Below are positions 1 through 64,000 of a stretch of DNA of 64,000 nt, one piece after another; positions within the stretch are counted from its first letter, which is position 1; each line of letters opens with the position of its first letter. The notes beneath the pieces were generated by a model that did not search any database, was not told where the DNA came from, and saw nothing but the letters and a program-made list of their open reading frames with translations. The stretch is from Thioalkalivibrio sp. XN8. GTDB taxonomy: Bacteria > Pseudomonadota > Gammaproteobacteria > Steroidobacterales > XN24. The stretch covers positions 1 to 64,000 of the forward strand of contig NZ_JAALFH010000066.1 in the NCBI RefSeq assembly GCF_011058255.1, in the 5' to 3' direction. The position numbers and the translations under genes are program-made.

Positions 1-326
1 AGCGCCCGCCGCGCGGGGCCGGGGCCGGCGCCCTGCTGCGCGAGCATGGCCCGGCCGGCATCGATCAGTTCGCCGTAAGGCACGGCGGCAGGACAGGCGC
101 TCTCACAGGCCCGACAGCCGAGGCAATGCTCGAGATGAGCCACCAGCCCGGGCGCCGGCTCCAGCCGGCCGGTGGCCAGCCCCTGCATCAGCGCGATCCG
201 GCCCCGCGGCGACTCGCCCTCGACGCCGGCGTCGACATAGGTCGGGCAGTGGGGCAGGCACAGCCCGCACTTGACGCAGCGGTCGGCCAGGTCGAGCGGG
301 AAGGCGGATGGCGGCGTGGTGGGCAT
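1..326 (-). CDS. Glycolate oxidase iron-sulfur subunit-like protein, N-terminal part (3' end outside window)
   Basis: The first 108 codons of a protein that continues past the left edge. Two four-cysteine 4Fe-4S motifs are visible: CxxCxxCxxxCP near residues 16-26 (RCVKCGLCLPHCPTY) and a second near residues 66-76 (CLGCRACESACP). Between them lies SPRGRI, typical of the GlcF/LutA family. These subunits pass electrons from a FAD-linked alpha-hydroxyacid dehydrogenase (GlcD/GlcE) to the membrane chain. The ATG at 326 gives the first cluster at the family's usual distance from the N-terminus. GlcF is the best guess, but LutA-like or other CCG-domain Fe-S proteins are possible because the cysteine-rich C-terminal half is not seen. 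Confidence 0.8.
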   Translation of the reverse strand, partial: MPTTPPSAFPLDLADRCVKCGLCLPHCPTYVDAGVEGESPRGRIALMQGLATGRLEPAPGLVAHLEHCLGCRACESACPAAVPYGELIDAGRAMLAQQGAGPGPARRA

Positions 327-409
327 TGGGCTGCAGGCAGGCTGGCTGAGCTGGTATTCTATCCGGCTTTGGCCAGGGGGCATGGGGCCCTGCAGGGAGA
401 TTGCGAGTG

Positions 410-1138
410 ATGAAGTCGGCATGGACTGTGTGGGGCGCCACGGGCGCGATGGCGGGCCTCATGGCGCTGGCGCCGGCGGGCGCGGAGGAACCCCCCCAGG
501 GGCTGAGCGGCGCCGTGGCCTTCAGTTTCGCGCAGGCGCGCGGCAATACGGACACGCAGGCGGTCACCGGCGACGCCGCGCTCGAGTACCGGCCCGGGAA
601 CAACTGGGTCTACGACGCCCAGCTGGGCTTCGTCACCCGCGAGGAGAACGACAACCGGACCGAGGAGCGCTACGACGTCCGCGCCACGGCCAATTATTTC
701 TGGCGCCCCGAAGACTATTTCTTCGGCCGCCTGGAATGGCGCCAGGACAAGTTCGGCGGCGTCGAGGAAGTGTTCATCCCCAGCGTGGGCTATGGTCGCG
801 TGCTGATCGACACCGAGAAGCACAAGCTGAACGGCGAGGTCGGCGTGGGCTATCGCTTCGCGACGCTGTCGGACGGCACGGACGAGGAGGGCGCGCTGGT
901 GAGCACCGGCCTGCGCTATGTCTGGAACGTGTCCGAGAACGCTGATTTCTTCCAGAACGTACAGGTGCAGTGGGCGTCCGACAATACCTTCGTCGAGAGC
1001 GAAACCGGGCTGACGACCACCATCGTCGGCAACCTGAACGCCCGGTTCAGCTACCGCGTCCGGCATAACACGGACGTTCCGGCGGGGACCAGGAACAGCG
1101 ATTTCCTCACGACGATCGGCCTCGAGTACCAGTTCTGA
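410..1138 (+). CDS. DUF481 family outer-membrane protein
   Basis: A 242-residue secreted protein. Residues 1-25 form a signal peptide ending in an A-G-A cleavage site. The rest alternates aromatic and polar residues in short strands, with a DUF481 pattern (AFSFAQARGNTDT, repeated Y-x-R/x-Y strands) and a terminal phenylalanine (LEYQF) as in outer-membrane barrels inserted by the BAM complex. The ATG at 410 is preferred over the in-frame TTG at 401 because GGAGA lies about nine bases ahead of it. DUF481 proteins are small salt-stress or lipid-related barrels of unknown transport function. It is divergent from the Fe-S gene and only 3 bases ahead of the ferredoxin gene, so those two are probably co-transcribed. 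Confidence 0.85.
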   Translation: MKSAWTVWGATGAMAGLMALAPAGAEEPPQGLSGAVAFSFAQARGNTDTQAVTGDAALEYRPGNNWVYDAQLGFVTREENDNRTEERYDVRATANYFWRPEDYFFGRLEWRQDKFGGVEEVFIPSVGYGRVLIDTEKHKLNGEVGVGYRFATLSDGTDEEGALVSTGLRYVWNVSENADFFQNVQVQWASDNTFVESETGLTTTIVGNLNARFSYRVRHNTDVPAGTRNSDFLTTIGLEYQF

Positions 1139-1141
1139 GCC

Positions 1142-1477
1142 ATGGCCTGGTACCGGCACCACCTGTTCTTCTGCACCAACCGCCGGGAAGGCGGTCGCGC
1201 CTGCTGCCAGGAGGCCGGGGCCGGCGAGGCGCGCGCCTGGACCAAGGCCCGGGTGAAGGAACTGGGGCTGGCCGGGCCGGGCAAGGTGCGGGTGAACAAT
1301 GCCGGCTGCCTCGACCGCTGCGCGGAGGGCCCGGTGGTCGTGGTCTACCCGGAAGGCGTCTGGTATACCTACGTCGACCAGGAGGACCTGGAGGAAATCA
1401 TCCAGGAGCATGTGGTGAACGGCCGCGTGGTGAAGCGGCTGCAGCTGCCCTCGGAGCCGCCGGGCGGCGGGGGCTGA
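1142..1477 (+). CDS. Thioredoxin-like (2Fe-2S) ferredoxin
   Basis: A 111-residue cytosolic protein with the four-cysteine pattern of thioredoxin-fold 2Fe-2S ferredoxins: C11, C21/C22, then C56 and C60 in AGCLDRCAEGP. The strand VVVVYPEGVWY and the C-terminal E-D-L-E-E-I-I helix also match the family (length usually about 100-110). These proteins are electron carriers, but in proteobacteria their partner is rarely known. It starts 3 bases after the DUF481 gene. No partner oxidoreductase lies beside it. Confidence 0.88.
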   Translation: MAWYRHHLFFCTNRREGGRACCQEAGAGEARAWTKARVKELGLAGPGKVRVNNAGCLDRCAEGPVVVVYPEGVWYTYVDQEDLEEIIQEHVVNGRVVKRLQLPSEPPGGGG

Positions 1478-1489
1478 CGCCCCCGGCGC

Positions 1490-1518
1490 TTGCATGGGGC
1501 AGGGCCGTGGATTATATT
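1490..1518 (+). promoter_or_regulatory. Probable sigma70 promoter of rplM-rpsI
   Basis: TTGCAT (1490-1495) and TATATT (1513-1518) are separated by exactly 17 bases, in an otherwise GC-rich gap directly upstream of rplM. The -10 matches consensus at five of six positions and the -35 at three. The start of transcription would lie near 1525, giving a short leader before the rplM ribosome-binding site (GGAG at about 1551). Confidence 0.6.
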
Positions 1519-1561
1519 TCCCTGCTTTTCGCCTGCCGCTCATCCTTTTTGGAGCTGGGAC

Positions 1562-1990
1562 ATGAAGACTTTTTCCGCCAAGCCGGAAGCCGTGCGCCGC
1601 GACTGGTTCGTGGTCGACGCTTCGGGCAAGACGCTCGGCCGGCTCGCCACCGAGCTGGCGCGCCGCCTGCGTGGCAAACACAAGCCGGAGTTCACGCCGC
1701 ATGTGGACACGGGTGACTACATCGTGGTGGTCAATGCCGAGAAAGTGCGCGTCACCGGCAACAAGCTGGCCGACAAGGTCTATTACCGCCATACGGGATA
1801 CATCGGGCACATGAAGTCCGAGACCCTGGAGAAGCGCCTGCAGCGCGCGCCCGAGCAGGTGCTCGAGGAAGCTGTGAAGGGCATGCTGCCGAAGAACCCG
1901 CTGGGCCGCCAGATGCTGAAGAAGCTCCGCATTTTCGCCGGTCCCGAGCACACTCACCAGGCCCAGCAGCCGCAGGCGCTGGAGATCTGA
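1562..1990 (+). CDS. rplM: 50S ribosomal protein L13
   Basis: A full-length L13 (142 residues, the family's normal size). Recognisable blocks are [16 protein letters not shown] near the N-terminus, the central [15 protein letters not shown]-x-VVVNA block, [12 protein letters not shown], and the [15 protein letters not shown] segment towards the end. It binds 23S rRNA early in large-subunit assembly. The ATG at 1562 follows a GGAGCTGGGAC ribosome-binding region. rpsI follows after 17 bases, the universal L13-S9 operon arrangement. Confidence 0.98.
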
Positions 1991-2007
1991 AGCCCCCAGG
2001 TAAAGCT

Positions 2008-2400
2008 ATGAGCACCGACATGAATTACGGCACCGGCCGTCGCAAGACTTCCTCCGCGCGGGTCTACCTTCGCCCGGGCAAAGGCACGATCACGGTCAAC
2101 AGCAAGCCGCTGGACGAGTTCTTCGGCCGGCGCACGGCCCGCATGATCGTTCGCCAGCCGCTGGAGCTGATCCGGATGGAGGATCGTTTCGATGTCGAAG
2201 TCACGGTCCACGGCGGCGGCACCACCGGCCAGGCCGGCGCTATCCGCCACGGCCTGACCCGTGCTTTGGTAGACTACGACCCCGCGCTGAAGGGGCCGCT
2301 GCGCCAGGCCGGGTTCGTCACTCGCGATGCTCGCGAGGTCGAGCGGAAGAAGGTCGGCCTGCGCAAGGCGCGTCGCGCCACCCAGTACTCGAAGCGCTGA
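2008..2400 (+). CDS. rpsI: 30S ribosomal protein S9
   Basis: A 130-residue S9 with its typical blocks: [18 protein letters not shown] near the N-terminus, [12 protein letters not shown]-like central region, [19 protein letters not shown], and the basic C-terminal tail ending in QYSKR that reaches the ribosomal P site. It follows rplM by 17 bases. A tRNA-like sequence begins only 23 bases after the stop, with no room for a separate promoter outside the coding region. Confidence 0.98.
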
Positions 2401-2423
2401 TCCGCGGATCGCGTTTCCCGAAT

Positions 2424-2494
2424 TGGGGGATCGTCTAGCGGTAGGACTACGGACTCTGACTCCGTCAACCCAGGTTCGAATCCTGGTCCGAGAT
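2424..2494 (+). tRNA. tRNA-Gln(CUG)-like gene with defective acceptor stem
   Basis: D arm: GTC/GAC stem (2433-2435, 2445-2447) around the loop TAGCGGTAG. Anticodon arm: ACGGA/TCCGT stem with loop CTCTGAC, anticodon CTG at 2456-2458, reading CAG (Gln). T arm: CCAGG/CCTGG with loop TTCGAAT (2475-2481). All three arms are perfect. The 5' acceptor strand TGGGGGA (2424-2430) also fits tRNA-Gln. The 3' strand, however, is TCCGAGA (2487-2493) instead of the expected TCCCCCA, so three inner/outer pairs (G-G, G-A, G-G) fail. No CCA is encoded, since the terminator stem begins at 2496. It may be a decaying or unusual tRNA, or a tRNA-like end of the rpsI transcript. Confidence 0.7.
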
Positions 2495-2495
2495 C

Positions 2496-2522
2496 TGGGC
2501 CCCGACAGGGGCCCATTTTTTT
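2496..2522 (+). terminator. Rho-independent terminator of rplM-rpsI-tRNA
   Basis: A perfect 8-bp stem (TGGGCCCC at 2496-2503, GGGGCCCA at 2508-2515) with a GACA loop, followed by seven T residues. It begins two bases after the last tRNA-like base, so it ends the whole ribosomal-protein/tRNA transcript. rpiA converges from the other side. Confidence 0.9.
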
Positions 2523-2575
2523 GGCTGGGGGACCAGGAAACGGTGCCGCGCAGCGGCGCCGGTCATCCTGGTCTC

Positions 2576-3235
2576 TTAGTAATCGATCCGCCGCACGCCC
2601 TCGTCGGTCGCAGCCAGCGTCAGCTGGGCCTTCTGGCGGCCGAAGATGCCCACCGTCACGACGCCGGGAATGCTGTTGATGCGGTCCTCCAGGCTGACGG
2701 GATCGACGATGTCGAGATGGCGTACGTCGAGAATCACGTTGCCGTTGTCGGTGACAAAGCCTTCGCGGTACTCCGGCAGGCCGCCGAGCTTGACCATCTG
2801 CCGGGCGACGAAGGAGCGTGCCATCGGGATCACCTCCACCGGCACGGGAAATTCGCCGAGCACGCGCACGATCTTGCTGTCGTCGACGATGCAGATGAAG
2901 CGCCGCGACGCGGCAGCCACGATCTTCTCGCGAGTCAGCGCGCCGCCGCCGCCCTTGATCATGTGACCGGCCCCGTCTACCTCGTCGGCCCCATCGATGT
3001 AGAGATCGAGATCACCGGTGGTGTTCAGCTCGCTGACCGCGATGCCGTGATCCCTGAGCCGGTCCGTTGTCGCTGTCGAGCTCGAGACCACGCAGGCGAG
3101 TTCGATGCCGCGCTCCGCGAGCGCGTCGATAAAACAATTGACCGTCGAGCCGGTGCCGATCCCGAGACGGCAACCTTCCGCCACCTCGGCGGCAGCGGCG
3201 CGGCCGACTGCGATCTTCTTGCTGGCCTGGTCCAT
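2576..3235 (-). CDS. rpiA: Ribose-5-phosphate isomerase A
   Basis: A 219-residue cytosolic RpiA that interconverts ribose 5-phosphate and ribulose 5-phosphate in the pentose phosphate pathway. Seen motifs: GTGSTV (27-32, phosphate binding), DGADEVD (81-87) and [11 protein letters not shown] (94-104) with the catalytic glutamate at 103. The ATG at 3235 was chosen because GGAGGG precedes it by seven bases; the longer reading frame upstream adds a non-homologous stretch. Convergent with the rplM operon. Confidence 0.95.
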
Positions 3236-3356
3236 GAACTGGCCCTCCGTACAAACATGGGTTCTTGAAAGAGCGAGGGCCGAGCCGCTCACGCGGACCC
3301 GGCCCTCGAAACTCGCTGCAGCTCCGGAAGGAGCCGGAACCGCGAGTCGGCGATGC

Positions 3357-3707
3357 CTACTTCTTCTTGGAAGCAGCCTTCTTCTTCGAAGCCGGCTTCT
3401 TCTTCGCGGCGGGCTTCTTCTTGGCAGCCGGCTTCTTCTTGGCAGCTGGCTTCTTCTTCGCGGCGGGCTTCTTCTTGGCAGCCGGCTTCTTCTTGGCAGC
3501 TGGCTTCTTCTTCGCGGCGGGCTTCTTCTTCGCCGCCGGCTTCTTCTTCGCGGCGGGCTTCTTCTTCGCCGCCGGACGCTTCTTCGCCGCCGGCCTCTTC
3601 TTCGCTACCGCCTTCTTCTTCGCCACCGGCTTCTTCTTGGTCACCGCCTTCTTCCTGGCAGCAGGTTTCTTTTTGCTGGCAGGCTTCTTCTTCGATGCAA
3701 CAGCCAT
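3357..3707 (-). CDS. Histone H1-like lysine/alanine/proline-repeat protein
   Basis: A 116-residue protein built almost entirely of PAAKKK-type units (K, A and P make up nearly the whole chain), with some R substitutions ([12 protein letters not shown]). It has no globular domain. This is the composition of AlgP/histone H1-like tails found in beta- and gammaproteobacteria and Bordetella BpH1, which bind DNA non-specifically and help compact the nucleoid or modulate transcription. The ATG at 3707 has GGAG six bases upstream; an ATG at 3713 overlaps that site and is unlikely. A promoter-like pair lies upstream at 3740-3768. The gene stands alone between rpiA and the EVE gene. Confidence 0.82.
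3394..3501. repeat. Two identical 54-bp tandem units inside the H1-like gene
   Basis: The unit from 3394 to 3447 is repeated exactly at 3448-3501, and a third copy begins at 3502 before diverging into shorter 18-bp units. Each 54-bp unit encodes three PAAKKK hexapeptides. The identity at synonymous positions implies recent duplication by slippage or unequal exchange, not selection on protein sequence alone. Confidence 0.85.
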
Positions 3708-3739
3708 GATCATCTCCGTGTAGTGGGTTCGCGCTGCTG

Positions 3740-3768
3740 TATATACAACAACGCGAAACTTCCAGCAA
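3740..3768 (-). promoter_or_regulatory. Possible promoter of the H1-like gene
   Basis: Reading the minus strand, TTGCTG (3763-3768) and TATATA (3740-3745) are 17 bases apart in an AT-richer patch about 33 bases upstream of the start codon. The match to sigma70 consensus is moderate (three of six and four of six). Confidence 0.45.
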
Positions 3769-3876
3769 ACATATCAACGCATTCTTTCGTCGCAGAAGAC
3801 GGCCAGGAACGGCGCGCAGCTTCGACGAGCGCGCGGCTCGACGCGAAGCCGCTTTGCGGCGTATCGATTTCGCCTG

Positions 3877-4350
3877 CTATTTGCCTTGCGAAAGCGATTC
3901 GATGAAACGCCACTGCGACTTGGTCACTGGCATCACCGAGAGACGGTTGCCCTTGGCAAGCAAGCGGAAGTCACGCAGCTCGCGGTCGGCGTAGCTCTTC
4001 AGTTCGCGCAGACTTACGACGCGCGGAAACTTCTTCTTCAGCTTCACGTCGACCATGAACCAGCGCGGATTGTCGGGATCGCTTTTCGGATCGAAGTGAT
4101 GATCGTCGGGATCGAAAGCCGTGTGATCGGGGTAGCCTTCGCGCACGATCTCGACCGTGCCGACGATGCCGGGGACTTCGCAGTTGGAGTGATAGAAGAA
4201 GGCGAGGTCGCCTTTCTTCATCTCGTCCCGGAGCATGTTCCTGGCCTGGTAATTGCGCACGCCGTCCCAGCACGTCGTCTTGCCTGGCGCGCGCGCCAGC
4301 TCGTCGATGGAGAACGCCTCGGGTTCGGACTTCATCAGCCAGTAGTTCAT
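3877..4350 (-). CDS. EVE domain-containing protein
   Basis: A single-domain EVE protein (157 residues). Signature segments are YWLMKSEP at the N-terminus, CWDGVRNYQARNMLRDEMKKGDLAFFYHSN (residues about 28-57, split here only for description), PGIVGTVEIVREGYPDHTAFD and the C-terminal SVMPVTKSQWRFI. EVE domains have a PUA-like fold that reads modified bases in DNA or RNA, but the ligand of the housekeeping form is unknown. AAAGGAG precedes the ATG at 4350. That ATG overlaps the fau stop (ATGA), so the two are translationally coupled downstream of 6S RNA. Confidence 0.92.
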   Translation of the reverse strand: MNYWLMKSEPEAFSIDELARAPGKTTCWDGVRNYQARNMLRDEMKKGDLAFFYHSNCEVPGIVGTVEIVREGYPDHTAFDPDDHHFDPKSDPDNPRWFMVDVKLKKKFPRVVSLRELKSYADRELRDFRLLAKGNRLSVMPVTKSQWRFIESLSQGK

Positions 4351-4976
4351 GCTCTCGCTCCTTTCTTGCGCCGGCCTCGCTCGGTGACGACGAGATCCAG
4401 CGGCACGTCCCATGGTTGTTGCGGCACTGCCGGCACTTCCTGCAGCGCGAAGGCCGCGCCGATCAGCACCGGCCGCCGGCCGCGACGCTGCAGGGCGCGG
4501 TCATAATAGCCTCCGCCCATGCCGAGGCGGTGGCAGCGGGCGTCGAAGGCGACCAGCGGCAGGATCACGAGATCCAGTTGCGTCGCCTGCAGCCGGCGGC
4601 GGCCGACCGGTTCCGGAATACCGTAGCGATTGCATCGCAACGAGGCCGGCTCGTCCCAGGGCGCGAACGACATGACCCCGCGATGGCCCACCACCGGCAG
4701 GTAGAGTCGCTTGCCGCGCGCCCGCGCCGCAGGCGCGAGCGTGCGCAGGTCGGGCTCACCGTCGGCCGGCCAGTACAAGGCGATACTGCGCGCCGCGCGA
4801 AAGGCAGGCAGCCGGCGCAACTGGGCCACGATCGCGCGGGTCGCCAGCACGCGGCGGCTGCCCCGCAGGCTCCGTCGCCGGAGCCGGAGTTCAAGGCGCA
4901 GGGCCTGGCGTTCTTGCGCGCTGGGCGTGTTGCTGGGAATAGGGTGGCGCCTCCCGCCTGTGCCGTTACAGACCAT
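4347..4976 (-). CDS. fau: 5-formyltetrahydrofolate cyclo-ligase
   Basis: Converts 5-formyl-THF to 5,10-methenyl-THF with ATP. The family blocks are present: IALYWPADGEPDLRTL (about 65-80), the strand LDLVILPLVAFD and the signature RLGMGGGYYDRAL (about 149-161). The C-terminus ends R-G-R-R-K-K-G-A-R-A, and its TGA overlaps the EVE start. The only in-frame ATG before the conserved region is at 4976, and it lies inside the predicted 6S RNA. The true start may instead be a non-ATG codon between about 4860 and 4945, because homology begins near QALRLELRLRRRS. Position downstream of ssrS is the conserved gammaproteobacterial arrangement. Confidence 0.88.
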   Translation of the reverse strand: MVCNGTGGRRHPIPSNTPSAQERQALRLELRLRRRSLRGSRRVLATRAIVAQLRRLPAFRAARSIALYWPADGEPDLRTLAPAARARGKRLYLPVVGHRGVMSFAPWDEPASLRCNRYGIPEPVGRRRLQATQLDLVILPLVAFDARCHRLGMGGGYYDRALQRRGRRPVLIGAAFALQEVPAVPQQPWDVPLDLVVTERGRRKKGARA

Positions 4977-5132
4977 TGCTCTCGAACCGGAGCAATAGGT
5001 GGGGCCGGCAGTCGTGCCTAAGGCTTTCCGCTCGACGCGGACTTGCGCACTGGCGTCGACTGGTCCCGGCCCCTGGGTGGTTAATTAGGGTCGAGAGGAA
5101 CCCGGCCCATATCGAACACCGCAGGAGGCGCC
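4946..5132 (-). ncRNA. ssrS: 6S RNA
   Basis: About 187 nt on the minus strand between zapA and fau, the standard location. The ends pair: GGCGCCTCC (complement of 5124-5132) with GGAGGCGCC (complement of 4946-4954), extended by partly complementary TGCGGTG/CACAGGC. Internal blocks seen in gammaproteobacterial 6S RNAs occur in order: GTGTTCG, a TCCTCTCGACCC arm, and AAGCCTTA in the second half. 6S RNA mimics an open promoter and sequesters sigma70 RNA polymerase in stationary phase. The ends are estimated from the pairing and could be off by several bases. Confidence 0.88.
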
Positions 5133-5158
5133 AAAACTGTTGGACTTGCCGCAGGCCG

Positions 5159-5473
5159 TTACAGTTCCAGCTGCTTGCCATCCTCGAGCGCTGACTCGAC
5201 GCGCTCGCGCAGCACTTTCAGCCGCGTGCCGAACCGCGATTCGTGGGAAGAGTCCCGGTTGCGGTCTTTCAGCAGGTCATTGGCAAGATTGAGCGCGGCC
5301 ATCACGGCGATCCGGTCCGTGCCGACCACGCTGCCCGTGTCGCGAATCTGCTTCATGCGGGCGTTGAGGAACTCGGCCGAGCGGATCAGGTCGTTCTGCT
5401 CGCTGGCCGGGCAGGCGAACTGGTATTCCTTTTCCAGGATCCTGACCGACACGCGAGCGGTGTCGCCGCTCAC
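5159..5473 (-). CDS. zapA: Cell division protein ZapA
   Basis: A 104-residue ZapA: the N-terminal head VSVRILEKEYQFACP (residues 8-22), the conserved DRIAVMAALNLANDLL (53-68), and a C-terminal coiled-coil segment. ZapA crosslinks FtsZ protofilaments at the Z ring. It starts with GTG at 5473, which overlaps the stop of the upstream zapB-like gene (GTGA) and has GGAG eight bases before it. 6S RNA begins 26 bases past the stop, so zapA-ssrS-fau-EVE are probably partly co-transcribed. Confidence 0.95.
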   Translation of the reverse strand: MSGDTARVSVRILEKEYQFACPASEQNDLIRSAEFLNARMKQIRDTGSVVGTDRIAVMAALNLANDLLKDRNRDSSHESRFGTRLKVLRERVESALEDGKQLEL

Positions 5474-5700
5474 GAGCTGTGCTCCATGGCCTTGAGCCGG
5501 CCGATCATCGCTTCTACGCGGGTCCTGACCTGCTCGTTCTTCTGTAACAGCGCCGCCCGTTCCAGCATCAGGTTCTCCTGGCGCTGCCGCAGGGAACGGT
5601 TTTCCTCCTTCAGCTGCCGGCACACGGCGACCAGCTCTTCTAGCCGGTGCTCGAGCCGCTTCAGCTCTACGTCCACTGCCTGGGCGGTACCTTCGTCCAT
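5470..5700 (-). CDS. ZapB-like coiled-coil protein (TIGR02449 family)
   Basis: A 76-residue, almost entirely heptad-patterned helix (LKRLEHRLEELVAVCRQL, ENRSLRQRQENL, LLQKNEQVRTRVEAMI). Small coiled-coil proteins of the TIGR02449 family sit immediately upstream of zapA in gammaproteobacteria and resemble ZapB. The GTGA overlap with zapA supports a joint role at the divisome, by inference from position. The ATG at 5700 was preferred; further upstream the frame enters a divergent promoter region shared with ygfB. Confidence 0.85.
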   Translation of the reverse strand: MDEGTAQAVDVELKRLEHRLEELVAVCRQLKEENRSLRQRQENLMLERAALLQKNEQVRTRVEAMIGRLKAMEHSS

Positions 5701-5832
5701 GGCCGCAACTATAGTGAGGCCCCCCGGGGTGGTCAATCAGCCTGCGCCGCGATGCGGCCCGTGCCCGGGCGGTGGTAGCATCGGGGCACGAGGCCGCGGC
5801 CGGCGCGGCCGCCGGCGCGAGGCGACAGGGCC

Positions 5833-6399
5833 ATGACGATTCCTCATTACGACGAGCTGCAGCAGGCGCTGGGCGCCCCGGCCGCCGGCAGCCTCGCCGC
5901 CGAAGCGCACGGCACCCTCTGCGGCCTGTTGTGCGCCGGCGCGGAGGACATGCCCGAGGCCTGGATCCGCAATACCCTGGCGGACGTCGAGGACTACAGT
6001 TTCGGCGGTCCCCAGGACGCACGCGGCCTGCTGGAGGCGCTCCACGCCGCCGCGGCGGCGGCGCTGGAGGACGGCCAGATGGCCTTCGAACTGCTGCTGC
6101 CGGACGACACCACGGCGCTGGAGGCCCGGGCGGCGGCGCTCGCGGCCTGGTGCAACGCCTTCCTTTACGGCCTGGCCATGCGCGGTCTGCGCCCGATGGA
6201 GGAGTTGCCCGACGAGCTGCGCGAGATCCTGGCCGATTTCTCCGAGATCGGCCGCGCCGGGGTGGCGGAGGAAGAGGCCGAGGAAGTCGGCGAAAGCGCC
6301 TATGCCGAGCTGCTCGAATACGTGCGCGTCGGCGTGCAGATCGTGTTCGACGAATGCCGGGCCCCGCGCCAGGCCGCCGCCGACCCGCAGCTGCACTGA
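5833..6399 (+). CDS. ygfB: UPF0149 family protein YgfB
   Basis: A 188-residue acidic protein of the YgfB/UPF0149 family. Typical blocks are SLAAEAHGTLCGLLCAGAED near the N-terminus and AWCNAFLYGLAMRGL in the centre (about 108-122), followed by an acidic EEEAEEVGES segment. YgfB affects beta-lactam tolerance through AmpDh regulation in Pseudomonas and interacts with ribosome-associated or regulatory proteins; its biochemical action is unsettled. It is divergent from the zapB-like gene and precedes pepP as in E. coli. Confidence 0.93.
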   Translation: MTIPHYDELQQALGAPAAGSLAAEAHGTLCGLLCAGAEDMPEAWIRNTLADVEDYSFGGPQDARGLLEALHAAAAAALEDGQMAFELLLPDDTTALEARAAALAAWCNAFLYGLAMRGLRPMEELPDELREILADFSEIGRAGVAEEEAEEVGESAYAELLEYVRVGVQIVFDECRAPRQAAADPQLH

Positions 6400-6469
6400 G
6401 GCCGGCCGCGCCGGGCGGCGCTGCGGTTATCATGGTGGAACACGTACCAGCACCGGGATTTCATCGCCG

Positions 6470-7777
6470 ATGAACACCAAGGACTTCGCCCGCCGGCGCC
6501 GCCAGCTCATGCGCATGATCGGCAAGGGCGGCATCGCCATCCTGCCGGCCGCGCCCACGCGCGTGCGCAACCGCGACACCGAATACGCCTACCGCCAGGA
6601 CAGCGACTTCCATTACCTGACCAGTTTCCCCGAGCCCGAGGCGGTGGCGGTGCTGATGCCCGGGCGTCCCCATGGCGAATACGTACTGTTCTGCCGCGAC
6701 CGCGACCCGGAGCGCGAGACCTGGGACGGCTATCGCGCCGGTCCCGAGGGCGCGGTGCGGGACTACGGCGCGGACGACGCGTTCCCGATCTCGGACATCG
6801 ACGACATCCTTCCGGGCATGCTCGAGCACAGCGAGCGGGTCTACTACACCATGGGGCTGAACGCGGAGTTCGACCAGCGGCTGCTCGGCTGGGTCAACCA
6901 GCTGCGGGCGGCGGCCAAGGCCGGCGTCACCAGCCCGACGGAGTTCGTCGATCTCGATCACCTGCTGCACGACATGCGGCTGTTCAAGAGCCGGGCCGAG
7001 ATCGCCGTGATGCGCAAGGCGGCCCGCATCGCCGCCGCGGCGCACCGGCGGGCCATGCAGGCCTGCCGCCCGGGGCTGTGGGAATACGAGATCGAGGCGG
7101 AGTTCCTGCACGAGTTCCGCCGGCACAACGCCACGACTTCGTACCAGCCCATCGTCGGCGGCGGCGCCAACGGCTGCATCCTGCATTACGTCGAGAACAA
7201 GGACCAGCTCAAGGAAGGCGAGCTGCTGCTGATCGACGCCGGCTGCGAGGTCGAGTGCTACGCCTCGGACATCACGCGGACCTTCCCGGTCTCCGGCCGC
7301 TTCAGCCCCGAGCAGCGCGCCCTGTACGAGGTCGTGCTGGAGGCGCAGCTGGCGGCGATCGACCAGGCGCGGCCGGGCAACCATTGGGACGACCCCCACG
7401 ACGCCGCGGTGCGGGTGCTGACGCGCGGCCTGGTGAAGCTCGGCCTGCTCAAGGGGCGCGTCCCGACGCTGATCAAGGAGGGGGCCTACCGGCGCTTCTA
7501 CATGCACCGCACCGGCCACTGGCTCGGGCTCGACGTCCATGACGTCGGCGACTACAAGGTGGGCGAGGTCTGGCGGCTGCTGGAGCCGGGCATGGTGATG
7601 ACCATCGAGCCGGGGCTGTATATCGCTCCCGGCAGCAAGGGCGTGGCGAAGAAGTGGTGGGGCACGGGGATTCGCATCGAGGACGACGTGCTGGTGACCC
7701 CCGAGGATCCCGATGTGCTCTCGGCCGGCGCGCCCAAGGACCCGGACGAGATCGAGCGCCTGATGCAGGCGGCTTGA
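6470..7777 (+). CDS. pepP: Xaa-Pro aminopeptidase (aminopeptidase P)
   Basis: A 435-residue two-domain enzyme, an N-terminal creatinase-like domain followed by a pita-bread metallopeptidase domain. The dimanganese ligands are all present: D256, D267, H350 in RTGHWLGLDVHD, E380 in MTIEPGLY and E404 in GIRIEDD. It removes N-terminal residues preceding proline. The ATG at 6470 gives the family's usual start (MNTKDFARRRRQLM). An upstream extension would overlap ygfB and lacks homology. Position ygfB-pepP-ubiH matches E. coli, where it is the first gene of a unit with the ubiquinone hydroxylases. Confidence 0.96.
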   Translation: MNTKDFARRRRQLMRMIGKGGIAILPAAPTRVRNRDTEYAYRQDSDFHYLTSFPEPEAVAVLMPGRPHGEYVLFCRDRDPERETWDGYRAGPEGAVRDYGADDAFPISDIDDILPGMLEHSERVYYTMGLNAEFDQRLLGWVNQLRAAAKAGVTSPTEFVDLDHLLHDMRLFKSRAEIAVMRKAARIAAAAHRRAMQACRPGLWEYEIEAEFLHEFRRHNATTSYQPIVGGGANGCILHYVENKDQLKEGELLLIDAGCEVECYASDITRTFPVSGRFSPEQRALYEVVLEAQLAAIDQARPGNHWDDPHDAAVRVLTRGLVKLGLLKGRVPTLIKEGAYRRFYMHRTGHWLGLDVHDVGDYKVGEVWRLLEPGMVMTIEPGLYIAPGSKGVAKKWWGTGIRIEDDVLVTPEDPDVLSAGAPKDPDEIERLMQAA

Positions 7778-7782
7778 AAGAC

Positions 7783-9009
7783 ATGAACGCGCCAGCACAG
7801 TTCGACATCGTGATCGCGGGCGGAGGCATGGTCGGCGCCTCGCTCGGGGCTGCGCTGGCGAGCCTGCCGCTGCGCGTCCTGGTGGTCGAGGCCACGCCGC
7901 CCGCCGACGCCGCCCAGCCCAGTTACGACGATCGCGCCACGGCGATCTCCGAGAGCAGCCGGCGCATCCTGCAGGGCATCGGCTGCTGGGATGCGCTGGC
8001 GCCGGCCGCTGCGCCGATCCGCTCGATCCACGTCTCCGAGCGCGGCGCCTTCGGCGTCACGCGGCTGCGCGCTGCGGAGCACGGGCTCGCGAGTTTCGGC
8101 TGCGTGGTCGAGAACCGCGCGCTCGGGGAAGTGCTGTGGCAGCGCCTGCAGGCCGAACCCGGAGTGACCACCTGGGTGCCCGCGAAAGTGACCGCGGTCA
8201 CGCAGGACCAGGACGGCATCACGGTGCGGGTGGACCGGGGCGAGGGCGGGGAGGCAGTGGTGGCGGCCCGCCTGCTGGTGGCCGCCGACGGCGCGCGCTC
8301 GCCGACCCGCGCCCTGGCCGGGATCGCCGCAGCAACGCGCGACTACGGGCAGGTGGCGGTGATCGCCAACCTGACACCCGCCGTCGACCACGACGGCACC
8401 GCGTTCGAGCGCTTCACGCCGAGCGGCCCGCTCGCAGTCCTGCCCCTGACCCGCGGCCGGACGACCATCGTGTGGACGCTCGCCCCCGACCGGGCAGCTG
8501 CCGTCATGGCGCTGGACGATGCGGCCTTTCTCGCAGAGTTCCAGGTCGCTTTCGGCTACCGGCTCGGGCTGTTCCGCAAAGTGGGCCGCCGCGCCAGCTA
8601 CCCGCTGGCCCTGGTGCAGGCCGTGGACTGGCACCTGGGGCGCGTGGCACTGGCCGGCAATGCGGCGCACGGCATCCATCCGGTGGCCGGACAGGGCTTC
8701 AATCTCGGCCTGCGCGACGCCGCCGCGCTCGCCGAGCTGGTCGCGCGCCGGCCCGGGGACCCGGGCCATCCGGCCCTGCTCGAGGAGTATGCCGAATGGC
8801 GCGAGGCCGACCGGGCCCGCACCGTCCGCGACACGGACAGCCTGGTGCAGGTTTTCACCAGCGAGCTGCCGACCTTGCGCGCCGGCCGGCGGCTCGGGCT
8901 GGTCGGGATGGACCTGTTGCCGCCGGCGCGGGCGCTGGTCGCCCGCCGGGGCATGGGGCTGGCCGGGCGATTGCCGCGGCTGGCGCTGGGCCAAGGCCTG
9001 GGCCCGTGA
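7783..9009 (+). CDS. ubiH: 2-octaprenyl-6-methoxyphenol hydroxylase
   Basis: A 408-residue FAD monooxygenase of ubiquinone synthesis. The Rossmann motif VIAGGGMVGASLG lies at the N-terminus, followed by AADGARSPTR (about 167-176) and the second FAD motif near residues 291-310, which reads GNAAHGIHPVAGQGFNLG. The N in place of D in that motif (GNAA rather than GDAA) is a mark of UbiH within the family. UbiH hydroxylates C1 of the ring. pepP ends 6 bases upstream, and the stop overlaps the GTG of the next hydroxylase (GTGA). Confidence 0.93.
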   Translation: MNAPAQFDIVIAGGGMVGASLGAALASLPLRVLVVEATPPADAAQPSYDDRATAISESSRRILQGIGCWDALAPAAAPIRSIHVSERGAFGVTRLRAAEHGLASFGCVVENRALGEVLWQRLQAEPGVTTWVPAKVTAVTQDQDGITVRVDRGEGGEAVVAARLLVAADGARSPTRALAGIAAATRDYGQVAVIANLTPAVDHDGTAFERFTPSGPLAVLPLTRGRTTIVWTLAPDRAAAVMALDDAAFLAEFQVAFGYRLGLFRKVGRRASYPLALVQAVDWHLGRVALAGNAAHGIHPVAGQGFNLGLRDAAALAELVARRPGDPGHPALLEEYAEWREADRARTVRDTDSLVQVFTSELPTLRAGRRLGLVGMDLLPPARALVARRGMGLAGRLPRLALGQGLGP

Positions 9010-10250
9010 AGCGCGGCGGCGAAGACATCGTCGTCGTCGGCGCCGGGATGGTCGGCGCTGCCACGGCGGCCCTGCTGGCCCGCGCGGCGCCGGAATGCAA
9101 CGTGGTGGTCCTCGATGCCGAGCCGCCGCCCCGCTGGCATGCGCAGGACGAGCCGGGGCTGCGGGTGTCGGCCCTGTCGGAGGCCAGCCGCCGGGTGCTG
9201 GAGTCCTGCGGGGCCTGGGACGAGATCGCCGCAGCGCGCATCAGCCCCTATCGGTCGATGCGGGTCTGGGACGGCGAGGTGCCGGCCGGCGGCCCCGGCG
9301 CGATTCGCTTCGACGCCGCCGACGTGGCGCAGCCCGTGCTTGGCCACATCGTCGAGAACGAGCTGGTGCGGCTGGCGCTCCGCAACGCCCTGCAGCGGCT
9401 GCCCAACGTGCGCCTGCTGGACGGCGCACGCCTGGCGAGCCTGGCGCTGGACGGCGAGCAGGCCGAGCTGGGCCTGGAGGACGGGCGGCGCCTGCGCAGC
9501 CGCCTGGTGGTCGGCGCCGACGGCGCCGGCTCGGCGTCGCGGGCGCTGGCCGGACTGGAGGTCCACGGCCATGACTACGAGCAGCGCGCCGTGGTCTGCA
9601 ACCTGCGTTGCCAGCTGCCTCACGGGGAGACTGCGTGGCAGCGCTTCCTGCCCGAGGGCCCGATCGCCTTCCTGCCCCTGGCCGACGGGCGCGTCTCGAT
9701 CGTCTGGTCCACCAGCCCGGAGCGCGCGGCGCAGCTCCTCGAGCTCGACGACGAGCGCTTCCGCGCAGCCGTGGCCGAGGCCGGCGACGGCTGCCTGGGC
9801 GAGGTGCTCGAGGCCGGGCCCAGGGCGGCGTTCCCGCTGCGCATGCGCCACGCCCCGGTCTACACCCGCGCCCGCTATGCCCTGGTCGGCGACGCGGCGC
9901 ACACCGTGCATCCGCTGGCGGGGCAGGGCGTCAACCTGGGCTTGCTCGACGCCGCGGCGCTCGCGCAGGTGGTCGGGGCCGGGCTGGCGGCGGGGCGCGA
10001 TCCCGGCGATCCGGCCCTGCTGCGCCGCTACGAGCGCTGGCGCAAGCCGGAGAACCTGCTGTCGATGCGCGCCTTCGACGGCATCAACCGCCTGTTCAGC
10101 AACGACAATCCGGCGCTCGGCGCGCTGCGTCGCGCCGGGCTCACCATGGTGGACCGGCTGGCGCCGCTGAAAGGCGTGTTCATCCGCCGCGCCATGGGAC
10201 TGGAAGGGGACCTGCCGGCGGCGGCGCGCGGCGGGCTGGCAGAGGCTTAG
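9006..10250 (+). CDS. ubiI: UbiH/UbiF/VisC-family ubiquinone hydroxylase, probably UbiI
   Basis: A 414-residue paralogue of the preceding ubiH. It has GAGMVGAATAALLA at the N-terminus, GADGAGSASR in the middle and the regular VGDAAHTVHPLAGQGVNLG motif near residue 294. By synteny with E. coli (ubiH-ubiI) it should hydroxylate C5 of the ubiquinone ring. Sequence alone does not separate UbiI from UbiF, UbiM or UbiL, so regiospecificity is inferred. It starts at GTG 9006, overlapping the ubiH stop. Confidence 0.88.
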   Translation: MKRGGEDIVVVGAGMVGAATAALLARAAPECNVVVLDAEPPPRWHAQDEPGLRVSALSEASRRVLESCGAWDEIAAARISPYRSMRVWDGEVPAGGPGAIRFDAADVAQPVLGHIVENELVRLALRNALQRLPNVRLLDGARLASLALDGEQAELGLEDGRRLRSRLVVGADGAGSASRALAGLEVHGHDYEQRAVVCNLRCQLPHGETAWQRFLPEGPIAFLPLADGRVSIVWSTSPERAAQLLELDDERFRAAVAEAGDGCLGEVLEAGPRAAFPLRMRHAPVYTRARYALVGDAAHTVHPLAGQGVNLGLLDAAALAQVVGAGLAAGRDPGDPALLRRYERWRKPENLLSMRAFDGINRLFSNDNPALGALRRAGLTMVDRLAPLKGVFIRRAMGLEGDLPAAARGGLAEA

Positions 10251-10275
10251 GCCGCATTCGGACGGAGGTCATCAC

Positions 10276-10539
10276 ATGCCGAGGCAGGAAATGGAACAGT
10301 TGCTGGCCGAGCTGCGCAAGCAGGTGGCGGGTTCGCGTGAGCTCACGCCCGGCCAGCGGGCCCGCATGGAAGCGCTGCGCGAGCAGATCGAGGAGCGGCT
10401 GGCCGCCACCGAGGTGCCGCCGGAGGAGACCCTGCGCGAGCAGGTCCGGGAACAGATCGACGAGTTCCAGCGCAGCCACCCCACGCTCACGATGGTGCTC
10501 GGCCGGATCCTCGACAGCCTGAACAAGATGGGCATCTAG
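10276..10539 (+). CDS. DUF4404 family protein
   Basis: An 87-residue, strongly charged, mostly helical protein. N-terminal MEQLLAELRKQVA, central QRARMEALREQIEERL and the C-terminal block RSHPTLTMVLGRILDSLNKMGI match DUF4404, a small proteobacterial family of unknown function. It has a good GGAGG site about eight bases upstream. It lies 25 bases after the ubiI-like gene and 5 bases before an acyl-CoA dehydrogenase, so it probably belongs to the same transcript. Confidence 0.82.
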   Translation: MPRQEMEQLLAELRKQVAGSRELTPGQRARMEALREQIEERLAATEVPPEETLREQVREQIDEFQRSHPTLTMVLGRILDSLNKMGI

Positions 10540-10544
10540 GGCCG

Positions 10545-12215
10545 GTGCAAGTCAGCCCGTTCAACCAGCCCGCCCCCCGGCTGGGCAACCAGTACGACGA
10601 CGACCGTGTGCTGCGGTCGCTGCTGGCGCGCCGTTTCGGCGGGCCCGTGCCGCCGGCGGCGCTCGCCGCGCTGCGCGAAATGGGCGAACTGGCCGGCGGC
10701 GAGCTCTACCAGGCCCAGCTCGACGACCGGCTCAACGAGCCGCAGCTGGTCCAGTGGGACGCCTGGGGCAACCGCGTCGATGCCATCGAGCTGTCGCCGC
10801 TGTGGCGGCGCGCGGAGCGGCTGGCGGCAGAGTTCGGCCTGGTGGCGACCGGCTACGAGGCCGAGCACGGGCCGCTCGCGCGCACCTTGCAGTTCGCGCT
10901 GGTGCACCTGTTCCATCCTTCGACGGACGTGTACAGCTGCCCGCTGGCGATGACCGACGGCGCGGCCCGCACGCTGCTCGATTCGGGCAATGCCGCGCTG
11001 ATCGAGCGGGCCGTGCCGCATCTCACCAGCCGCGATCCCGCCCGGTTCTGGACCAGCGGCCAATGGATGACCGAGTCGACCGGCGGCTCCGACGTCGGCG
11101 CCTCGGAAACCGTGGCGGAGCGCGACGGCGAGGGCTGGCGGCTGTGGGGCCGCAAGTGGTTCACCTCGGCGGCGACCTCGCAGATCGCGCTGACGCTGGC
11201 GCGCCCCGAGGGCAACCCGGCCGGCGGCCGCGGCCTGGCGCTGTTCTACGTCGAGACGCGCGACGCCGACGGCCGGCTGGATCGCATCGAGGTACTGCGG
11301 CTGAAGGACAAGCTGGGCACGCGCAAGGTGCCGACCGCCGAGCTGCTGCTCAACGGCACGCCCGCGGTCGCGGTGGCCGGGGCGCGCGACGGCGTGCGCA
11401 ACATCGTGCCGATGCTGACGCTGACCCGGACCTGGAACAGCATCTGTGCCGCCTCCTTCATGCGCCGCGGCGTGGCGCTGGCGCAGGACTACGCGCGCCG
11501 CCGGGAGGCTTTCGGCCGGCCGCTGGCGCACCAGCCGCTGCACCGCCAGACGCTGGCGGCGCTGCAGGCCGAGTACGAGGCGGCCTTTCACCTGTGCTTC
11601 GAGCTGGTGCACCTGCTCGGCCGCGCCGAACACGGCGCGGGCGACGAGGACGAGCGTGCGCTGCTCCGGCTGATGACGGCGCTGACCAAGCTCACCACCG
11701 GCAAGCAGGCGGTGGCGGTATCGACCGAGGCCATCGAGTGCTTTGGCGGCGCGGGCTATGTGGAAGACACCGGGCTGCCGGTGATCGTGCGCGACGCGCA
11801 GGTGCTGCCGATCTGGGAAGGCACCACCAACGTGTTGTCGCTGGAGCTGCTCAAGGCCTGCGGCGACGGCGGGCCCCTGCGCGTGCTGCGCCAGCGGCTG
11901 GCGCGCGGCGTGGGGGACTGTGACGACCGGCTGGCGGCGGCGGGCAGCATCGCCACGGCGGCCGCGGACCGGGCGCTGGACTGGTACCGGCAGGCCGCCG
12001 GGGCCGGGCCCGATGCCCTGCAGGCCCAGGCCCGCGGCTTCGCGCTGACGCTGGGGCGCGCCACGGCGCTGGCGCTGCTGTGCGAGCACGCCCGGTGGTC
12101 GCTGGAACACGAGCAGGACGGGCGGGCGCGCGCCGCCGCGCTGGCCTTCGCGGCCACGCGCATCGACCAGCTCGGCGCCATCGAGCCCGACGATGCGCGG
12201 CTACTGGTCGAGTAG
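10545..12215 (+). CDS. Acyl-CoA dehydrogenase, AidB-type
   Basis: A 556-residue flavoprotein with acyl-CoA dehydrogenase architecture and a family-typical C-terminal extension. Seen motifs: FWTSGQWMTESTGGSDVG (flavin/substrate loop), GRKWFTSAA, DYARRREAFGRPL, the C-terminal ECFGGAGYVEDTGLP with the likely catalytic glutamate region, and IWEGTTNVLSLE. This mix (long, with TESTGGSDVG and YVEDTGLP) is closest to AidB/isovaleryl-CoA-like members; AidB protects DNA and has weak dehydrogenase activity. The GTG start at 10545 sits 5 bases after DUF4404. Its 3' end overlaps the end of phhB by 15 bases, tail to tail. Confidence 0.88.
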   Translation: MQVSPFNQPAPRLGNQYDDDRVLRSLLARRFGGPVPPAALAALREMGELAGGELYQAQLDDRLNEPQLVQWDAWGNRVDAIELSPLWRRAERLAAEFGLVATGYEAEHGPLARTLQFALVHLFHPSTDVYSCPLAMTDGAARTLLDSGNAALIERAVPHLTSRDPARFWTSGQWMTESTGGSDVGASETVAERDGEGWRLWGRKWFTSAATSQIALTLARPEGNPAGGRGLALFYVETRDADGRLDRIEVLRLKDKLGTRKVPTAELLLNGTPAVAVAGARDGVRNIVPMLTLTRTWNSICAASFMRRGVALAQDYARRREAFGRPLAHQPLHRQTLAALQAEYEAAFHLCFELVHLLGRAEHGAGDEDERALLRLMTALTKLTTGKQAVAVSTEAIECFGGAGYVEDTGLPVIVRDAQVLPIWEGTTNVLSLELLKACGDGGPLRVLRQRLARGVGDCDDRLAAAGSIATAAADRALDWYRQAAGAGPDALQAQARGFALTLGRATALALLCEHARWSLEHEQDGRARAAALAFAATRIDQLGAIEPDDARLLVE

Positions 12216-12539
12216 CGCGTCCACCTTCGCGGCGCAGATGAAATCGTTCTCCGACAGGCCCTTGATGGCGTGCGTGGAGAAGCGCACCAGGCAGTGACCC
12301 CAGCCGACCTCGAGGTCGGGATGGTGGTTCTCGTTGTTGGCGATCCAGGCCACGGCGTTGACGAAGCCCATGGTCCGGTTGAAGCCCTTGAAACGGAAGT
12401 CGCGCCGGATCTCGGTGGCGTCGTCGTTCAGGACCCAGTCGGCGTGCAGCCGGGCCAGGAACTGCTTCGCCTCGGGCGGCGACATGGGCTGCAGGCCCCC
12501 TTCGCAGGGCACACAGTGCTTGGCAGTGAGATCGCTCAC
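12201..12539 (-). CDS. phhB: Pterin-4a-carbinolamine dehydratase
   Basis: A 112-residue dehydratase that regenerates dihydrobiopterin from the carbinolamine formed by phenylalanine hydroxylase. The catalytic block ENHHPDLEVGW (about 70-80) and FSTHAIKGLSENDF (87-100) are present. GTG at 12539 was chosen because GAGGAG lies seven bases ahead. phhA ends 30 bases upstream on the same strand; phhA-phhB is a familiar operon. Its last 15 bases overlap the oppositely directed acyl-CoA dehydrogenase. Confidence 0.95.
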   Translation of the reverse strand: MSDLTAKHCVPCEGGLQPMSPPEAKQFLARLHADWVLNDDATEIRRDFRFKGFNRTMGFVNAVAWIANNENHHPDLEVGWGHCLVRFSTHAIKGLSENDFICAAKVDALLDQ

Positions 12540-12568
12540 GGGGTGTCTCCTCGGTGGTCGGGTGGCGC

Positions 12569-13372
12569 TCAGGCGCTGGCGGCTTCTTTCGGCGGGAAGG
12601 CCGGCGGATGCATCCCCAGCTTCCTGGCCTGCTCGATCAGGCCCAGCAGGTCCATCTGGGCGACCTCGAACAGGGTGTCGAAGCTTTCGATGATGAAATA
12701 GATCGGCTGGAAGATATCGATACGGTACGGGGTGCGCAGCGCGTCCAGCGGGTCGAAAGGCTTGCGTTGCGGGTCGGGGCTCTCCAGGGCATAGCTGGTC
12801 TCGCCGATGGAGGAGACGATGCCGGCGCCGTAGGCGCGCAGGCCTTCCTCCGGCCGGTGGATCAGGCCGAACTCCACGGTGAACCAGTACAGCCGCGCCA
12901 GCATCGGCCGGTCTTCCTTGCGCGCCGCCGCGCCCGCCTTGCCATAGGCGTGGGTGAAGGCGGCGAAGCGCGGGTCGGTCAGCAGCGGCGTGTGGCCGAA
13001 GATCTCGTGGAAGATGTCCGGCTCCTGCAGGTACTCCATCTCCTCGCGGGTGCGGATGAAGCTCGCCGCGGGGAAGCGCTTGTTGGCCAGCAGGTTGAAA
13101 AAGTCGGTGAAGTTGATCAGCGCGGGCACCGGCGCGACTTCCCAGCCGGTGCACTCGCGCAGCACGCGGCTCACGTCGGCGCACTGCGGCACGCGGTCCT
13201 CGGGCAGCTCCAGCTTGTCCAGCGCAGCGATGTACTCGGCGCAGGCGCGCCCCGGGAGCACACGCTTCTGCCGGGTGATCAGCTCGTGCCAGACCTGGTG
13301 CTCGTCATCGCTGTAGTGGATGTAGCCGTTCGCGTCGGGGACCTTGGCCACGTATTTCGTGCCCTTGCCCAT
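12569..13372 (-). CDS. phhA: Phenylalanine 4-monooxygenase
   Basis: A 267-residue bacterial pterin-dependent hydroxylase that makes tyrosine from phenylalanine. The iron ligands are visible: H122 and H127 in FHEIFGHTPLL and E167 in WFTVEFGLI. The conserved GIVSSIGETSYAL segment follows. There is no regulatory ACT domain, as usual in bacteria. The ATG at 13372 has GGAG six bases upstream; the GTG immediately before it is less likely. phhB follows. Confidence 0.96.
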   Translation of the reverse strand: MGKGTKYVAKVPDANGYIHYSDDEHQVWHELITRQKRVLPGRACAEYIAALDKLELPEDRVPQCADVSRVLRECTGWEVAPVPALINFTDFFNLLANKRFPAASFIRTREEMEYLQEPDIFHEIFGHTPLLTDPRFAAFTHAYGKAGAAARKEDRPMLARLYWFTVEFGLIHRPEEGLRAYGAGIVSSIGETSYALESPDPQRKPFDPLDALRTPYRIDIFQPIYFIIESFDTLFEVAQMDLLGLIEQARKLGMHPPAFPPKEAASA

Positions 13373-13442
13373 CACCGTCTCCGTGGCTTCAGTTGCGCCC
13401 TATTCTACCGGCGCGTCCCGGGCCGCATCATGCGGCGGCGCG

Positions 13443-14669
13443 TCAACCCGTGCGGGGCGGGTAACTCCGCTCGACGTAGGCGTCCACCAGCGCCTGGAAC
13501 TCCGCCGCGATGTCGTCGCCCTTCAGCGTCACGTCCTTGGCGCCGTCCACGTAGACCGGGGCGACCGGCCGCTCGCCGGTGCCCGGCAGGCTGATGCCGA
13601 TGTTGGCGTGCTTGCTCTCGCCCGGGCCGTTGACCACGCAGCCCATTACCGCCACGGTCATTTCCTCGACCCCCTGGTAGCGCTTCTTCCATTCCGGCAT
13701 GCGGTGGCGCAGGTGCGACTGGATCTGCTGCGCCAGCTCCTGGAAGAAGGTGCTGGTGGTGCGGCCGCAGCCGGGGCAGGCGACGACCATCGGGGTGAAG
13801 GCGCGCAGGCCCATGCTCTGCAGGATTTCCTGGGCCACGATCACCTCCTGGGTGCGGTCGCCGCCGGGCTCGGGCGTGAGCGAGACCCGGATGGTGTCGC
13901 CGATGCCTTCCTGCAACAGCACCGCCATGGCGGCCGTGGAGGCGACGATGCCCTTGCTGCCCATGCCCGCCTCGGTCAGGCCGAGGTGCAGCGGGTAATC
14001 GCAGCGGGCGGCGAGGTCGCGATAGACCGCGATCAGGTCCTGCACGCCGCTGACCTTGCAGGAGAGGACGATGCGGTTGCGCGGCAGGCCCAGCTCCACG
14101 GCCCGCTCCGCGCTGTCGAGCGCCGAGCGGATCAGGGCCTCCTTAGTGACCGCCGCCGCGTCCAGCGGCTCGGGCAGCCGGGAGTTATCGTCCATCAGCC
14201 GGGTCAGCAGGTCCTGGTCCAGGCTGCCCCAGTTGACCCCGATGCGGATCGGCCGGTCGTTGCGGCAGGCCGTCTCGATCATGGCGGCGAACTGCGGGTC
14301 GCGCTTGGAGCCGCGGCCGACATTGCCGGGATTGATGCGGTACTTGGACAGCGCCACGCCGCACTCCGGCACCTCGGCCAGCAGCTTGTGGCCGTTGAAG
14401 TGGAAGTCCCCGACCAGCGGGACGTTCAGCCCCATGGCGTACAGCCGCTCGCGGATCGCCGGCACGGCCGCCGCCGCCTCGCGGGTGTTCACCGTCACGC
14501 GCACCACCTCCGAGCCGGCCCGCGCCAGCTCGGCCACCTGGCGGACGGTGCCGTCGACGTCCGCGGTGTCGGTATTGGTCATCGACTGCACCACGATCGG
14601 GGCATCGCCACCCACCCGAACGTGATCGACCAGGACCTGGAGGCTCTTGCGCCTCTGAACGGGATTCAT
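13443..14669 (-). CDS. ispG: 4-hydroxy-3-methylbut-2-en-1-yl diphosphate synthase (GcpE)
   Basis: A 408-residue IspG of the MEP isoprenoid pathway, cytosolic, 4Fe-4S dependent. [15 protein letters not shown] near residue 28 opens the TIM barrel. The cluster ligands are C298, C301 (ACPGCGRT), C344 and E351 (GCVVNGPGE). It is the size of the two-domain bacterial form. It is divergent from the glycine riboswitch/gcv operon and 70 bases upstream of phhA, but no functional link to phh is evident. Confidence 0.97.
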
Positions 14670-14775
14670 GCCAGCGGGCTCCGAGGAGAGGGTTCCGGGG
14701 AGGCAATGATCCCCGCCTCGCCGCGCACTCGCAAGGGAGGCCCCGCCTCGGGTATCATCCGCCCCTCAACGTACC

Positions 14776-14964
14776 AGTCCCCGGTGGAGAGACCCCGGCC
14801 CGAGTGGCCCGGGGCGCCGAAGGCGCAATTACCGCCCGGAAACGCTCAGGCAAAAGGACGCGGGGGACGAGTTGGCTCTGGAGAGCGGCCCGGCATGGGC
14901 CCACCGAAGGTGAGGGGTGCCGCGGCTGCGCGGCACTGAATCTCTCAGGTAACCGGACAGAGGG
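14776..14964 (+). promoter_or_regulatory. Tandem glycine riboswitch
   Basis: Two aptamers in series upstream of gcvT. In the first, GTCCCC (14778-14783) pairs with GGGGAC (14863-14868), enclosing GGAGAGACC, GCCGAAGGCGCAA and AACGCTCAGGCAAAAGGAC. In the second, CTCTG (14876-14880) pairs with CAGAG (14958-14962), enclosing GGAGAG, CCACCGAAGGTGAGG and ATCTCTCAGGTAACCGGAC. CCGAAGG and CTCAGG-C/T-AAnnGGAC are the family's conserved joining segments. Binding of glycine normally turns on expression of glycine cleavage genes, which matches what follows. Confidence 0.95.
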
Positions 14965-15016
14965 GCGGCGGGCGGCGCCAGCCGTCATGCTGTTGGGTGA
15001 GGAGAGATCGAGCGCA

Positions 15017-16108
15017 ATGGGCGAACAGACACCACTGTATTCCGAACACGAGCGCCTCGGCGCCCGGCTCGTCGATTTCGGCGGCTGGGACATGCCGTTG
15101 CATTACGGCTCGCAGGTCGACGAGCACCACGTCGTCCGGCGCGAGGCCGGCATGTTCGACGTCTCCCACATGACCGTGGTGGACGTTGCCGGGCCCGGCG
15201 CCGGCCCCTGGCTGCGCCGCCTGCTGGCCAACGACGTGGCGCGCCTGCAGGCCCCCGGCAAGGCGCTCTACACCTGCATGCTCAATGACGACGGCGGCGT
15301 CATCGACGACCTGATCGCCTATTACCTCGGCCCCGGCGACTACCGGCTGGTGGTCAACGCCGCGACCCGGGCCAAGGACCTGGCCTGGCTGCAGCGCCAC
15401 GCCGAGGGCGCGGAGGTGGTGGTCGAGGAGCGCCCCGAACTCGCCATGATCGCCGTGCAGGGGCCGTCCGCGCGCGAGCGCGCCGCCCGCCTGCTGGCCG
15501 AAGAGCACCGCGCAACCGCCCTGGCGCTGACGCCTTTCACGGCGGCCCAGTGCGGCGAGCTGTTCGTGGCCCGGACCGGCTATACCGGCGAGGACGGCTG
15601 GGAGATCATCCTGCCGGGCGAGCGCGCGGCGGAGGCCTGGCAGGCGCTGCTGGCCGCCGGCGTGAAGCCCTGCGGTCTCGGCGCACGGGACACCCTGCGC
15701 CTGGAAGCGGGCATGAACCTGTACGGGCAGGACATGGACGAGACCACCACGCCGCTGGAGTCGGGGCTGGGCTGGACCGTCGCCTGGGAACCTGCCGCGC
15801 GCGACTTCATCGGCCGCGCCGCCTTGCAGGCGCAACGCGATGCCGGCGCCCCCCGCAAGCTGGTGGGCCTGCTGCTGGAGGACCGCGGGGTGTTGCGCGG
15901 CCACCAGCGGGTGGTGACCCCGGCCGGGGACGGCGAGGTGACCAGCGGCAGCTTCGCCCCCACGCTCGCTCGCTCGATCGGCTTCGCGCGCGTGCCGGCC
16001 GGCGCCGGCGAGCAAGTCCAGGTCGACATCCGCGGTCGCCTGCTGGCGGCCCGGGTGGTGCGCCCGCCCTTCGTGCGCAACGGCAAGCCGCGCATCCAGC
16101 TCGACTGA
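15017..16108 (+). CDS. gcvT: Glycine cleavage system T protein (aminomethyltransferase)
   Basis: A 363-residue T protein that releases ammonia from the aminomethyl-lipoyl H protein and makes 5,10-methylene-THF. Typical blocks: [15 protein letters not shown] and AGMFDVSHM near the N-terminus, [14 protein letters not shown] (folate site), [12 protein letters not shown] and [23 protein letters not shown] in the middle, and TSGSFAPTL towards the end. The ATG at 15017 gives the conserved start ([12 protein letters not shown]). Upstream codons fall within or just past the riboswitch. It is the first gene of the gcv operon. Confidence 0.97.
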
Positions 16109-16141
16109 ACCCTCCTACCGAACCCCTGCGAGAGGCCCGCG

Positions 16142-16528
16142 ATGAGCAACATACCCTCAGATCTGAAGTACACCCGTTCCCACGAGTGGCTGCGGCAAGA
16201 GGATGACGGGACCGTCACTGTCGGCATCACCGATCATGCCCAGGACGCGCTCGGCGACCTCGTCTTCGTCGAGACCCCCGAGGCCGGCCGCAGCGTCAAG
16301 GCGGGCGAAGCCTGCGCCGTGGTGGAGTCGGTGAAGGCCGCGTCCGACGTCTACAGCCCGGTCGACGGCGAAGTCGTCGCCGGCAACGAGGCCCTGGCCG
16401 GCCAGCCCGAGCTGCTCAACACCGACCCCTATGGCGAGGGCTGGATCATGAAGGTCCGGCCGGCCGCCTCAGCCGAAACCCCCACGCTGCTCGACGCGAA
16501 TACCTACGCGAGCACGCTGGAAGAGTGA
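16142..16528 (+). CDS. gcvH: Glycine cleavage system H protein
   Basis: A 128-residue lipoyl carrier. The start YTRSHEWL and the lipoylation site [14 protein letters not shown] with lysine 65 are clear, followed by [16 protein letters not shown]. It shuttles the aminomethyl group between the P and T proteins. GAGAGG lies ahead of the ATG. It is 33 bases after gcvT and 36 bases before gcvPA. Confidence 0.97.
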
Positions 16529-16564
16529 CCCCGGGACGCCACGCGTCACCCCCCGGAGCAAGCC

Positions 16565-17938
16565 ATGCCCTTTATTCCCCATACCGACGCCGACATCCGC
16601 GAAATGCTCGCCGCCATCGGCGTCAGCGAGATCGAGCAGCTGTTCGACGAGATTCCCGCCGGCCTGAAGGTCGACGCCCTGCCGGGCGTGCCCCCGGCGC
16701 TGGGCGAGATGGAGATCCAGCGGCTGATGCGCGAGCGCGCCACGCGCGACGCCGGCCACCTGAACTTCATCGGCGCCGGCGCCTACGAGCACCATATCCC
16801 CGCCGCGGTGTGGGAGATCACGACCCGGGGCGAGTTCTACAGCGCCTACACGCCCTACCAGGCGGAGGCCAGCCAGGGCACGCTGCAGCTCATCTACGAG
16901 TACCAGTCGATGATGGCGGCGCTGACGGGGATGGACGTCTCCAATGCCTCGCTGTACGACGGCGCTTCCGCCATGGCGGAGGCCGCCCTGATGGCGGTGC
17001 GGGCCAACCGGGGCTCGAAGTCGGCCCGCATCCTGGTGCCGGCCACGGTCAACCCGGCCTACCGCCGCGTGGCGCATGCCATCGCCGGCGGGCAGGGGTT
17101 GAACTTCGAGACCGTGCCCTATGACCAGGAGAGCGGGACCACCCTGGCGGAGGCCCTGCAGCCCTGGGCGGAGGAGGATGTTACGGCGCTGGTGCTCCAG
17201 CAGCCCAACTTCTTCGGCGGTTACGAGGACGTCGCGGCGCTGACCGACTGGGCCCATGCCCGGGGCGCCCTGGTGATCGCGGTCGTCAATCCGACCAGCC
17301 TGGCGCTGCTGGCGCCGCCGGGTGAATGGGGCGAGGCCGGCGCCGACATCGCCTGCGGCGAGGGCCAGCCGCTCGGCGTGCCCTTGTCCTCGGGCGGGCC
17401 GTATTTCGGCTTCCTGGCCTGCCGCCAGGCGCTGGTGCGCCAGATGCCCGGCCGGATCGTGGGCAAGACGGTGGACCTCGACGGGCGCGCAGGCTTCGCC
17501 CTGACCCTGCAGGCGCGCGAGCAGCACATCCGCCGCTCCAAGGCGACCTCGAACATCTGCACCAACCAGGGCCTGATGGTCACCGCCGCCACCATTTACA
17601 TGAGCCTGCTGGGCGCCGAGGGCCTGGCGCGCGTGGCGGCCGCCTGCGTGCGCAACACCGCGGAACTGGTGGGCCAGCTGGAATCGCTGGAAGGCGTGCA
17701 GCGGGCCTTCCCCGGGCACTTCTTCCACGAGTCGGTGCTGCGGCTGGAGCAGCCGGTGGGACCGTTGCTCGAGGCGCTGGCCGGGCGCGGCATCCTCGGC
17801 GGCTACGACCTGTCGCATGACTATCCTGAACTCGGGCACGCCTTGCTGGTCTGTGCTACCGAGACTCGCACCGCGAGCGACATCGAGACCTACTTCCAGG
17901 CGCTCAGCGACGTGCTGCGCCAGGCGCAGGTGGCCTGA
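16565..17938 (+). CDS. gcvPA: Glycine dehydrogenase (decarboxylating) subunit 1
   Basis: The N-terminal half of the split P protein (457 residues). [51 protein letters not shown] and the C-terminal SNICTNQGL block are standard. It forms an alpha2beta2 enzyme with GcvPB that decarboxylates glycine onto H protein. Unusually, the thiol peroxidase gene tpx lies between it and gcvPB. Confidence 0.97.
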
Positions 17939-17974
17939 GGGCCGCCGCAATTGCATTCCAAACCGGAGTTATTC

Positions 17975-18475
17975 ATGGCAACCATCACCCTGCAGGGCAA
18001 CGAGATCCACACCACCGGCGAGTTTCCGCGCGTAGGCGGCAAGGCGCCCGACTTCACCCTCACCGACAGCGCGCTCAATGACGTGTCGCTGTCGCGCTGG
18101 ATGGGCAAGAAGAAAGTGCTGTCGATCTTCCCCAGCATCGACACCCCGGTCTGCGCGCTGTCGACCAAGAAGTTCAACGACTATGCGCGCGAGCACGACG
18201 ACACCGTGATGCTGATGATCTCGCCCGACCTGCCCTTCGCCCACAAGCGCTTCTGCGGGGACGAAGGCCTGGAGAACGTGGTGACCCTCTCGACCATGCG
18301 CGCGGCCGATTTCGCGCGCTCCTACGGCGTGCTGATCGCCGACAGCCCGTTCGCCGGCCTCACGGCCCGTGCCGTGGTGGTGCTGGACGAGAACGATACC
18401 GTGGTGCATGCCGAGCTGGTGCCGGAGATTGCCAATGAACCCGACTACGAGGCAGCGCTGAAGGCGCTCGGCTGA
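17975..18475 (+). CDS. tpx: Thiol peroxidase (2-Cys peroxiredoxin, Tpx type)
   Basis: A 166-residue periredoxin with peroxidatic C60 in [11 protein letters not shown] and resolving C94 in KRFCGDEG, the Tpx spacing. N-terminal [17 protein letters not shown] and C-terminal [11 protein letters not shown] are conserved. It reduces lipid and alkyl hydroperoxides with thioredoxin. The ATG at 17975 has GGAG about eight bases upstream. It is embedded between gcvPA (36 bases) and gcvPB (1 base), so it should share the glycine-responsive transcript. Confidence 0.95.
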
Positions 18476-18476
18476 G

Positions 18477-19937
18477 ATGACCGAGCCGCTGATCTTCGAC
18501 CATTCGCGCCCCGGGCGCCGCGCCACTGCGCAGGCTCCCGCGGCCGAGGCCCAGGCGGATATCCCGGTCGCCTTCCGCCGCCGGGAGCGGCCGCGCCTGC
18601 CGGAGGTTTCCGAGCTGGGCGCGGTGCGGCACTACACGCGCCTGTCGCGGCTGAACTTCTCCATCGACACGAACTTCTACCCGCTGGGTTCGTGCACCAT
18701 GAAGTACAACCCGCGGGCCTGTAATACGCTGGCTTTGCTGCCGGGGTTCACCGGCCGCCACCCGCTGGCGCCGGAGTCTACCGGCCAGGGCTTCCTGGCC
18801 TGCATGTGGGAGCTGCAGGAGATCCTGCGCGAAGTGACCGGCATGAAGGCCGTATCGCTGACGCCGATGGCGGGCGCCCAGGGCGAGTTTGCGGGCGTGG
18901 CGATGATCCGGGCGTACCACGTGGCGCGCGGCGAGTCGCATCGCGACGAGATCATCGTCCCGGACGCCGCCCACGGCACCAACCCGGCCACCGCGACGAT
19001 GTGCGGCTGCAAGGTGATCGAGATCCCGACCTCGGCCGACGGCGACGTCGACCTGGACGCGCTGAAGGCGGCGGTGGGGCCGAATACGGCCGGCATCATG
19101 CTGACCAACCCCTCCACCGTCGGAGTCTTCGACCGCAAGATCCTGGAAATGTCGAAGGTGGTGCACGCGGCCGGCGGGCTGCTGTACTACGACGGCGCCA
19201 ACCTCAACGCCATCCTCGGCAAGGTGCGCCCGGGCGACATGGGCTTCGACGTCATCCACATGAACCTGCACAAGACCTTCTCCACGCCGCACGGCGGCGG
19301 CGGCCCGGGGTCCGGCGCCGTGGGCGTCAGCGAGCGGCTGGTGCCGTTCCTGCCGGTGCCCTTCGTGGAGAAGGCCGGTGAGCGCTTCCGCTGGGTCAGC
19401 GAGGAGGAGCGCCCGCAGTCCATCGGCCGCCTCTCGGCCTTCATGGGCAACGCCGGCGTGCTGCTGCGCGCCTACGTCTACGCCCGCATGCTGGGCCGCG
19501 AGGGCATGCCGCGCGTGGCCGAGTTCGCCACCCTCAACGCCAATTACCTGATGGCCCGGCTGCGCGACAAGGGGTTCACGCTCGCCTACGCGGAGCGCCG
19601 CGCGAGCCACGAGTTCATCGTCACGCTCAAGCGCGAGGCCAAAGAACTGGGCGTCACGGCGATGGACGTCGCCAAGCGCCTGCTCGATTTCGAGTTCCAC
19701 GCGCCGACCACCTATTTCCCGCTGCTGGTGCCGGAGTGCCTGCTGATCGAGCCGACCGAGACCGAGTCGAAAGAGGCGCTCGACGCCTTTGTCGACGCCA
19801 TGGCGGCGATCCTCGAGGAAGCCAGGACCGAGCCGGAGAAGCTGAAGGGCGCGCCCTACACCACGCCGGTGCGGCGGCTCGACGACGTGCGCGCGGCGCG
19901 GCAGCTGGACGTGGCCTGGAAGCCGGACGCCGCATGA
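18477..19937 (+). CDS. gcvPB: Glycine dehydrogenase (decarboxylating) subunit 2
   Basis: The C-terminal half of the P protein (486 residues), carrying pyridoxal phosphate on K266 in [32 protein letters not shown] (64-79) and [12 protein letters not shown] (162-173) are typical. The ATG directly follows the tpx stop with one base between, and its own TGA overlaps the PfkB kinase start (ATGA). With gcvPA, gcvH and gcvT it makes a complete glycine cleavage system apart from the shared L protein (lpd), which is not in this window. Confidence 0.96.
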
Positions 19938-20878
19938 GCGCACTGATCACCGGGTCCATCGCCTACGACAACATCATGGTTTTCCAGGGCCGGTTCCAGG
20001 ACCAGATCCTGCCGGACCAGATCCATGTGCTGAACGTATCCTTCCTCGTGCCCGCCCTGCGGCGCGAGTTCGGCGGCTGCGCGGCGAACATCGCCTACAA
20101 CCTGCGGCTGCTGGGCGAGACCGGATACCCGATGGCCACGGTCGGCCACGATTTCGGCCCGTACCGCGACTGGCTGCAGGGCCGGGGCGTGCCCCTGGAC
20201 TACGTCCGCGAAGTGCCGGACAGCTGGACCGCAGTGGCCTATATCACCACTGACCTCGCCGACAACCAGATCACCGCCTTCCACCCGGGCGCCATGCAGC
20301 ACGCTCATCTCAACGCCGTGCCGGCCGACGCCGGCATCCGCTGGGGCATGGTCTCGCCGGACGGACGGCAGGGCATGATCGAGCACGCCGAGCAGTTCGC
20401 CGCGGCCGGCATTCCCTTCGTCTTCGACCCCGGCCAGGGCCTGCCGATGTTCGGCGCCGAGGAGCTGGCCCGCTTCGTCGAGCTGGCCGACGTGGTGGCG
20501 GTGAACGACTACGAAGGGAAGATGCTGAGCCAGCGCACCGGGCTCGACGAGGCCGGCATCGCCGAACGGGTGCGGGCCTATGTCATCACCCGCGGGGCCG
20601 AGGGCTCGGTCATCCTCGCCGGCGGCCGCCGCTACGAGATCCCGGCGGCGGCGCCCGAAGCGGTCATCGACCCGACCGGCTGCGGCGACGCCTACCGCGC
20701 GGGGCTGGTGTTCGGCCTGCTGCGCGAGGCGGACTGGGAAACCGCCGGCCGCATCGCCTCGCTGCTGGGCGCGATCAAGGTCGAGTCCGCCGGGACGCAG
20801 AACCACGCCCTCGACCCGGAGAGCTTTGCTGCGCGCTTCAGCGCCAGTTTCGGCTACCAGCATGGCCTTCGCATCTAG
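19934..20878 (+). CDS. PfkB family carbohydrate/nucleoside kinase
   Basis: A 314-residue ribokinase-fold kinase. The first signature [16 protein letters not shown] is at 46-61. The second is [18 protein letters not shown] from residue 246, with the catalytic base D252 in GCGD (cysteine replaces the common alanine, as in a proteobacterial adenosine-kinase-like subgroup). The closest families are adenosine kinase and ribokinase, but the substrate cannot be fixed from sequence. ATGA overlap with gcvPB couples it to the glycine cleavage operon. The start of the protease gene overlaps its last 17 bases. Confidence 0.88.
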
Positions 20879-23693
20879 CTGGCGCGCCCTGTGCTGCGCC
20901 GCCCTGCTCCTCGCCGGGGCGGGCATCGCCCAGGCCGACGCCCTGCCGGGCGCCGGGGTGGCGGCCGAGCCTGCCGACTGGCGCCGCACCCTCGAGCGCA
21001 TTGCCCCCAGCGTGGTGACCATCCGGGTCGACGCGCCGCGCGCCTTCGACACCCACTGGAACATGTCCACCCAGGCGACGGGCTTCGTGGTCGACGCCGA
21101 GCGCGGCCTGATCCTCACCAACCGCCACGTCGTCACGGCGGGCCCGGTGGTGGCCGAAGCGGTATTCCTGAACCACGAGGTGGTCGAGTTGACGGCCGTC
21201 TACCGCGACCCGGTGCATGATTTCGGCTTCTTCCGTTACGACCCCGCGCAGCTGCGCCATATCCAGCCCGAGTCGCTGCCGCTGGCGCCCGAGGGCGTGG
21301 AGGCGGGCCGCGAGATCCGCGTGGTGGGCAACGATGCGGGCGAGCAGATCTCGATCCTGGCCGGCACCCTGGCCCGGCTCGATCGCGAGGCGCCATTCTA
21401 CGGGCGCGGCCAGTACAACGACTTCAACACCTTCTACATCCAGGCCGCTTCCGGCACCTCCGGCGGCTCCTCCGGCTCGCCGGTGATCGACATCCGCGGG
21501 CGCGTGGTGGCGCTCAATGCCGGGGCCAACACGCAGGCCGCCTCGAGCTTCTTCCTGCCGCTCGATCGCGTCACGCGCGCCCTGGAGCACATTCGCAACG
21601 GCGAGCCCGTGCCCCGCGGCACCCTGCTGACGACGTTCGTCCACGTGCCCTACGACGAGCTCGGCCGGCTGGGCCTGGATCCCGCCGCCGAGACGCGCTA
21701 CCGGGCCCTGTTCCCGCAGCAGAAGGGCCTGCTGGTGGTCCGCGAGATCGTCCCCGGCGCTCCGGGCGACGGCACCCTGCAGCCCGGCGACATCCTGCTG
21801 GCGATCGACGGCCGCCCGCTGGCGACCTTCGTGGCCCTGGCGGAGGCCCTGGACAACAACGTCGGCGCGAGCCTCGTCCTGTCCCTGCGCCGGGGCGAGA
21901 CGGACCTGCAGGTCGAGGTCGAGGTCACGGACCTGCACGCCGTCAGCCCGGACGAGTTCCTGCAGATCGGCGACGCCGTGCTCAACAACCTGTCCTACCA
22001 GCAGGCGCGGCACCTCCATGCGCCGCTGCACGGAGTCTATGTGGCCAACCCCGGCTACATGTTCATGGCCTCGGCGGTGCCGCGCGGCGCGGTGATCGTG
22101 GAGATGGACGGGCAGCCGACGCCGGACCTGGCCGCGTTGCGCGCCATCCTTGAGCCGCTGCCGGACGGCGCCCGCGTCACCATGCGCTACTTCGAATTCG
22201 ACAATCCGCGCGGGACCCAGCTGCGCACCGTTCGCGTGGACCGGCGCTGGTTCCCGGCCGCCCATTGCCGGCGCAGCGACGCGCTCGGCGACTGGCCCTG
22301 TGAGACCCTGGCCGAACCCGGGCCGCCCGCCCGCCCCGAGCCGGCATCGACCAGTTTCCCGCCGGAGAGCGAGCGGCCGATGAAGGTGCTGCAGCCCTCG
22401 CTGGTGATGGTCAACTTCGAAATGCCGTACCCGATCTCGGGCGTGTCGGACCGCTTCTATTTCGGCACCGGCCTGGTAGTCGACGCGGAAGCCGGCCTGG
22501 TGGTCGTGGACCGCAACACGGTCCCCGAGACACTGGGCGACGTCACCCTGACCTTTGCCGGCTCGCTGGAGATCCCCGGCCGCGTCGAGTACATGCATCC
22601 GCTGCACAACCTGGCGGTCGTGCGGTACGACCCGGCACTGATCGGCTCGACCCCGGTCAAGTCGGCGACGCTGGCGCCGCGCCCCCTGGAAGCGGGCGAG
22701 GAGATCTGGGTGGTCGGCCTGCGGAGTGACCAGCGGCTGGCCTCGCAGGAGACGGAGGTGTCCTCGATGGACGCGCTCGTCCTGCCGCTGTCGCGCACGC
22801 TGCGTTTTCGCGACGCCAACCTGGAGACCATCCAGCTCCTGAGCGGCCCGAGCGACTTCGACGGCGTCCTCGCCGACGCCCGCGGCCGGGTGCTCGGCAT
22901 GTGGTCGAGTTTCGCCTTCGACGCCGGCCGGACGGTGGAGCAGTCCAACAAGGGCGTTTCCGCCGCGCTGGTGGCGGAGGTCCTCGCCCTGGCCCGCGAA
23001 GCGCGGACGCTGCGCTCGCTGGAAGCGGAGTTCGTGCAGATTCCGCTGGCCGCCGCCCGGCGGCTGGGCCTGCCGGACGAGCTGGTGGCGCGGCTGGAGG
23101 CGCACGACCCGGAGCGGCGCCAGGTGCTGCAGGTGGCGCGGACCGTGGCGGCGACGCCGGCCGCCGAGCTGCTGCGCCCGGGGGACCTGCTGCTGTCCAT
23201 CGACGGCCAGCTGGTGAACCGCTTCGACGCGATGGAACGGCTGAGCCAGCCCGAGGTGGTGACCGTCGAGGTGTGGCGCCACGACCAGGCCCTCACCTTG
23301 TCCGTGCCGACCGTGGCGCTGGGCAGCGGCGGCGTGGATCGCGTGGTGTCCTGGGCCGGCGCCGTGCTGCAGGCGCCCCACCGCGCGCTGGCGGCCCAGC
23401 GCAGCATCGAGCCGACCGGCGTGCTGGTAGCCTTCCATGCTTTCGGCTCGCCGGCCAGTCGCAACGGGCTCGGCGGCGGGCGGCGCATTGTGGCGGTCGA
23501 CGGGGTGCCGACGCCGGACCTCGATGCCTTTCTCGCCGCGGTCGCGACGCAACAGCATGGCGAAGCGGTCCGGCTCACGGTCGTGAACTGGAACGGGCAG
23601 GTCGAAGTCGTGACGCTGAAGCTCGACCTGCGCTACTGGCCGACCTACGAACTGCGCCGCGGCCCGGACGGCTGGCGCCGGATCGGCCCCTAG
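20862..23693 (+). CDS. Tandem HtrA/Nma111-like serine protease with PDZ domains, second protease half degenerate
   Basis: A 943-residue exported protein. Residues 1-25 form a signal peptide (AQA-D). The first trypsin-like domain has H89 (LTNRHVV), D120 (VHDFGFF) and S204 (GGSSGSPV), so it should be active in the periplasm. A PDZ-like segment follows near 290-370 ([15 protein letters not shown]), with another near 405-460. A second trypsin-like domain begins near 490. There asparagine 552 stands at the histidine position (VDRNTV), asparagine replaces aspartate in [10 protein letters not shown] (about 583), and the serine loop near 664 reads PSDFDGV without GxSG. Two more PDZ-like segments end the protein. 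The layout resembles yeast Nma111p. Translation probably couples to the kinase gene it overlaps. Confidence 0.85.
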
Positions 23694-25765
23694 CCCTTCA
23701 GGGCCGCGGTGAAGCCCGCCAGGGTGTCGGCCGGGGGCAGGCAGGTCGTGCCGCGGCAGATCCAGGCCCGAGCGCCCGATTCCGGCGGCGTCTTTTCCGC
23801 CAGGGCCGGCGGCAGCCCGGCGGCGTCCGGCGGAATTTCGAACACCAGCCGGCGCGGCGCGTAGACCAGGCGGGCGGTCCGGGCCCATTCCGCCGGACGG
23901 CGCCCGGAGCCGCGCACGATCACGACTTCCGGCGGCGTGAGCTGTTCCTCCAGGGCGTCGAGCAGGGCGCAGTGCAGCCACGGGGCCCGCTGCAGGGCCG
24001 GCATCGCCGAGCGCACGGCGCGTTCCGCGGCCTCGAGATAGCGTGTCTCGCCCAGCAGGCAGCCCAGGCGGTTGAGCGCCAGCGCCGCGATCCCGTTGCC
24101 GGCCGGCATGGCATCGTCCGCCAGCGGCCGGGGGCGCTCCAGCAGGGCCTCGTGGTCGTCGGCCGTGAACAGGAAGCCGCCCGCGGCGCGGTCTTCGAAG
24201 CGGGCCAGCAGCAGGTCGGCCAGGCCCACGGCGAACTGCAGCAGGGCCGGATCCCAGCGCAGCTGCAACAGCTCCAGCGCGGCGTCGAGCAGGAAGGCGT
24301 GATCGTCCAGGTAGGCCGGGAACCGGGCGCGCCCGTCTTTCCAGGTCGCGAACAGGCGGCCGTCGATGAACATCTCGCCGCGGACGAAATCCATCGCGCG
24401 CTGGGCCGAGGCGGCCATCTCCGCATCGCCGAGCACGCGCGCGGCGAGGCACAGGCCGCGGATCATCAGCCCGTTCCAGGCGGCGAGCACCTTGTCGTCG
24501 CGGCCCGGCCGGACGCGCTGCTCGCGGGCCGCGAGCAGTTTCGCCCGGGCGGTCGCCAGCAGGGCGGACACCTCCGCGCCGTCCAGCCCGCTGTGGGCGG
24601 CGAACTGCTCCGGCGTCACGAAGGTGTGCAGGTGCCAGCGTCCCTCGAAATTCGCGGGCCGGTCGAAGCCGTACACGGCGGTGACGGCGGTGAGCTCGCT
24701 CGGCTCGAGCAGCTTCTGCACCTCTTCCCGCCGCCAGGCGTAGTAGCGGCCTTCCTCGCCCTCGGAGTCGGCGTCGAGCGCCGCGTAAAAGCCGCCTGCC
24801 GGCGATTGCATCTCGCGCTGCGCCCAGCCGGCCGTGGCCTGGGCCGCCCGCCGGAACAGGCCTTCGTTGGTGACCGAGTGGGCCTGGGCGTAGAGGGGCA
24901 GCAGCTGGGCGTTGTCGTAGAGCATTTTCTCGAAGTGCGGAATCATCCAGTGGCCGTCGACCGAGTAGCGGAAGAAGCCGCCGGCCAGCTGGTCGCAGAG
25001 GCCGCCCTCGGCCATCTCCTTGAGCGTGGCCGTGACCATGTAGAGCGCCTCGAGGTCGGGCGAGTCACCGAGCGCGGTGCCGCGCCAGTGCCGCAGCAGC
25101 CGCACCAGGTTCGGCGGGTGCGGGAACTTCGGCGCTTCCCCGAAGCCGCCGTGTTCCTGGTCGAAGCTCTCGCCCAGGGCGCGACGCGCCTGCTCGAGCG
25201 GGGCACGGTCGAGCGCCTGGCCGGCCGGGTCGTCGCCGGCCGGGGCGCGCCAGACCTCGGCGAAGGCTTCCTGCACCGCGCCGGCGTGTGCGCGGATCTC
25301 GTCCCGGTGCTCGCGCCAGTAACCGGCCACCCGCGTCATCAGCTCGGGGAAGCCCGGCAAGCCGTGGCGCGGTTCGGCCGGGAAGTAGGTGCCGCCGAAG
25401 AAGGGCGCCTGGTCGTCCGGCGAGAGGAACATGGTGAGCGGCCAGCCGCCGTTGCGCTGGGTGATCATCTGGTGCGCGAGCTGGTAAATGCGGTCGAGAT
25501 CCGGCCGCTCCTCGCGATCGACCTTGATGTTCACGAACAGCTCGTTCATCTGCGCCGCGATGGCCGGGTCGGCGAAGCACTCGTGGGCCATCACGTGGCA
25601 CCAGTGGCAGGCGGAATAGCCGATCGAGAGCAGGATCGGCTTGTTCTCGCGTCGCGCCTGGGCCAGCGCCGCCTCGTCCCAGGGCTGCCAGTGCACCGGG
25701 TTGTCCGCGTGCTGCAGGAGGTAGGGACTGGTCTCGTCGGCAAGGCGGTTGCGAATCTCGTTCAT
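23690..25765 (-). CDS. DUF255 thioredoxin-fold protein (YyaL/SPATA20 family)
   Basis: A 691-residue protein. The N-terminal thioredoxin-like domain includes [35 protein letters not shown] (CHWC at 53-56) and the [12 protein letters not shown] block. A long alpha/alpha-toroid region like that of N-acylglucosamine epimerases follows. The family is widespread, from bacteria to human SPATA20, but no reaction is established. It is convergent with the tandem protease, the two stop codons sharing the palindrome CTAG, and divergent from lgt. Confidence 0.93.
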
Positions 25766-25848
25766 GAGGCTTCCGGCAGGATGGGATCGGGATGGCGTGC
25801 AACTATAACGGACCTGGGACCCGACGTTCTGCAGTAAACTAGCGCGCC

Positions 25849-26631
25849 ATGATCCCCTATCCGAATATCGACCCGGTGGCGCTCCAGCTCGGACCGCTGG
25901 CCATTCGCTGGTATGGGCTGATGTACATCGTCGGCTTTGCCATCGCCTGGGCGCTGGCGCGGCACCGGGCCAGGCAGCCCGGCTCCGGCTGGACCCCGGA
26001 GCAGGTGGACGACCTGATCTTTTATAGCGCCCTCGGGGTGATCATCGGCGGGCGAATCGGCTCCATCGTGTTCTACAATTTCGACAGCTGGCTGCGGGAT
26101 CCGCTGGTCCTGTTCCGCATCTGGGAGGGCGGCATGTCCTTTCATGGCGGCCTGCTCGGCGTGGTGCTCGCGCTCTGGCTGTACGGCCGCAAGCTGGGCA
26201 AGAGTTTCTTCGCGATGGGTGACTTCGTCGCCCCGCTCGCGCCGCTCGGGCTCGCCTGCGGCCGGCTCGGCAACTTCATCAACGGCGAGCTGTGGGGCAA
26301 GCCCACCGACGTGCCGTGGGGTTTCGTGGTCGACGGCACCACGCGCCATGCCTCCCAGCTCTACCAGGCCGGCCTCGAGGGCGTGACGCTGTTCGTGATC
26401 CTGTGGCTGTACTCGGCGCGCCGTCCCCCCGAGAAGGCCGTCTCGGGCATGTTCCTGCTCGGCTACGGGGTGTTCCGCTTCGCGGTCGAGTTCGTGCGCC
26501 TGCCCGACGCCCACATCGGCTACCTGGCCTGGGGCTGGCTTACCATGGGGCAGCTCCTGTCCCTGCCCCTGATCGTCTTCGGCGGCGTCCTGCTGTGGCT
26601 GGCTTACCGGCGCGCGCCGCGGAGCGCCTGA
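25849..26631 (+). CDS. lgt: Prolipoprotein diacylglyceryl transferase
   Basis: A 260-residue inner-membrane enzyme that attaches diacylglycerol from phosphatidylglycerol to the lipobox cysteine. About seven membrane segments are visible. The catalytic-region block MSFHGGLLG (H99) and the Lgt signature [13 protein letters not shown] (138-150, with R139) are intact. The lipoproteins in this window (amidohydrolase at 31.2 kb, protein at 56.1 kb) would be its clients. thyA begins one base after its stop, the usual lgt-thyA pair. Confidence 0.97.
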
Positions 26632-26632
26632 C

Positions 26633-27466
26633 ATGCAGCAGTATCTCGACCTCCTGCGCCAGATTCGCGAGCACGGCCTGGAGAAGGCCGACCGCACCGG
26701 CACCGGCACGCTGTCGATCTTCGGCCACCAGCTGCGCTTCGACCTCGGCGCCGGCTTCCCGCTGTTGACGACCAAGAAGCTGCATATCCGTTCCATCGTG
26801 CATGAGCTGCTGTGGTTCCTCTCCGGCGAGACCAACATCGGCTACCTGAAAGACCACAAGGTCCGCATCTGGGACGAGTGGGCGACGGAGGAGGGCGAAC
26901 TCGGACCGGTCTACGGCCGCCAGTGGCGCGCCTGGCCGACTTCGGCCGGCGGCGCCATCGACCAGATTGCCGAGGCCGTCGAGACCATCCGGACACGGCC
27001 GGATTCCCGGCGCATCCTGGTGGTGGCGTGGAATCCCGCCGAGCTGCCGGACGAAACGATGTCGCCGCAGGACAACGTGCGCGCGGGCCGGATGGCGCTC
27101 GCCCCCTGCCATTGCCTGATCCAGTTCTGGGTCGGGGACGGCCGGCTCTCCTGCCAGCTGTACCAGCGCAGTTGCGACATCTTCCTCGGCGTGCCGTTCA
27201 ACATCGCGTCCTACGCGCTGCTGACCCACATGATGGCGCAGCAGTGCGACCTCGAGCCCGGCGACTTCGTGTGGACCGGTGGCGACGTCCACCTCTACCT
27301 GAACCATCTCGAGCAGGCCGACCTGCAGCTGACGCGGACCCCCGGGCCGCTGCCGCAGCTCCGCATCCGGCGGCGGCCGCCCAGCATCTTCGAGTATCGC
27401 TACGAGGATTTCGAGGTCGTCGGCTACGAGGCCCAGCCCCACATCCCGGCGCCCGTTTCCGTCTGA
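26633..27466 (+). CDS. thyA: Thymidylate synthase
   Basis: A 277-residue ThyA making dTMP from dUMP with methylene-THF. [18 protein letters not shown] near the N-terminus, [12 protein letters not shown] (91-102) and the nucleophile C159 in [12 protein letters not shown] are all present, with the dUMP-binding [18 protein letters not shown] block after. It is close to the usual 264 residues. It sits one base after lgt. A 12-bp hairpin begins right after the stop. Confidence 0.97.
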
Positions 27467-27494
27467 GTCCCGTGCCGGGATTCCGGCACGGGAC
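27467..27494. terminator. Hairpin between convergent thyA and DUF2892 genes
   Basis: A perfect 12-bp inverted repeat: GTCCCGTGCCGG (27467-27478) and CCGGCACGGGAC (27483-27494), loop GATT. It starts at the base after the thyA stop. There is no T-tract, so it may be a 3'-end stabiliser or a weak terminator. A separate 12-base palindrome, GACGTCGACGTC, overlaps its end at 27492-27503. Confidence 0.55.
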
Positions 27495-27551
27495 GTCGAC
27501 GTCGTGGGGAGGGGACGGGCGCCGTCCCTGGCGCCGCTTGGAGGGAACTCT

Positions 27552-27755
27552 TTACTGGAACGCGCAGCCCGGCTGCACGCCCGCCTTCTTGAGAATCATC
27601 GCCAGCGGGCAGAAGCCCGTGAACGCGGCCTGGAACATGTTGAGGCCGACGAAGGCAGGCAGCAGCAGCCACCAGGGCGAGAAGGCCTGGGACAGCACCA
27701 GCCCGGCGAGGATCATGACGCCGGCAAAGGCGAAGACAAAGCGGTCGATGTTCAT
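27552..27755 (-). CDS. Small DUF2892/YgaP-type inner-membrane protein
   Basis: A 67-residue protein with two membrane helices (about 8-24 and 28-48) and the DUF2892 pattern: N-terminal [16 protein letters not shown], then a central [22 protein letters not shown] and a C-terminal cysteine. In YgaP this module is fused to a rhodanese domain and takes part in sulfur handling; free-standing copies are common near sulfide- or redox-responsive genes. No rhodanese lies beside it here. It has its own promoter at 27789-27817 and converges on thyA. Confidence 0.88.
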
Positions 27756-27788
27756 TGCAACTTCTCTGCCAGGTTGAGTGTCGGCTAA

Positions 27789-27817
27789 ATATTAGGGAAA
27801 TCTTATATGCAAGTCAA
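27789..27817 (-). promoter_or_regulatory. Strong sigma70-like promoter of the DUF2892 gene
   Basis: On the minus strand TTGACT (27812-27817) and TAATAT (27789-27794) are spaced by exactly 17 bases, in the most AT-rich patch of the neighbourhood. It matches consensus at five of six and four of six positions. Transcription would start about 25 bases ahead of the ribosome-binding site of the small membrane protein. Confidence 0.65.
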
Positions 27818-27849
27818 CGGGGCGGCGGCACAGGGACTATGATCAGGGC

Positions 27850-28350
27850 ATGAGACCTGAAATCACCCTGGTCGTGGCGGTGGCGGAAAACGGCGTGATC
27901 GGCGCCCGCGGCGGCATGCCGTGGCACCTCCCGGCCGACCTGCATCACTTCAAGCAACTCACCTATGGCAAGCCGGTGCTGATGGGCCGGCTCACCTGGG
28001 ACTCCATCGGCAAGCCGCTGCCCGGGCGGCGCAACCTGGTACTGACCTCGGATCCCGAGTGGCAGGCCGAGGGGGCGGAGCGCGTGGCGTCGCTGGACGA
28101 GGCCGTGGCGCGGGCCGAGGCCGACGGCGCCGCGGAGCTCATGGTGATCGGCGGCGCGGCGGTATACCGTCTCGCGCTGCCGCGCGCCCGCCGCATCTAC
28201 CTGACGCGCATTCACGCCGAGCCGGACGGCGACACGCACTTCCCGGAGATCGACGACGAGGCATGGGAGCAGGTGGCGTGTCGCGAGCGGCCGGCGGACG
28301 AGCGCAACCCGCACGACCTCAGCTTCGTCACCCTGGAACGCATGCGCTAG
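27850..28350 (+). CDS. folA: Dihydrofolate reductase
   Basis: A 166-residue chromosomal DHFR. The substrate-binding motif GMPWHLPADLHHFK contains catalytic D30. The NADPH-binding parts PVLMGRLTWDSIGKPLPGR and ELMVIGGAAVYRLAL follow. It reduces the dihydrofolate left by ThyA, whose gene lies 383 bases upstream on the same strand but is separated by a hairpin and the opposing DUF2892 gene. Confidence 0.97.
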   Translation: MRPEITLVVAVAENGVIGARGGMPWHLPADLHHFKQLTYGKPVLMGRLTWDSIGKPLPGRRNLVLTSDPEWQAEGAERVASLDEAVARAEADGAAELMVIGGAAVYRLALPRARRIYLTRIHAEPDGDTHFPEIDDEAWEQVACRERPADERNPHDLSFVTLERMR

Positions 28351-28392
28351 GTAATTCTCGCAGTTCGTGATCCCGGTCACCGCCATGGCGTG

Positions 28393-28418
28393 GCGGCTGG
28401 CGTATAAAGCCGCTTTTT
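28393..28418 (+). terminator. Probable terminator of folA
   Basis: A 6-bp stem GCGGCT (28393-28398) and AGCCGC (28408-28413) with a nine-base loop, then TTTTT. The loop contains TATAA, which might instead serve as the -10 of the next gene, so the role is not certain. Confidence 0.5.
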
Positions 28419-28442
28419 GCAGGCTCGGCGGCCGTCCTCGCG

Positions 28443-29828
28443 ATGTACCGACTCGAAGTTCCGGAGCTGTTTGCGCTCCTGCTGCGCACTGAAGACGTCG
28501 GCCTGGCCGTCAAGGCCCTCGACGGGCGCTATGTCTATGCCAACCCGGGCTACGCGCGCGTCCTCGGTGTCGAGGATGCGAGGACAGTGCCGGGCCAGCA
28601 GGACGTCGACCTGTTGCCGCAGCCCGCTGCTGCCGCCTTCGATGCCGCCCAGCACGCCGTCCAGCAGGAGCAGCGCGCGATCCTCGTCGAGCACGAGTCT
28701 GCCGACGCCGCCGACCAGGCGACCTGCTTCCTGGTCACCCACTTCCCGGTGCGGGACGACGCCGGTGAACTCGTGGCGGTCGGCGTGGTCGGGCTGGCCA
28801 CCGGCAGCCGGCAGGTGCCCGATGCCACCAGGGCGGCGTTGCGTTCCGCGGAGCAGGTCAACGCCCAGCTCGAGTCCGCCGTCCGGTCACTGCAGGAGCT
28901 TGCCAGCACCGACGGGCTCACCGGCGCCTGGAACCGGCGGCGTTTCGAGGAGGCGCTGGCCAGCGAAACGCATCGCGCCGTCCGCTTCGGCCATCCCCTC
29001 TCCCTGGCGCTGATCGACATCGACCATTTCAAGGGGGTCAACGACAATTTCGGTCATCCGACCGGCGATCGCGTGCTGGCGGAATTCGCCGACTGCCTGC
29101 GCGACGGGATGCGGCGCTCCGATTCCCTGACCCGTTGGGGCGGCGAGGAGTTCATCATCCTGATGCCGAACACGCCGCTGCCGGCCGCGCAGCGGTCCGC
29201 GGAGCGGCTGCGGGAGCGCATCGAGCAGTGCCAGTTCCAGGTCGTCGGCGGGCTGACCGCGAGCATCGGGGTGGCGGAGTTCGCGCCGGCCGAGAGCCCG
29301 CGGGACTGGCTGCGACGTGCCGACGATGCCCTCTATCGCGCCAAGAAGCGTGGCCGGAACCTCGTCGAGGCCGACCTCAGCACCGCCAGCGAGGCCCCGG
29401 CCGAGCACCTCGAGGGCAATTTCGTGCGACTGGTGTGGAAGCCGCGCTTTGCCTCCGGCCATGCGCTGATCGATGCCCAGCACCGCGCCCTGTTCGAGGA
29501 CGCCAACCAGCTGCTGGAGGCGATGCTCTCGGGGCGGCCCCGGGACGAGATCGGCGAGCTGATCGATCGCCTGATCGAGGATATCCGCAAGCACTTCCGC
29601 GACGAGGAACGGATCCTGGCGGAGCTGGGTTTCGCCGCTTGTGAAGCGCACGGCAAGGAGCATGCTTCGCTGTTGGCCAGGGCGCTCGAGATGGCGGACA
29701 CCTTCAGGGCCGGCAAGCTCTCGACGGGCGAGTTGTTCGAATTCCTCGCCTACGACGTGGTGGCGCGCCACCTGCTGGGCGCTGACCGCCAGTACTTCGG
29801 GCTGTTGCAGGCGCCCCGCGAACCCTGA
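28443..29828 (+). CDS. Diguanylate cyclase with PAS and hemerythrin domains
   Basis: A 461-residue soluble signalling protein. A PAS-like sensor spans about 1-125 (VKALDGRYVYANPGYARVLG). A GGDEF domain (about 150-315) has the active GGEEF at 233-237 and an inhibitory I-site RRSD ending five residues before it. A bacteriohemerythrin domain (about 328-455) has the diiron pattern GHALIDAQHRALFE, then KHFRDEE, EAHGKEH and a final histidine in ARHLL. It should make cyclic di-GMP in response to oxygen or redox state, with product feedback. It starts ATG 92 bases after folA. Confidence 0.92.
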   Translation: MYRLEVPELFALLLRTEDVGLAVKALDGRYVYANPGYARVLGVEDARTVPGQQDVDLLPQPAAAAFDAAQHAVQQEQRAILVEHESADAADQATCFLVTHFPVRDDAGELVAVGVVGLATGSRQVPDATRAALRSAEQVNAQLESAVRSLQELASTDGLTGAWNRRRFEEALASETHRAVRFGHPLSLALIDIDHFKGVNDNFGHPTGDRVLAEFADCLRDGMRRSDSLTRWGGEEFIILMPNTPLPAAQRSAERLRERIEQCQFQVVGGLTASIGVAEFAPAESPRDWLRRADDALYRAKKRGRNLVEADLSTASEAPAEHLEGNFVRLVWKPRFASGHALIDAQHRALFEDANQLLEAMLSGRPRDEIGELIDRLIEDIRKHFRDEERILAELGFAACEAHGKEHASLLARALEMADTFRAGKLSTGELFEFLAYDVVARHLLGADRQYFGLLQAPREP

Positions 29829-29835
29829 AACCCGG

Positions 29836-31077
29836 CTAACCGCCGGCCTGCTCCTTCGCCCGCTTGAGCAGCAGTGCGGCCCGCAGCCCTTTTTCGCGGA
29901 TCGCGCGCACCGCCACGCGCGCCGGCGTGGCGACGTGGAACCGCTTGCCATGCCGGCGCAGCAGGCGCTCGTCGAGCTGCAGCCCGAGGCCCGGCGCCTG
30001 CGGGACGTCGATCGTGCCGTCGGCATTGACCGGGATCGCCGGCATGATGCCTTCGCGCGCTGCCGGCACGAAGCCGGGCGGCTCGTAGGGATATTCCAGC
30101 AGCTTGCGCCGCTCCCAGGCCGCGAAGGCGTGCAGGTTGACGACCATGTTGAAGCCGTTGGACCAGGTGTGAGGGGTGAAATCCAGGTCGCGGCGGCGGC
30201 ACTCGTCCATCACCTGCCGCGCTACCGTCAGGCCGGAAAACATGGCGTCGGGCTGGTACTTGTCGAGGCTGCCATGCTCGAACAGCGGCGCGAGCTCGTG
30301 CCAGGCGCCGTGGAGCTCGCCGCCGGCAATGGGCGTGCGGACCCGCTCACGCAGCGCCGCCATGCCGCGCCAGTCGTGCATGTCGAGCGGCTCCTCGAGC
30401 CAGGCGACCCCCAGCTCGTCGCAGCCGCGGGCGAAAGCCGTGGCGCGCTCGAGGTCCCAGGCAGGGTTGGCGCCGAACAGCGATACCGGCCAGCCCTGGT
30501 TGGCGTCCACGCCGATCACGAAATCGTCGCCGAGGTGTGCGCGCACGCCACGCACCAGGGCGAGATCTTCTGCCACGGTGGGGTACTTGACCCGGACCTT
30601 CACGGCCCCGAAGCCCATGGCGCGAATCTCGTCCAGGTAGCGGCGCCGCTCTTCGAGCGGCTTGAGCGAACCGCTCGAGGCATACACCGGCGCCTTCAGC
30701 ACGGTCGCGGGCTCGCGTTGCAGCAGCTGGTAGACGGGCTTGCCGGCGAGCTTGCCGGCCAGGTCCCACCATGCGGCCTCGAGCCACCAGTTGCGCCAGC
30801 CAAGGTACGAGGCCTCCCGCAGGCGCTGGCGCAACACCCCGATGTCATCGGCGGGCAGGCCCAGCAGGAAGCCCCCGAGCAGGTCGCCCAGGCCGCGCCG
30901 TTCGGTGGTGAAGGCCGGTCCGCCGGTTTCCCCGACCAGCCCGTCCCCGGCGTAGACGCGCGCCACCGTCTGCGCCACGTGGGTCTGGGGGTAGCCCGGG
31001 ATCCAGGAGGGCCAGAAGGGGGCGGGCAAGGGCACGTTGACGTGCCATAACTCGATGCGCTCGATTCGCTGCGACAT
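29836..31077 (-). CDS. Mandelate racemase/muconate lactonizing enzyme-family protein (enolase superfamily)
   Basis: A 413-residue enolase-superfamily enzyme. The acid-base motif KVR sits at 160-162, with K164 beside it. Metal ligands are D191 (DANQGWPV), E228 (WLEEPLD) and E254 (AGGE), and H303 in TPHTWSNG is the opposing base. This pattern fits sugar-acid dehydratases and racemases, but the substrate is unknown. The ATG at 31077 has GGGAGGGAG upstream. The gene is isolated, convergent with the diguanylate cyclase and divergent from the amidohydrolase pair. Confidence 0.88.
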   Translation of the reverse strand: MSQRIERIELWHVNVPLPAPFWPSWIPGYPQTHVAQTVARVYAGDGLVGETGGPAFTTERRGLGDLLGGFLLGLPADDIGVLRQRLREASYLGWRNWWLEAAWWDLAGKLAGKPVYQLLQREPATVLKAPVYASSGSLKPLEERRRYLDEIRAMGFGAVKVRVKYPTVAEDLALVRGVRAHLGDDFVIGVDANQGWPVSLFGANPAWDLERATAFARGCDELGVAWLEEPLDMHDWRGMAALRERVRTPIAGGELHGAWHELAPLFEHGSLDKYQPDAMFSGLTVARQVMDECRRRDLDFTPHTWSNGFNMVVNLHAFAAWERRKLLEYPYEPPGFVPAAREGIMPAIPVNADGTIDVPQAPGLGLQLDERLLRRHGKRFHVATPARVAVRAIREKGLRAALLLKRAKEQAGG

Positions 31078-31185
31078 GGCCACTCCCTCCCGGCCGGGCA
31101 TCACCCCCGGATTCTAGTAAATCTGTCCCGGCGGGCGATCGTTGTGATATATGAGGACGCTCGCATAGACCAGCCCGGAGATCGC

Positions 31186-32589
31186 ATGAGCCCGCCCAGT
31201 CCCCGCCAGCCCCGGCGCGCGGCCGCAGTCGTGCTTGCCGCCACCACCCTGGCTGCCTGCGCCAGCCAGGCCCCGCGGGACGAACCGCCGGCGGCTGCCC
31301 CGGCCGCGCCGTTTGCTTCCGCCTATGTCCCGTCGCCCGCGGCCCCGTTCGTGCTCGAGGGCGCCACCGTGCTGACCGGCGACGGCGGCCGGCTGGAGAA
31401 CGCCTCGGTCTATGTGGCCGACGGGGTCGTCCAGGCGGTCGGGGCCGATTTCGAGGTGCCGGCTGGGGTGCAGCGCATCGATGCGCGCGGCCGCTGGATT
31501 ACCCCCGGGATCATCGACGTCCACTCGCACCTCGGCAACTACCCGGTCCCCAGCGCGAAGGCGCACCAGGACGGCAACGAGATGACTTCGCCCAACACCG
31601 CCGGCGTCTGGGCGGAACACTCGGTGTGGCCGCAGGACCCGGGCTTCAACACCGCGCGGGCCGCCGGCGTCACATCGCTGCAGGTGCTGCCGGGCTCGGC
31701 CAACCTGTTCGGCGGCCGCACCGTGACGCTGAAGAACGTGCCGGCGCGGACGGTGCAGGAGATGAAGTTCCCGGGCGCACCGCACGGCCTGAAGATGGCC
31801 TGCGGGGAGAATCCCAAGCGGGTCTACGGGGAGCGCCAGGCGACGCCGATGACCCGCATGGGTAACGTGGCGGGCTACCGCACGGCGTGGATCGAGGCGC
31901 GGGAATACCTCGAGCAGCAGGAGCAGGCTGCTGCCGGCGAGGGCGAGCCGCCGACCCGGGACCTGGCCCTGGAGACGCTGGCGGGCGTGCTCAAGGGCGA
32001 GATCCTCATCCATAACCACTGCTATCGCGCCGACGAAATGGCACTGATGATCGACCTGGGCCGCGAGTTCGGCTACCACCCCGGCACCTTTCACCACGCC
32101 ACGGAGGCCTACAAGATCGCCGACCTGCTGAAGGAGAGCGGCAGCTGCGCGGCGATGTGGGCCGACTGGTGGGGCTTCAAGCTCGAGGCCTGGGACGCCA
32201 TCCGCGAGAACATCGCGATCGTCGATGCCGTCGGCGCCTGCGCCATCGTCCATTCCGATTCGGAGGTGGAGATCCAGCGTCTCAACCAGGAGGCGGCCAA
32301 GGTCATGGCCGCCGCGCGCCGCGCCGGGATGGAGATCAGCCCGGAACACGCGATCCGCTGGCTGACCTTGAACGCCGCGCACTCGCTCGGCATCGCCGAC
32401 CAGGCAGGCACGCTGGCGCCGGGCAAGATGGCGGATCTCGTGGTGTGGAACGACAACCCTTTCAGCGTCTATGCGCGCGCCGAGCGGGTCTATGTCGACG
32501 GCGCGCTGGTACACGAACACGGCAACCCGGCATTCCCGTCGCAGAGCGACTTCGAGCTGGGCATGATCGAAACGGGGGCAGGCCAATGA
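31186..32589 (+). CDS. Lipoprotein amidohydrolase (metal-dependent)
   Basis: A 467-residue amidohydrolase with a lipoprotein signal peptide (LAATTLAAC, lipid-modified C25), so it is probably anchored in the periplasm. The metal-binding HxH is intact (IIDVHSHLGN), with ILIHNH further along and HSDSEVEIQR near the C-terminal part of the barrel, followed by LTLNAAHSLGIADQAGTLAPGKMADLVVW. This is the imidazolonepropionase/dipeptidase-like branch. The ATG at 31186 allows the signal peptide to begin with a basic region. Its stop overlaps the next gene's start (ATGA). Confidence 0.9.
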   Translation: MSPPSPRQPRRAAAVVLAATTLAACASQAPRDEPPAAAPAAPFASAYVPSPAAPFVLEGATVLTGDGGRLENASVYVADGVVQAVGADFEVPAGVQRIDARGRWITPGIIDVHSHLGNYPVPSAKAHQDGNEMTSPNTAGVWAEHSVWPQDPGFNTARAAGVTSLQVLPGSANLFGGRTVTLKNVPARTVQEMKFPGAPHGLKMACGENPKRVYGERQATPMTRMGNVAGYRTAWIEAREYLEQQEQAAAGEGEPPTRDLALETLAGVLKGEILIHNHCYRADEMALMIDLGREFGYHPGTFHHATEAYKIADLLKESGSCAAMWADWWGFKLEAWDAIRENIAIVDAVGACAIVHSDSEVEIQRLNQEAAKVMAAARRAGMEISPEHAIRWLTLNAAHSLGIADQAGTLAPGKMADLVVWNDNPFSVYARAERVYVDGALVHEHGNPAFPSQSDFELGMIETGAGQ

Positions 32590-33857
32590 ACCACCGGCAT
32601 CTGTTTGGCGGCGCCGCGCTGCTGCTGGCCGCTGCCGCTGCGCAGGCCCAGGTGATCGCCATCACCGGCGGCAGGGTCGAGACGGCGGCCGCTGCCGGGT
32701 CCATCCCGGAGGCTACGGTCCTGATCCGCGACGGCCGCATCGTGGCGGTCGGTGCGACGGTCGCGATTCCGGCCGACGCGCAGCGTGTCGATGCCCGGGG
32801 CAAGGTCGTCACCCCCGGCCTGTTCGACCCCCACTCGAGCATCGGCCTGGCCGAGGTGAGCCTGGAGCCGGACAGCGTCGACACCACGGTGGACAACGAC
32901 CGCTTTTCCGCGGCGCTCGACGCCGCGGACGCCTTCAACCCGCGCTCGGTGCTGGTGCCGGTGAACCGGGTCGAGGGCATCACGCGCGCCGTCGTGTTTC
33001 CTGCCAGGGTCAGCGGCAGCGTCATCAGCGGCCGGGCCGCGGCGGTTAATCTCGGCGACGCCAGCCAGCCGGTCGACCGGCGCCACGTGGCCGTCTACGC
33101 GCTGTTCGGCGAGGCCGGCGCGTCGCAGGCCGGCGGCGCGCGCACTGCCGCGCTGGCCCAGCTGCGCGAGGCGCTGGACGAGGCGCGCGACTACGGCCGG
33201 AACAAGGCGGCCTGGGAGCGGGCAGGCAGGCGCGACTACCGCCTCAACCACTATGACCTTGAGGCGCTCCAGCCGGTGCTCCGGGGCGAGGCGCCGCTGG
33301 CGGTGCTGGCGCACCAGGCGAGCGACATCGCGGCGCTGCTCGACCTTGCCGCGGCCTACGAGGTGCGGCTGGTCATCGTCGGCGGAGCCGAAGCCTGGCT
33401 GGTCGCCGACCGCCTGGCGGCGGCCGGCGTGCCCGTGGTGCTGGATCCGCTGGCCAACCTGCCGGACCGCTTCGAGATGCGCGGCGCCAGGATCGACAAC
33501 GCGGTGCAACTCGCGGCCGCCGGCGTGGAGATCGCCTTCGCCTCGCTGAGCGGCGAGTCCCACAATGCGCGCAACCTGTCGCAGGCAGCTGGTGTGGCCG
33601 TGGCGCATGGCTTGCCTTGGCCGGCCGGCCTCGCCGCGCTGACCGCCGCGCCGGCCCGGATCTTCGGGCTGGAGGGCGTGGGCCAGCTGCAGCCGGGCTT
33701 CGAGGCCGACGTGGTGATCTGGGACGGCGACCCGCTGGACGTCACCAGCTATCCCGACGCGGTGTTCATCAAGGGCCGGGCGATCCCGATGGAGAGCCGC
33801 CAGAGCCTGCTGCGCGATCGCTACCTGGAGTTCCACGGCCTGCAGCAGGTCGACTGA
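32586..33857 (+). CDS. Secreted amidohydrolase-like protein lacking part of the metal site
   Basis: A 423-residue paralogue of the preceding enzyme. It has a signal peptide (about 1-21, AQA-Q), an N-terminal beta-sandwich (VTPGLFD) and the C-terminal LQPGFEADVVIWDGDP. Where the partner has VHSHLG it reads DPHSSIG, so only one histidine of HxH remains. Near VLAHQASD only one histidine of the second metal pair is kept. Either it binds a single metal or it has become a non-catalytic partner of the first protein. It is coupled by ATGA overlap. Coupled pairs of this type are common in marine gammaproteobacteria. Confidence 0.87.
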   Translation: MNHRHLFGGAALLLAAAAAQAQVIAITGGRVETAAAAGSIPEATVLIRDGRIVAVGATVAIPADAQRVDARGKVVTPGLFDPHSSIGLAEVSLEPDSVDTTVDNDRFSAALDAADAFNPRSVLVPVNRVEGITRAVVFPARVSGSVISGRAAAVNLGDASQPVDRRHVAVYALFGEAGASQAGGARTAALAQLREALDEARDYGRNKAAWERAGRRDYRLNHYDLEALQPVLRGEAPLAVLAHQASDIAALLDLAAAYEVRLVIVGGAEAWLVADRLAAAGVPVVLDPLANLPDRFEMRGARIDNAVQLAAAGVEIAFASLSGESHNARNLSQAAGVAVAHGLPWPAGLAALTAAPARIFGLEGVGQLQPGFEADVVIWDGDPLDVTSYPDAVFIKGRAIPMESRQSLLRDRYLEFHGLQQVD

Positions 33858-33864
33858 AGCGCCC

Positions 33865-34482
33865 GTGGGCTTCTACGATCGCCACATCCTGCCGCACCTG
33901 GTGCACCTCGCATGCAGCAGCCGGCCCGCCATGCGGCAGCGGGCGGAGATCGTGCCGCGCGCCCATGGCCGCGTACTGGACATCGGCTTCGGTTCGGGCC
34001 TGAACCTGCCGCACTATGATCCCGCGCGGGTCGACGCGGTGCTGGGCCTCGACCCCGCCGCCGAGATGCACGCCAAGGCAGCCGGGGCCGTCGCGGCGGC
34101 GCCGTTCGCCGTGGAACTGATCGAAGCGCCCGCCGACCGCATCCCGCTCGAGGACGCCAGCGTCGACACGGTGCTGAGCACCTACACCTTCTGCACCATT
34201 CCGGATACGGCAGCCGCGCTGGCCGAGGTGCGCCGGGTGCTGAAGCCGGGCGGCGAGCTGCTGTTCTGCGAGCACGGCCGCGCGCCGGGTCGCTGGGCGC
34301 AGCGCCAGCAGGACGTGCTGAACCCGCTGTGGCGGCGGGTGGGCGGCGGCTGCAACCTGAACCGGCGCATCCCGGAGCTGCTGGAGGCGGGTGGATTCCG
34401 GATCCGGGAGCTCGACGCCCGCTACCTGCCCGGCTGGGGCCCCGCCGCCTTCAATTACCGCGGCCGGGCGGCGCCGAGCTAG
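33865..34482 (+). CDS. Class I SAM-dependent methyltransferase (UbiE/METTL7-like)
   Basis: A 205-residue methyltransferase. The SAM motif VLDIGFGSGLNLPHY is near residue 37, followed by GLDPAAEM, DTVLSTYTFCTIPD and LAEVRRVLKPGGELLFCEHG. This set is typical of the METTL7/YcgJ-like subgroup, whose targets include thiols or lipids; here the substrate is unknown. It begins with GTG 7 bases after the amidohydrolase pair and is probably co-transcribed. The N-terminal IL-PHLVHLAC segment may associate with membranes. Confidence 0.87.
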   Translation: MGFYDRHILPHLVHLACSSRPAMRQRAEIVPRAHGRVLDIGFGSGLNLPHYDPARVDAVLGLDPAAEMHAKAAGAVAAAPFAVELIEAPADRIPLEDASVDTVLSTYTFCTIPDTAAALAEVRRVLKPGGELLFCEHGRAPGRWAQRQQDVLNPLWRRVGGGCNLNRRIPELLEAGGFRIRELDARYLPGWGPAAFNYRGRAAPS

Positions 34483-34560
34483 GCTTTTTTCGGCCGCGGG
34501 CGCGTACGCCGCGGGAAGCGAGGGTTTATACTGCGCCCCTCTCGGGTGGGGAGATCCGCT

Positions 34561-35676
34561 ATGAAATCTTGCAAGCGCCTGGCCGTGCTCTCGATCGGCT
34601 TCGTCACCGGCTTGTTCGTTGCGCCGCTCGCCCCGAGTGCGCAGGAAACCGGCGGCGAGCTGTTCATCTACAACTGGTCCGACTACATCGCCGAGGACAC
34701 CATCTCGAATTTCGAGGCGGAGACCGGCATCAAGGTCACTTACGACGTGTTCGACAGCAACGAGGTGCTCGAGGCCAAGCTGCTGGCCGGCAGTACCGGC
34801 TACGACCTGGTCGTGCCTTCGGCCGCCTTCCTCGGCCGCCAGGTCCCGGCCGGCGTATTCATGCCGCTGGACCGCTCCAAGCTGAGCAACTACGACAACC
34901 TGGACCCGGGCCTGCTGGCGCGGATCGAGGTCAATGACCCGGGCAATCGCCATGCCGTGCCCTATCTCTGGGGCACCACCGGCATCGGCTACAACGTCCG
35001 GAAGATCGCGGAGATCTTCGGCGAGGATTTCGAGGTCGACTCCTGGGACCTGGTCTTCAACCCGGAGTTTGCGGCGAAGATCTCCGAGTGCGGCTTCGCC
35101 ATGCTGGACGCCGCCTCCGAGATGATCCCGCTGGCGCTGCACTACCTCGGCGAGGATCCGAACAGCTTCGACCCCGAAGTGATTGCAAGGGCGGGGGAGG
35201 TGCTGCTGGCAGTCCGGCCTTACGTCACGTACTTCCATTCCTCGCAGTACATCAACGACCTGGCGAACGGCGACATCTGCGTTGCGGTGGGCTGGTCGGG
35301 GGACGTGGCGCAGGCCGCCTACCGGGCCGAGGAAGCGGAAGCCGGCGTGGAAGTCGCCTACACGATCCCGCAGGAGGGCGCGCCGATCTGGTTCGACACG
35401 CTGGCGATCCCGGCCGACGCGCGCAACCCGGGCAATGCCCACCTGTTCATCAACTACCTGCTGCGTCCGGAGGTGATCGCCGAGATCACCAACTACGTGG
35501 CCTACGCCAACCCCAACCCGGCGTCGCTGGAATTCCTCGACGAGGAGATCCGCAACGATCCCAACATCTTCCCGCCGCCCGAGGTCATGGAGCGCCTGTT
35601 CGGCCTCAAGACCCTGCCGCGCGAGGTGGACCGGGTATACACGCGGACCTGGACGCGGGTCCGCACCGGAAGGTGA
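34561..35676 (+). CDS. potF: Putrescine/spermidine ABC transporter substrate-binding protein
   Basis: A 371-residue periplasmic binding protein. The signal peptide runs to about residue 29 (PSAQE). The mature start LFIYNWSDYIAEDTISNFEAETG (given by its position, residues about 35-57) is the PotD/PotF hallmark. The central GTTGIGYN and W-D-L-VFNPEFAAKI blocks and the C-terminal IP-EGAPIWFDTLAIP follow. It captures polyamines for the adjacent ABC importer. TATACT at 34527-34532 may be its -10 box, and GGGGAG lies ahead of the ATG. Confidence 0.94.
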   Translation: MKSCKRLAVLSIGFVTGLFVAPLAPSAQETGGELFIYNWSDYIAEDTISNFEAETGIKVTYDVFDSNEVLEAKLLAGSTGYDLVVPSAAFLGRQVPAGVFMPLDRSKLSNYDNLDPGLLARIEVNDPGNRHAVPYLWGTTGIGYNVRKIAEIFGEDFEVDSWDLVFNPEFAAKISECGFAMLDAASEMIPLALHYLGEDPNSFDPEVIARAGEVLLAVRPYVTYFHSSQYINDLANGDICVAVGWSGDVAQAAYRAEEAEAGVEVAYTIPQEGAPIWFDTLAIPADARNPGNAHLFINYLLRPEVIAEITNYVAYANPNPASLEFLDEEIRNDPNIFPPPEVMERLFGLKTLPREVDRVYTRTWTRVRTGR

Positions 35677-35721
35677 GTTGACGGGCCGCCGCGGCGTCGC
35701 CCGACCGTTCGGGCCCCGGCA

Positions 35722-36879
35722 GTGAACAACGGCGCGAAGCCCGCGGCGGCCCGCGCGGCAGTCTCGCCCGCGCGCGCGGACGCGCTCGGCCGCCAGGCTT
35801 ACCTGAAGATCGAAGCGGTCTCGAAGAGCTTCGAGGACTTTCTCGCCGTCGACAGCGTGTCGTTGACCATCCGCCAGCGCGAGATCTTCGCCCTGCTGGG
35901 CGCCTCCGGTTGCGGCAAGTCCACGCTGCTGCGGCTGCTGGCCGGCTTCGAGCAGCCGTCGGCGGGGCGCATCGAGCTGGATGGCCAGGATCTCGCCGGG
36001 CTGCCGCCGTATCGGCGCCCGGTCAACATGATGTTCCAGTCCTACGCCCTGTTCCCCCACATGACGGTGGCGGACAACATTGCCTTCGGGCTGAAGCACG
36101 ACCGGCTGGCGCGCGCGGAGCGTGAGCGCCGGGTGGAGGAGATGCTGGCGCTGGTGAAGATGGAATCGATGGCGCGCCGCAAGCCGCACCAGCTCTCGGG
36201 CGGCCAGCAACAGCGCGTGGCGCTGGCCCGGTCGCTGGCCAAGCGGCCGAAGCTGCTGCTGCTCGACGAGCCGATGGGCGCGCTAGACAAGAAGCTGCGC
36301 TCGGAGATGCAGCTCGAGGTGGTCAACATCATCGAGCAGCTCGGCGTGACCTGCGTGATGGTCACCCACGACCAGGAAGAGGCCATGACCATGGCGCACC
36401 GGATCGCCATCATGGACCAGGGCCAGATCGTCCAGGTCGGCACGCCGGACGAGATCTACGAGCAGCCGGCCAACCGCTTCACCGCCACGTTCGTCGGCTC
36501 GGTCAACCTGGTCGAGGGGAAGATCGAGGAAGACGCGCCGGACCACATCACCATCCGCGCGTCCGGGCTGCCGGAGCCGGTCTATATCGGCCACGGCCAC
36601 ACCGGCTACGAGGAGATGGACGTGATCTTCGCGCTGCGCCCGGAGAAAGTGGTGGTCAGCAAGGAGATGCCCGACCAGCCGCACAACCGCTACCGCGGCA
36701 AGATCGAGGAGATCGCCTATTTCGGCAGCCATTCGGTGATGCACATCCGCCTGCCCAGCGGCCTGAAGCTGCTCGCCCACGTGCCTAACGCGCGTCGCTG
36801 GGCCAGCGAGGACTTCACCTGGGAAGACGAAGTGTGGGCGAGCTGGGACGAGATGGCCGGGGTGGTGCTGTCGTCGTGA
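35722..36879 (+). CDS. potG: Polyamine ABC transporter ATP-binding protein
   Basis: A 385-residue ATPase. Walker A GASGCGKST (60-68), signature LSGGQQQR (158-165), Walker B LLLLDEP (178-184) and the switch HDQEEAMTMAHR are intact. A C-terminal TOBE domain (about 290-380) senses or regulates transport. It is longer than PotA and closest to PotG. A GTG start lies 45 bases after potF. Its stop overlaps the start of potH (GTGA). Confidence 0.95.
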   Translation: MNNGAKPAAARAAVSPARADALGRQAYLKIEAVSKSFEDFLAVDSVSLTIRQREIFALLGASGCGKSTLLRLLAGFEQPSAGRIELDGQDLAGLPPYRRPVNMMFQSYALFPHMTVADNIAFGLKHDRLARAERERRVEEMLALVKMESMARRKPHQLSGGQQQRVALARSLAKRPKLLLLDEPMGALDKKLRSEMQLEVVNIIEQLGVTCVMVTHDQEEAMTMAHRIAIMDQGQIVQVGTPDEIYEQPANRFTATFVGSVNLVEGKIEEDAPDHITIRASGLPEPVYIGHGHTGYEEMDVIFALRPEKVVVSKEMPDQPHNRYRGKIEEIAYFGSHSVMHIRLPSGLKLLAHVPNARRWASEDFTWEDEVWASWDEMAGVVLSS

Positions 36880-37796
36880 CGGTGGCCTTCGCCAGGCGGC
36901 TCCGGGCGCGCCTGCCGGGCGCGCGCTGGCTGGTGATCGCGCTGCCGTTCCTGTGGATGCTGCTGTTCTTCGCGGTGCCGTTCGCCATCGTGCTGAAGAT
37001 TTCCTTCGCCGACGCGCAGATCGCCATGCCGCCCTACAGCGAACTGCTGACGCGCACCGAGCACGGCATCACCATCAGCCTGAATTTCCGCAACTACCTG
37101 TACATGGTGCAGGACAGCCTCTACGTCTCGGCCTACCTGGGGTCGCTGAAGATCGCGATCATTGCGACTTTCCTGTGCCTGCTGATCGGCTATCCCATGG
37201 CCTACGCCATCTCCAGGCTCGAACCGGCGGCCCGCAACGTCGCTCTCCTGCTGGTGATCCTGCCGTCGTGGACCGCCTTCCTGATCCGCATCTACGCCTG
37301 GATCGGGATTCTCAAGAACAACGGCCTGCTCAACAATTTCCTGCAGTGGGCCGGGTTGATCGGCGAGCCGCTGCAGCTGCTGCACACCCCGATCGCGGTC
37401 TACGTCGGGGTTGTATACACCTACCTGCCGTTCATGATCCTGCCGCTCTACGCCAACCTGGTCCGGCTGGACCCGCGGCTCGAGGAGGCGGCCTTCGACC
37501 TCGGCGCGAGGCCCTGGCAGGTATTCTTGCGCATCACCCTGCCGCGCACCGTGGCCGGCATCGTGGCCGGCTCAATGCTGGTGATGATCCCGGTCATCGG
37601 CGAGTTCGTGATCCCCGAGCTGCTGGGCGGGCCGGACACGCTGATGATCGGCAAGGTGTTGTGGGAGGAGTTCTTCAACAATCGCGACTGGCCGGTGGCC
37701 TCGGCGGTCGCGATCATCATGCTGTTGCTGCTGGTGATCCCCATCACCATCTTCCACAACTACCAGTCGCGTGAACTGGAGAAGGAGCTGGCATGA
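36876..37796 (+). CDS. potH: Polyamine ABC transporter permease PotH
   Basis: A 306-residue inner-membrane permease with six predicted helices, an N-terminal extension (about 17-45), and the EAA loop EEAAFDLGARPWQVFLRITLP that docks with the ATPase. FAVPFAIVLKISFAD and FVIPELLGGPDTLMIGKVLWEEF are typical PotB/PotH segments. GTG start overlapping potG; its own stop overlaps potI (ATGA). Confidence 0.95.
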   Translation: MTVAFARRLRARLPGARWLVIALPFLWMLLFFAVPFAIVLKISFADAQIAMPPYSELLTRTEHGITISLNFRNYLYMVQDSLYVSAYLGSLKIAIIATFLCLLIGYPMAYAISRLEPAARNVALLLVILPSWTAFLIRIYAWIGILKNNGLLNNFLQWAGLIGEPLQLLHTPIAVYVGVVYTYLPFMILPLYANLVRLDPRLEEAAFDLGARPWQVFLRITLPRTVAGIVAGSMLVMIPVIGEFVIPELLGGPDTLMIGKVLWEEFFNNRDWPVASAVAIIMLLLLVIPITIFHNYQSRELEKELA

Positions 37797-38629
37797 GGCG
37801 GGCCGGCAGCAACTCCGCCTTCAGCCTGACCCTGCTGGGGCTGGGCTACCTGTTCCTGTACGTGCCGATCCTGAGCCTGGTCGTCTATTCCTTCAACGAG
37901 TCTCGCCTGGTCACCGTCTGGGGCGGCTTCTCGACCAAGTGGTACCGCGAGCTGTTCGCCGACCGCCAGCTGATGGACGCGGCCTGGGTCAGCCTGCAGG
38001 TCGCCTTCAATACGGCCTGGAGCGCGGTGATTCTCGGGACCCTGGCCGCGATGCTGCTGGTCCGGTTCCGCCGCTTTCGCGGCAAGACGCTGTTCGGCGC
38101 CATGATCACTGCGCCGCTGGTGATGCCGGAAGTGATCACCGGCCTGTCGCTGCTGTTGCTGTTCGTCCATATCGGGGACCTGCTCGGCACGCCGATCATG
38201 CGCGGCATGGGCACCATCTGGATCGCGCACACGACGTTCGCCACGGCCTTCGTGACCGTGGTGGTCGCCTCGCGCCTGACCGAGATGGACCGCTCCCTGG
38301 AAGAGGCGGCGATGGACCTGGGCGCCAACCGGGTGAAAGTCTTTTTCGTCATCACCCTGCCGCTGATCCTGCCGGCGCTGGCGGCCGGCTGGCTGCTGGC
38401 CTTCACCCTGTCGCTGGACGACCTGGTGATCGCCAGCTTCGTGTCGGGCCCGGCCTCGACCACGTTGCCGATGAAGGTATTCTCCTCGGTGCGGATGGGC
38501 GTCAGCCCGAAGATCAACGCGCTGGCGACGATCTGGATCGTCGCCGTCTCGCTGGCGGCGATCTTCGCCTGGCGGGTGATGGCGCGGGGTGAACGACGGC
38601 GCCGGGCACAACAGCGGGGCAAGCGCTGA
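37793..38629 (+). CDS. potI: Polyamine ABC transporter permease PotI
   Basis: A 278-residue permease with six helices. VYSFNESRLVTVWGGFSTKWYRELF, VMPEVITGLSLLLLF and the EAA loop EEAAMDLGANRVKVFFVITLP are PotC/PotI landmarks, followed by SLDDLVIASFVSGP. It completes the potFGHI importer; the four genes are tightly packed and should be a single transcript. Confidence 0.95.
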   Translation: MRRAGSNSAFSLTLLGLGYLFLYVPILSLVVYSFNESRLVTVWGGFSTKWYRELFADRQLMDAAWVSLQVAFNTAWSAVILGTLAAMLLVRFRRFRGKTLFGAMITAPLVMPEVITGLSLLLLFVHIGDLLGTPIMRGMGTIWIAHTTFATAFVTVVVASRLTEMDRSLEEAAMDLGANRVKVFFVITLPLILPALAAGWLLAFTLSLDDLVIASFVSGPASTTLPMKVFSSVRMGVSPKINALATIWIVAVSLAAIFAWRVMARGERRRRAQQRGKR

Positions 38630-38715
38630 ACCAAAGGGTGTCGCGGCGGGTTTCGGCGCGACGGTTGAACCAGGGCGAGTAGGGCAGAGGCCCGACAACG
38701 GAAGGAAAAGCTGAA

Positions 38716-39438
38716 ATGACGAAGAAGATCGCGCCGGCGCTGTGGGCCGGACTGCTGGCGGGCCTGGCTTGCAGCGGGGTCCAGGCGGAGGAAGAAGGTT
38801 TCTGGTACGGCGGGTCCCTCGCGCTGACCAGCGACTACGTGTTCCGCGGCGTGACCCAGACGGACGAGGGCCCCGCCCTGCAGGGCAGCCTCGACGTCGG
38901 GCTCGCCAACGGCGTCTACGCGGGGGTGTGGGCCTCCAACGTCGACTTCGACGCGCCGGACGGTATCGACCTCGAGGTCGACATCTATGTCGGCTGGACG
39001 CTGGAGTTCGCCAACGAGACCTGGCTCGACCTGCAGCTCGTGCGCTACCTCTACCCCGGCGCCAACCCGGGGTTCGGCATCAACTACAACGAGTTCATCG
39101 CCGCCTACGGCTTCCGCAACTACACGGCGACCGTGGCGTACACGAACGACTACCTGCGCAGCGACGAGAGCGCCCTGTACTACAACTTCGGCGCCGAGTT
39201 CCCGCTGGGCGACACCGAGTACACGCTCGCGGCGGCGGCCGGCTTCAACGACATCTCCAACGTCACCGGCAGCGACTACTGGGATTACCAGGTCGGCGTC
39301 AGCCGCAGCTGGGACGCCATCACGGCTGATCTGTCCTACTATGACACCTCGGGTTTCGACGAGGACGTGCAGGACTTCCTCGGGCCGGAGAAGTGGGCCG
39401 ACGGACGGGTCGTGCTGACCTTCAGCTGGGAATTCTGA
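38716..39438 (+). CDS. TIGR02001/TorF family outer-membrane protein
   Basis: A 240-residue exported protein. The signal peptide ends near residue 25 (VQA-E). The mature start GGSLALTSDYVFRGVTQTDEGPALQGSLD is the signature of the TIGR02001 (TorF) family. The chain is a series of amphipathic strands ending in F (FSWEF), as in a beta-barrel. These proteins occur widely in proteobacteria, and the transported solute is unknown. AGGAAA lies before the ATG, 86 bases after potI. Confidence 0.9.
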   Translation: MTKKIAPALWAGLLAGLACSGVQAEEEGFWYGGSLALTSDYVFRGVTQTDEGPALQGSLDVGLANGVYAGVWASNVDFDAPDGIDLEVDIYVGWTLEFANETWLDLQLVRYLYPGANPGFGINYNEFIAAYGFRNYTATVAYTNDYLRSDESALYYNFGAEFPLGDTEYTLAAAAGFNDISNVTGSDYWDYQVGVSRSWDAITADLSYYDTSGFDEDVQDFLGPEKWADGRVVLTFSWEF

Positions 39439-39487
39439 GTCCCGCGGGGCTTGCCGCGGCAACGCGCCAGGCGGCGGGAGCGAATTC

Positions 39488-39913
39488 ATGAGCGAGATCA
39501 ACATGGGCGAAGTGGAGCGGTTGTTCAGCAGCGCGCCCTTCATCCGCGAGCTGGGCCTGGAGCTGGTGGCGGTGACCCAGGGGGAATGCCGCAGCCGCCT
39601 GGTGCTGGCCGAACGCCACCTGCAGCAGGACGGCTTCGTGCACGCCGGGGTGCAGGGCGCGATGGCCGACCACACGGCCGGCGCGGCGGCGGCGTCGCTG
39701 GTGCCGCCGGGACAGCGGATCCTCGGTGCGGAGTACAAGATCAACCTGCTGCGCGCCGCCCGGGGCGAGGCGCTGCTGTGTACGGCGCGGGTCATCAAGG
39801 CCGGCCGCACCCTGGTCGTGGCCGAGGCGGAGATCCGCTGCCGCGCGGGCGAGGACGAGAAGCTGGTGGCCAAGGCCATGGTCACGCTGGCGGTCGTGGG
39901 TGAGGCCGTGTGA
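39488..39913 (+). CDS. PaaI family (hotdog) thioesterase
   Basis: A 141-residue single hotdog-fold protein. The active-site region FVHAGVQGAMADHTAGAAA (about 50-68) contains the catalytic DHTAG motif of the PaaI/YdiI group. It hydrolyses an acyl-CoA of unknown identity. The next gene's frame overlaps its stop region. Confidence 0.9.
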   Translation: MSEINMGEVERLFSSAPFIRELGLELVAVTQGECRSRLVLAERHLQQDGFVHAGVQGAMADHTAGAAAASLVPPGQRILGAEYKINLLRAARGEALLCTARVIKAGRTLVVAEAEIRCRAGEDEKLVAKAMVTLAVVGEAV

Positions 39914-39951
39914 AACTCGTGCCGGCCAGTCGAGGGACGAGGAGGAGAACA

Positions 39952-40716
39952 TTGAGCGAAATGCAGCGAACTGGAGGCGGGTTGTCCTGGGCCCGCGGCA
40001 TGGCGCTGGCCGCATTCGTCGCGTTCGCGCCGGCCGGGGCCGAGGAAGCGCCGCAGCGCGAGCCGGGGCTGGGACTGGGCTACGGGGAGCACGTGCCCAG
40101 CGCCTGGGAGATGCGCCAGGGGCGCCGGGACTACCAGTCGGGCAACTACATGGGCGCGTTCTGGCACTACACGAATGCCGCTGTGTGGGCCGACAAGTTC
40201 GCCCAGTACAACATCGGCGTGATGTACCTGCGCGGCGAGGGCGTCGAGTTCGACGCGGTGCGCGGCTGGGCCTGGCTCGAGCTGGCCGCCGAGCGCGGCT
40301 ACCCCGACATGGTCCGGGCCGCCGACGACCTGTACGAAATGCTCGACGAGGAACAGCGTCGGCAAGGCGAGCGAATTTTCCGCGAAGAGTTGCTGCCCGA
40401 CTATGGCGACGCCACCCGGGTGCCGGCCACGGCGCGCCGGATGGAGCGCGAACTGCGCCGTGCGACCGGGACGCGGACGGGCAGCCGGGCGGCGCTGTCC
40501 TCGCTTCGCGTGTACGACGGCAGCGGCGTGTCGCGGCGCGGCGACGAGTTCTACGATCCGGCCAAATGGGATTTCGAGCGCATCGTGCGCTTCGAGACCC
40601 AGCTGATGAAGGACCTCGCCGGCGCCGGCGCGACGCTCGGGGAGTTCCGGGTCCTCGAGGATGAGGCGGAGGAACAGGGCGAGGAACAAGACCCGGAGGA
40701 TGGCGCCCGCCGCTGA
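39952..40716 (+). CDS. Sel1-like repeat secreted protein
   Basis: A 254-residue exported protein with a signal peptide (about 4-32, PAGAEE) and a short Sel1/TPR-like region: GNYMGAFWHYTNAAVWADKF and AQYNIGVMYLRGEGVEFD followed by AWAWLELAAERGYPDM. The C-terminal part is charged and acidic, with no known domain. The TTG at 39952 is preferred since AGGAGG lies six bases before it. A GTG at 39910 overlapping the thioesterase stop, or the ATG at 39961, are alternatives. It sits 2 bases before ilvA. Confidence 0.78.
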   Translation: MSEMQRTGGGLSWARGMALAAFVAFAPAGAEEAPQREPGLGLGYGEHVPSAWEMRQGRRDYQSGNYMGAFWHYTNAAVWADKFAQYNIGVMYLRGEGVEFDAVRGWAWLELAAERGYPDMVRAADDLYEMLDEEQRRQGERIFREELLPDYGDATRVPATARRMERELRRATGTRTGSRAALSSLRVYDGSGVSRRGDEFYDPAKWDFERIVRFETQLMKDLAGAGATLGEFRVLEDEAEEQGEEQDPEDGARR

Positions 40717-40718
40717 GC

Positions 40719-42251
40719 ATGCTGCAGCGCTATGTCAAGAAGATCCTCTCCTCGCGCGTCTACGACGTCGCCGTGGAGACACCGCTGCAGGCGGCGCCGA
40801 ACCTTTCCCGGCGGGCGGCCTGCCGGGTGTGGCTGAAGCGGGAGGACCTGCAGCCGGTCTTCTCCTTCAAGATCCGCGGCGCCTATAACAAGATCGCGCA
40901 GCTGCCCGAGGAGGCACGCGCACGGGGCGTGATCACGGCCTCGGCCGGCAACCATGCCCAGGGCGTCGCGCTGGCGGCGCGCGAGCTCGGGCTCAAGGCG
41001 ACCATCGTCATGGGCCGCAATACGCCCAGCATCAAGGTGGACGCGGTGCGCGCGCTCGGGGCCAGGGTGGTGCTGCATGGCGATACCTACGACGATGCCG
41101 CGGCCCATACCGCCGAGCTGTGCGAGCGCCAGGGCCTGACCTATATCCCGCCCTACGACGACCTCGACGTGATCGCGGGGCAGGGCACGGTCGGCATGGA
41201 GATCATGAAACAGCACGCGGGCCCGCCGACCGCGATCTTCCTGCCGGTGGGGGGCGGCGGCCTGATCGCCGGCGTCGCCGCGTACATCAAGTACCTGGCC
41301 CCGGAAGTGCGCATCGTCGGCGTCGAGCCGGAAGGCTCCGCCTGCCTGGCCGCGGCCCTGCAGGCCGGGCGGCGCGTCCGCTTGCCCTACGAGAGCCTGG
41401 ACCTGTTCGCCGACGGCGTCTCGGTGGCGCAGGTGGGCCGGGAGCCCTTCAAGGTGGCGAAGCGCTGGGTCGACGAGGTCATCGTGGTGAACACCGACGA
41501 GATCTGCGCGGCCATCAAGGACTTGTTCGAGGACACGCGCTCGATCGCCGAGCCGGCCGGCGCGCTGGCCGTGGCCGGGCTGAAGAAGTACGCGGTGCGG
41601 GGGCTCGAAACGGGCGAGTGCAGCCCGGCCGCGAGCCTGGTCGCCATCGTCAGCGGCGCCAACGTCAACTTCGACCGGCTGCGCCACATCTCGGAGCGTG
41701 CGGAGCTCGGCGAGCAGCGCGAGGCCATCCTGGGGGTGACCATCCCGGAGCAGCGCGGCAGCTTCCGCCGCTTCTGCGCCGCGCTCGGCAAGCGCTCGGT
41801 GAGCGAGTTCAATTACCGCTATGCCGATTCCGCGCAGGCGCACGTCTATGTCGGACTGCAGCTCGGCGCGCCGCGGGACCGGCCTGACGTTATCCGCAAG
41901 CTCGGCGAGGCGGGCTATGCCGTCGAGGACATGACGGAGAACGAGGCGGCCAAGCTGCACGTGCGCCACATGGTGGGCGGGCGCCCGCCGGGCGACAAGG
42001 CCGAGCTGCTGTTCCGTTTCGAGTTCCCCGAGCGTCCCGGCGCGCTGCTCAATTTCCTCACCGGGCTGGGCGCGGACTGGAACATCACGCTGTTTCACTA
42101 CCGCAACCACGGTGCCGCGTGGGGCCGGGTGCTGGTGGGGTTCGAAGCGGCACCAGAGGACCGGGAGCGGCTGCTCGCGGACCTGCGGGCCATCGGCTAC
42201 CGCTTCTGGGAAGAGAGCGACAACCCCGCCTACCGGCTGTTCCTGCGCTGA
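40719..42251 (+). CDS. ilvA: Threonine deaminase, biosynthetic
   Basis: A 510-residue enzyme that makes 2-oxobutyrate, the first step of isoleucine synthesis. The PLP lysine is K51 in FSFKIRGAYN, and the phosphate-binding loop is PVGGGGLIAG. Two C-terminal ACT-like domains (about 330-510) are visible by EQRGSFRRFCAALG and EFPERPGALLNFL, which is the isoleucine/valine-regulated form rather than the short catabolic TdcB. The ATG at 40719 is 2 bases after the Sel1 gene, an unusual position away from other ilv genes. Confidence 0.95.
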   Translation: MLQRYVKKILSSRVYDVAVETPLQAAPNLSRRAACRVWLKREDLQPVFSFKIRGAYNKIAQLPEEARARGVITASAGNHAQGVALAARELGLKATIVMGRNTPSIKVDAVRALGARVVLHGDTYDDAAAHTAELCERQGLTYIPPYDDLDVIAGQGTVGMEIMKQHAGPPTAIFLPVGGGGLIAGVAAYIKYLAPEVRIVGVEPEGSACLAAALQAGRRVRLPYESLDLFADGVSVAQVGREPFKVAKRWVDEVIVVNTDEICAAIKDLFEDTRSIAEPAGALAVAGLKKYAVRGLETGECSPAASLVAIVSGANVNFDRLRHISERAELGEQREAILGVTIPEQRGSFRRFCAALGKRSVSEFNYRYADSAQAHVYVGLQLGAPRDRPDVIRKLGEAGYAVEDMTENEAAKLHVRHMVGGRPPGDKAELLFRFEFPERPGALLNFLTGLGADWNITLFHYRNHGAAWGRVLVGFEAAPEDRERLLADLRAIGYRFWEESDNPAYRLFLR

Positions 42252-42264
42252 AGCGGGCTGCGAC

Positions 42265-43170
42265 TCAGAGGCCGCGGGCCCAGGCCGGGCGGAGGGGCGC
42301 ATTTTCCGGCGCGGCAATGGCAGCGCGCACCTGCTGCAGCAGCCGCGGCTTGTCGGCGCCGAGCGTGCCCCGGAGCACCAGCCAGTTCGAGGCGTGGTCC
42401 GAGCGGAATACCGTGCGCTCCAGTTCGAGCCGCTCCAGCAGCCGTTCCATCTCGCGCAGCAGGCCCGGCAGCGCCAGCGGCTCCCACTCGGGGAAGCCGG
42501 CGCGAAAACGCGCCTCGCCCAGGGGAAAGCTCACCACCAGCATGGCCAGGTACTCGGGCTGGGTGGCGTTCGCCAGGCGGGCGGAGTTCTCGGCGTGCTG
42601 CTCCCAGAGCGCCTCGCCGCCGAGGCCGTTGAGAATCATGACCGAGCGCGTGATGCCGGCCTCGCCGAGCTTGTCCAGGGCCGCGCGCGTGGAGTCGAAG
42701 GTCTCGCCCTTGTTCACGCGGGCCAGCACCGTGTCGTCGCCCGACTCGGCGCCGACGTAGGCCATGCCCAGCCCGGCCGCTCGCAGCTCGGCCAGCTCGG
42801 CGACCGACTTGCGGCGGAGATTGCGCGGCAGGCAGTAGCTCGACACGCGCTCGACGCCGGGCAGGTGCTCGCGAATGGTCGCCAGGACCGCCAGCAGCCG
42901 CCGGGTCGGCAGCACCAGCGCATCGCCGTCGGCCAAGAACACGCGCCGGACCTGGCCGCCCAGCAGCTCGCCCGAGCGCCGGATGCTTTCGACCACCTCC
43001 GCCTCGTCCCGGGCCCGGAACTTCTTCTGCGGGGCGGTGTACATCTCGCAGAAGGTGCACTTGTTCCAGGAACAGCCGTCCGTGACCGGCAGGATCAGCG
43101 AGCGGGCCTCGCTCGGCGGCCGGAAGACGGGTTCGACGTAGCGGATGGGGTAGCTCGGTACCGCGCTCAT
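42265..43170 (-). CDS. Radical SAM protein with CX4CX2C cluster motif
   Basis: A 301-residue radical SAM enzyme of unknown reaction. The cluster cysteines are C33, C38 and C41 in DGCSWNKCTFCEMY, a CX4CX2C spacing seen in a distinct subgroup, where the standard one is CX3CX2C. The remaining barrel includes FLADGDALVLPTRRL (about 79-93), YCLPRNLRRKS and VGAESGDDTVLARVNKG. It has no SPASM or cobalamin domain. The ATG at 43170 is followed 12 bases upstream by the DUF962 gene, with which it likely forms a pair. Confidence 0.87.
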   Translation of the reverse strand: MSAVPSYPIRYVEPVFRPPSEARSLILPVTDGCSWNKCTFCEMYTAPQKKFRARDEAEVVESIRRSGELLGGQVRRVFLADGDALVLPTRRLLAVLATIREHLPGVERVSSYCLPRNLRRKSVAELAELRAAGLGMAYVGAESGDDTVLARVNKGETFDSTRAALDKLGEAGITRSVMILNGLGGEALWEQHAENSARLANATQPEYLAMLVVSFPLGEARFRAGFPEWEPLALPGLLREMERLLERLELERTVFRSDHASNWLVLRGTLGADKPRLLQQVRAAIAAPENAPLRPAWARGL

Positions 43171-43181
43171 GCGGGCATTGC

Positions 43182-43502
43182 CTAGAAAGGGATGCGGCCC
43201 GTCAGGCCGTCCTTCAGCATCACCCAGTCGCCCATGAAGCTGTAGAGCGGGTACTTGAAGGTCGCCGGGCGGTTCTTTTCGAACCCGAAATGCCCGAGCC
43301 AGGCAAAGCCGTAACCGACCACCGGGAGCGCCAGCAGCAGGAGCCACTGCTGGGTGAACAGCGTGTATCCGAGCAAGGCGAGCACCAGCAGGCTGCCGAC
43401 GTAGTGCAGCCGCCGGCAGGCCGGGTTGCGGTGCTCCTGCAGGTAATAGGGATAGAACTCGGCGAAGGACTTGAAACGCGGCTCGGGCATGACGGCGCTC
43501 AT
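43182..43502 (-). CDS. DUF962/Mpo1-like membrane protein
   Basis: A 106-residue protein with two or three membrane segments. Landmarks are FYPYYLQEHRNPACRRLHYVGS (about 15-36) and HFGFEKNRPATFKYPLYSFMGDWVML, which define DUF962. Yeast Mpo1 is a related iron-dependent dioxygenase that alpha-oxidises 2-hydroxy fatty acids, and the histidines H25, H33 and H71 fit such a role. In bacteria function is unproven. The ATG at 43502 is preferred to one four codons later. Confidence 0.88.
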   Translation of the reverse strand: MSAVMPEPRFKSFAEFYPYYLQEHRNPACRRLHYVGSLLVLALLGYTLFTQQWLLLLALPVVGYGFAWLGHFGFEKNRPATFKYPLYSFMGDWVMLKDGLTGRIPF

Positions 43503-43693
43503 GGTCTGGCGTGCTCCGGGTGTTCGGCAATCGTGGCGGGCATTGTAGCCGACGCCTCAGTCCTGCCGCAGGCGCAGCAGTCGGGCACGGCATGCCGCCA
43601 GTTCGCCAGCGCGCCTCGCCCTCGGGCGGCTGTGGTCACAGGCTGCTCGATCCGGCAGACTTTCGCCACCGCCCCTGCCGCGAGCACCGAGCC

Positions 43694-44449
43694 ATGACGG
43701 AACCCTTCAACGAAGGCGCTTATCTCGCCGCGCTGATCGAGCTTCATGCCGGTGTGGAGTTCAAGGGCCCGGGCGACAAGGACTACAGCCGCGCGCTCAT
43801 GGCCGGCCTGCCCGGGCTGCCGCCCGATCCGCGCGTTGCCGACCTGGGCTGCGGCAGCGGTGTCGCCACGCTCCTGCTGGCGGAGCACTTCGGCGGCGTG
43901 GTCAAGGCCGTGGACCTCTGCGAGGCGTTCGTCGAGGATCTCCGGTGCGACGCCGCCGCGGCCGGGCTCGCCGGGCATGTCGAGGCGATCTGCGCCGACA
44001 TGGGCGCGCTGGACTGGCCGCCGGCCTCGCTGGATCTCATCTGGTCGGAGGGCGCGGCCTACAACCTTGGCTTCGAGCGAGCGCTCACCCGGTGGCGCCC
44101 GTTGCTGGCGCCGGGCGGGCTGGCGGTCATCTCCGAAATGTCCTGGTTCGCCGAGGAGCGGCCGGCCGCGGCCGTGGAGTACTGGCAGGTGGCTTATCCC
44201 GGCATGGCCAGCGAGACCGAGAACGCGGCGCATGCGCGCCGGACCGGTTTCGAGGTGCTCGACATCCGGCGGCTGCCGGCCGAGGCCTGGTGGCGCAACT
44301 ACTACGGCCCCCTCGAAGCCCGCATGGGGCAGGTCGAGCGGACCCCGGCGATGGCCGCCGTGATCGAGGAGACAACCATGGAGATTGACCTGTTTCGCCG
44401 CTACAGCGACTACTACGGCTACAGCTTCTACGTGCTGCGCACGGCCTGA
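43694..44449 (+). CDS. Class I SAM-dependent methyltransferase
   Basis: A 251-residue methyltransferase. VADLGCGSGVATLLLAEHF is motif I (about 48-66), with KAVDLCEAFVEDL next, DLIWSEGAAYNLGFE and LLAPGGLAVISEMSWF. It resembles the SmtA/UbiE-like group; the substrate is unknown. The last 22 bases overlap the 3' end of the RND pump gene on the opposite strand. Confidence 0.88.
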   Translation: MTEPFNEGAYLAALIELHAGVEFKGPGDKDYSRALMAGLPGLPPDPRVADLGCGSGVATLLLAEHFGGVVKAVDLCEAFVEDLRCDAAAAGLAGHVEAICADMGALDWPPASLDLIWSEGAAYNLGFERALTRWRPLLAPGGLAVISEMSWFAEERPAAAVEYWQVAYPGMASETENAAHARRTGFEVLDIRRLPAEAWWRNYYGPLEARMGQVERTPAMAAVIEETTMEIDLFRRYSDYYGYSFYVLRTA

Positions 44450-47400
44450 GGCCCGGGCTCAGTACCGGCCGGTGCGCCGCGCAGGCGCTGCGTCACGCTG
44501 AGGATGGTGACCAGCAGCGCGGGCAGGAAGGTGAGCGTCACCAGCGTCGCGAACAGCAGCCCGCTCAGCACCACTACGCCGACGCCGCGGTACAGCTCCG
44601 TGCCCTCGCCGGGGATGAACACCAGCGGGGCCAGCCCGAACAGGGTCGTGATCATGGACATCATGATCGGCCGCACCCGCGTCGAGACCGCGTCGCGCAC
44701 CGCCTCCACGGGGTCGCGTTCGCCTTCCCGCAACCGGGCCAGGGTCCGATCGACGATCAGGATCGGGTTGTTGACCACCACGCCGAGCAGGATCAGGAAA
44801 CCCAGCATGGTGATCATGTCGAAGGGCTGGTGGATGGCCTCCAGGCCGAAGGCCGGCAGCCGCGCGCCGATGGCGTTCAGGAGCGCCAGGCCGCCGATCC
44901 CGCCGGCAATGCCCAGCGGCACCGAGGTCAGGATGACCAGCGGCCAGCCCCAGTGCCGGAAGATCGCCACCAGCACCAGGAGGCACAGCACGATCGAGAC
45001 CACGTAGTTGTCGGCCAGGGCCGCGCGGGTCTCCATCAGCTGGTCGGAAGCACCGGAAATGTCGAGGCTGACGTCGGGCGGCAGGTGGCCCTCGCGGCGC
45101 AGCCAGTCGACCACCTCGGTCTGCACCTCGCCCAGCGCGGCCTCCAGCGGTACCGAGCGCGGAGGGATGATGTTCAGGGTGACGGCGCGCCGCCCGTTGA
45201 GCCGCCGGATCGAATCGGTGTTCACCGTCTCGACGATCTCGGCCACCGCCGACAGCGGCACCACGCCGGCATTCGGCGCGTAGATGGGCAGGTCTTCGAG
45301 GCGCGACAGCTGCTGCTCGCTGCCCGCCTGGCTGAACAGGAAGATGTCGATCTTGTCGTCGCCGCGGAAGTACTCGTCGACGAAGGCGCCGTCGGTGAGC
45401 GCCGCCACGGCGAACCCGAGCTGGCGCGCGTCGAGCCCCATCTCGGCGGCGCGCTCCCAGCGCGGGCGGATCTCGACCAGCGGCTGGTCCAGCGACAGCG
45501 AGGAGGGCGAGGAGCCGATGCGCGGGTTGTCGAACACGGCGCGGGCGCGGTCGTAGGCGAGCTGCGCCACGCCATAGATCTCGGCCAGGTCGCGGCCCGT
45601 GATGTCCAGGTTCACGCTGCGGGTGCCGCCGTCGTTGCTGGAGATGATCGAGCCGCGGCTGGAAAAGGCGCGCATGCCGGGATAGCTGCGGAAATGCTCG
45701 TCCAGCACGGTCATCAGCGCGTCGATCTGGCCGGGGTCGACCGTCTCGGCGAGCACCCGCAAGTTGTCGGCGCCCACCGCCAGGTTGATGTAACTCAGGG
45801 CCGGCACCGGCGCCTCGCCGCGGGCGAAACGCTCGGGGTCGTCGCCGACGTAGGGCAGCAGGAAGTCCTCGACCTGGGCGGCCACGGCGCGCATCTCGCT
45901 GAGGTTGTAGCCCGGCGGCGCCAGCATGCGGGCGAAGGTCTTGGGCTCCTCGCCCTCCGGCAGGTACTCGGCCGGCGGGGTCAGCAGCAGGATGATGGCG
46001 AGCACGCCGCCCACGGTCGCCGCCAGGGTCACGGCGCGCCGCCGCCCGGTCGCGATCAACCAGCCCACGCCCGCCACCAGCCGCTCGCGCAGGCCCTGGC
46101 CGGCTGCCACCGGGGCATGGCGCAGGCCGAAGTCCAGCCGGGCGCTCAGGCTCGGCACCACCGAGACGGCCACCAGCATGCTGGCCAGGATGGAGGCGGA
46201 GATGGCGATGGCCACGTCCGAATACAGCTGCCCCGCCTCCTGCTCGATGAAAAAGATCGGCGCGAACACCAGCACGGTGGTCATGGTCGAAGCGAGCACC
46301 GCCGGCCAGACCTGCTGCACGCCCTCCAGCGCCGCGACCGCGCGGTCGATGCCCTGGCGCCGGCGGCGTTCGATCGCTTCCAGCACCACGATGCTGTTGT
46401 CGAGCGTCATGCCGATGGCGAAGGCGATCCCGGCCAGGGAGATCACGTTGATGGTCCGCCCGGCGAGCAGCAGCCCGAGAAAGGCCGCGATGGTGCAGAT
46501 GGGAATGCCGATCACCCCGACCAGGGTGGCGCGCACCGAGCGCAGGAAGGCGAACATCACGAGCGCGGCGAGCACGGCGCCGAGCGCGAGGTTCTGCCAG
46601 ACGTTGGCGATGGAGGCCTGGACATAGCGCACGTCGTCGCTGGTCAGGCGCATCTCCATCCCGGCCGGCTCGAGCACCTGGCGGTTGATCTCCTCGACCA
46701 CGGGCAATAGCGCCCGCTTGATGTCGATGACATTGGAGCCGGGTTCGCGGTCGATGGCGATGCTCATGGTGGGAAGGCCGTCGGAAGACGAAACGCGCCG
46801 CAATTCGTAGTGCGAGAGCTCGACCTCGGCCACGTCGCGCAGGCGGATCAGGCTGTCGCCGCGGCGGGCCAGGATGAGGTCCTCGAGTTCCGCCAGGTTG
46901 TTGAAGCGGCCGATGGTGCGCAGCAGGTAGCGCCGCTTGCCGAGCTCCAGGTCGCCGCCGGAGGCGTCGCGATTGCGGGCGCGCACCGCGTCGCGGATCT
47001 CGTCCAGCGTGATGCCGCGTTCCGCGAGCGCAGCGGGATCGACCAGGATCCGCACCTGGCGGTCGGCGCCGCCCCAGATGTTGATGCGCGACACGCCCTC
47101 CACCCGCTCCATGCGCGGCCGCACGTTCTCGTCGATGAAGTCGTACATGAGCGTCATGTCGAGATCGAAGGGATTGCCCGCGAGCGGCGCGATGCGGAAG
47201 AACATGAAGGAGTTCTGGGAGAAGGAGCTGGCCTCGAGGCGCGGCTCGTCCACGTTCTCCGGGTAGGCCGGCACCTGGCTGAGGGCATTGTTGACGCGGA
47301 TCAGCGCCTCGTTGATGTCGGTGCCGAACGGAAACTCCAGCTCGATCTCGGCGCGGCCGTCGCCGGCGCGGGAGACCATGCGGCTGAGATTGGGCAGGGT

Positions 47401-47610
47401 GCGAAGGTACTGCTCCTGCTCGACCAGGATCTCCTTCTCGACGTCCTGCGGCGTGGCCCCGGGCCAGCGCGTGTCGACGCCGATGACGCGCACCTCGAGG
47501 TCCGGGATCATCTGGACCGGGATCCGCAGGGCCGCCAGGATGCCCAGCACGGCGATGATGAGCACGACCACGGCGACCAGCGTGCCGTGGCGCACCATGC
47601 CGGCGAACAT
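44428..47610 (-). CDS. RND efflux transporter (AcrB/MdtB-type inner-membrane pump)
   Basis: A 1060-residue RND pump with twelve helices and two large periplasmic loops. N-terminal ILAALRIPVQMIPDLEV, WPGATPQDVEKEI, TM4 AFAIGMTLDNSIVVLEAIE (an aspartate followed by N where many pumps have DD), and C-terminal LLGVVVNNPILIVDRT and MSMITTLFGLAPLVFIPG. It should export a hydrophobic or amphipathic compound with proton drive; the DN and NN variants suggest the HAE1 or nodulation-factor-like group rather than heavy-metal export. The adaptor gene is 22 bases upstream. No outer-membrane factor (TolC) is near. Confidence 0.93.
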   Translation of the reverse strand: MFAGMVRHGTLVAVVVLIIAVLGILAALRIPVQMIPDLEVRVIGVDTRWPGATPQDVEKEILVEQEQYLRTLPNLSRMVSRAGDGRAEIELEFPFGTDINEALIRVNNALSQVPAYPENVDEPRLEASSFSQNSFMFFRIAPLAGNPFDLDMTLMYDFIDENVRPRMERVEGVSRINIWGGADRQVRILVDPAALAERGITLDEIRDAVRARNRDASGGDLELGKRRYLLRTIGRFNNLAELEDLILARRGDSLIRLRDVAEVELSHYELRRVSSSDGLPTMSIAIDREPGSNVIDIKRALLPVVEEINRQVLEPAGMEMRLTSDDVRYVQASIANVWQNLALGAVLAALVMFAFLRSVRATLVGVIGIPICTIAAFLGLLLAGRTINVISLAGIAFAIGMTLDNSIVVLEAIERRRRQGIDRAVAALEGVQQVWPAVLASTMTTVLVFAPIFFIEQEAGQLYSDVAIAISASILASMLVAVSVVPSLSARLDFGLRHAPVAAGQGLRERLVAGVGWLIATGRRRAVTLAATVGGVLAIILLLTPPAEYLPEGEEPKTFARMLAPPGYNLSEMRAVAAQVEDFLLPYVGDDPERFARGEAPVPALSYINLAVGADNLRVLAETVDPGQIDALMTVLDEHFRSYPGMRAFSSRGSIISSNDGGTRSVNLDITGRDLAEIYGVAQLAYDRARAVFDNPRIGSSPSSLSLDQPLVEIRPRWERAAEMGLDARQLGFAVAALTDGAFVDEYFRGDDKIDIFLFSQAGSEQQLSRLEDLPIYAPNAGVVPLSAVAEIVETVNTDSIRRLNGRRAVTLNIIPPRSVPLEAALGEVQTEVVDWLRREGHLPPDVSLDISGASDQLMETRAALADNYVVSIVLCLLVLVAIFRHWGWPLVILTSVPLGIAGGIGGLALLNAIGARLPAFGLEAIHQPFDMITMLGFLILLGVVVNNPILIVDRTLARLREGERDPVEAVRDAVSTRVRPIMMSMITTLFGLAPLVFIPGEGTELYRGVGVVVLSGLLFATLVTLTFLPALLVTILSVTQRLRGAPAGTEPGPQAVRST

Positions 47611-47632
47611 CAGGCGGCCCCTCCGGTCCGGT

Positions 47633-48700
47633 TCATGGCGACCCGGTCACCGTGACGCGCTCGCCGGCGGCCAGGCCCTCGTTGCCGCGGACCACGACCC
47701 GGGCGCCGGCCGGGAGCGCGCCGGCCAGCTCGGCGCGCTCGCCCGCCAGCCGCAGCAGCTCGACGGGGCGCTCGTTGGCGACCCAGCCGTCGTCGGCCGC
47801 CGTCACCACCCACACCGTGGTCGTGCCGTCGGGATAACGGATGATGGCGTCGCGCGGCACGCTGGTGACCGGGCCCTCGCCGGGCAGCTTGAGCTCCACC
47901 CGGGCCGACATGCCCGGGGTCAGCCGGCCCGTCTCGTCGTGCACCAGAAGGCGCAGCAGGAAAGTGCGCGCGGCGGGGTCGTTGACCGGCACCCGCGCAT
48001 GCAGCTCCGCGTCCAGCTCGCGGCCCGGCAGCGCATCGGCGTAGGCGTCCAGCTGCAGCTGCGGGCCGAGCCGGTTCCAGAACTGTTGCGGCACGCGCAC
48101 GTCCAGCCAGAGGTCGTTCACCGCCACCAGTTCGAGCACGGGGTTGCCGGTGCCGACCCATTCGCCGGCATCGGCCAGCCGCTGGCTGACCACGCCGGCG
48201 AAAGGCGCGCGAATCACGTGCTGCGCAAGGCGCGCCGTCGCCAGGTCGAGCTCGCTACCGGCCCGGGTGACGGCCGCCTCCGCCAGGCGGACGGCGGCTT
48301 CGCGGGCCTCGACCTCGCTTGCCGGCAGCACGCGGCGCTCCAGCAGCCGCCGGCCCTCGTCCCGCAATCGCTCGGCCTCGGCCAGCGCGGTGCGCGTCTC
48401 TTCGACGACGGCGCGCGCGCGGGCCTGTTCCAGCCGGGCGATGCGCGCATCGAGCTCCACCAGCGGGTCGCCGGCGGCCACCACGTCGCCCGCATCCACC
48501 CGCATGGTCGCCACCAGCCCGGCGACCTGCGGCGAAATCGCGGCGGCCTGGCGTGGCGTCAGGTTGCCGCTGAGGGTGAGCGTCTGGGTCCCCGGTCCGA
48601 CGGTGGGCGTCGCCACGGCCACCGGCGTCGCCGCCGCGGCCGCGAGCGGCACCAGCGCGGCGACCAGGCCGGCGATGAGCTTGGGGACAGCTTGCGTCAA
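47633..48700 (-). CDS. RND efflux periplasmic adaptor (membrane fusion protein)
   Basis: A 355-residue adaptor. TTG at 48700 is the start: GGAGG lies seven bases ahead and a signal sequence (about 8-25, AAAAA) follows at once. The lipoyl and hairpin domain has GLVATMRVDAGDVVAAGDPLVELD, the hairpin EEARTALAEAERL-like coiled coil, and IRAPFAGVVSQRLADAGEWVG. A beta-barrel then membrane-proximal domain come last. It bridges the RND pump to an outer-membrane channel. Start codons further upstream would overlap the alpha/beta hydrolase. Confidence 0.92.
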   Translation of the reverse strand: MTQAVPKLIAGLVAALVPLAAAAATPVAVATPTVGPGTQTLTLSGNLTPRQAAAISPQVAGLVATMRVDAGDVVAAGDPLVELDARIARLEQARARAVVEETRTALAEAERLRDEGRRLLERRVLPASEVEAREAAVRLAEAAVTRAGSELDLATARLAQHVIRAPFAGVVSQRLADAGEWVGTGNPVLELVAVNDLWLDVRVPQQFWNRLGPQLQLDAYADALPGRELDAELHARVPVNDPAARTFLLRLLVHDETGRLTPGMSARVELKLPGEGPVTSVPRDAIIRYPDGTTTVWVVTAADDGWVANERPVELLRLAGERAELAGALPAGARVVVRGNEGLAAGERVTVTGSP

Positions 48701-48776
48701 GAGGTTTCCTCCGACCACGGCTTCGGCCGGGCAGCAGCGACGGATTCCGCTACGGTAACCGGGCGCCGCGCGCCCT

Positions 48777-49730
48777 TCAACGCAGCGTGGCCAGGAATTC
48801 CTCCACCACGACGACCGTTTCCGCCGGCGCCTCTTCGTGCGGCACATGGCCGAGACCGGCGAACACCACCGTCCGGCTGCCGTCGATGTCGGCGGCGAAG
48901 CGGTCGGCGCTGGCGAGGGGAATCAGGCGGTCGCGGTCGCCCCAGAGGATCAGGGTCGGCTGCTTCAGCGTCCGGATGCGGGCGGCGCGTTCCTCGGTCG
49001 GCATGACGTGGTCGAAGCGCAGGCCCAGGGCGCGGCGGTTGCCGGCCCGCAGGGCCAGCTCGTAGTAGCGGTCCACCAGCGCCTCGTCCACGCGGCTGGG
49101 ATCGCCGTAGACGTCGTGCAGGCTGTCGCGGATCACGCGCCGCGGCAGCAGCCGCTGGATGAGCGGCCGCAGCACCGGGAAGCGGGCGAGCTGGAAAGCG
49201 AGTGGAACCGATTCCGGCACGAAGGGGTAGCCGACGGCGTCGACCAGCACCAGGCCGGCGATGCGCTCCGGCATGGCTGCCGCGACTTCCCAGGCGACCT
49301 GGCCGCCGAAGGAGTTGCCTCCGATCACGACCTGCTCCAGCTCGAGGGTGTCGAGCAGGGCGGCGATGAACTCGATGTACCGCTCGATGCCGTAATCGTC
49401 GTGCGGGAACGGGCCGGTCAGCCCGAAGCCCGGCAGGTCGACGCGGATGACGCGTTCCGCCCGGCCGAGCGCCGGCACCCAGCCGTCCCAGGTGTGCAGG
49501 CTGGACGAGGTGCCGTGCAGCAGCAGCACCGGCACCCGGTCGTCGGCCAGGCCCTCGTCGCGCAGGTGGACCTGCATGCCCTGCAGCGGGATGAACTCGG
49601 ACGGCGGCGGGGCCCAGCGCTCGACCAGCTGTTCCACCGGCCGGTCGGGCGCCCAGGCGGCGCCCAGCGCCACCAGCAGAATGGCGAGGCCGCCGAGCAG
49701 CAGGGCGAGGAGGACGCGGCGCAGGCTCAT
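48777..49730 (-). CDS. Membrane-anchored alpha/beta-fold hydrolase
   Basis: A 317-residue hydrolase with an N-terminal membrane segment (about 5-25). PVLLLHGTSSSLHTWDGW holds the oxyanion-hole region, the nucleophile elbow is GGNSFGG (S at about 140), the acid is in WGDRDRLIP, and the histidine in GLGHVPHEE. The substrate is unknown; esterases and C-C hydrolases of this type cannot be told apart here. It is 76 bases from the RND adaptor and 9 bases from the SLAC1-like gene upstream, so it belongs with the latter. Confidence 0.88.
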   Translation of the reverse strand: MSLRRVLLALLLGGLAILLVALGAAWAPDRPVEQLVERWAPPPSEFIPLQGMQVHLRDEGLADDRVPVLLLHGTSSSLHTWDGWVPALGRAERVIRVDLPGFGLTGPFPHDDYGIERYIEFIAALLDTLELEQVVIGGNSFGGQVAWEVAAAMPERIAGLVLVDAVGYPFVPESVPLAFQLARFPVLRPLIQRLLPRRVIRDSLHDVYGDPSRVDEALVDRYYELALRAGNRRALGLRFDHVMPTEERAARIRTLKQPTLILWGDRDRLIPLASADRFAADIDGSRTVVFAGLGHVPHEEAPAETVVVVEEFLATLR

Positions 49731-49739
49731 GATCGCACC

Positions 49740-50702
49740 TCAGTCGGGCTGGAACACGCTGCCGTCGAGCACCACCTGCAGCGTCTTCAGCGCCAGCCCG
49801 GCGATGACGCCGGTGGCCAGCAGCAGCGCCGCCCAGGCGACGGCGAGGAAGAAGCCGCCGCCGGTATGGGCGTAGTACACCTGGGCGGCAATGGCGAAGG
49901 CGGCCAGCGGAAAGGAGTACGCCCACCACGACAGGAAGAAGGCGCTGCCGGCGAAGCGCCGGAACTGCGCCAGCAGCAGCAGGACCAGGAAGGCCGCGAT
50001 GAAGAACAGCACGCGGGCGAAGTCGTTCAGCTCGCCGCCGTTGAGCTGCAGGTAGGCGATAAAGCCCACCGCGGGCGGGGCGACCAGGATGAACATGGTC
50101 GGCAGCAGCCGCGCCGGCAACGGGTCATGGAATATGAAGCGGTTGAACACCAGCACCTTCAGCACCAGCCAGAACACCAGGCCGATGGAGAAGAAGAACC
50201 AGCCGGCCTCGACATAACCGAGGGGCACCGCGGCGATCGGCACCAGGATGTTGCCCACGACCGGGATGAACCAGGCGGGCGTGCTGTGATGGACGTTGAA
50301 GTGCGGCTGGAAAATCCACTGCGTCAGCACGTAGAGGGTGAGCACGAGATGCAGGCTGGCGCCGGCCAGCCAGAGGACGCGGGCCAGCGGCATGGACACG
50401 CTCAGCGCCGTCATCGCGAGCAGCACCAGGCTGATGGAAAAGGCCGGGAAAAAACTCAGCTTGATGGGGTGATGCAGCTCTGCCAGCACGGCCTCCCGAT
50501 GGCGCAGCAGCTTGAGGCCGTAGGCCAGGGCGACGGCGACGAAGACCAGGGCGCTCACGCCTGCCAGGGCCAGGCCCGCGGCGCGGGGCATGGCCAGCAC
50601 CTCGTGAGCGCGCAGCCAGGCCAGCGCCAGGCCCGCCGTGCCCATGACGGTGGCGAAAAAGGAAACATGGAAGTGGCGGAGCTTGCCGTCGGCGTCTGTC
50701 AT
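49740..50702 (-). CDS. SLAC1/TehA-like anion channel family protein
   Basis: A 320-residue integral membrane protein with about ten helices. FHVSFFATVMGTAGLALAW near the N-terminus, the central HHSTPAWFIPVVGNILVPIA and the PTMFILVAPPAVGFIAYL block match TehA/SLAC1 (tellurite-resistance/dicarboxylate transporter) proteins. In plants SLAC1 is an anion channel; bacterial homologues move chloride or organic anions and affect tellurite resistance. The ATG at 50702 is preferred. A MazG-like gene is 16 bases upstream. Confidence 0.87.
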   Translation of the reverse strand: MTDADGKLRHFHVSFFATVMGTAGLALAWLRAHEVLAMPRAAGLALAGVSALVFVAVALAYGLKLLRHREAVLAELHHPIKLSFFPAFSISLVLLAMTALSVSMPLARVLWLAGASLHLVLTLYVLTQWIFQPHFNVHHSTPAWFIPVVGNILVPIAAVPLGYVEAGWFFFSIGLVFWLVLKVLVFNRFIFHDPLPARLLPTMFILVAPPAVGFIAYLQLNGGELNDFARVLFFIAAFLVLLLLAQFRRFAGSAFFLSWWAYSFPLAAFAIAAQVYYAHTGGGFFLAVAWAALLLATGVIAGLALKTLQVVLDGSVFQPD

Positions 50703-50718
50703 CAGGAGATTCCCGTCG

Positions 50719-51072
50719 CTACAGCTGGTCGTACTTGCGGGCGTGGCCGCGGGCCTGGTCGGCGGGATACTTGGCCGCATTCAACCCGATCTTGCGATGC
50801 GCGGCGGCCACCAGGTCGATGCCGAGGCGGTCCGCCAGGCGCACCAGGTAAAGCTGGACATCGGCCAGCTCCAGCGCCACCGCCTCCAGCTCGGCCGGCG
50901 GGAGTTCGCTGCTCCGGGCCTCGCTGAGCCACTGGAAATGCTCCAGCAGCTCGCCGGTCTCGGCCGCGAGCGCCATCGCCAGGTTCTTCGGCGAATGGAA
51001 CTGCTCCCAGTCGCGCTCGGCGGCGAACGCCGCCAGGCGGCGGCTGAGGTCCTCGAAACGCGGGGTGGACAT
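50719..51072 (-). CDS. MazG-like nucleotide pyrophosphohydrolase (dCTPase-type)
   Basis: A 117-residue all-alpha NTP pyrophosphatase of the RS21-C6/DCTPP1 group. The EXXE...EXXD metal motif is clear: AAETGELLEHFQWL (35-48) and ALELADVQLYLVRLAD (66-81). The last motif KYPADQARGHARKYDQL is family-typical. It probably cleans up modified or excess dNTPs. The start is confirmed by the typical N-terminal MSTPRFEDLSRRLAAFAAERDWEQFHSPKNLA positions. Immediately upstream of the SLAC1-like gene on the same strand. Confidence 0.92.
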   Translation of the reverse strand: MSTPRFEDLSRRLAAFAAERDWEQFHSPKNLAMALAAETGELLEHFQWLSEARSSELPPAELEAVALELADVQLYLVRLADRLGIDLVAAAHRKIGLNAAKYPADQARGHARKYDQL

Positions 51073-51090
51073 GAGCGGGACTCCGACGGA

Positions 51091-51354
51091 TCAGCGCAGG
51101 TGCTTCAGGATAACCAGCGCGAGCAGGTAGACAAAGGCGAGCGGCAACGTGAACAGCATGATCAGCGGCCACAGGTTCGATCCGGCGGCCAGGGCGACCA
51201 GGGTGTAAGCCGTGACCGGTACGGTGCCCCACAGCGGCACCAGGGCGAGCCGTCGCCAGCCCCCGTCCCAGCGGCGCCAGAGCATGAACTGCAGTACAAA
51301 ATAGACCGGGATGGACCAGCCCAGCAGCATGACCAGCAGGCCCCCGCCATCCAT
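51091..51354 (-). CDS. Small hypothetical inner-membrane protein
   Basis: An 87-residue protein with three hydrophobic stretches (about 4-22, 36-55, 60-80) and WRRWDGGWRR between the first two. I do not recognise a family. The ATG at 51354 is chosen; the upstream extension lacks hydrophobic or conserved features. It is 18 bases upstream of the MazG-like gene and probably part of its transcript. Confidence 0.6.
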   Translation of the reverse strand: MDGGGLLVMLLGWSIPVYFVLQFMLWRRWDGGWRRLALVPLWGTVPVTAYTLVALAAGSNLWPLIMLFTLPLAFVYLLALVILKHLR

Positions 51355-51464
51355 ACCCGGCACCTCGGTGCGGCCCAAGGGCCTACAATCTAGCATGCGC
51401 AGGGAAGGCGCATTACCCTTTGGACGGACCGCAGTTCAAGGCCCTGGACGGGCCGGGATCATCG

Positions 51465-52178
51465 ATGGACTACCGCTATGCCGCTATGGCCCTGGCGCCG
51501 CTGCTGGTCGTGCAGGGGTTGCGGGTGCGACGCAATGCGCTGCGCCTGCCCGAGCCGCCCGGCAAGCGCGCCGGCACGGCCGGGGAGGGGCCGCCGCTGC
51601 GCCTGCTGGTCGCCGGCGATTCGGCGGCCGCAGCCGTGGGCGCGCCGAGCCAGGCGGAGGGGCTGTCCGGCGCCATCGTCGAGGCCTTGCGGGAACGCTT
51701 TCGCGTCAGCTGGGAAGTCCGGGCGCGGACCGGGCTGCGCACCCTGCAGGTGTTGCGCCGGCTGGAGGCGGGGACGCCTGGCGCCTTCGATGTTGCCGTC
51801 ACCTCGCTGGGGGTCAACGACGTCACCGGCGGCACGCGCTCGGCGGCTTTCGTGGCGCAGCAGCGCGCGCTGGTGGCGCTGCTGCAGGAACGCCACGGCG
51901 TGCGGCTCACGGTGCTGACGGGGCTGCCGCCGATGCGCGCCTTCCCGGCGCTGCCGCAGCCGCTGCGCTGGGTGCTGGGCCAGCGGGCGCTGGCCTTCAC
52001 CCGGCTGCTCGAAGAGGTGGCGGCCGACCAGCCCGGCTGCGTAGTGCTCACGCCGCGCCTGCCGCTCGAGCTGAAGTACATCGCGGTCGATGGCTATCAT
52101 CCTGGCCCGCTGGCCTATGCCGAGTGGGGGCGGGAAGTCGCCGAACTCGTATGCCGGGAGTTTGCGCCGGTCGCCTGA
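51465..52178 (+). CDS. SGNH/GDSL-type esterase or lipase
   Basis: A 237-residue SGNH hydrolase. Block I GDSAAAA with serine 53, block III GVND (116-119) and block V DGYHPGPLAYAEWG with the aspartate-histidine pair near 213-216 are present. The N-terminus is hydrophobic (ALAPLLVVQG), probably a membrane anchor. Substrate is unknown. The ATG at 51465 is used; a TTG at 51420 would add 15 residues. It stands alone on the plus strand, convergent with AlaX (4-base gap). Confidence 0.85.
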   Translation: MDYRYAAMALAPLLVVQGLRVRRNALRLPEPPGKRAGTAGEGPPLRLLVAGDSAAAAVGAPSQAEGLSGAIVEALRERFRVSWEVRARTGLRTLQVLRRLEAGTPGAFDVAVTSLGVNDVTGGTRSAAFVAQQRALVALLQERHGVRLTVLTGLPPMRAFPALPQPLRWVLGQRALAFTRLLEEVAADQPGCVVLTPRLPLELKYIAVDGYHPGPLAYAEWGREVAELVCREFAPVA

Positions 52179-52182
52179 GCGC

Positions 52183-52887
52183 TCAGGCCAGCGCGATCAC
52201 CACCCGCTTGTTCCGCTTGCCCTTGCTCTCGACCTTGCGCACCTCGATCGGGCCGATCTCGCCCGTGGCGGCGACGTGCGTGCCGCCGCAGGGCTGCAGG
52301 TCCACGCCCCTGATCTCGAGCAGCCGGACCCGGCCGGCGCCGCGGGGCGGCTGCACCGAGAGCGTGCGCACCAGCTCCGGCTGCGCCTCGAGCTCCGCAT
52401 CGGTGATCCAGCGCGAGCTGACCGGCTGGTTGGCCATGATGAGCGCATTGACCGCATCGGCAACGCGTGCCTTGTCGATTTCGTCCTGGGTGTCGAAGTC
52501 GAGCCGGCTCTTCCCGGCGCCCACCTGGCCGCCGGTGACGCCGTAACGCAGCACCGCACCGAGCAGGTGCAGGCAGGTATGCATGCGCATGTGGGCATAG
52601 CGCCGGTCCCAGTCGATCCCGGCTTCGACGCGGTCGCCGGGCGCCGGCGGCGGGTCCTCGCCCCCGAGCAGGTGGAGGATCGCGCCGTGCTCGCCCTTGC
52701 GCGTGTCCCGGACCCGCCACTGGCGCCCGTCGGCCGCGCGTAATACGCCGGTGTCGCCAGGCTGCCCGCCGCCGAGGGGGTAGAACACGGTCTGGTCGAG
52801 CGTCACGCCCTCCGGTCCCGCGGCCAGCACGGTCGCCTGGCAGCTCCGCTGGTAGGCGTCGTCGAGGTAGAGCGCCCGCGTCTTCAC
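52183..52887 (-). CDS. Alanyl-tRNA editing protein AlaX, long form
   Basis: A 234-residue free-standing editing domain that hydrolyses mischarged Ser-tRNA(Ala) or Gly-tRNA(Ala). The zinc-binding motifs are H103-x3-H107 (RMHTCLHLLG) and CGGTH (C about 197, H about 201). The N-terminal PLGGGQPGDTG motif shared with AlaRS is visible. It lacks the aminoacylation domain, like AlaX-M/L. Its start codon overlaps the stop of the S9 peptidase (ATGA), so the two are co-transcribed. Confidence 0.93.
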   Translation of the reverse strand: MKTRALYLDDAYQRSCQATVLAAGPEGVTLDQTVFYPLGGGQPGDTGVLRAADGRQWRVRDTRKGEHGAILHLLGGEDPPPAPGDRVEAGIDWDRRYAHMRMHTCLHLLGAVLRYGVTGGQVGAGKSRLDFDTQDEIDKARVADAVNALIMANQPVSSRWITDAELEAQPELVRTLSVQPPRGAGRVRLLEIRGVDLQPCGGTHVAATGEIGPIEVRKVESKGKRNKRVVIALA

Positions 52888-54917
52888 TGGGGCGCCTCGG
52901 GTTGGTGGCGGTCGAACCAGCCGATGACGTGCAGCACCTTCTCGATGGCGTTGCTGGGGCGGTGCACGATGCTGTGCGGCGCCTCGGGGATCCGCACCAG
53001 CGCCGCCTCGACACCCTTGAGCTTGAGGGCCTGGAAGTACTGTTCGGACTCGGACATCGGCGTGCGCCAGTCCTCCTCGCCCGTCAGCACCATGGTCGGG
53101 GTGGTGACATTGCCGACCAGCGAGATCGGCGAGCGCCGGAGGTATTCCTCGGGATTCTCCCAGGGCATGGCGCCGAACCAGTAGCGCGTCGCGATGATCG
53201 GGATGTCGGTGACGAAGGCGAAGCTGTACCAGTTGATCACCGGCTTCTGCACGACCGCGGCGCGGAAGCGGTCGGTCATGCCGATCGCCCAGCTGGTCAG
53301 CACGCCGCCGCCCGAACCGCCGGTGATGTACAGCCGGTCGGGATCGACATAGCCCTGGGCGATGACCGCGTCGATGCCGTCCATCAGGTCGTCGTGGTCG
53401 TGGCCGGGATAGGCCTTGTCGATGAGGCCGGCGAACTCCGCCCCGTAGCTGGTCGAGCCGCGGGGGTTCGTGTAGAGCACCACGTAGCCGGCGGCCGCAT
53501 AGGATTGCAGCTCGTAGCTGAAGCGCGGCCCGTAATTGGCGAACGGCCCGCCATGGATTTCCAGCACCAGCGGGTACTTGCGGCCAGGGTCGAAGCCCGG
53601 CGGCTTGATGATCCAGCCCTGGACCCGGCGGCCGTCCACCGAGGACTCGTACCAGATCTCCTCGACCGCGCCGAGGCGGCGCTGGCCGAGCAGGTTCTCG
53701 TTCAGCGCCGTCAGCCGCGTGACCCTGCCGCGGCGCGTGGCCACGGCCACCTCGGCCGGGCGCTGGGTGCCGGCCTGGGTGAAGGCGACGGTGCCATTGC
53801 GGGCCACGCTGAAACTCGCGCCCGGGTAGGGCCGGCCGATGGAAGCCCCGCCGACGCCGCCGACCACTTCGCGCGCGGCGCCCCGCAGGTCGGCCAGGCC
53901 GACCCGGGTGATGCCGAAATCGTCGTACTGGAAATACACGCCGCGGCTGTCGCCCGCCCAGTAGAGCGTGCCGATCGAGCGATCCAGCTCGTCAGCCAGG
54001 CGGCGGGGCTCGCCACCGTTACTGCTCACCAGCCAGAGTTCCTGTTGCTGGTGGGCCTGTTCGCGGTCCGTGAACGCCCGGAAGGCGATCCAGCGGCCGT
54101 CCGGGGAGACCTGCGGCCCGAGCACCGGTCCCTCGTGTTCCAGCAGGGCGGTGAGCTCACCGGTCGCCAGCTCGAGGCGGTACAGCGTTGCCCGGCGCGG
54201 CTCGAAGTCGGCGTCAGCGCGCCGGTTGGCCGCGAACACCAGCGCCGTCCCGTCCGGCGTCCAGGACACCGTGCCGCCGTGGTCGAAGTCGCCTCGCGTG
54301 ACCTGCAGCGGCGCGCCGCCATCGGCCGGGACGACGAAGACATGGGTGTGACCCGGGCGCCGGTAGCCGCGCCCGTCGCGGCGGTACACCAGCTGGTCGA
54401 TCACGGCGGCGCGGTCGGCCCACTGCGCGCCGCGCGGCGCCGGGGGCATCTGCACGAAGGGCTGCGGGCGCGCCGGGACGAACATGCTGAAGGCGATCCG
54501 GCTGCCGTCGGGCGACCAGGCGAGCGAGGCGGGCGACTCGGTCAGCTGGGCGAGGCGGGCCTCGCGGTCGTTGCCGAGCCAGCGGACGTACAGCTGCGGC
54601 TTGCCGTCCTGGTTGCCCACGTAGGCGATCCGGCTGCCGTCCGGTGACCAGCGCGGCTGGGAGTGGTTCTCGCTGCCGGTCGTCAGGGGCTGGTGCTGCC
54701 CGCCGTCCACGTCCACGAGCCAGAGGTTCTGGCGATAGCGGTCCGCCATGATGTCGGCATGGTTGCGCACGTACACCACCCGCTCGCCGCCAGGCGCGAC
54801 CTGCGGGTCCGAGGCCCACTGCAGCTGGAAGATGTCGGCGGGCTGCAGTACCGGCAGCTCGGCCCGGGCGGGCAGGGCGACGGCGAGCAGGGCGAGAACG
54901 ACGAGAGGGAAGCGCAT
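52884..54917 (-). CDS. S9 family prolyl oligopeptidase-like peptidase, secreted
   Basis: A 677-residue two-domain serine peptidase. The signal peptide ends at ARA-E (19). A beta-propeller follows (repeats such as SPDGSRIAYV and WSPDGSRIAFS), then an alpha/beta domain with the nucleophile in YITGGSGGGVLTSW, acid in GEEDWRTP and histidine in EAPHSIVHRP. It should cleave short peptides, probably in the periplasm. GGAG is eight bases before the ATG at 54917. Coupled to AlaX downstream. Confidence 0.92.
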   Translation of the reverse strand: MRFPLVVLALLAVALPARAELPVLQPADIFQLQWASDPQVAPGGERVVYVRNHADIMADRYRQNLWLVDVDGGQHQPLTTGSENHSQPRWSPDGSRIAYVGNQDGKPQLYVRWLGNDREARLAQLTESPASLAWSPDGSRIAFSMFVPARPQPFVQMPPAPRGAQWADRAAVIDQLVYRRDGRGYRRPGHTHVFVVPADGGAPLQVTRGDFDHGGTVSWTPDGTALVFAANRRADADFEPRRATLYRLELATGELTALLEHEGPVLGPQVSPDGRWIAFRAFTDREQAHQQQELWLVSSNGGEPRRLADELDRSIGTLYWAGDSRGVYFQYDDFGITRVGLADLRGAAREVVGGVGGASIGRPYPGASFSVARNGTVAFTQAGTQRPAEVAVATRRGRVTRLTALNENLLGQRRLGAVEEIWYESSVDGRRVQGWIIKPPGFDPGRKYPLVLEIHGGPFANYGPRFSYELQSYAAAGYVVLYTNPRGSTSYGAEFAGLIDKAYPGHDHDDLMDGIDAVIAQGYVDPDRLYITGGSGGGVLTSWAIGMTDRFRAAVVQKPVINWYSFAFVTDIPIIATRYWFGAMPWENPEEYLRRSPISLVGNVTTPTMVLTGEEDWRTPMSESEQYFQALKLKGVEAALVRIPEAPHSIVHRPSNAIEKVLHVIGWFDRHQPEAPQ

Positions 54918-54976
54918 GGATGGCTCTCCGCGGCGGAAGGCGAGCCGCGGATTATTGCAAAAGCCCTGCCGGTCGC

Positions 54977-56017
54977 CTAACTGCGCTCGCCGGGCAGCAG
55001 CGCGAGCTTGCCGACGGTCTGGCCGGACTCCAGGCGCTGCTGGGCGGCCGCGGCGTCCGCCAGCGCGAAAGTCTCCACCGGCAGCGGCCGCAGCCGGCCG
55101 TCGCCAAAGCGCTCCAGCAGCCACAGCATGCCTTCGCGCAGGCTGGGCGCATGCGACTGCAGGAAGCTGAGGTTGGCGGCCAGCACGCTGCGGTTTTCCT
55201 GCGTCATGCGCAGCGGGTTGAACCGCGGCGTGCGCAGCCAGTCCCGCGCGAGGCGGAGCCAGTTCAGGCGGCCGTCCTGCGGCAGCATGCTGTGGAAGCC
55301 GTAGACCACCAGCCGGCCGGTGGGCGCCAGGTGGCCATAGCTCTGGCGCAGGGTGGCCACGCCGTTGGCGTCGAACACCGCGTTGAAGCCGTCCGGCGCG
55401 TGCTGCGCCGCGGCCCGCCAAAGATTCTCGCGGGACTTGTCGATGACCGCGTCGGCGCCCATGGCCAGGGCATGCTCGACCTTGTGGCTGGCGCCGACCA
55501 CGCCGATGGCCCGCACATCGGCGAGCCGCGCCAGCTGCAGCAGCGCCGAGCCGACGCCGCCGGCGGCGGAGTGCACCAGCCAGCATTCGCCGGGGACCGG
55601 GTGCACCTGGCGATGGACCATCCACCAGGCCGTCAGGAACACGGTGGGCAGGGTGGCGGCCTGGGCCCAGTCGAGCTGCGGCGGCTTGGGGAACACGCCG
55701 TCCTCGGGCAGCCTGAGGTGCGTGGTGTAGCCATTGAACAGCGTCAGCCCGATGACCTCGTCGCCGGGGTGCCAGTCGAACACGCCCGGACCGACGTCCG
55801 CGACCCGGCCCGCGACCTCGAAGCCGGGCGTGATGGGATAGCCATGCAGTTGCTTCGCCGAGGCATACAGGCCCATGCGGATGATGCCGTCGGCGTAGTT
55901 CAGGCCGCAGGCCTGGCAGGCGATAACCACCTCGCCCGGGCCTGCCTTCGGATCGGGCTCCGCCACCAGCCGCAGGGCGTCGTAGCCGCCCGGCTTGTCG
56001 ATCAGGATGCGTTGCAT
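54977..56017 (-). CDS. Zinc-binding-type dehydrogenase / quinone oxidoreductase (MDR superfamily)
   Basis: A 346-residue medium-chain dehydrogenase. N-terminal CGLNYADGIIRMG and PGFEVAGRVADVGPGV (about 36-79) and the nucleotide motif SAAGGVGSALLQLARL (about 150-165) are clear, with GVVGASHKVEHALAMGAD following. There are no zinc-ligand cysteines, so it resembles the QOR/VAT1 group rather than a zinc alcohol dehydrogenase. Substrate unknown. It is 59 bases upstream of the S9 peptidase and on the same strand. Confidence 0.9.
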   Translation of the reverse strand: MQRILIDKPGGYDALRLVAEPDPKAGPGEVVIACQACGLNYADGIIRMGLYASAKQLHGYPITPGFEVAGRVADVGPGVFDWHPGDEVIGLTLFNGYTTHLRLPEDGVFPKPPQLDWAQAATLPTVFLTAWWMVHRQVHPVPGECWLVHSAAGGVGSALLQLARLADVRAIGVVGASHKVEHALAMGADAVIDKSRENLWRAAAQHAPDGFNAVFDANGVATLRQSYGHLAPTGRLVVYGFHSMLPQDGRLNWLRLARDWLRTPRFNPLRMTQENRSVLAANLSFLQSHAPSLREGMLWLLERFGDGRLRPLPVETFALADAAAAQQRLESGQTVGKLALLPGERS

Positions 56018-56067
56018 GGGCTGCAGTGTAGCTGTGTCGCTGGCGCCGCGCGGCGAGCCCGGCGCGC

Positions 56068-56709
56068 TCAGCGCACCAGCCCGGCGCGCCGCAACCGCTT
56101 TTCGATCGCCCGGGCAGCCTCGTCCATGATTTCGTAGCGCGTCTCGCGCGGCGGGATGACGACGTCGATGGTGTAGAGGAGGCGGGCGTCTGCGACGCCG
56201 TAAACGTCCGCGGCCAGCGCCACCGAGGCCTCGGTCGATACGTAGCTCGATCCCTCCAGCACCTTGTAGTCGTAGCGGAAGAAATCGAGCGGCGTGTCCC
56301 GGCGGCGCTCGACCTTGATGCTGTCCCGGCCGACGGCCTCGGTGAGTTCGATCTGCTGGTGCTCGAGGCGGGCCACCACGACCAGCTGGGCCCCGGTTGC
56401 CGTGACGGCGGCGGCTACGGATTCACGGTCCAGTGGCACGGCGTTGTCGGTGTGGCGGCTGCTGGCCCAGGCCTCGTTGCCGGCCTCGCGCAGCCGCCCG
56501 GCGAGCAGGTCCTCGAAGGTGCGACGGTTGGTCAGGTCGCGGCCGACGCCGACGACCAGGATGCCGGCGGGCGGCTCGGCCGGGGCGGTCGCATGCCAGG
56601 TCGAGCCGACGCGCGTCGGCGCGGCGCAGGCGGCGAGCATGGCCAGGGCCGACAGGCCGAGAAGAAAGCGGGCGATGAACTTGGCTGGCACGGTCGACTC
56701 CGATGGCAT
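56068..56709 (-). CDS. Lipoprotein of unknown function downstream of sbtB-like gene
   Basis: A 213-residue protein with a lipoprotein signal (LALAAC, C28). After a proline-rich linker (APAEPPAGI) a Rossmann-like or TolB-N-like region follows (GILVVGVG, NRRTFEDLLAGRLREAGNEAW, AQLVVVARLEH). I do not recognise a specific family. The ATG at 56709 is 8 bases after the PII-like gene ends, so the two are co-transcribed. Confidence 0.75.
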   Translation of the reverse strand: MPSESTVPAKFIARFLLGLSALAMLAACAAPTRVGSTWHATAPAEPPAGILVVGVGRDLTNRRTFEDLLAGRLREAGNEAWASSRHTDNAVPLDRESVAAAVTATGAQLVVVARLEHQQIELTEAVGRDSIKVERRRDTPLDFFRYDYKVLEGSSYVSTEASVALAADVYGVADARLLYTIDVVIPPRETRYEIMDEAARAIEKRLRRAGLVR

Positions 56710-56717
56710 GGCGGGGC

Positions 56718-57020
56718 TCAGAACTTCTCCGGGCGCAATACGCCGACGTCGGTGAAGAACAGGATCATGGCGTAGTGGTCGTAATAATGCTGGCGCAGGT
56801 GCGCGCTGATCTTGGCGGCGATCGCCGCATCGCAAACGACCTCCACGCGGATATTGCTGCTGGCGTCCCAGCCGGCGCTGCGAACGCCCCGGCTGCCCTC
56901 GCCGCGGGCGTCGCTGATGGTGTAGCCATGCGCGCCGAGGCGCTTGAGGTCTTCGGCCAGGCGCCGCTCGAGTGCTGCCTCGGTGATGATGGTGACCAGC
57001 TTGCGATCGTCGGCCTGCAT
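56718..57020 (-). CDS. PII-like signalling protein (SbtB-type)
   Basis: A 100-residue ferredoxin-like protein. KLVTIITEAALERRLAEDLKRLGAHGYTISDARGEG is the PII/SbtB N-terminal half, with NIRVEVVCDA and YYDHYAMILFFTDVGVLRPEKF in the second. The C-terminus is short and lacks the extra cysteine (R-loop) motif of some cyanobacterial SbtB. SbtB binds AMP/cAMP and gates SbtA; here it should gate the transporter next door. Start ATG at 57020, 4 bases after sbtA. Confidence 0.88.
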   Translation of the reverse strand: MQADDRKLVTIITEAALERRLAEDLKRLGAHGYTISDARGEGSRGVRSAGWDASSNIRVEVVCDAAIAAKISAHLRQHYYDHYAMILFFTDVGVLRPEKF

Positions 57021-57024
57021 ACGC

Positions 57025-57972
57025 TCATCCTCCCAGCTGACGCAGCTGCTCGGCAAGCCCGTAGTAAAGCGGGATGCCGACCAGGATGTTGAACGGGAAG
57101 GTCACCCCGAGCGACGCCGTCAGCGACAGCGTCGGGTTGGCTTCGGGCAGGGCGAGCCGCATGGCGGCCGGGACAGCGATGTAGGAGGCGCTGGCCGCCA
57201 GCACGGCGAGCAGCATCATGCCGCCGGTGGAGAAGCCCAGGAGCAGGCCGAGACCGCCGCCGACCAGGGCGCCGAAGAGCGGGAACAGAATGCCGAAGGC
57301 GACCAGGAACAGGCCGTGGCGGCGCAGGCTGCCGACCTGGCCTGCGGCGACCAGGCCCATTTCCAGCAGGAACAGGGCGAGCACGCCATGGAACAGCCCG
57401 AAGAACAGGCCCCCCACGGGTTCCAGCGCCTCGGGTCCCGCGACCCAGCCGATCAGCAGCCCGCCGACCAGCAGCACGATGCTCTTGCCGAGAAAGACCT
57501 CGTGCCCCAGCTCCTTCCACTTGGTGTCGGCGGACACGCCGCGCGCCAGCAGGATGCCGACCACGATGGCGGGCATTTCCAGCAGCACCAGCATCAGCGG
57601 CATGTATTCCTCGTAGGGGATCTCGCGCGCCACCAGCCAGGCGACCGCCACGGCGTAGGTGCCGACGCTCACCGAGCCGTAATGCGCGGCAATGGAGGCC
57701 GCGTCGGCGCGGCGCAGGCGACCGAGGCGGCGCAGCAGCGGATAGGCCACCAGCGGCAGCAACAGGCCCATCAGGATGACGGCGAGCATCTGCGGCAACA
57801 GGTCGCCGAGCGACTGCTTCGCCAGCTCGGCGCCGCCCTTCAGCCCGATCGCCAGCAGCAGGATGACGCTGAGGAACTCGTAGATCGAGCCGGGGAGGCG
57901 CAGGTCGGAGCGGCCCAGGCCCGCCACCAGGCCCAGCAGGAAGAACAGCACGATGGGGTCGATTCCGCTCAC
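57025..57972 (-). CDS. sbtA: Sodium-dependent bicarbonate transporter (SbtA family)
   Basis: A 315-residue membrane protein with about ten helices in two inverted halves (DUF897/SbtA). Conserved parts include LSVILLLAIGLKGGAEL (about 34-50), AAHYGSVSVGTYAVA (about 94-108), MPAIVVGILLARGVS and ASASYIAVPAAMRLALPEANP in the second half. SbtA is best known for carbon-concentrating in cyanobacteria but is widespread in proteobacteria. The GTG at 57972 was used; a TTG three codons earlier is possible and neither has a strong ribosome-binding site. The barrel gene ends 53 bases upstream. Confidence 0.9.
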   Translation of the reverse strand: MSGIDPIVLFFLLGLVAGLGRSDLRLPGSIYEFLSVILLLAIGLKGGAELAKQSLGDLLPQMLAVILMGLLLPLVAYPLLRRLGRLRRADAASIAAHYGSVSVGTYAVAVAWLVAREIPYEEYMPLMLVLLEMPAIVVGILLARGVSADTKWKELGHEVFLGKSIVLLVGGLLIGWVAGPEALEPVGGLFFGLFHGVLALFLLEMGLVAAGQVGSLRRHGLFLVAFGILFPLFGALVGGGLGLLLGFSTGGMMLLAVLAASASYIAVPAAMRLALPEANPTLSLTASLGVTFPFNILVGIPLYYGLAEQLRQLGG

Positions 57973-58025
57973 GGGGCGCAATTATGCGGGCATCGGCCGG
58001 GCTGGCGGTAATTCTGCCGCGCCGG

Positions 58026-59165
58026 CTAGAAGCGCGTGGTGAACCGGATGTAGAAGTCGTCCACCACGCCGACCTGTTCGGCGTCTGCGGGTACCTTGAT
58101 CTCCTGGCGCTGGCGCAAGGCGGCTTCCATGGTCCACTTGCTCGAGACGCGCCACTGGTAGCGGATCTCGTACAGTTTCTCGCCGTTGCCGAAGTCCGGC
58201 GACAGCAGCCAGCCGGCGTCGACCCGGCCGTGCACGTAGCCGATGGCATGGCCCGGGATGAAGTCCCACAGGCTCAGCGTCGCCTGCCAGGCCTCGCCGT
58301 TGGCGTCGCCGGTCGCCGCCGGGTTGAACAGGGAACCCGCCGGGGTTGTCGGCGCATAGCCGTACTCGATGCCTACCCCGCCGCGCATTCCGGCAATCGG
58401 CCATTCGGCGAAGAGTTTCGCCGTCAGGGCCAGGTAATCGTCGCGCGCCGGCGCCGCCAGCCCGTCCGCGGCAAGGGTCGAGGGCATCCAGGTCACGGCG
58501 AACACCCGCTGGGTCAGCGGTCCCAGCGGCTCGGCGGCCTCCAGTGCCGCGAACATCGTCACTTGGCTGGCGTCGTCGTCGAAGGCGAGCGGCGGCCGGG
58601 CGGCCTGGCCGGAACCGCTGCTGGCATTCGACTGCAGGACCAGGTGGCTGCGCCAGGCCGAGTCCAGGCCGTAGGTCAGATGCAGCCCGTCGGTCCAGCT
58701 GATCTCGGTCTCCGGGCTGTTGTAGCGATCGAGGCTCTTGGCCGCGACGCCGTCGAGCACGAACTCGCCCTGGAAGCGCCCGGCGCGGAGCGACCAGCTG
58801 CTGCCCGGCCGGTGGTAGTGGAGGTACAGCTCGTCGATGGTCGTGTCCCCCAGCTCCAGGCCGGTCGGGGTCGGCGCCCAGGCCTTGAGCCAGAAACGGG
58901 AGCGGTCCTGCTCGGTGCCGTAGCGGCCCGCCAGCCGGATCCGGCCGAGCCACTCCTCGGCGAGCTGGCTTTCCAGGCCGAGCCGCAGCCGCGCGCGCAA
59001 TTCTTCCTCCCGGGGCAGGCTCTCCCCCTCCCGCGTGTCCTGCTCGCTGGCCGCCAGCTCGAGCCGCACGTCGCCGACGAAGCGGGTGTCTGCCGCGGCA
59101 GCCGCAGCGGGCAGCAGCGCGCCGGTCGCGCAGAGCAGCAGGGTGGTGAGGCGGGAACAGCTCAT
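58026..59165 (-). CDS. Outer-membrane beta-barrel protein (porin/alginate-export-like)
   Basis: A 379-residue exported protein with a signal peptide to about residue 25 (AAAAD). The rest is a long series of amphipathic strands ending in aromatic FTTRF, typical of a 16- to 18-strand barrel. Blocks such as FRGRFQGEF-like (LRAGRFQGEFVLDG, about 115-128) and NSPETEISWTDGLHLTYG recall the alginate export/porin group. Its substrate is unknown. The ATG overlaps the PhzF stop (ATGA). Confidence 0.82.
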   Translation of the reverse strand: MSCSRLTTLLLCATGALLPAAAAAADTRFVGDVRLELAASEQDTREGESLPREEELRARLRLGLESQLAEEWLGRIRLAGRYGTEQDRSRFWLKAWAPTPTGLELGDTTIDELYLHYHRPGSSWSLRAGRFQGEFVLDGVAAKSLDRYNSPETEISWTDGLHLTYGLDSAWRSHLVLQSNASSGSGQAARPPLAFDDDASQVTMFAALEAAEPLGPLTQRVFAVTWMPSTLAADGLAAPARDDYLALTAKLFAEWPIAGMRGGVGIEYGYAPTTPAGSLFNPAATGDANGEAWQATLSLWDFIPGHAIGYVHGRVDAGWLLSPDFGNGEKLYEIRYQWRVSSKWTMEAALRQRQEIKVPADAEQVGVVDDFYIRFTTRF

Positions 59166-60088
59166 CCCGATGTCTCCGAGTTCGAGTCTGGAATCCGCAG
59201 CGTGCCCTCGGCGATGGCGACCGCCGTGCCGCCCACCCGCACTGCCGTGAGCGCGCCGCCGGCAAGCTCGGCTTCGATCATCAGCGTGCTGGGCCGGCCG
59301 AGCCCGGCGCCTTGCTCGATGGTGATGGTCAGGATGCCGTCGGTGGTACCGAGCCGCGGCGCCAGCCAGCCGGGGAAGGCAGTGGCGGCCGAGCCGGTGG
59401 CGGGATCCTCCGGGATGCCGATGGCGGGACCGAACATGCGGGCCCGGTAGCGGGTGCCGCCGGGACCGTCCAGGGGAGCGACCAGGTAGACCTGGTTCGC
59501 CCACCAGTTCTTCAGGATTTCCTTCCAGCGCTGCAGGTCCAGTTCCGCGCGCGCCAGGGCCTCGGTGTCGCGGACGGGAACGACCAGGTAGGGAATGCCC
59601 GCCGAGACCGCCGCCGGTCCCCATTGCCCCGCGAGGATGTCGGTCGGCCGGAGGCCGAGCAGCGCCGCCAGGGCAGCGCTCGGCGGCGCCGGCGGGCCCA
59701 CCTCGGGCAGCATGGCGGCCCAGAGCCAGGCGCTGCGATGCTGTTTCTGCTGGCGCAGGCTGACGCGGACGGGCCCGATCGCCTGGCCGAAGACCAGCTC
59801 CGCCTGGTCCCAGCCCTCGTCGGCCAGGGCCAGCGCCGCGCCGATGGTGGGATGGCCGGCGAAGGGCAGCTCCTGGGTCGGGGTGAAAATGCGCAGGCGG
59901 TGGGTCTCGCCGCGGTGGCGCGGCGGCCGGATGAAAGCGGTTTCCGACAGGTTGAACTCGCGCGCGATCTGCTGCATCTGGGTCGCAGACAGGCCCTCTG
60001 CCTCCGGCAGCAGCGCCAGCGGATTCCCGCCGTAGGGCCGGTCCGTGAACACGTCCAGGACGAGATAGCGGCGGCGGTTGCGGCTCAT
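59162..60088 (-). CDS. PhzF family isomerase/epimerase
   Basis: A 308-residue two-domain PhzF-fold protein. DVFTDRPYGGNPLALLP and the catalytic region REFNLSETAFI (glutamate about 47-50) are in the first half, with RIFTPTQELPFAGHPTIG after. EDPATGSAA (about 250-258) closes the second half. PhzF enzymes isomerise trans-2,3-dihydro-3-hydroxyanthranilate or carry out related 1,5-proton shifts, but most members have no known substrate. There are no other phenazine genes. Coupled to its neighbours by ATGA overlaps on both sides. Confidence 0.92.
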   Translation of the reverse strand: MSRNRRRYLVLDVFTDRPYGGNPLALLPEAEGLSATQMQQIAREFNLSETAFIRPPRHRGETHRLRIFTPTQELPFAGHPTIGAALALADEGWDQAELVFGQAIGPVRVSLRQQKQHRSAWLWAAMLPEVGPPAPPSAALAALLGLRPTDILAGQWGPAAVSAGIPYLVVPVRDTEALARAELDLQRWKEILKNWWANQVYLVAPLDGPGGTRYRARMFGPAIGIPEDPATGSAATAFPGWLAPRLGTTDGILTITIEQGAGLGRPSTLMIEAELAGGALTAVRVGGTAVAIAEGTLRIPDSNSETSG

Positions 60089-60339
60089 GCGCCCGGCCTG
60101 TGTCGCGGCGGCTGCCGGCGGTGGCGCAGCAACCATACCGGCACTGCAGCCATCATCACGCAGCCGATTACCAGCAGGCTCACGGCCGCCAGCGGCTGCG
60201 GCCAGGCGGCAGGCAGCAGCTCCGGGCCGGTCTCCAGCAGGTCGAGAATGCCCACGGCCGCCAGCACCGCGCCCGCCGCGTCGACGAGCACCAGGCGCAG
60301 CGGGAGGCGCCGGCGATGCAGGTCGGCGCCGGGTCTCAA
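60085..60339 (-). CDS. Small two-helix membrane protein between GMC and PhzF genes
   Basis: An 84-residue protein. Two hydrophobic segments (about 14-36 and 54-76) flank a short acidic stretch (LETGPELLPA). The N-terminus and C-terminus are basic (HRRRLPLRL and RHRRQPPRHR). I do not recognise a family. The TTG at 60339 overlaps the GMC stop (TTGA) and has GGAGC about seven bases ahead, so I prefer it to an ATG far inside the GMC gene. Its stop overlaps the PhzF start. Confidence 0.65.
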   Translation of the reverse strand: MRPGADLHRRRLPLRLVLVDAAGAVLAAVGILDLLETGPELLPAAWPQPLAAVSLLVIGCVMMAAVPVWLLRHRRQPPRHRPGA

Positions 60340-61853
60340 GCGCGCCGCTCCAGGAACCGGGCCGCGACCCAGCTCGACCACGCGGCGATGGTCATGGACG
60401 GCGGCCCGCCCGGCGCAGCCGGCAGCGCGGCGGCGTCGACCACGAACAGGCCCGGAAAGCCATGAACTTCGCCGGCGGCGTCCACCACGCCGTCGGTCTC
60501 GGTGGCGCCCAGCACGGCACCGCCGAGCGGGTGCACCGTGAAGGGCTTGCGGCGGACCCGGACCTTGCGGCCGGAAAGCTCGCCCACCTGCTTAAACAGC
60601 GCTTCGGCGCGACCGAAGACCGGGCTGGCGTCCCGGTCGTAGCGCACCCGGAGGCGGCCCCGCTCCAGGCGGGCCCGGCCGTCGGCGCGGTCGGCGCCCA
60701 TGGCCAGCAGCATCACGCTGCGCCGCAGCTTGCGCTTCAGCGGCGCGGGCAGCGGCATGCCGGCGATCCCGACCAGGCCGACCTCGATCAGCAGCGGGTC
60801 GTCCTCGCGCCGGCCCTCGCGCGGCGCCATCACGCCGTGGCAGGGCAGCCCGCGGCTGAAATCGGCCTCCGGATCCTGGATCGACCACCAGCCCACCGCG
60901 TCGCCGTTGGTGCCGAAGCGCTGGCCGAGGGCCGGCATGCCGTCCAGGCCGCGGGCCTCGTCGCGGCTCGACAGCAGCAGGCGCAGGGTGTTCATGGTGC
61001 CGGCCGCCAGCATCACGTGTTCCGCGTACAGGGGCTCGATGCGGCCGGTGTAGAGGTTGCGCGTCTGGACGCAATAGCGGGCGGCATGAGTCTGGCGGCA
61101 GCGATGGACCGAGATCGCCTCGTGCAGGTCGAGCACCCGCAGGCCGCGCCGCATGGCCGGCGCCAGGTAGGCGAAATCGAGCGTCGTCTTGGTGCCGAAG
61201 CGCGAGCCCAGCAGCCCGCCGTCCTTCCAGTCCGCCTCGCGGCGGCGGATGCCTTCGCCCCATTCGATCTCGCGGCTGGTGCCGGGGGTGGCGGGAAACT
61301 GGACCGCATGCCGGGGCCGCTCCAGGGTTTCGGTAGCGTCGAACAGCGGGGATTCACGGTAGCGCTGTGCCGTCAGGTTGGGAATGGCGTCCTCGAGCCG
61401 CGGCGGGCGGCCGCCCATTTCCTCCATGACGCGCTGGTAGTGGGGCTCCAGCGCCGCGTTCGAGACCTCCGGGTGGTGGCCGTCCCAGTAGTCCGGGACC
61501 CGCGGCCGGTCGTTCAGTGCGGTATAGACGTGGCTGCCGCCACCGACGCTCGAGGCGCACAGCGTCGTGACGTCGCCGGCGGCATGGAGTTCGAACAACC
61601 CATAGCGGGACAGGCCGAGGCCCTGCCGGGGCAGCCAGCGGCCGTGCACCGCCCGCAGGCCACGGCTGTAGAGCTGCGCCCCGGCGGGGTAGCGGATCCG
61701 GTTGCCGATCCCCATGGACTGCACGGGCAGCGTGTCGCGCCAGGGTCCCCGCTCCAGCAGCGCGACGTCCACGCCGGCCTCGGCCAGCCGTGCCGCGGCG
61801 ACGCTGCCGCCGAATCCGCTGCCGATGACGAGCACTTCGTGTACGCGGGCCAT
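60336..61853 (-). CDS. GMC-type flavin oxidoreductase (cholesterol-oxidase-like)
   Basis: A 505-residue FAD enzyme. VLVIGSGFGGSVAAARLAEAG (8-28) binds ADP; VTTLCASSVGGGSHVY (around 93) is the flavin loop. The active-site region near the C-terminus reads FTVHPLGGAVLG (about 436-447), with H in HPLGG, followed by GPPSMTIAAWS. It resembles the cholesterol oxidase branch, which lacks the standard GMC patterns; the alcohol or sterol substrate is not known. GGAG lies seven bases before the ATG at 61853. First gene of a four-gene chain joined by 4-nt overlaps. Confidence 0.9.
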   Translation of the reverse strand: MARVHEVLVIGSGFGGSVAAARLAEAGVDVALLERGPWRDTLPVQSMGIGNRIRYPAGAQLYSRGLRAVHGRWLPRQGLGLSRYGLFELHAAGDVTTLCASSVGGGSHVYTALNDRPRVPDYWDGHHPEVSNAALEPHYQRVMEEMGGRPPRLEDAIPNLTAQRYRESPLFDATETLERPRHAVQFPATPGTSREIEWGEGIRRREADWKDGGLLGSRFGTKTTLDFAYLAPAMRRGLRVLDLHEAISVHRCRQTHAARYCVQTRNLYTGRIEPLYAEHVMLAAGTMNTLRLLLSSRDEARGLDGMPALGQRFGTNGDAVGWWSIQDPEADFSRGLPCHGVMAPREGRREDDPLLIEVGLVGIAGMPLPAPLKRKLRRSVMLLAMGADRADGRARLERGRLRVRYDRDASPVFGRAEALFKQVGELSGRKVRVRRKPFTVHPLGGAVLGATETDGVVDAAGEVHGFPGLFVVDAAALPAAPGGPPSMTIAAWSSWVAARFLERRA

Positions 61854-62080
61854 CCAATCTCCCCGTCGAATTTCGTCGCCATGATAATGGCGCAAGCGCC
61901 GAAAAAGTCGCCGCGTGCCCCAAATAGTAAGGGAATATGCGTAGAATCGGGCGCTGGTGCGAACAATCGGGGGTGTGTTTGATGCTGTGGCAACATGCCG
62001 GGGCCGTTTAGCGGCTTGCGTGGCTCCGGCGTAGGCAATTTTGCCGCACATCCCCTGTCTTCCCCCGGGGACCGGCGCCC
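61854..62080. other. Divergent intergenic region between the GMC operon and the TPR gene
   Basis: 227 bases of control region for two divergent units. An AT-richer patch at 61920-61947 includes a TAGAAT hexamer (61942-61947, plus strand) that could be a -10 box, without a convincing -35. No hairpin, tRNA or strong inverted repeat was seen. Confidence 0.5.
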
Positions 62081-64000
62081 GTGACGTTGTTCGGGGAGCT
62101 GAGGCGCCGCAAGGTTTTCCGCGTCGCCGCCGCGTATGCGGTCGTAGCGTGGCTGGTCCTGCAGGTCGCCGACATCCTCCTCGACAACTTCGGCGCCCCG
62201 GAATGGGTGTTCAAGTCCTTTACCGTGCTGCTGGTGCTGGGCTTCCCGCTGGCGGTCGTGATGGCCTGGGTCTTCGACCTGACGCCCGGCGGGCTGCAGC
62301 GCACGCCCGATGTCGCGCCCGCGGATCCCGGCGCGCCCGCCGACGGCGGCATGGCGCGCCGCGGGCGGCTGACGAACCGCGTCATTCTCATCGGCGCCCT
62401 CCTGATCATCGTGGTCATGGCGACCGAGCGGATCTGGTTTGCCGGCCGCGGCAGCCCCGCCGAAGCGCCGGCGACGGCCCCGGCGGCCACGCCTGCGGAC
62501 CCGGCGAATGAGCCGGCCGCGGCCGACCCCGCGCGCTCCATCGCCGTGCTGGCCTTCGAGGACCTGAGCCCCGAAGGCGACCAGGGGTATTTTGCCGAGG
62601 GGATTTCCGAGGAGCTGCTGAACCTGCTGGCGCGCAGCGAGGGCTTTCGCGTCGCCGCCCGGACCTCGTCGTTCAAGTTCAAGGGCAGCGATGCTGACAT
62701 CGGCGAGATCGGCGCGGCGCTGAACGTGGAGACCGTGCTGGAAGGCTCGGTCCGCAAGGCCGGCGACCAGGTGCGCATCACGGCCCAGCTGATCGAGGTC
62801 GGCAGCGGTTTCCACATCTGGTCGGACACCTACGACCGCCGCCTCGAGAACATCTTCGCGGTCCAGGACGAGATCGCCTCGGCCATCGTCCGCGCCCTGC
62901 AACTCGAGCTGGACGTCGGCGTCGAGACGGCCGGCCGCACGCAAAACGTGCAGGCCTATGACTTGTACCTGCGGGGCCGCCAGCTGGCCCGCGAGCCTAC
63001 CCGCGCCGGCCTGCTGCAGGCCATCGAGATGTACGAGGAGGCCCTCACGCTCGACCCGCGCTTCGCCGGCGCCTACAGCGGGATCGCCGAAGCCTGGACC
63101 TGGCTCGAGGACTACGGCGGCATCCCTTCGGCCGAGGCCTTCCCGCAGGCCGAGCAGGCGGCACGGCGCGCGCTGGCGCTGGATCCCCAGTCGGCCGAGG
63201 CGCATGCCGCGATGGCTTTCGTGCGCGACCGGTACTACAGCGACGCGGTCGGCGCCAGCCGCTATTTCGAGCGCACGCTGGAGCTGAACCCGAACTACGT
63301 CACCGCCTACAACATCTACGGCGATGTCCTGCGCGACATCGGGAACCTGGAGCGCATGATCGAGGTGCACCGCAAGGCGGTCGAACTCGATCCGCTCTCG
63401 GTATTCATGCGCACGCGCCTCGCCTCGAAGTTGCTGGATGTCGGCAAGTACGAGGAATCGCGCGCCTTGCTGGACGAAGTCCTGTCGGAGTACCCCGACA
63501 ACGACTATGCGAAAGAAGAGCTCGGTAACCTGGCGCGCCAGCAGGGCCGCTTCGCCGATGCGATCAGCGAGTTTCGCTTCGTGCATTTCGCCAGGCCGGG
63601 CGACCCCTATTCGGCGGCACAGATCGCGATGGTCGCAGTCCATCTCGATGACCGCGCGCTCGCCGAGGCCTGGATCGAAGCGGCGCGCCGGAGAGGCGAG
63701 AACAACCGCTGGGAACTCTTCGCACGGGACAGGCTGGCAGTGGCCGAGGGGGACTGGGCGCAGCTAGCTGAAACCGGCGCTGTGAGAGGTGGCCCGGCGG
63801 GCGCTTACCTGCGCGGGGTTGCCGCCGCGCGGGCCGGCGCGTGGCATGAGGCGCGGCGCTTGCTGCTCGAGTCGCTGCAGCTCTCCAGCTACGATGCCGT
63901 GCAGGGCGCGCGCCTCATACACATGGGCGCACTGCTGGAGCTTGCCTGGGTGGAACGACAGCTCGGCCTGGAAGGCTGGGACGGGCGCGCCGCCAGTGTC
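62081..64000 (+). CDS. FlgO/TolB-N-domain and TPR membrane protein, N-terminal part (3' end outside window)
   Basis: At least 640 residues, running off the right edge. GTG start at 62081. Three membrane segments are visible (about 14-35, 46-66, 99-117) with the motif LFGELRRRKVFRVAAAYAVVAWLVLQ at the start (positions 3-28), common to this family. An A/P-rich linker leads to the FlgO/TolB-N domain beginning SIAVLAFEDLSPEGDQGYFAEGISEELL at about 153. TPR repeats follow from about 285. Proteins of this class often carry a winged helix or adenylate cyclase domain; here the N-terminus has only helices and no DNA-binding domain. Function is unknown. Confidence 0.85.
   Translation, partial: MTLFGELRRRKVFRVAAAYAVVAWLVLQVADILLDNFGAPEWVFKSFTVLLVLGFPLAVVMAWVFDLTPGGLQRTPDVAPADPGAPADGGMARRGRLTNRVILIGALLIIVVMATERIWFAGRGSPAEAPATAPAATPADPANEPAAADPARSIAVLAFEDLSPEGDQGYFAEGISEELLNLLARSEGFRVAARTSSFKFKGSDADIGEIGAALNVETVLEGSVRKAGDQVRITAQLIEVGSGFHIWSDTYDRRLENIFAVQDEIASAIVRALQLELDVGVETAGRTQNVQAYDLYLRGRQLAREPTRAGLLQAIEMYEEALTLDPRFAGAYSGIAEAWTWLEDYGGIPSAEAFPQAEQAARRALALDPQSAEAHAAMAFVRDRYYSDAVGASRYFERTLELNPNYVTAYNIYGDVLRDIGNLERMIEVHRKAVELDPLSVFMRTRLASKLLDVGKYEESRALLDEVLSEYPDNDYAKEELGNLARQQGRFADAISEFRFVHFARPGDPYSAAQIAMVAVHLDDRALAEAWIEAARRRGENNRWELFARDRLAVAEGDWAQLAETGAVRGGPAGAYLRGVAAARAGAWHEARRLLLESLQLSSYDAVQGARLIHMGALLELAWVERQLGLEGWDGRAASV

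Follow-up and report, generated by a model that had tools for sequence, protein, structure and literature searches.

The window analysed here, a 64,000-nt stretch of the genome of Thioalkalivibrio sp. XN8, contains a tRNA-Gln(CUG) gene that is broken at its 3' end. Comparison with related genomes suggests that the gene forms part of a conserved rplM-rpsI-tRNA-Gln(CUG) operon and that its end was probably lost very recently, by a short deletion within palindromic, repeat-rich sequence. Judged on sequence, the element is a damaged ordinary gene and not a new regulatory element. If real, the break represents both a tRNA-tail repeat (RtT type) damaging its own host tRNA gene and the natural disappearance, in a GC-rich genome, of the tRNA cognate to the dominant glutamine codon.

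The operon lies on the plus strand and starts with the open reading frame of rplM (ribosomal protein L13; positions 1562–1990), named from its sequence and its position before rpsI, the open reading frame for ribosomal protein S9 (2008–2400). The rpsI stop at 2400 is followed after just 23 nt by the tRNA gene, from which co-transcription of all three genes may fairly be inferred, much as the original prediction had placed the tRNA at the tail of the rplM-rpsI mRNA. The intact portion of the tRNA gene (2424–2489, plus strand; ARAGORN, Rfam tRNA model and DNA match) comprises 66 nt identical to those of the sister species G001. Next come the positions of the acceptor 3' strand, the discriminator and the CCA, damaged here (2490–2497, plus strand), where sequence comparison revealed GAGATCTG in place of the CCCAGCCA of relatives; the assembled sequence of the broken gene reads GGTCCGAGATCTGGG. 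A terminator recognised from sequence and fold (2497–2522, plus strand) is composed of a hairpin (2497–2514, GGGCCCC-GACA-GGGGCCC), an A and a run of seven T (2516–2522). Beyond the terminator, an inverted tRNA-end copy, TGGCTGGGGGACCAGGA (2522–2538, no strand assigned), matches the reverse complement of the 3' end of the intact tRNA, TCCTGGTCCCCCAGCCA, at 17 of 17 positions and has equivalents in relatives. It is followed by the apparent remnant of an RtT-type repeat unit with one hairpin left (2539–2564, plus strand), identified by eye from comparison with G001 and G002, which have RtT matches there, and by ATCCTGGTC (2565–2573, plus strand), a truncated repeat, in direct orientation, of the tRNA's 3' end that would be the final unit of a former array (compare L002, L003 and L169). 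To the inverted tRNA end, one hairpin and this truncated copy the unit in the window has shrunk. A convergent rpiA-like open reading frame occupies 2576–3292 on the minus strand; its name was derived from sequence.

When read in a 74-nt register (2424–2497), the gene has fully paired D, anticodon and T stems, a CUG anticodon and a perfect first 66 nt, consistent with the flawless arms initially described. Three of seven acceptor pairs fail, namely pairs 2, 3 and 4 (G2-G69, G3-A68 and G4-G67; U1-A70 is kept), and G73 is replaced by U and CCA by CUG. The failed pairs and missing CCA of the original prediction were therefore recovered, with the discriminator lost as well; the 7-bp acceptor stem, G73 and CCA encoded in relatives are all absent from the tRNA-Gln(CUG) of the window. 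The Rfam tRNA model scored 44.6 bits, yet only positions 5–66 of its 71 could be aligned. The intact tRNA of G001 has the cloverleaf as its minimum free energy structure (−26.9 kcal/mol), whereas in the window another fold prevails (cloverleaf −14.4 vs minimum −19.0 kcal/mol). Having neither an acceptor stem nor an encoded CCA, the product should not be aminoacylated. ARAGORN called tRNA-Gln(ctg) at 2423–2506 with a distorted acceptor; this 84-nt model, in which the acceptor pairs with the terminator, was rejected, as it requires an opened terminator and yields no CCA.

Of 29 genomes searched at the DNA level, 25 gave a match, own genome included. In 23 relatives the match was an intact, CCA-ended tRNA-Gln(CUG) as judged by ARAGORN and sequence, and the weak match in G011 was tRNA-Gln(UUG) instead. 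At the level of the order (396 genomes), 225 of the 232 good-quality genomes matched the intact tRNA, and intact orthologues hold the corresponding position across both family and order. Among the approximately 160 best matches listed, only the own genome stopped at query position 67 of 75, with all 66 tRNA nucleotides covered; the other short match among those listed, G170:C74, stopped at position 68 and is a contig-end variant. With the window rpsI as query, 80 rpsI-like loci were found in other bacteria, nearly all of them gammaproteobacteria, and tRNA-Gln(CUG) lay downstream in 22. The recurrence of the same tRNA in the same place in relatives rules out a tRNA at a chance position, and its presence there and in other gammaproteobacteria indicates, at the level of sequence, that the arrangement is of long standing and the break recent. 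The tRNA-Gln(CUG) genes at the ends of rplM-rpsI operons in Lysobacterales and other gammaproteobacteria thus share position, anticodon and 66-nt sequence with the window gene, unlike which they retain the acceptor 3' strand, discriminator and CCA, lost in the window genome only. Leaving the G170 contig-end variant aside, the picture is that of a recent pseudogene, with intact orthologues at the same locus and a break in one lineage. A normal acceptor stem at this locus in relatives, as found here, had been named beforehand as a refuting observation that would signal recent mutation or sequencing error, and it is to recent mutation or assembly error that the comparison points.

The age of the break was estimated from rpsI, in which 25 of 75 fourfold sites differ between the own genome and G001, a corrected divergence of ~ 0.22 changes per site per lineage. 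Over the whole branch, unconstrained evolution would be expected to introduce ~ 14.5 changes into the first 66 nt of the tRNA, in which zero differences from G001 were seen. Given such identity in the face of this rpsI divergence, the break is either recent or not real. Selection on the tRNA gene could have been absent for no more than ~ 20% of the branch, a longer period being unlikely, and the identity to G001 is equally expected under assembly error.

The surroundings of the gene are rich in repeats. In a number of relatives, the intact tRNA is followed by a unit of ~ 150–190 bp. It comprises the terminator hairpin, then the T arm and acceptor strand copied in inverted orientation, further hairpins, the tRNA 3' end copied in direct orientation and, often, the terminator again. 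A full 18-nt second copy of the tRNA end was found within 400 bp in 10 of 62 distinct tRNA-Gln(CUG) loci and a truncated copy in 3 of 62, against a rate of 0.0008 in shuffled controls. Directly behind tRNA-Gln(CUG), including in G001, G002 and G004, such units match the RtT RNA family (RF00391), with two scores above the 45-bit cut-off (L172, 48.5 bits; L185, 50.8 bits) and others below it (L170, 41.7; L002, 41.0; L181, 36.9; L013, 35.3; L270, 27.1; L003, 26.1 bits). No RF00391 match was obtained in window positions 2300–2700 at E ≤ 5 or in the whole assembly (G000) at E ≤ 0.1, and among 14 control genomes the family was found only in E. coli. RtT repeats are a feature of the E. coli tyrT operon. 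The units described here resemble them in lying behind a tRNA with direct copies of its 3' end between (26–51 bits in relatives at this locus), and differ in being located not behind tRNA-Tyr but behind tRNA-Gln(CUG), tRNA-Ser and tmRNA; what is left in the window is a remnant that the model does not match. The occurrence, in this taxonomic order, of RF00391 units with inverted copies of the tRNA's own 3' half after tRNA-Gln, tRNA-Ser and tmRNA genes suggests that RtT may belong to the tails of tRNA and tmRNA genes in general, as a broader kind of repeat than its tyrT-based description. Searches of the literature, in an incomplete collection of papers, returned no account of comparable tRNA-tail arrays.

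Several further observations were made on these units. RtT matches lie directly behind a tmRNA gene in one relative (L267, G004:C24) and adjoin tRNA-Ser(GCT) (L265, L269) and tRNA-Ser(TGA) (L268), most of them scoring under the family cut-off. In the own genome, similar units with no RtT match are found behind tRNA-Gly(CCC), Arg(CCG), Ser(GCT) and Ser(GGA) (L033, L037, L050 and L056); they start with the last 16 nt of their own tRNA and also carry its T arm in inverted form, exact over as many as 19 nt. Behind tRNA-Gln(CUG), the inverted T-arm copy (L002, L003, L013, L021, L169, L172 and others) often carries the loop TTCTCAT in place of TTCGAAT, producing tandem G-A mismatches against the tRNA, and in L021 it tracks a T-stem change in the tRNA that it copies.

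In relatives, RtT units re-copy the tRNA 3' end, in direct and inverted orientation, around the terminator. The simplest event to have broken the gene would be a deletion of ~ 11 bp (CCCCAGCCAAA) between T stem and terminator, joining GGTC to CGAGA; alignment of the left arm to G001 leaves a clean 11-nt gap (GGTC-----------CGAG). As a close variant, the array could have contracted onto a degenerate copy of the tRNA end, a route also made possible by truncated direct copies in relatives that end at nearly the same point as the window break, such as ATCCTGGTCCGTTCC in L169. Counting against either form of this account, the G001 spacer fails to fully account for the exact 7 nt GAGATCT, and loss of the cognate tRNA of the dominant CAG codon should carry a cost.

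The main rival to such a deletion holds that the real gene is intact and that the assembler mis-joined a stretch that forms both a long palindrome and a tandem array; we consider this unlikely overall, albeit a serious contender. The remainder of the tRNA gene looks selected, and the near-perfect palindrome of an intact ancestor (tRNA end, terminator and mirror; compare L168 and L169) would be hard to sequence. The assembly of G170 breaks at exactly such a site, with two variants that share 75 bp, one of them intact and the other ending in GGTCCCGCTTG. In addition, the 9-mer CCGAGATCT is also part of a common Illumina adapter, a post hoc observation that we count under this rival. Against assembly error, the locus lies within a 245-kb contig, a false join would require an overlap beyond the shared 9–12 nt, and the neighbouring RtT unit is also eroded in the own genome, which fits real decay. 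A repeat-rich neighbourhood of this kind explains the fragility of the site, making breaks and assembly errors alike likely. One G170 contig closes with tRNA-Gln(CUG) in its intact form, and another starts with the same 75 bp followed by GCTTG (L198 and L199, G170:C74 and C76), possibly a second truncated acceptor; the pair suggests either that the population is mixed or that assembly went wrong at a site of similar type. Intact and truncated variants of the same gene also give a hint of polymorphism. On the broadest reading, RtT-type arrays would be a general repeat that copies tRNA and tmRNA 3' ends and, through expansion, contraction or palindrome flipping, either renews or destroys the tRNA gene hosting it, and the window would show one allele of a reversible switch lowering CAG decoding; we regard this as quite improbable.

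Inversion of 40 bp (2490–2529) between the 9-bp inverted repeats TCCTGGTCC and GGACCAGGA, possibly reversible, would switch the tRNA off and flip the terminator. It looked compelling, since flipping these positions restores a perfect 74-nt tRNA-Gln(CUG) with CCA, the exact missing 17 nt are present in the right arm, and the arms alone score slightly better when inverted (23.5 vs 22.5 and 15.0 vs 11.5). However, relatives whose gene is intact regularly carry the inverted copy beyond the terminator as well, so that it is inherited and no inversion is needed, and whole-region alignment gave no preference for flipping (present vs inverted, 98.0 vs 95.5 for G001 and 89.5 vs 89.0 for G002). The loop GACA is also nearer to the GCAA of the sisters than is its reverse complement TGTC, and we therefore do not favour this improbable route. 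No independent copy of the broken junction was found in viral contigs. Template switching has been described as a process that creates hairpins (PMC8794818). The remaining alternative, raised by the original prediction, was that the tRNA-like fold has a function of its own at the 3' end of the rplM-rpsI mRNA, for instance as an RNase P processing signal. Its position would have it co-transcribed with rpsI, and cutting by RNase P or RNase E at the tRNA would process the rplM-rpsI mRNA in all relatives. A broken acceptor would weaken and not improve recognition by RNase P, and the lowest-energy fold in the window is no longer the cloverleaf. Examined relatives with the locus carry a canonical, CCA-ended tRNA-Gln(CUG) gene, and the break, confined to one genome apart from the G170 contig-end variant, is not a conserved design; true tRNAs in relatives thus led us to reject a conserved tRNA-like mRNA element, and the mRNA-element reading as a whole is very hard to credit. 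Bacillus cereus possesses a pseudo-tRNA, tRNAOther, with reported functions and a position flanking a genomic island (PMC3399842). Like the window gene it is a tRNA-like gene outside translation, but for the window gene nothing of that sort is indicated.

Decay of the tRNA gene by deletion, the reading favoured here, would leave CAG to tRNA-Gln(UUG), and the original suggestion of a decaying tRNA backed up by this wobble-reading isoacceptor fits the data. An intact tRNA-Gln(UUG) gene is present at G000:C32:138718, and both congeners have a copy with the identical sequence. Above the cut-off, 42 tRNA hits were counted in the own genome and 42 in G001, with one Gln(CUG) and one Gln(UUG) called by ARAGORN in each. 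As to the previously raised matter of another intact tRNA-Gln(CUG), none was detected in the own genome among all 42 hits (Rfam tRNA and ARAGORN). The tRNA list of the assembly likewise lacks Ile(GAU) and Ala(UGC), so an unassembled second copy of tRNA-Gln(CUG) may exist. Reading of CAG by a U34 tRNA is standard wobble, and loss of tRNA-Gln(CUG) would therefore be survivable, albeit not obviously neutral. The case resembles other tRNA pseudogenes in which a redundant isoacceptor is broken and the U34 isoacceptor remains; it differs in that CAG is the dominant glutamine codon here (777 CAG vs 83 CAA in the longest non-overlapping open reading frames of the window), which would make the loss less neutral than usual.

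Elsewhere in the window, a lysine/alanine/proline repeat protein with KKPAA repeats and a histone H1-like composition is encoded at 3357–3713 (minus strand). A 6S RNA was located at 4947–5130 (minus strand; RF00013, 77.9 bits) and a glycine riboswitch aptamer at 14774–14871 (plus strand; RF00504, 57.1 bits).

Follow-up and report, generated by a model that had tools for sequence, protein, structure and literature searches.

Organisation of the locus and its conservation in the genus

Within the window (i.e. a 64,000-nucleotide stretch of DNA from Thioalkalivibrio sp. XN8), three consecutive genes on the minus strand encode a transporter, a PII-like protein and a lipoprotein. The transporter gene (57025–57972, minus strand; GTG start at 57972, 315 aa) specifies an SbtA-like member of the Sbt_1 family, of an altered-site, SO_3758-like type. 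It is followed by the gene for a PII-like partner of 100 aa with a short T-loop and no cysteine R-loop (56718–57020, minus strand; PF00543) and by that for a lipoprotein with a predicted PelC-like fold (56068–56709, minus strand; ATG at 56709, 213 aa precursor), for which an in-frame GTG at 56691 provides an alternative start. The positions of the three genes and the 8-nt gap between the PII-like and lipoprotein genes, as given in the initial annotation, were confirmed from the sequence; the gap between sbtA and the PII-like gene is 4 nt. Located 53 nt 5' of sbtA is a putative outer-membrane barrel gene (58026–59165, minus strand; Porin_5 E 0.0056, below cut-off), which overlaps by 4 nt the gene for a PhzF-family isomerase (59162–60136, minus strand; PF02567, E 9.3e-65), and a dehydrogenase gene begins 50 nt downstream of the lipoprotein gene. 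Pfam matches and ORF positions bear out the earlier description of a minus-strand run that also takes in the GMC and PhzF genes. No minus-strand promoter-like or terminator-like site was detected between 54900 and 60400 using a simple consensus scan, and hence a single transcript spanning the three genes is plausible.

The sbtA-PII-lipoprotein group was present in all three examined species of the genus (i.e. G000, the window genome, G001 and G002). G000 and G002 share an order of GMC, PhzF and barrel-like genes, then sbtA-PII-lipoprotein, then a zinc-type dehydrogenase gene, with extra ORFs in G002 between the barrel gene and sbtA and also between the lipoprotein and dehydrogenase genes. The order in G001 is GMC-PhzF-PhoX-lipoprotein-sbtA-PII, with the lipoprotein in first position in the group rather than last as in G000 and G002. 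The linkage of sbtA and lipoprotein in the genus therefore persists through a change of gene order. The other two sbtA-linked lipoproteins of the genus exhibited 72% and 53% identity to that of the window, and gaps between the lipoprotein gene and its neighbour were ~8–16 nt across the genus. A homologue of the barrel-like gene was located ~1 kb from sbtA in G002 and none was found in the G001 region, indicating that this gene is not a constant neighbour of sbtA in the genus. Retention in 3/3 examined species shows that the three-gene grouping exceeds chance, and the group is real, operon-like and made of known kinds of gene. In the taxonomic family, Sbt_1 was detected in five of seven genomes; a single-sequence search found the lipoprotein in three of the seven, all of this genus, to which the lipoprotein profile added one weaker match (G006, E 1.9e-10). 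A contig scan with one octapeptide pattern produced five loci, a low yield that says little.

The transporter and its PII-like partner

The pairing of SbtA and PII proposed in the initial annotation was upheld by a Pfam match of the transporter to Sbt_1 (PF05982; E 2e-117, 392.3 bits against a cut-off of 27, positions 1–307 of 308) next to a match of the adjacent protein to PF00543 (E 1.3e-23, 83.7 bits against a cut-off of 25), which places the latter in the PII superfamily. The transporter also matched the solved SbtA of Synechocystis (7cye; E 2.4e-31). In that protein, the Na+ ligands are main-chain oxygens of F110, G111, A112, A320 and S322, and bicarbonate, in a site that is a docking model, contacts S114, Y140, S324 and S327; alanine at any of these four residues leaves ~10–40% of HCO3- transport (PMC8352866). 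In Synechocystis numbering, the window transporter exhibits F110Y, Y140L, D325Y and S327A and keeps S114, S322 and S324. Two of the four putative bicarbonate residues are hence replaced (Y140L and S327A), and, on the basis of these residues, the protein is not a canonical SbtA (SbtA1) but belongs to an altered-site subfamily for which bicarbonate is a putative substrate.

Sbt_1 matches in the order fall at 56 places; four short fragments were dropped, and site residues were read in the remaining 52 proteins, all of them full or long. Both Y140 and S327 were replaced in 49 of these, with residue 327 being mostly Ala and either Val or Asp in four. The three proteins that were canonical at all read positions are a second copy in the window genome (contig C33), one in G104 and one in G120. 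Sbt_1 is annotated as a sodium-dependent bicarbonate transporter, yet the putative substrate site is consistently altered in this order, which makes an annotation based on the cyanobacterial member directly testable. The TM9 motif of the window transporter, AASASYIAV, contains the S-A-S-Y-I-A signature of SO_3758-type proteins (S268 A269 S270 Y271 I272 A273 as reported in PMC12093963).

The second sbtA of the window genome (L002:1450–2457, i.e. ~282.2–283.2 kb of C33) retains all four residues of the canonical bicarbonate site and is followed by a PII gene with a long T-loop, forming a canonical sbtA-sbtB pair. An ORF at L002:794–1447 ends 2 bases before this sbtA and, from a reading of its sequence, looks like an outer-membrane barrel. 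The RuBisCO large chain was absent from the window genome (0/1), so that bicarbonate, if taken up, would feed carboxylations of other kinds. A tandem pair of altered-site Sbt_1 genes was observed elsewhere (L181:3–2265, G284:C151).

The PII-like protein terminates in VGVLRPEKF, without a tail and without the CGPxGC R-loop, in agreement with the earlier remark that it ends (VLRPEKF) without a cysteine tail. The further suggestion, that the missing tail points to a different ligand response, is a weak hint, as roughly half of 460 SbtBs from cyanobacteria are reported to lack it as well (PMC10991534). The T-loop lacks the SbtB insertion, and its base (GEGSRGVRS) aligns with GEGSRNVRS of SbtB7001. 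SbtB is known both to insert its T-loop into the transporter and to sense adenylates (PMC8352866). The nearest solved structure was TTHA0516 of Thermus thermophilus (2cz4; E 8.2e-27), followed by SbtB (1.8e-12); a literature search under the locus name TTHA0516 found nothing. With the window's PII as query, a PII-like gene was found adjoining sbtA in 12 of 17 sbtA regions outside the genus.

Transporters of the window type, where examined, come with a short-T-loop PII partner. Among five plasmid-borne pairs, an altered-site transporter was accompanied by a short T-loop in three (two Arthrobacter, one Pseudomonas) and a canonical transporter by a long T-loop in the others (Pseudanabaena and Acaryochloris), with Y140 and S327 both being replaced in the Arthrobacter and Pseudomonas copies. 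The Arthrobacter pairs (L161 and L163) are carried on conjugative plasmids, with a DUF6671 gene adjoining in both. Arthrobacter, being Gram-positive, has no outer membrane; the pair therefore needs no outer-membrane lipoprotein.

The lipoprotein: predicted structure, distribution and gene context

The lipoprotein combines a signal peptide with an LAAC lipobox whose predicted lipidation residue, Cys28, is invariant in the 35 aligned homologues (35/35 rows of alignment A2), the hallmarks of a bacterial lipoprotein. Pfam LPAM_1 fell short of its cut-off (14.8 bits against 20), and no curated family in Pfam or NCBIfam exceeded its cut-off. In the Lol rule of E. coli, a residue other than Asp at +2 predicts the outer membrane; as Asp follows the Cys in 0/35 homologues, the lipoprotein is predicted to be sorted to this membrane.

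An AlphaFold2 monomer generated with the 35-row A2 alignment was confident (pLDDT 92.9, pTM 0.79). For this structure prediction, which the initial annotation had advocated, the best 19 Foldseek matches in the PDB were all chains of PelC or PelBC structures (lowest E 1.4e-6, with probability 1.00), and a second aligner (VIA) also placed PelC first (Z 14.5, rmsd 3.1, 142 residues), followed by TraT, FlgT, CsgG, LptE, TolB and DUF4136. Unrelated proteins in the VIA ranking (polymerase gamma and tRNA synthetases) reached Z 8–9.4, a level that PelC exceeds and that CsgG, LptE, TolB and DUF4136 do not clearly exceed. A search of PDB sequences with the lipoprotein profile returned one match, at E 0.37. 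PF11997, which we take to be the PelF domain, was not detected in the window genome (0/1), and by this domain alone no Pel gene set was recognised. As the fold is alike and the PelF-type marker is absent, the model points to a shared PelC fold and does not thereby establish the protein as PelC. No literature was found on PelC together with TolB and a dodecamer. Assignment to DUF4136 was considered and rejected, PF13590 being below cut-off with a weak match in 2/35 members (best E 0.087). A profile-profile comparison with DUF4136 gave 64.7% over 42 columns, and the A2 profile matched two DUF4136-type ORFs (2e-5 and 2e-4); a distant relationship between the two families is possible on these sequence matches.

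A profile built from only the three lipoproteins of the genus served to chart the family across the order, in a sample of 296 genomes taken from a larger set; owing to draft assemblies, this three-sequence profile and a limit on the number of candidates scored in each genome, the lipoprotein counts are lower bounds. Homologues were detected in at least 94/296 genomes and Sbt_1 in 46/296 (45 above cut-off), with both families in at least 15. The lipoprotein thus occurred in 15/45 genomes with Sbt_1 and 79/251 others, so the co-occurrence that the initial annotation had proposed to examine is at chance level (odds ratio 1.09, Fisher P 0.86). Adjacency was observed in only three genomes of the sample, all of the window's genus. 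Of the remaining 12 genomes carrying both families, G098 has the two genes 39 kb apart and all others have them on separate contigs, although adjacency is not strictly excluded by such draft assemblies. Linkage was consequently lacking in 91 of the 94 homologue-bearing genomes, 79 of which have no Sbt_1 over cut-off, and in 42 Sbt_1 genomes besides the genus. No family member was found in 36 sbtA regions outside the genus (17 + 19, ~5–15 kb each). In the class sample, the family was present in at least 21/274 genomes including the window's own (20/273 others), and sbtA was found in 0/20 of the class-level lipoprotein regions (3.7–15 kb each). A plasmid tblastn matched the lipoprotein to no record, and no sbtA-lipoprotein bicarbonate operon was found among the literature matches listed, judging by titles and the beginnings of abstracts. 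Homologues therefore lie mostly away from sbtA, the outcome named in advance as telling against a shared function, and a role as dedicated sbtA partner was rejected on the strength of the distribution across order and class.

Outside the genus, 20 order-level homologue regions were inspected, these being mostly the best-scoring among 91 genomes rather than a random draw. In 12/20 (L075–L078, L080–L083, L085, L087, L090 and L093) the lipoprotein gene either adjoined dnaX-ybaB-recR-rsgA or was no more than 2.6 kb from dnaX, the identity of DnaX being confirmed by Pfam at one such locus. dnaX was near the homologue in 0/20 class-level regions, indicating that this unexplained linkage is a feature of the order. 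The dnaX loci of G000 and G001 lack the lipoprotein, and the G002 contig begins inside the locus. Across 30 scattered homologue regions, no neighbour was common to more than a few, except the lipoprotein family itself. In another family of the order, a homologue was found among DUF3313 and DUF4136 lipoproteins; DUF3313-like, DUF4136-like (not in L082) and NMT1-like genes surround family members in L079, L082, L083, L089 and L090.

All three species also carry a more distant lipoprotein paralogue elsewhere in the genome. In a 35-row tree, the three sbtA-linked lipoproteins joined firmly (support 100/99), apart from these paralogues. The tree does not securely unite them with any dnaX-linked clade (support 68/77), and not all dnaX-linked rows are labelled as such in it, since dnaX is also near three rows from another family. 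A tandem arrangement of two family members was observed in G020 (L088:7477–8982), one of which groups with the paralogues of G000, G001 and G002.

Interpretation and comparison with known systems

The locus is best explained, with a probability of about 0.6, as a known transporter/regulator pair joined by a lipoprotein with a separate job, i.e. a passenger recruited in one genus. The lipoprotein is probably a travelling companion and not part of bicarbonate uptake. This reading is favoured by the chance-level co-occurrence in the order, by the lack of linkage outside the genus (seen in the 12 further genomes that carry both families and in the 36 sbtA regions), by the 0/20 class-level regions with sbtA, and by the occurrence of homologues near dnaX-ybaB-recR in 12/20 regions while the G000 and G001 dnaX loci are without it. 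The pair on Arthrobacter plasmids, set against a lipoprotein that matched no plasmid record, argues in the same direction. By transfer from SbtA and SbtA-SbtB, the transporter would be a trimeric, elevator-type, Na+-coupled importer whose cargo is bicarbonate or a closely similar small anion, and the PII-like trimer would sense adenylate state and plug the transporter from the cytosol via its T-loop. The lipoprotein would be co-produced, exported, lipidated at Cys28 and sorted to the outer membrane, where it would probably assemble into a ring or dock on the periplasmic side, in the manner of PelC/CsgG/TraT, and serve a general envelope function. In this one genus its gene would have been brought to the transporter/PII pair, possibly out of a position resembling the dnaX-ybaB-recR locus; such an origin is tentative, as the genus clade is not securely placed with any dnaX-linked clade. 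The passenger reading is weakened by retention of the lipoprotein within the group in all three species, in two gene orders (n=3), as functional coupling would give the same pattern.

Such coupling could take the form of a lineage-specific accessory, with an outer-membrane ring or dock aiding anion entry into the periplasm or reporting envelope state. The G001 order swap argues against mere inertia, the gaps of ~8–16 nt are short, and the sbtA-linked clade is distinct from the paralogue that each species carries elsewhere. Small anions, however, normally pass through porins, Gram-positives carry the transporter/PII pair, and neither co-occurrence nor linkage was seen in the order, including the 42 other Sbt_1 genomes. 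We regard an accessory role as rather unlikely. Third proteins of sbtAB loci do exist, and for this reason coupling in the window's genus keeps some weight: SbtC, a small protein whose gene lies upstream of the Synechocystis sbtAB genes, is reported to reduce uptake and to restrict leakage (PMC13360264).

The nature of the substrate is a separate matter, and a transporter that carries a different small anion, be it formate or a short carboxylate, or that works as an exporter, is compatible with the passenger reading. Replacement of Y140 and S327 in 49/52 proteins of the order and in the Arthrobacter and Pseudomonas plasmid copies favours this, as does the sensitivity of HCO3- transport to alanine at each corresponding residue in Synechocystis (PMC8352866). 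An A269T change in SO_3758 confers formate tolerance on Shewanella oneidensis, with the authors' modelling favouring efflux (PMC12093963), and the window genome has a canonical pair besides and lacks RuBisCO. Conversely, the Na+ ligands are main-chain oxygens, both Ser114 and Ser324 are retained, the bicarbonate site is itself a docking model, and the divergent SbtA2 family is reported to carry bicarbonate nonetheless (PMC13249358). A different anion or direction is thus a tentative but serious candidate. The initial annotation had instead proposed that all three genes, with the lipoprotein in the periplasm or outer membrane, serve bicarbonate handling. The Pfam name and gene adjacency speak for such bicarbonate uptake by a heterotroph; the lipoprotein distribution, the altered site and the canonical second pair speak against it, and we consider it improbable. 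The outer-membrane part of that proposal agrees with the predicted sorting, while the bicarbonate role of the lipoprotein is unsupported. It is equally a long shot that a PelC-like outer-membrane ring was recruited in the genus to create a PII-gated, three-part importer of a non-bicarbonate anion.

The main interest of the locus lies in the altered substrate site of the transporter family and in the lipoprotein, which adds an uncurated family of predicted PelC fold (at least 94/296 genomes of the order and at least 20/273 other genomes of the class). Like the cyanobacterial SbtA-SbtB pair Slr1512-Slr1513, the window pair consists of an Sbt_1 protein with a PII-like gene adjacent downstream, and differs in the replacement of two of four putative bicarbonate residues, in a shorter T-loop and in the absence of an R-loop; identity of the transporter to three canonical copies (two cyanobacterial and one from its own genome) is 30–36%. 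SO_3758 of Shewanella oneidensis shares the S-A-S-Y-I-A motif, a likeness drawn from the published motif (PMC12093963) that leaves the substrate putative for both proteins. SbtA2 of cyanobacteria, a divergent second bicarbonate family with its own partner SbtB2 according to a review (PMC13249358), resembles the window pair, by description only, as an SbtA subfamily with a dedicated PII-like protein. TTHA0516 (2cz4), the structure of a hypothetical protein, is without the SbtB T-loop insertion, as is the window PII. The predicted lipoprotein model has the alpha/beta fold of PelC, with only 6–18% identity across the four PelC entries in the VIA comparison, and a more distant likeness, in the same alpha/beta fold, to TraT, FlgT, CsgG, the TolB N-domain and DUF4136. 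PelC forms a twelve-lipoprotein ring at the outer membrane (PMC12141448); PelC, TraT and CsgG are lipoproteins like that of the window, for which, the model being of a monomer, a ring is a putative state.
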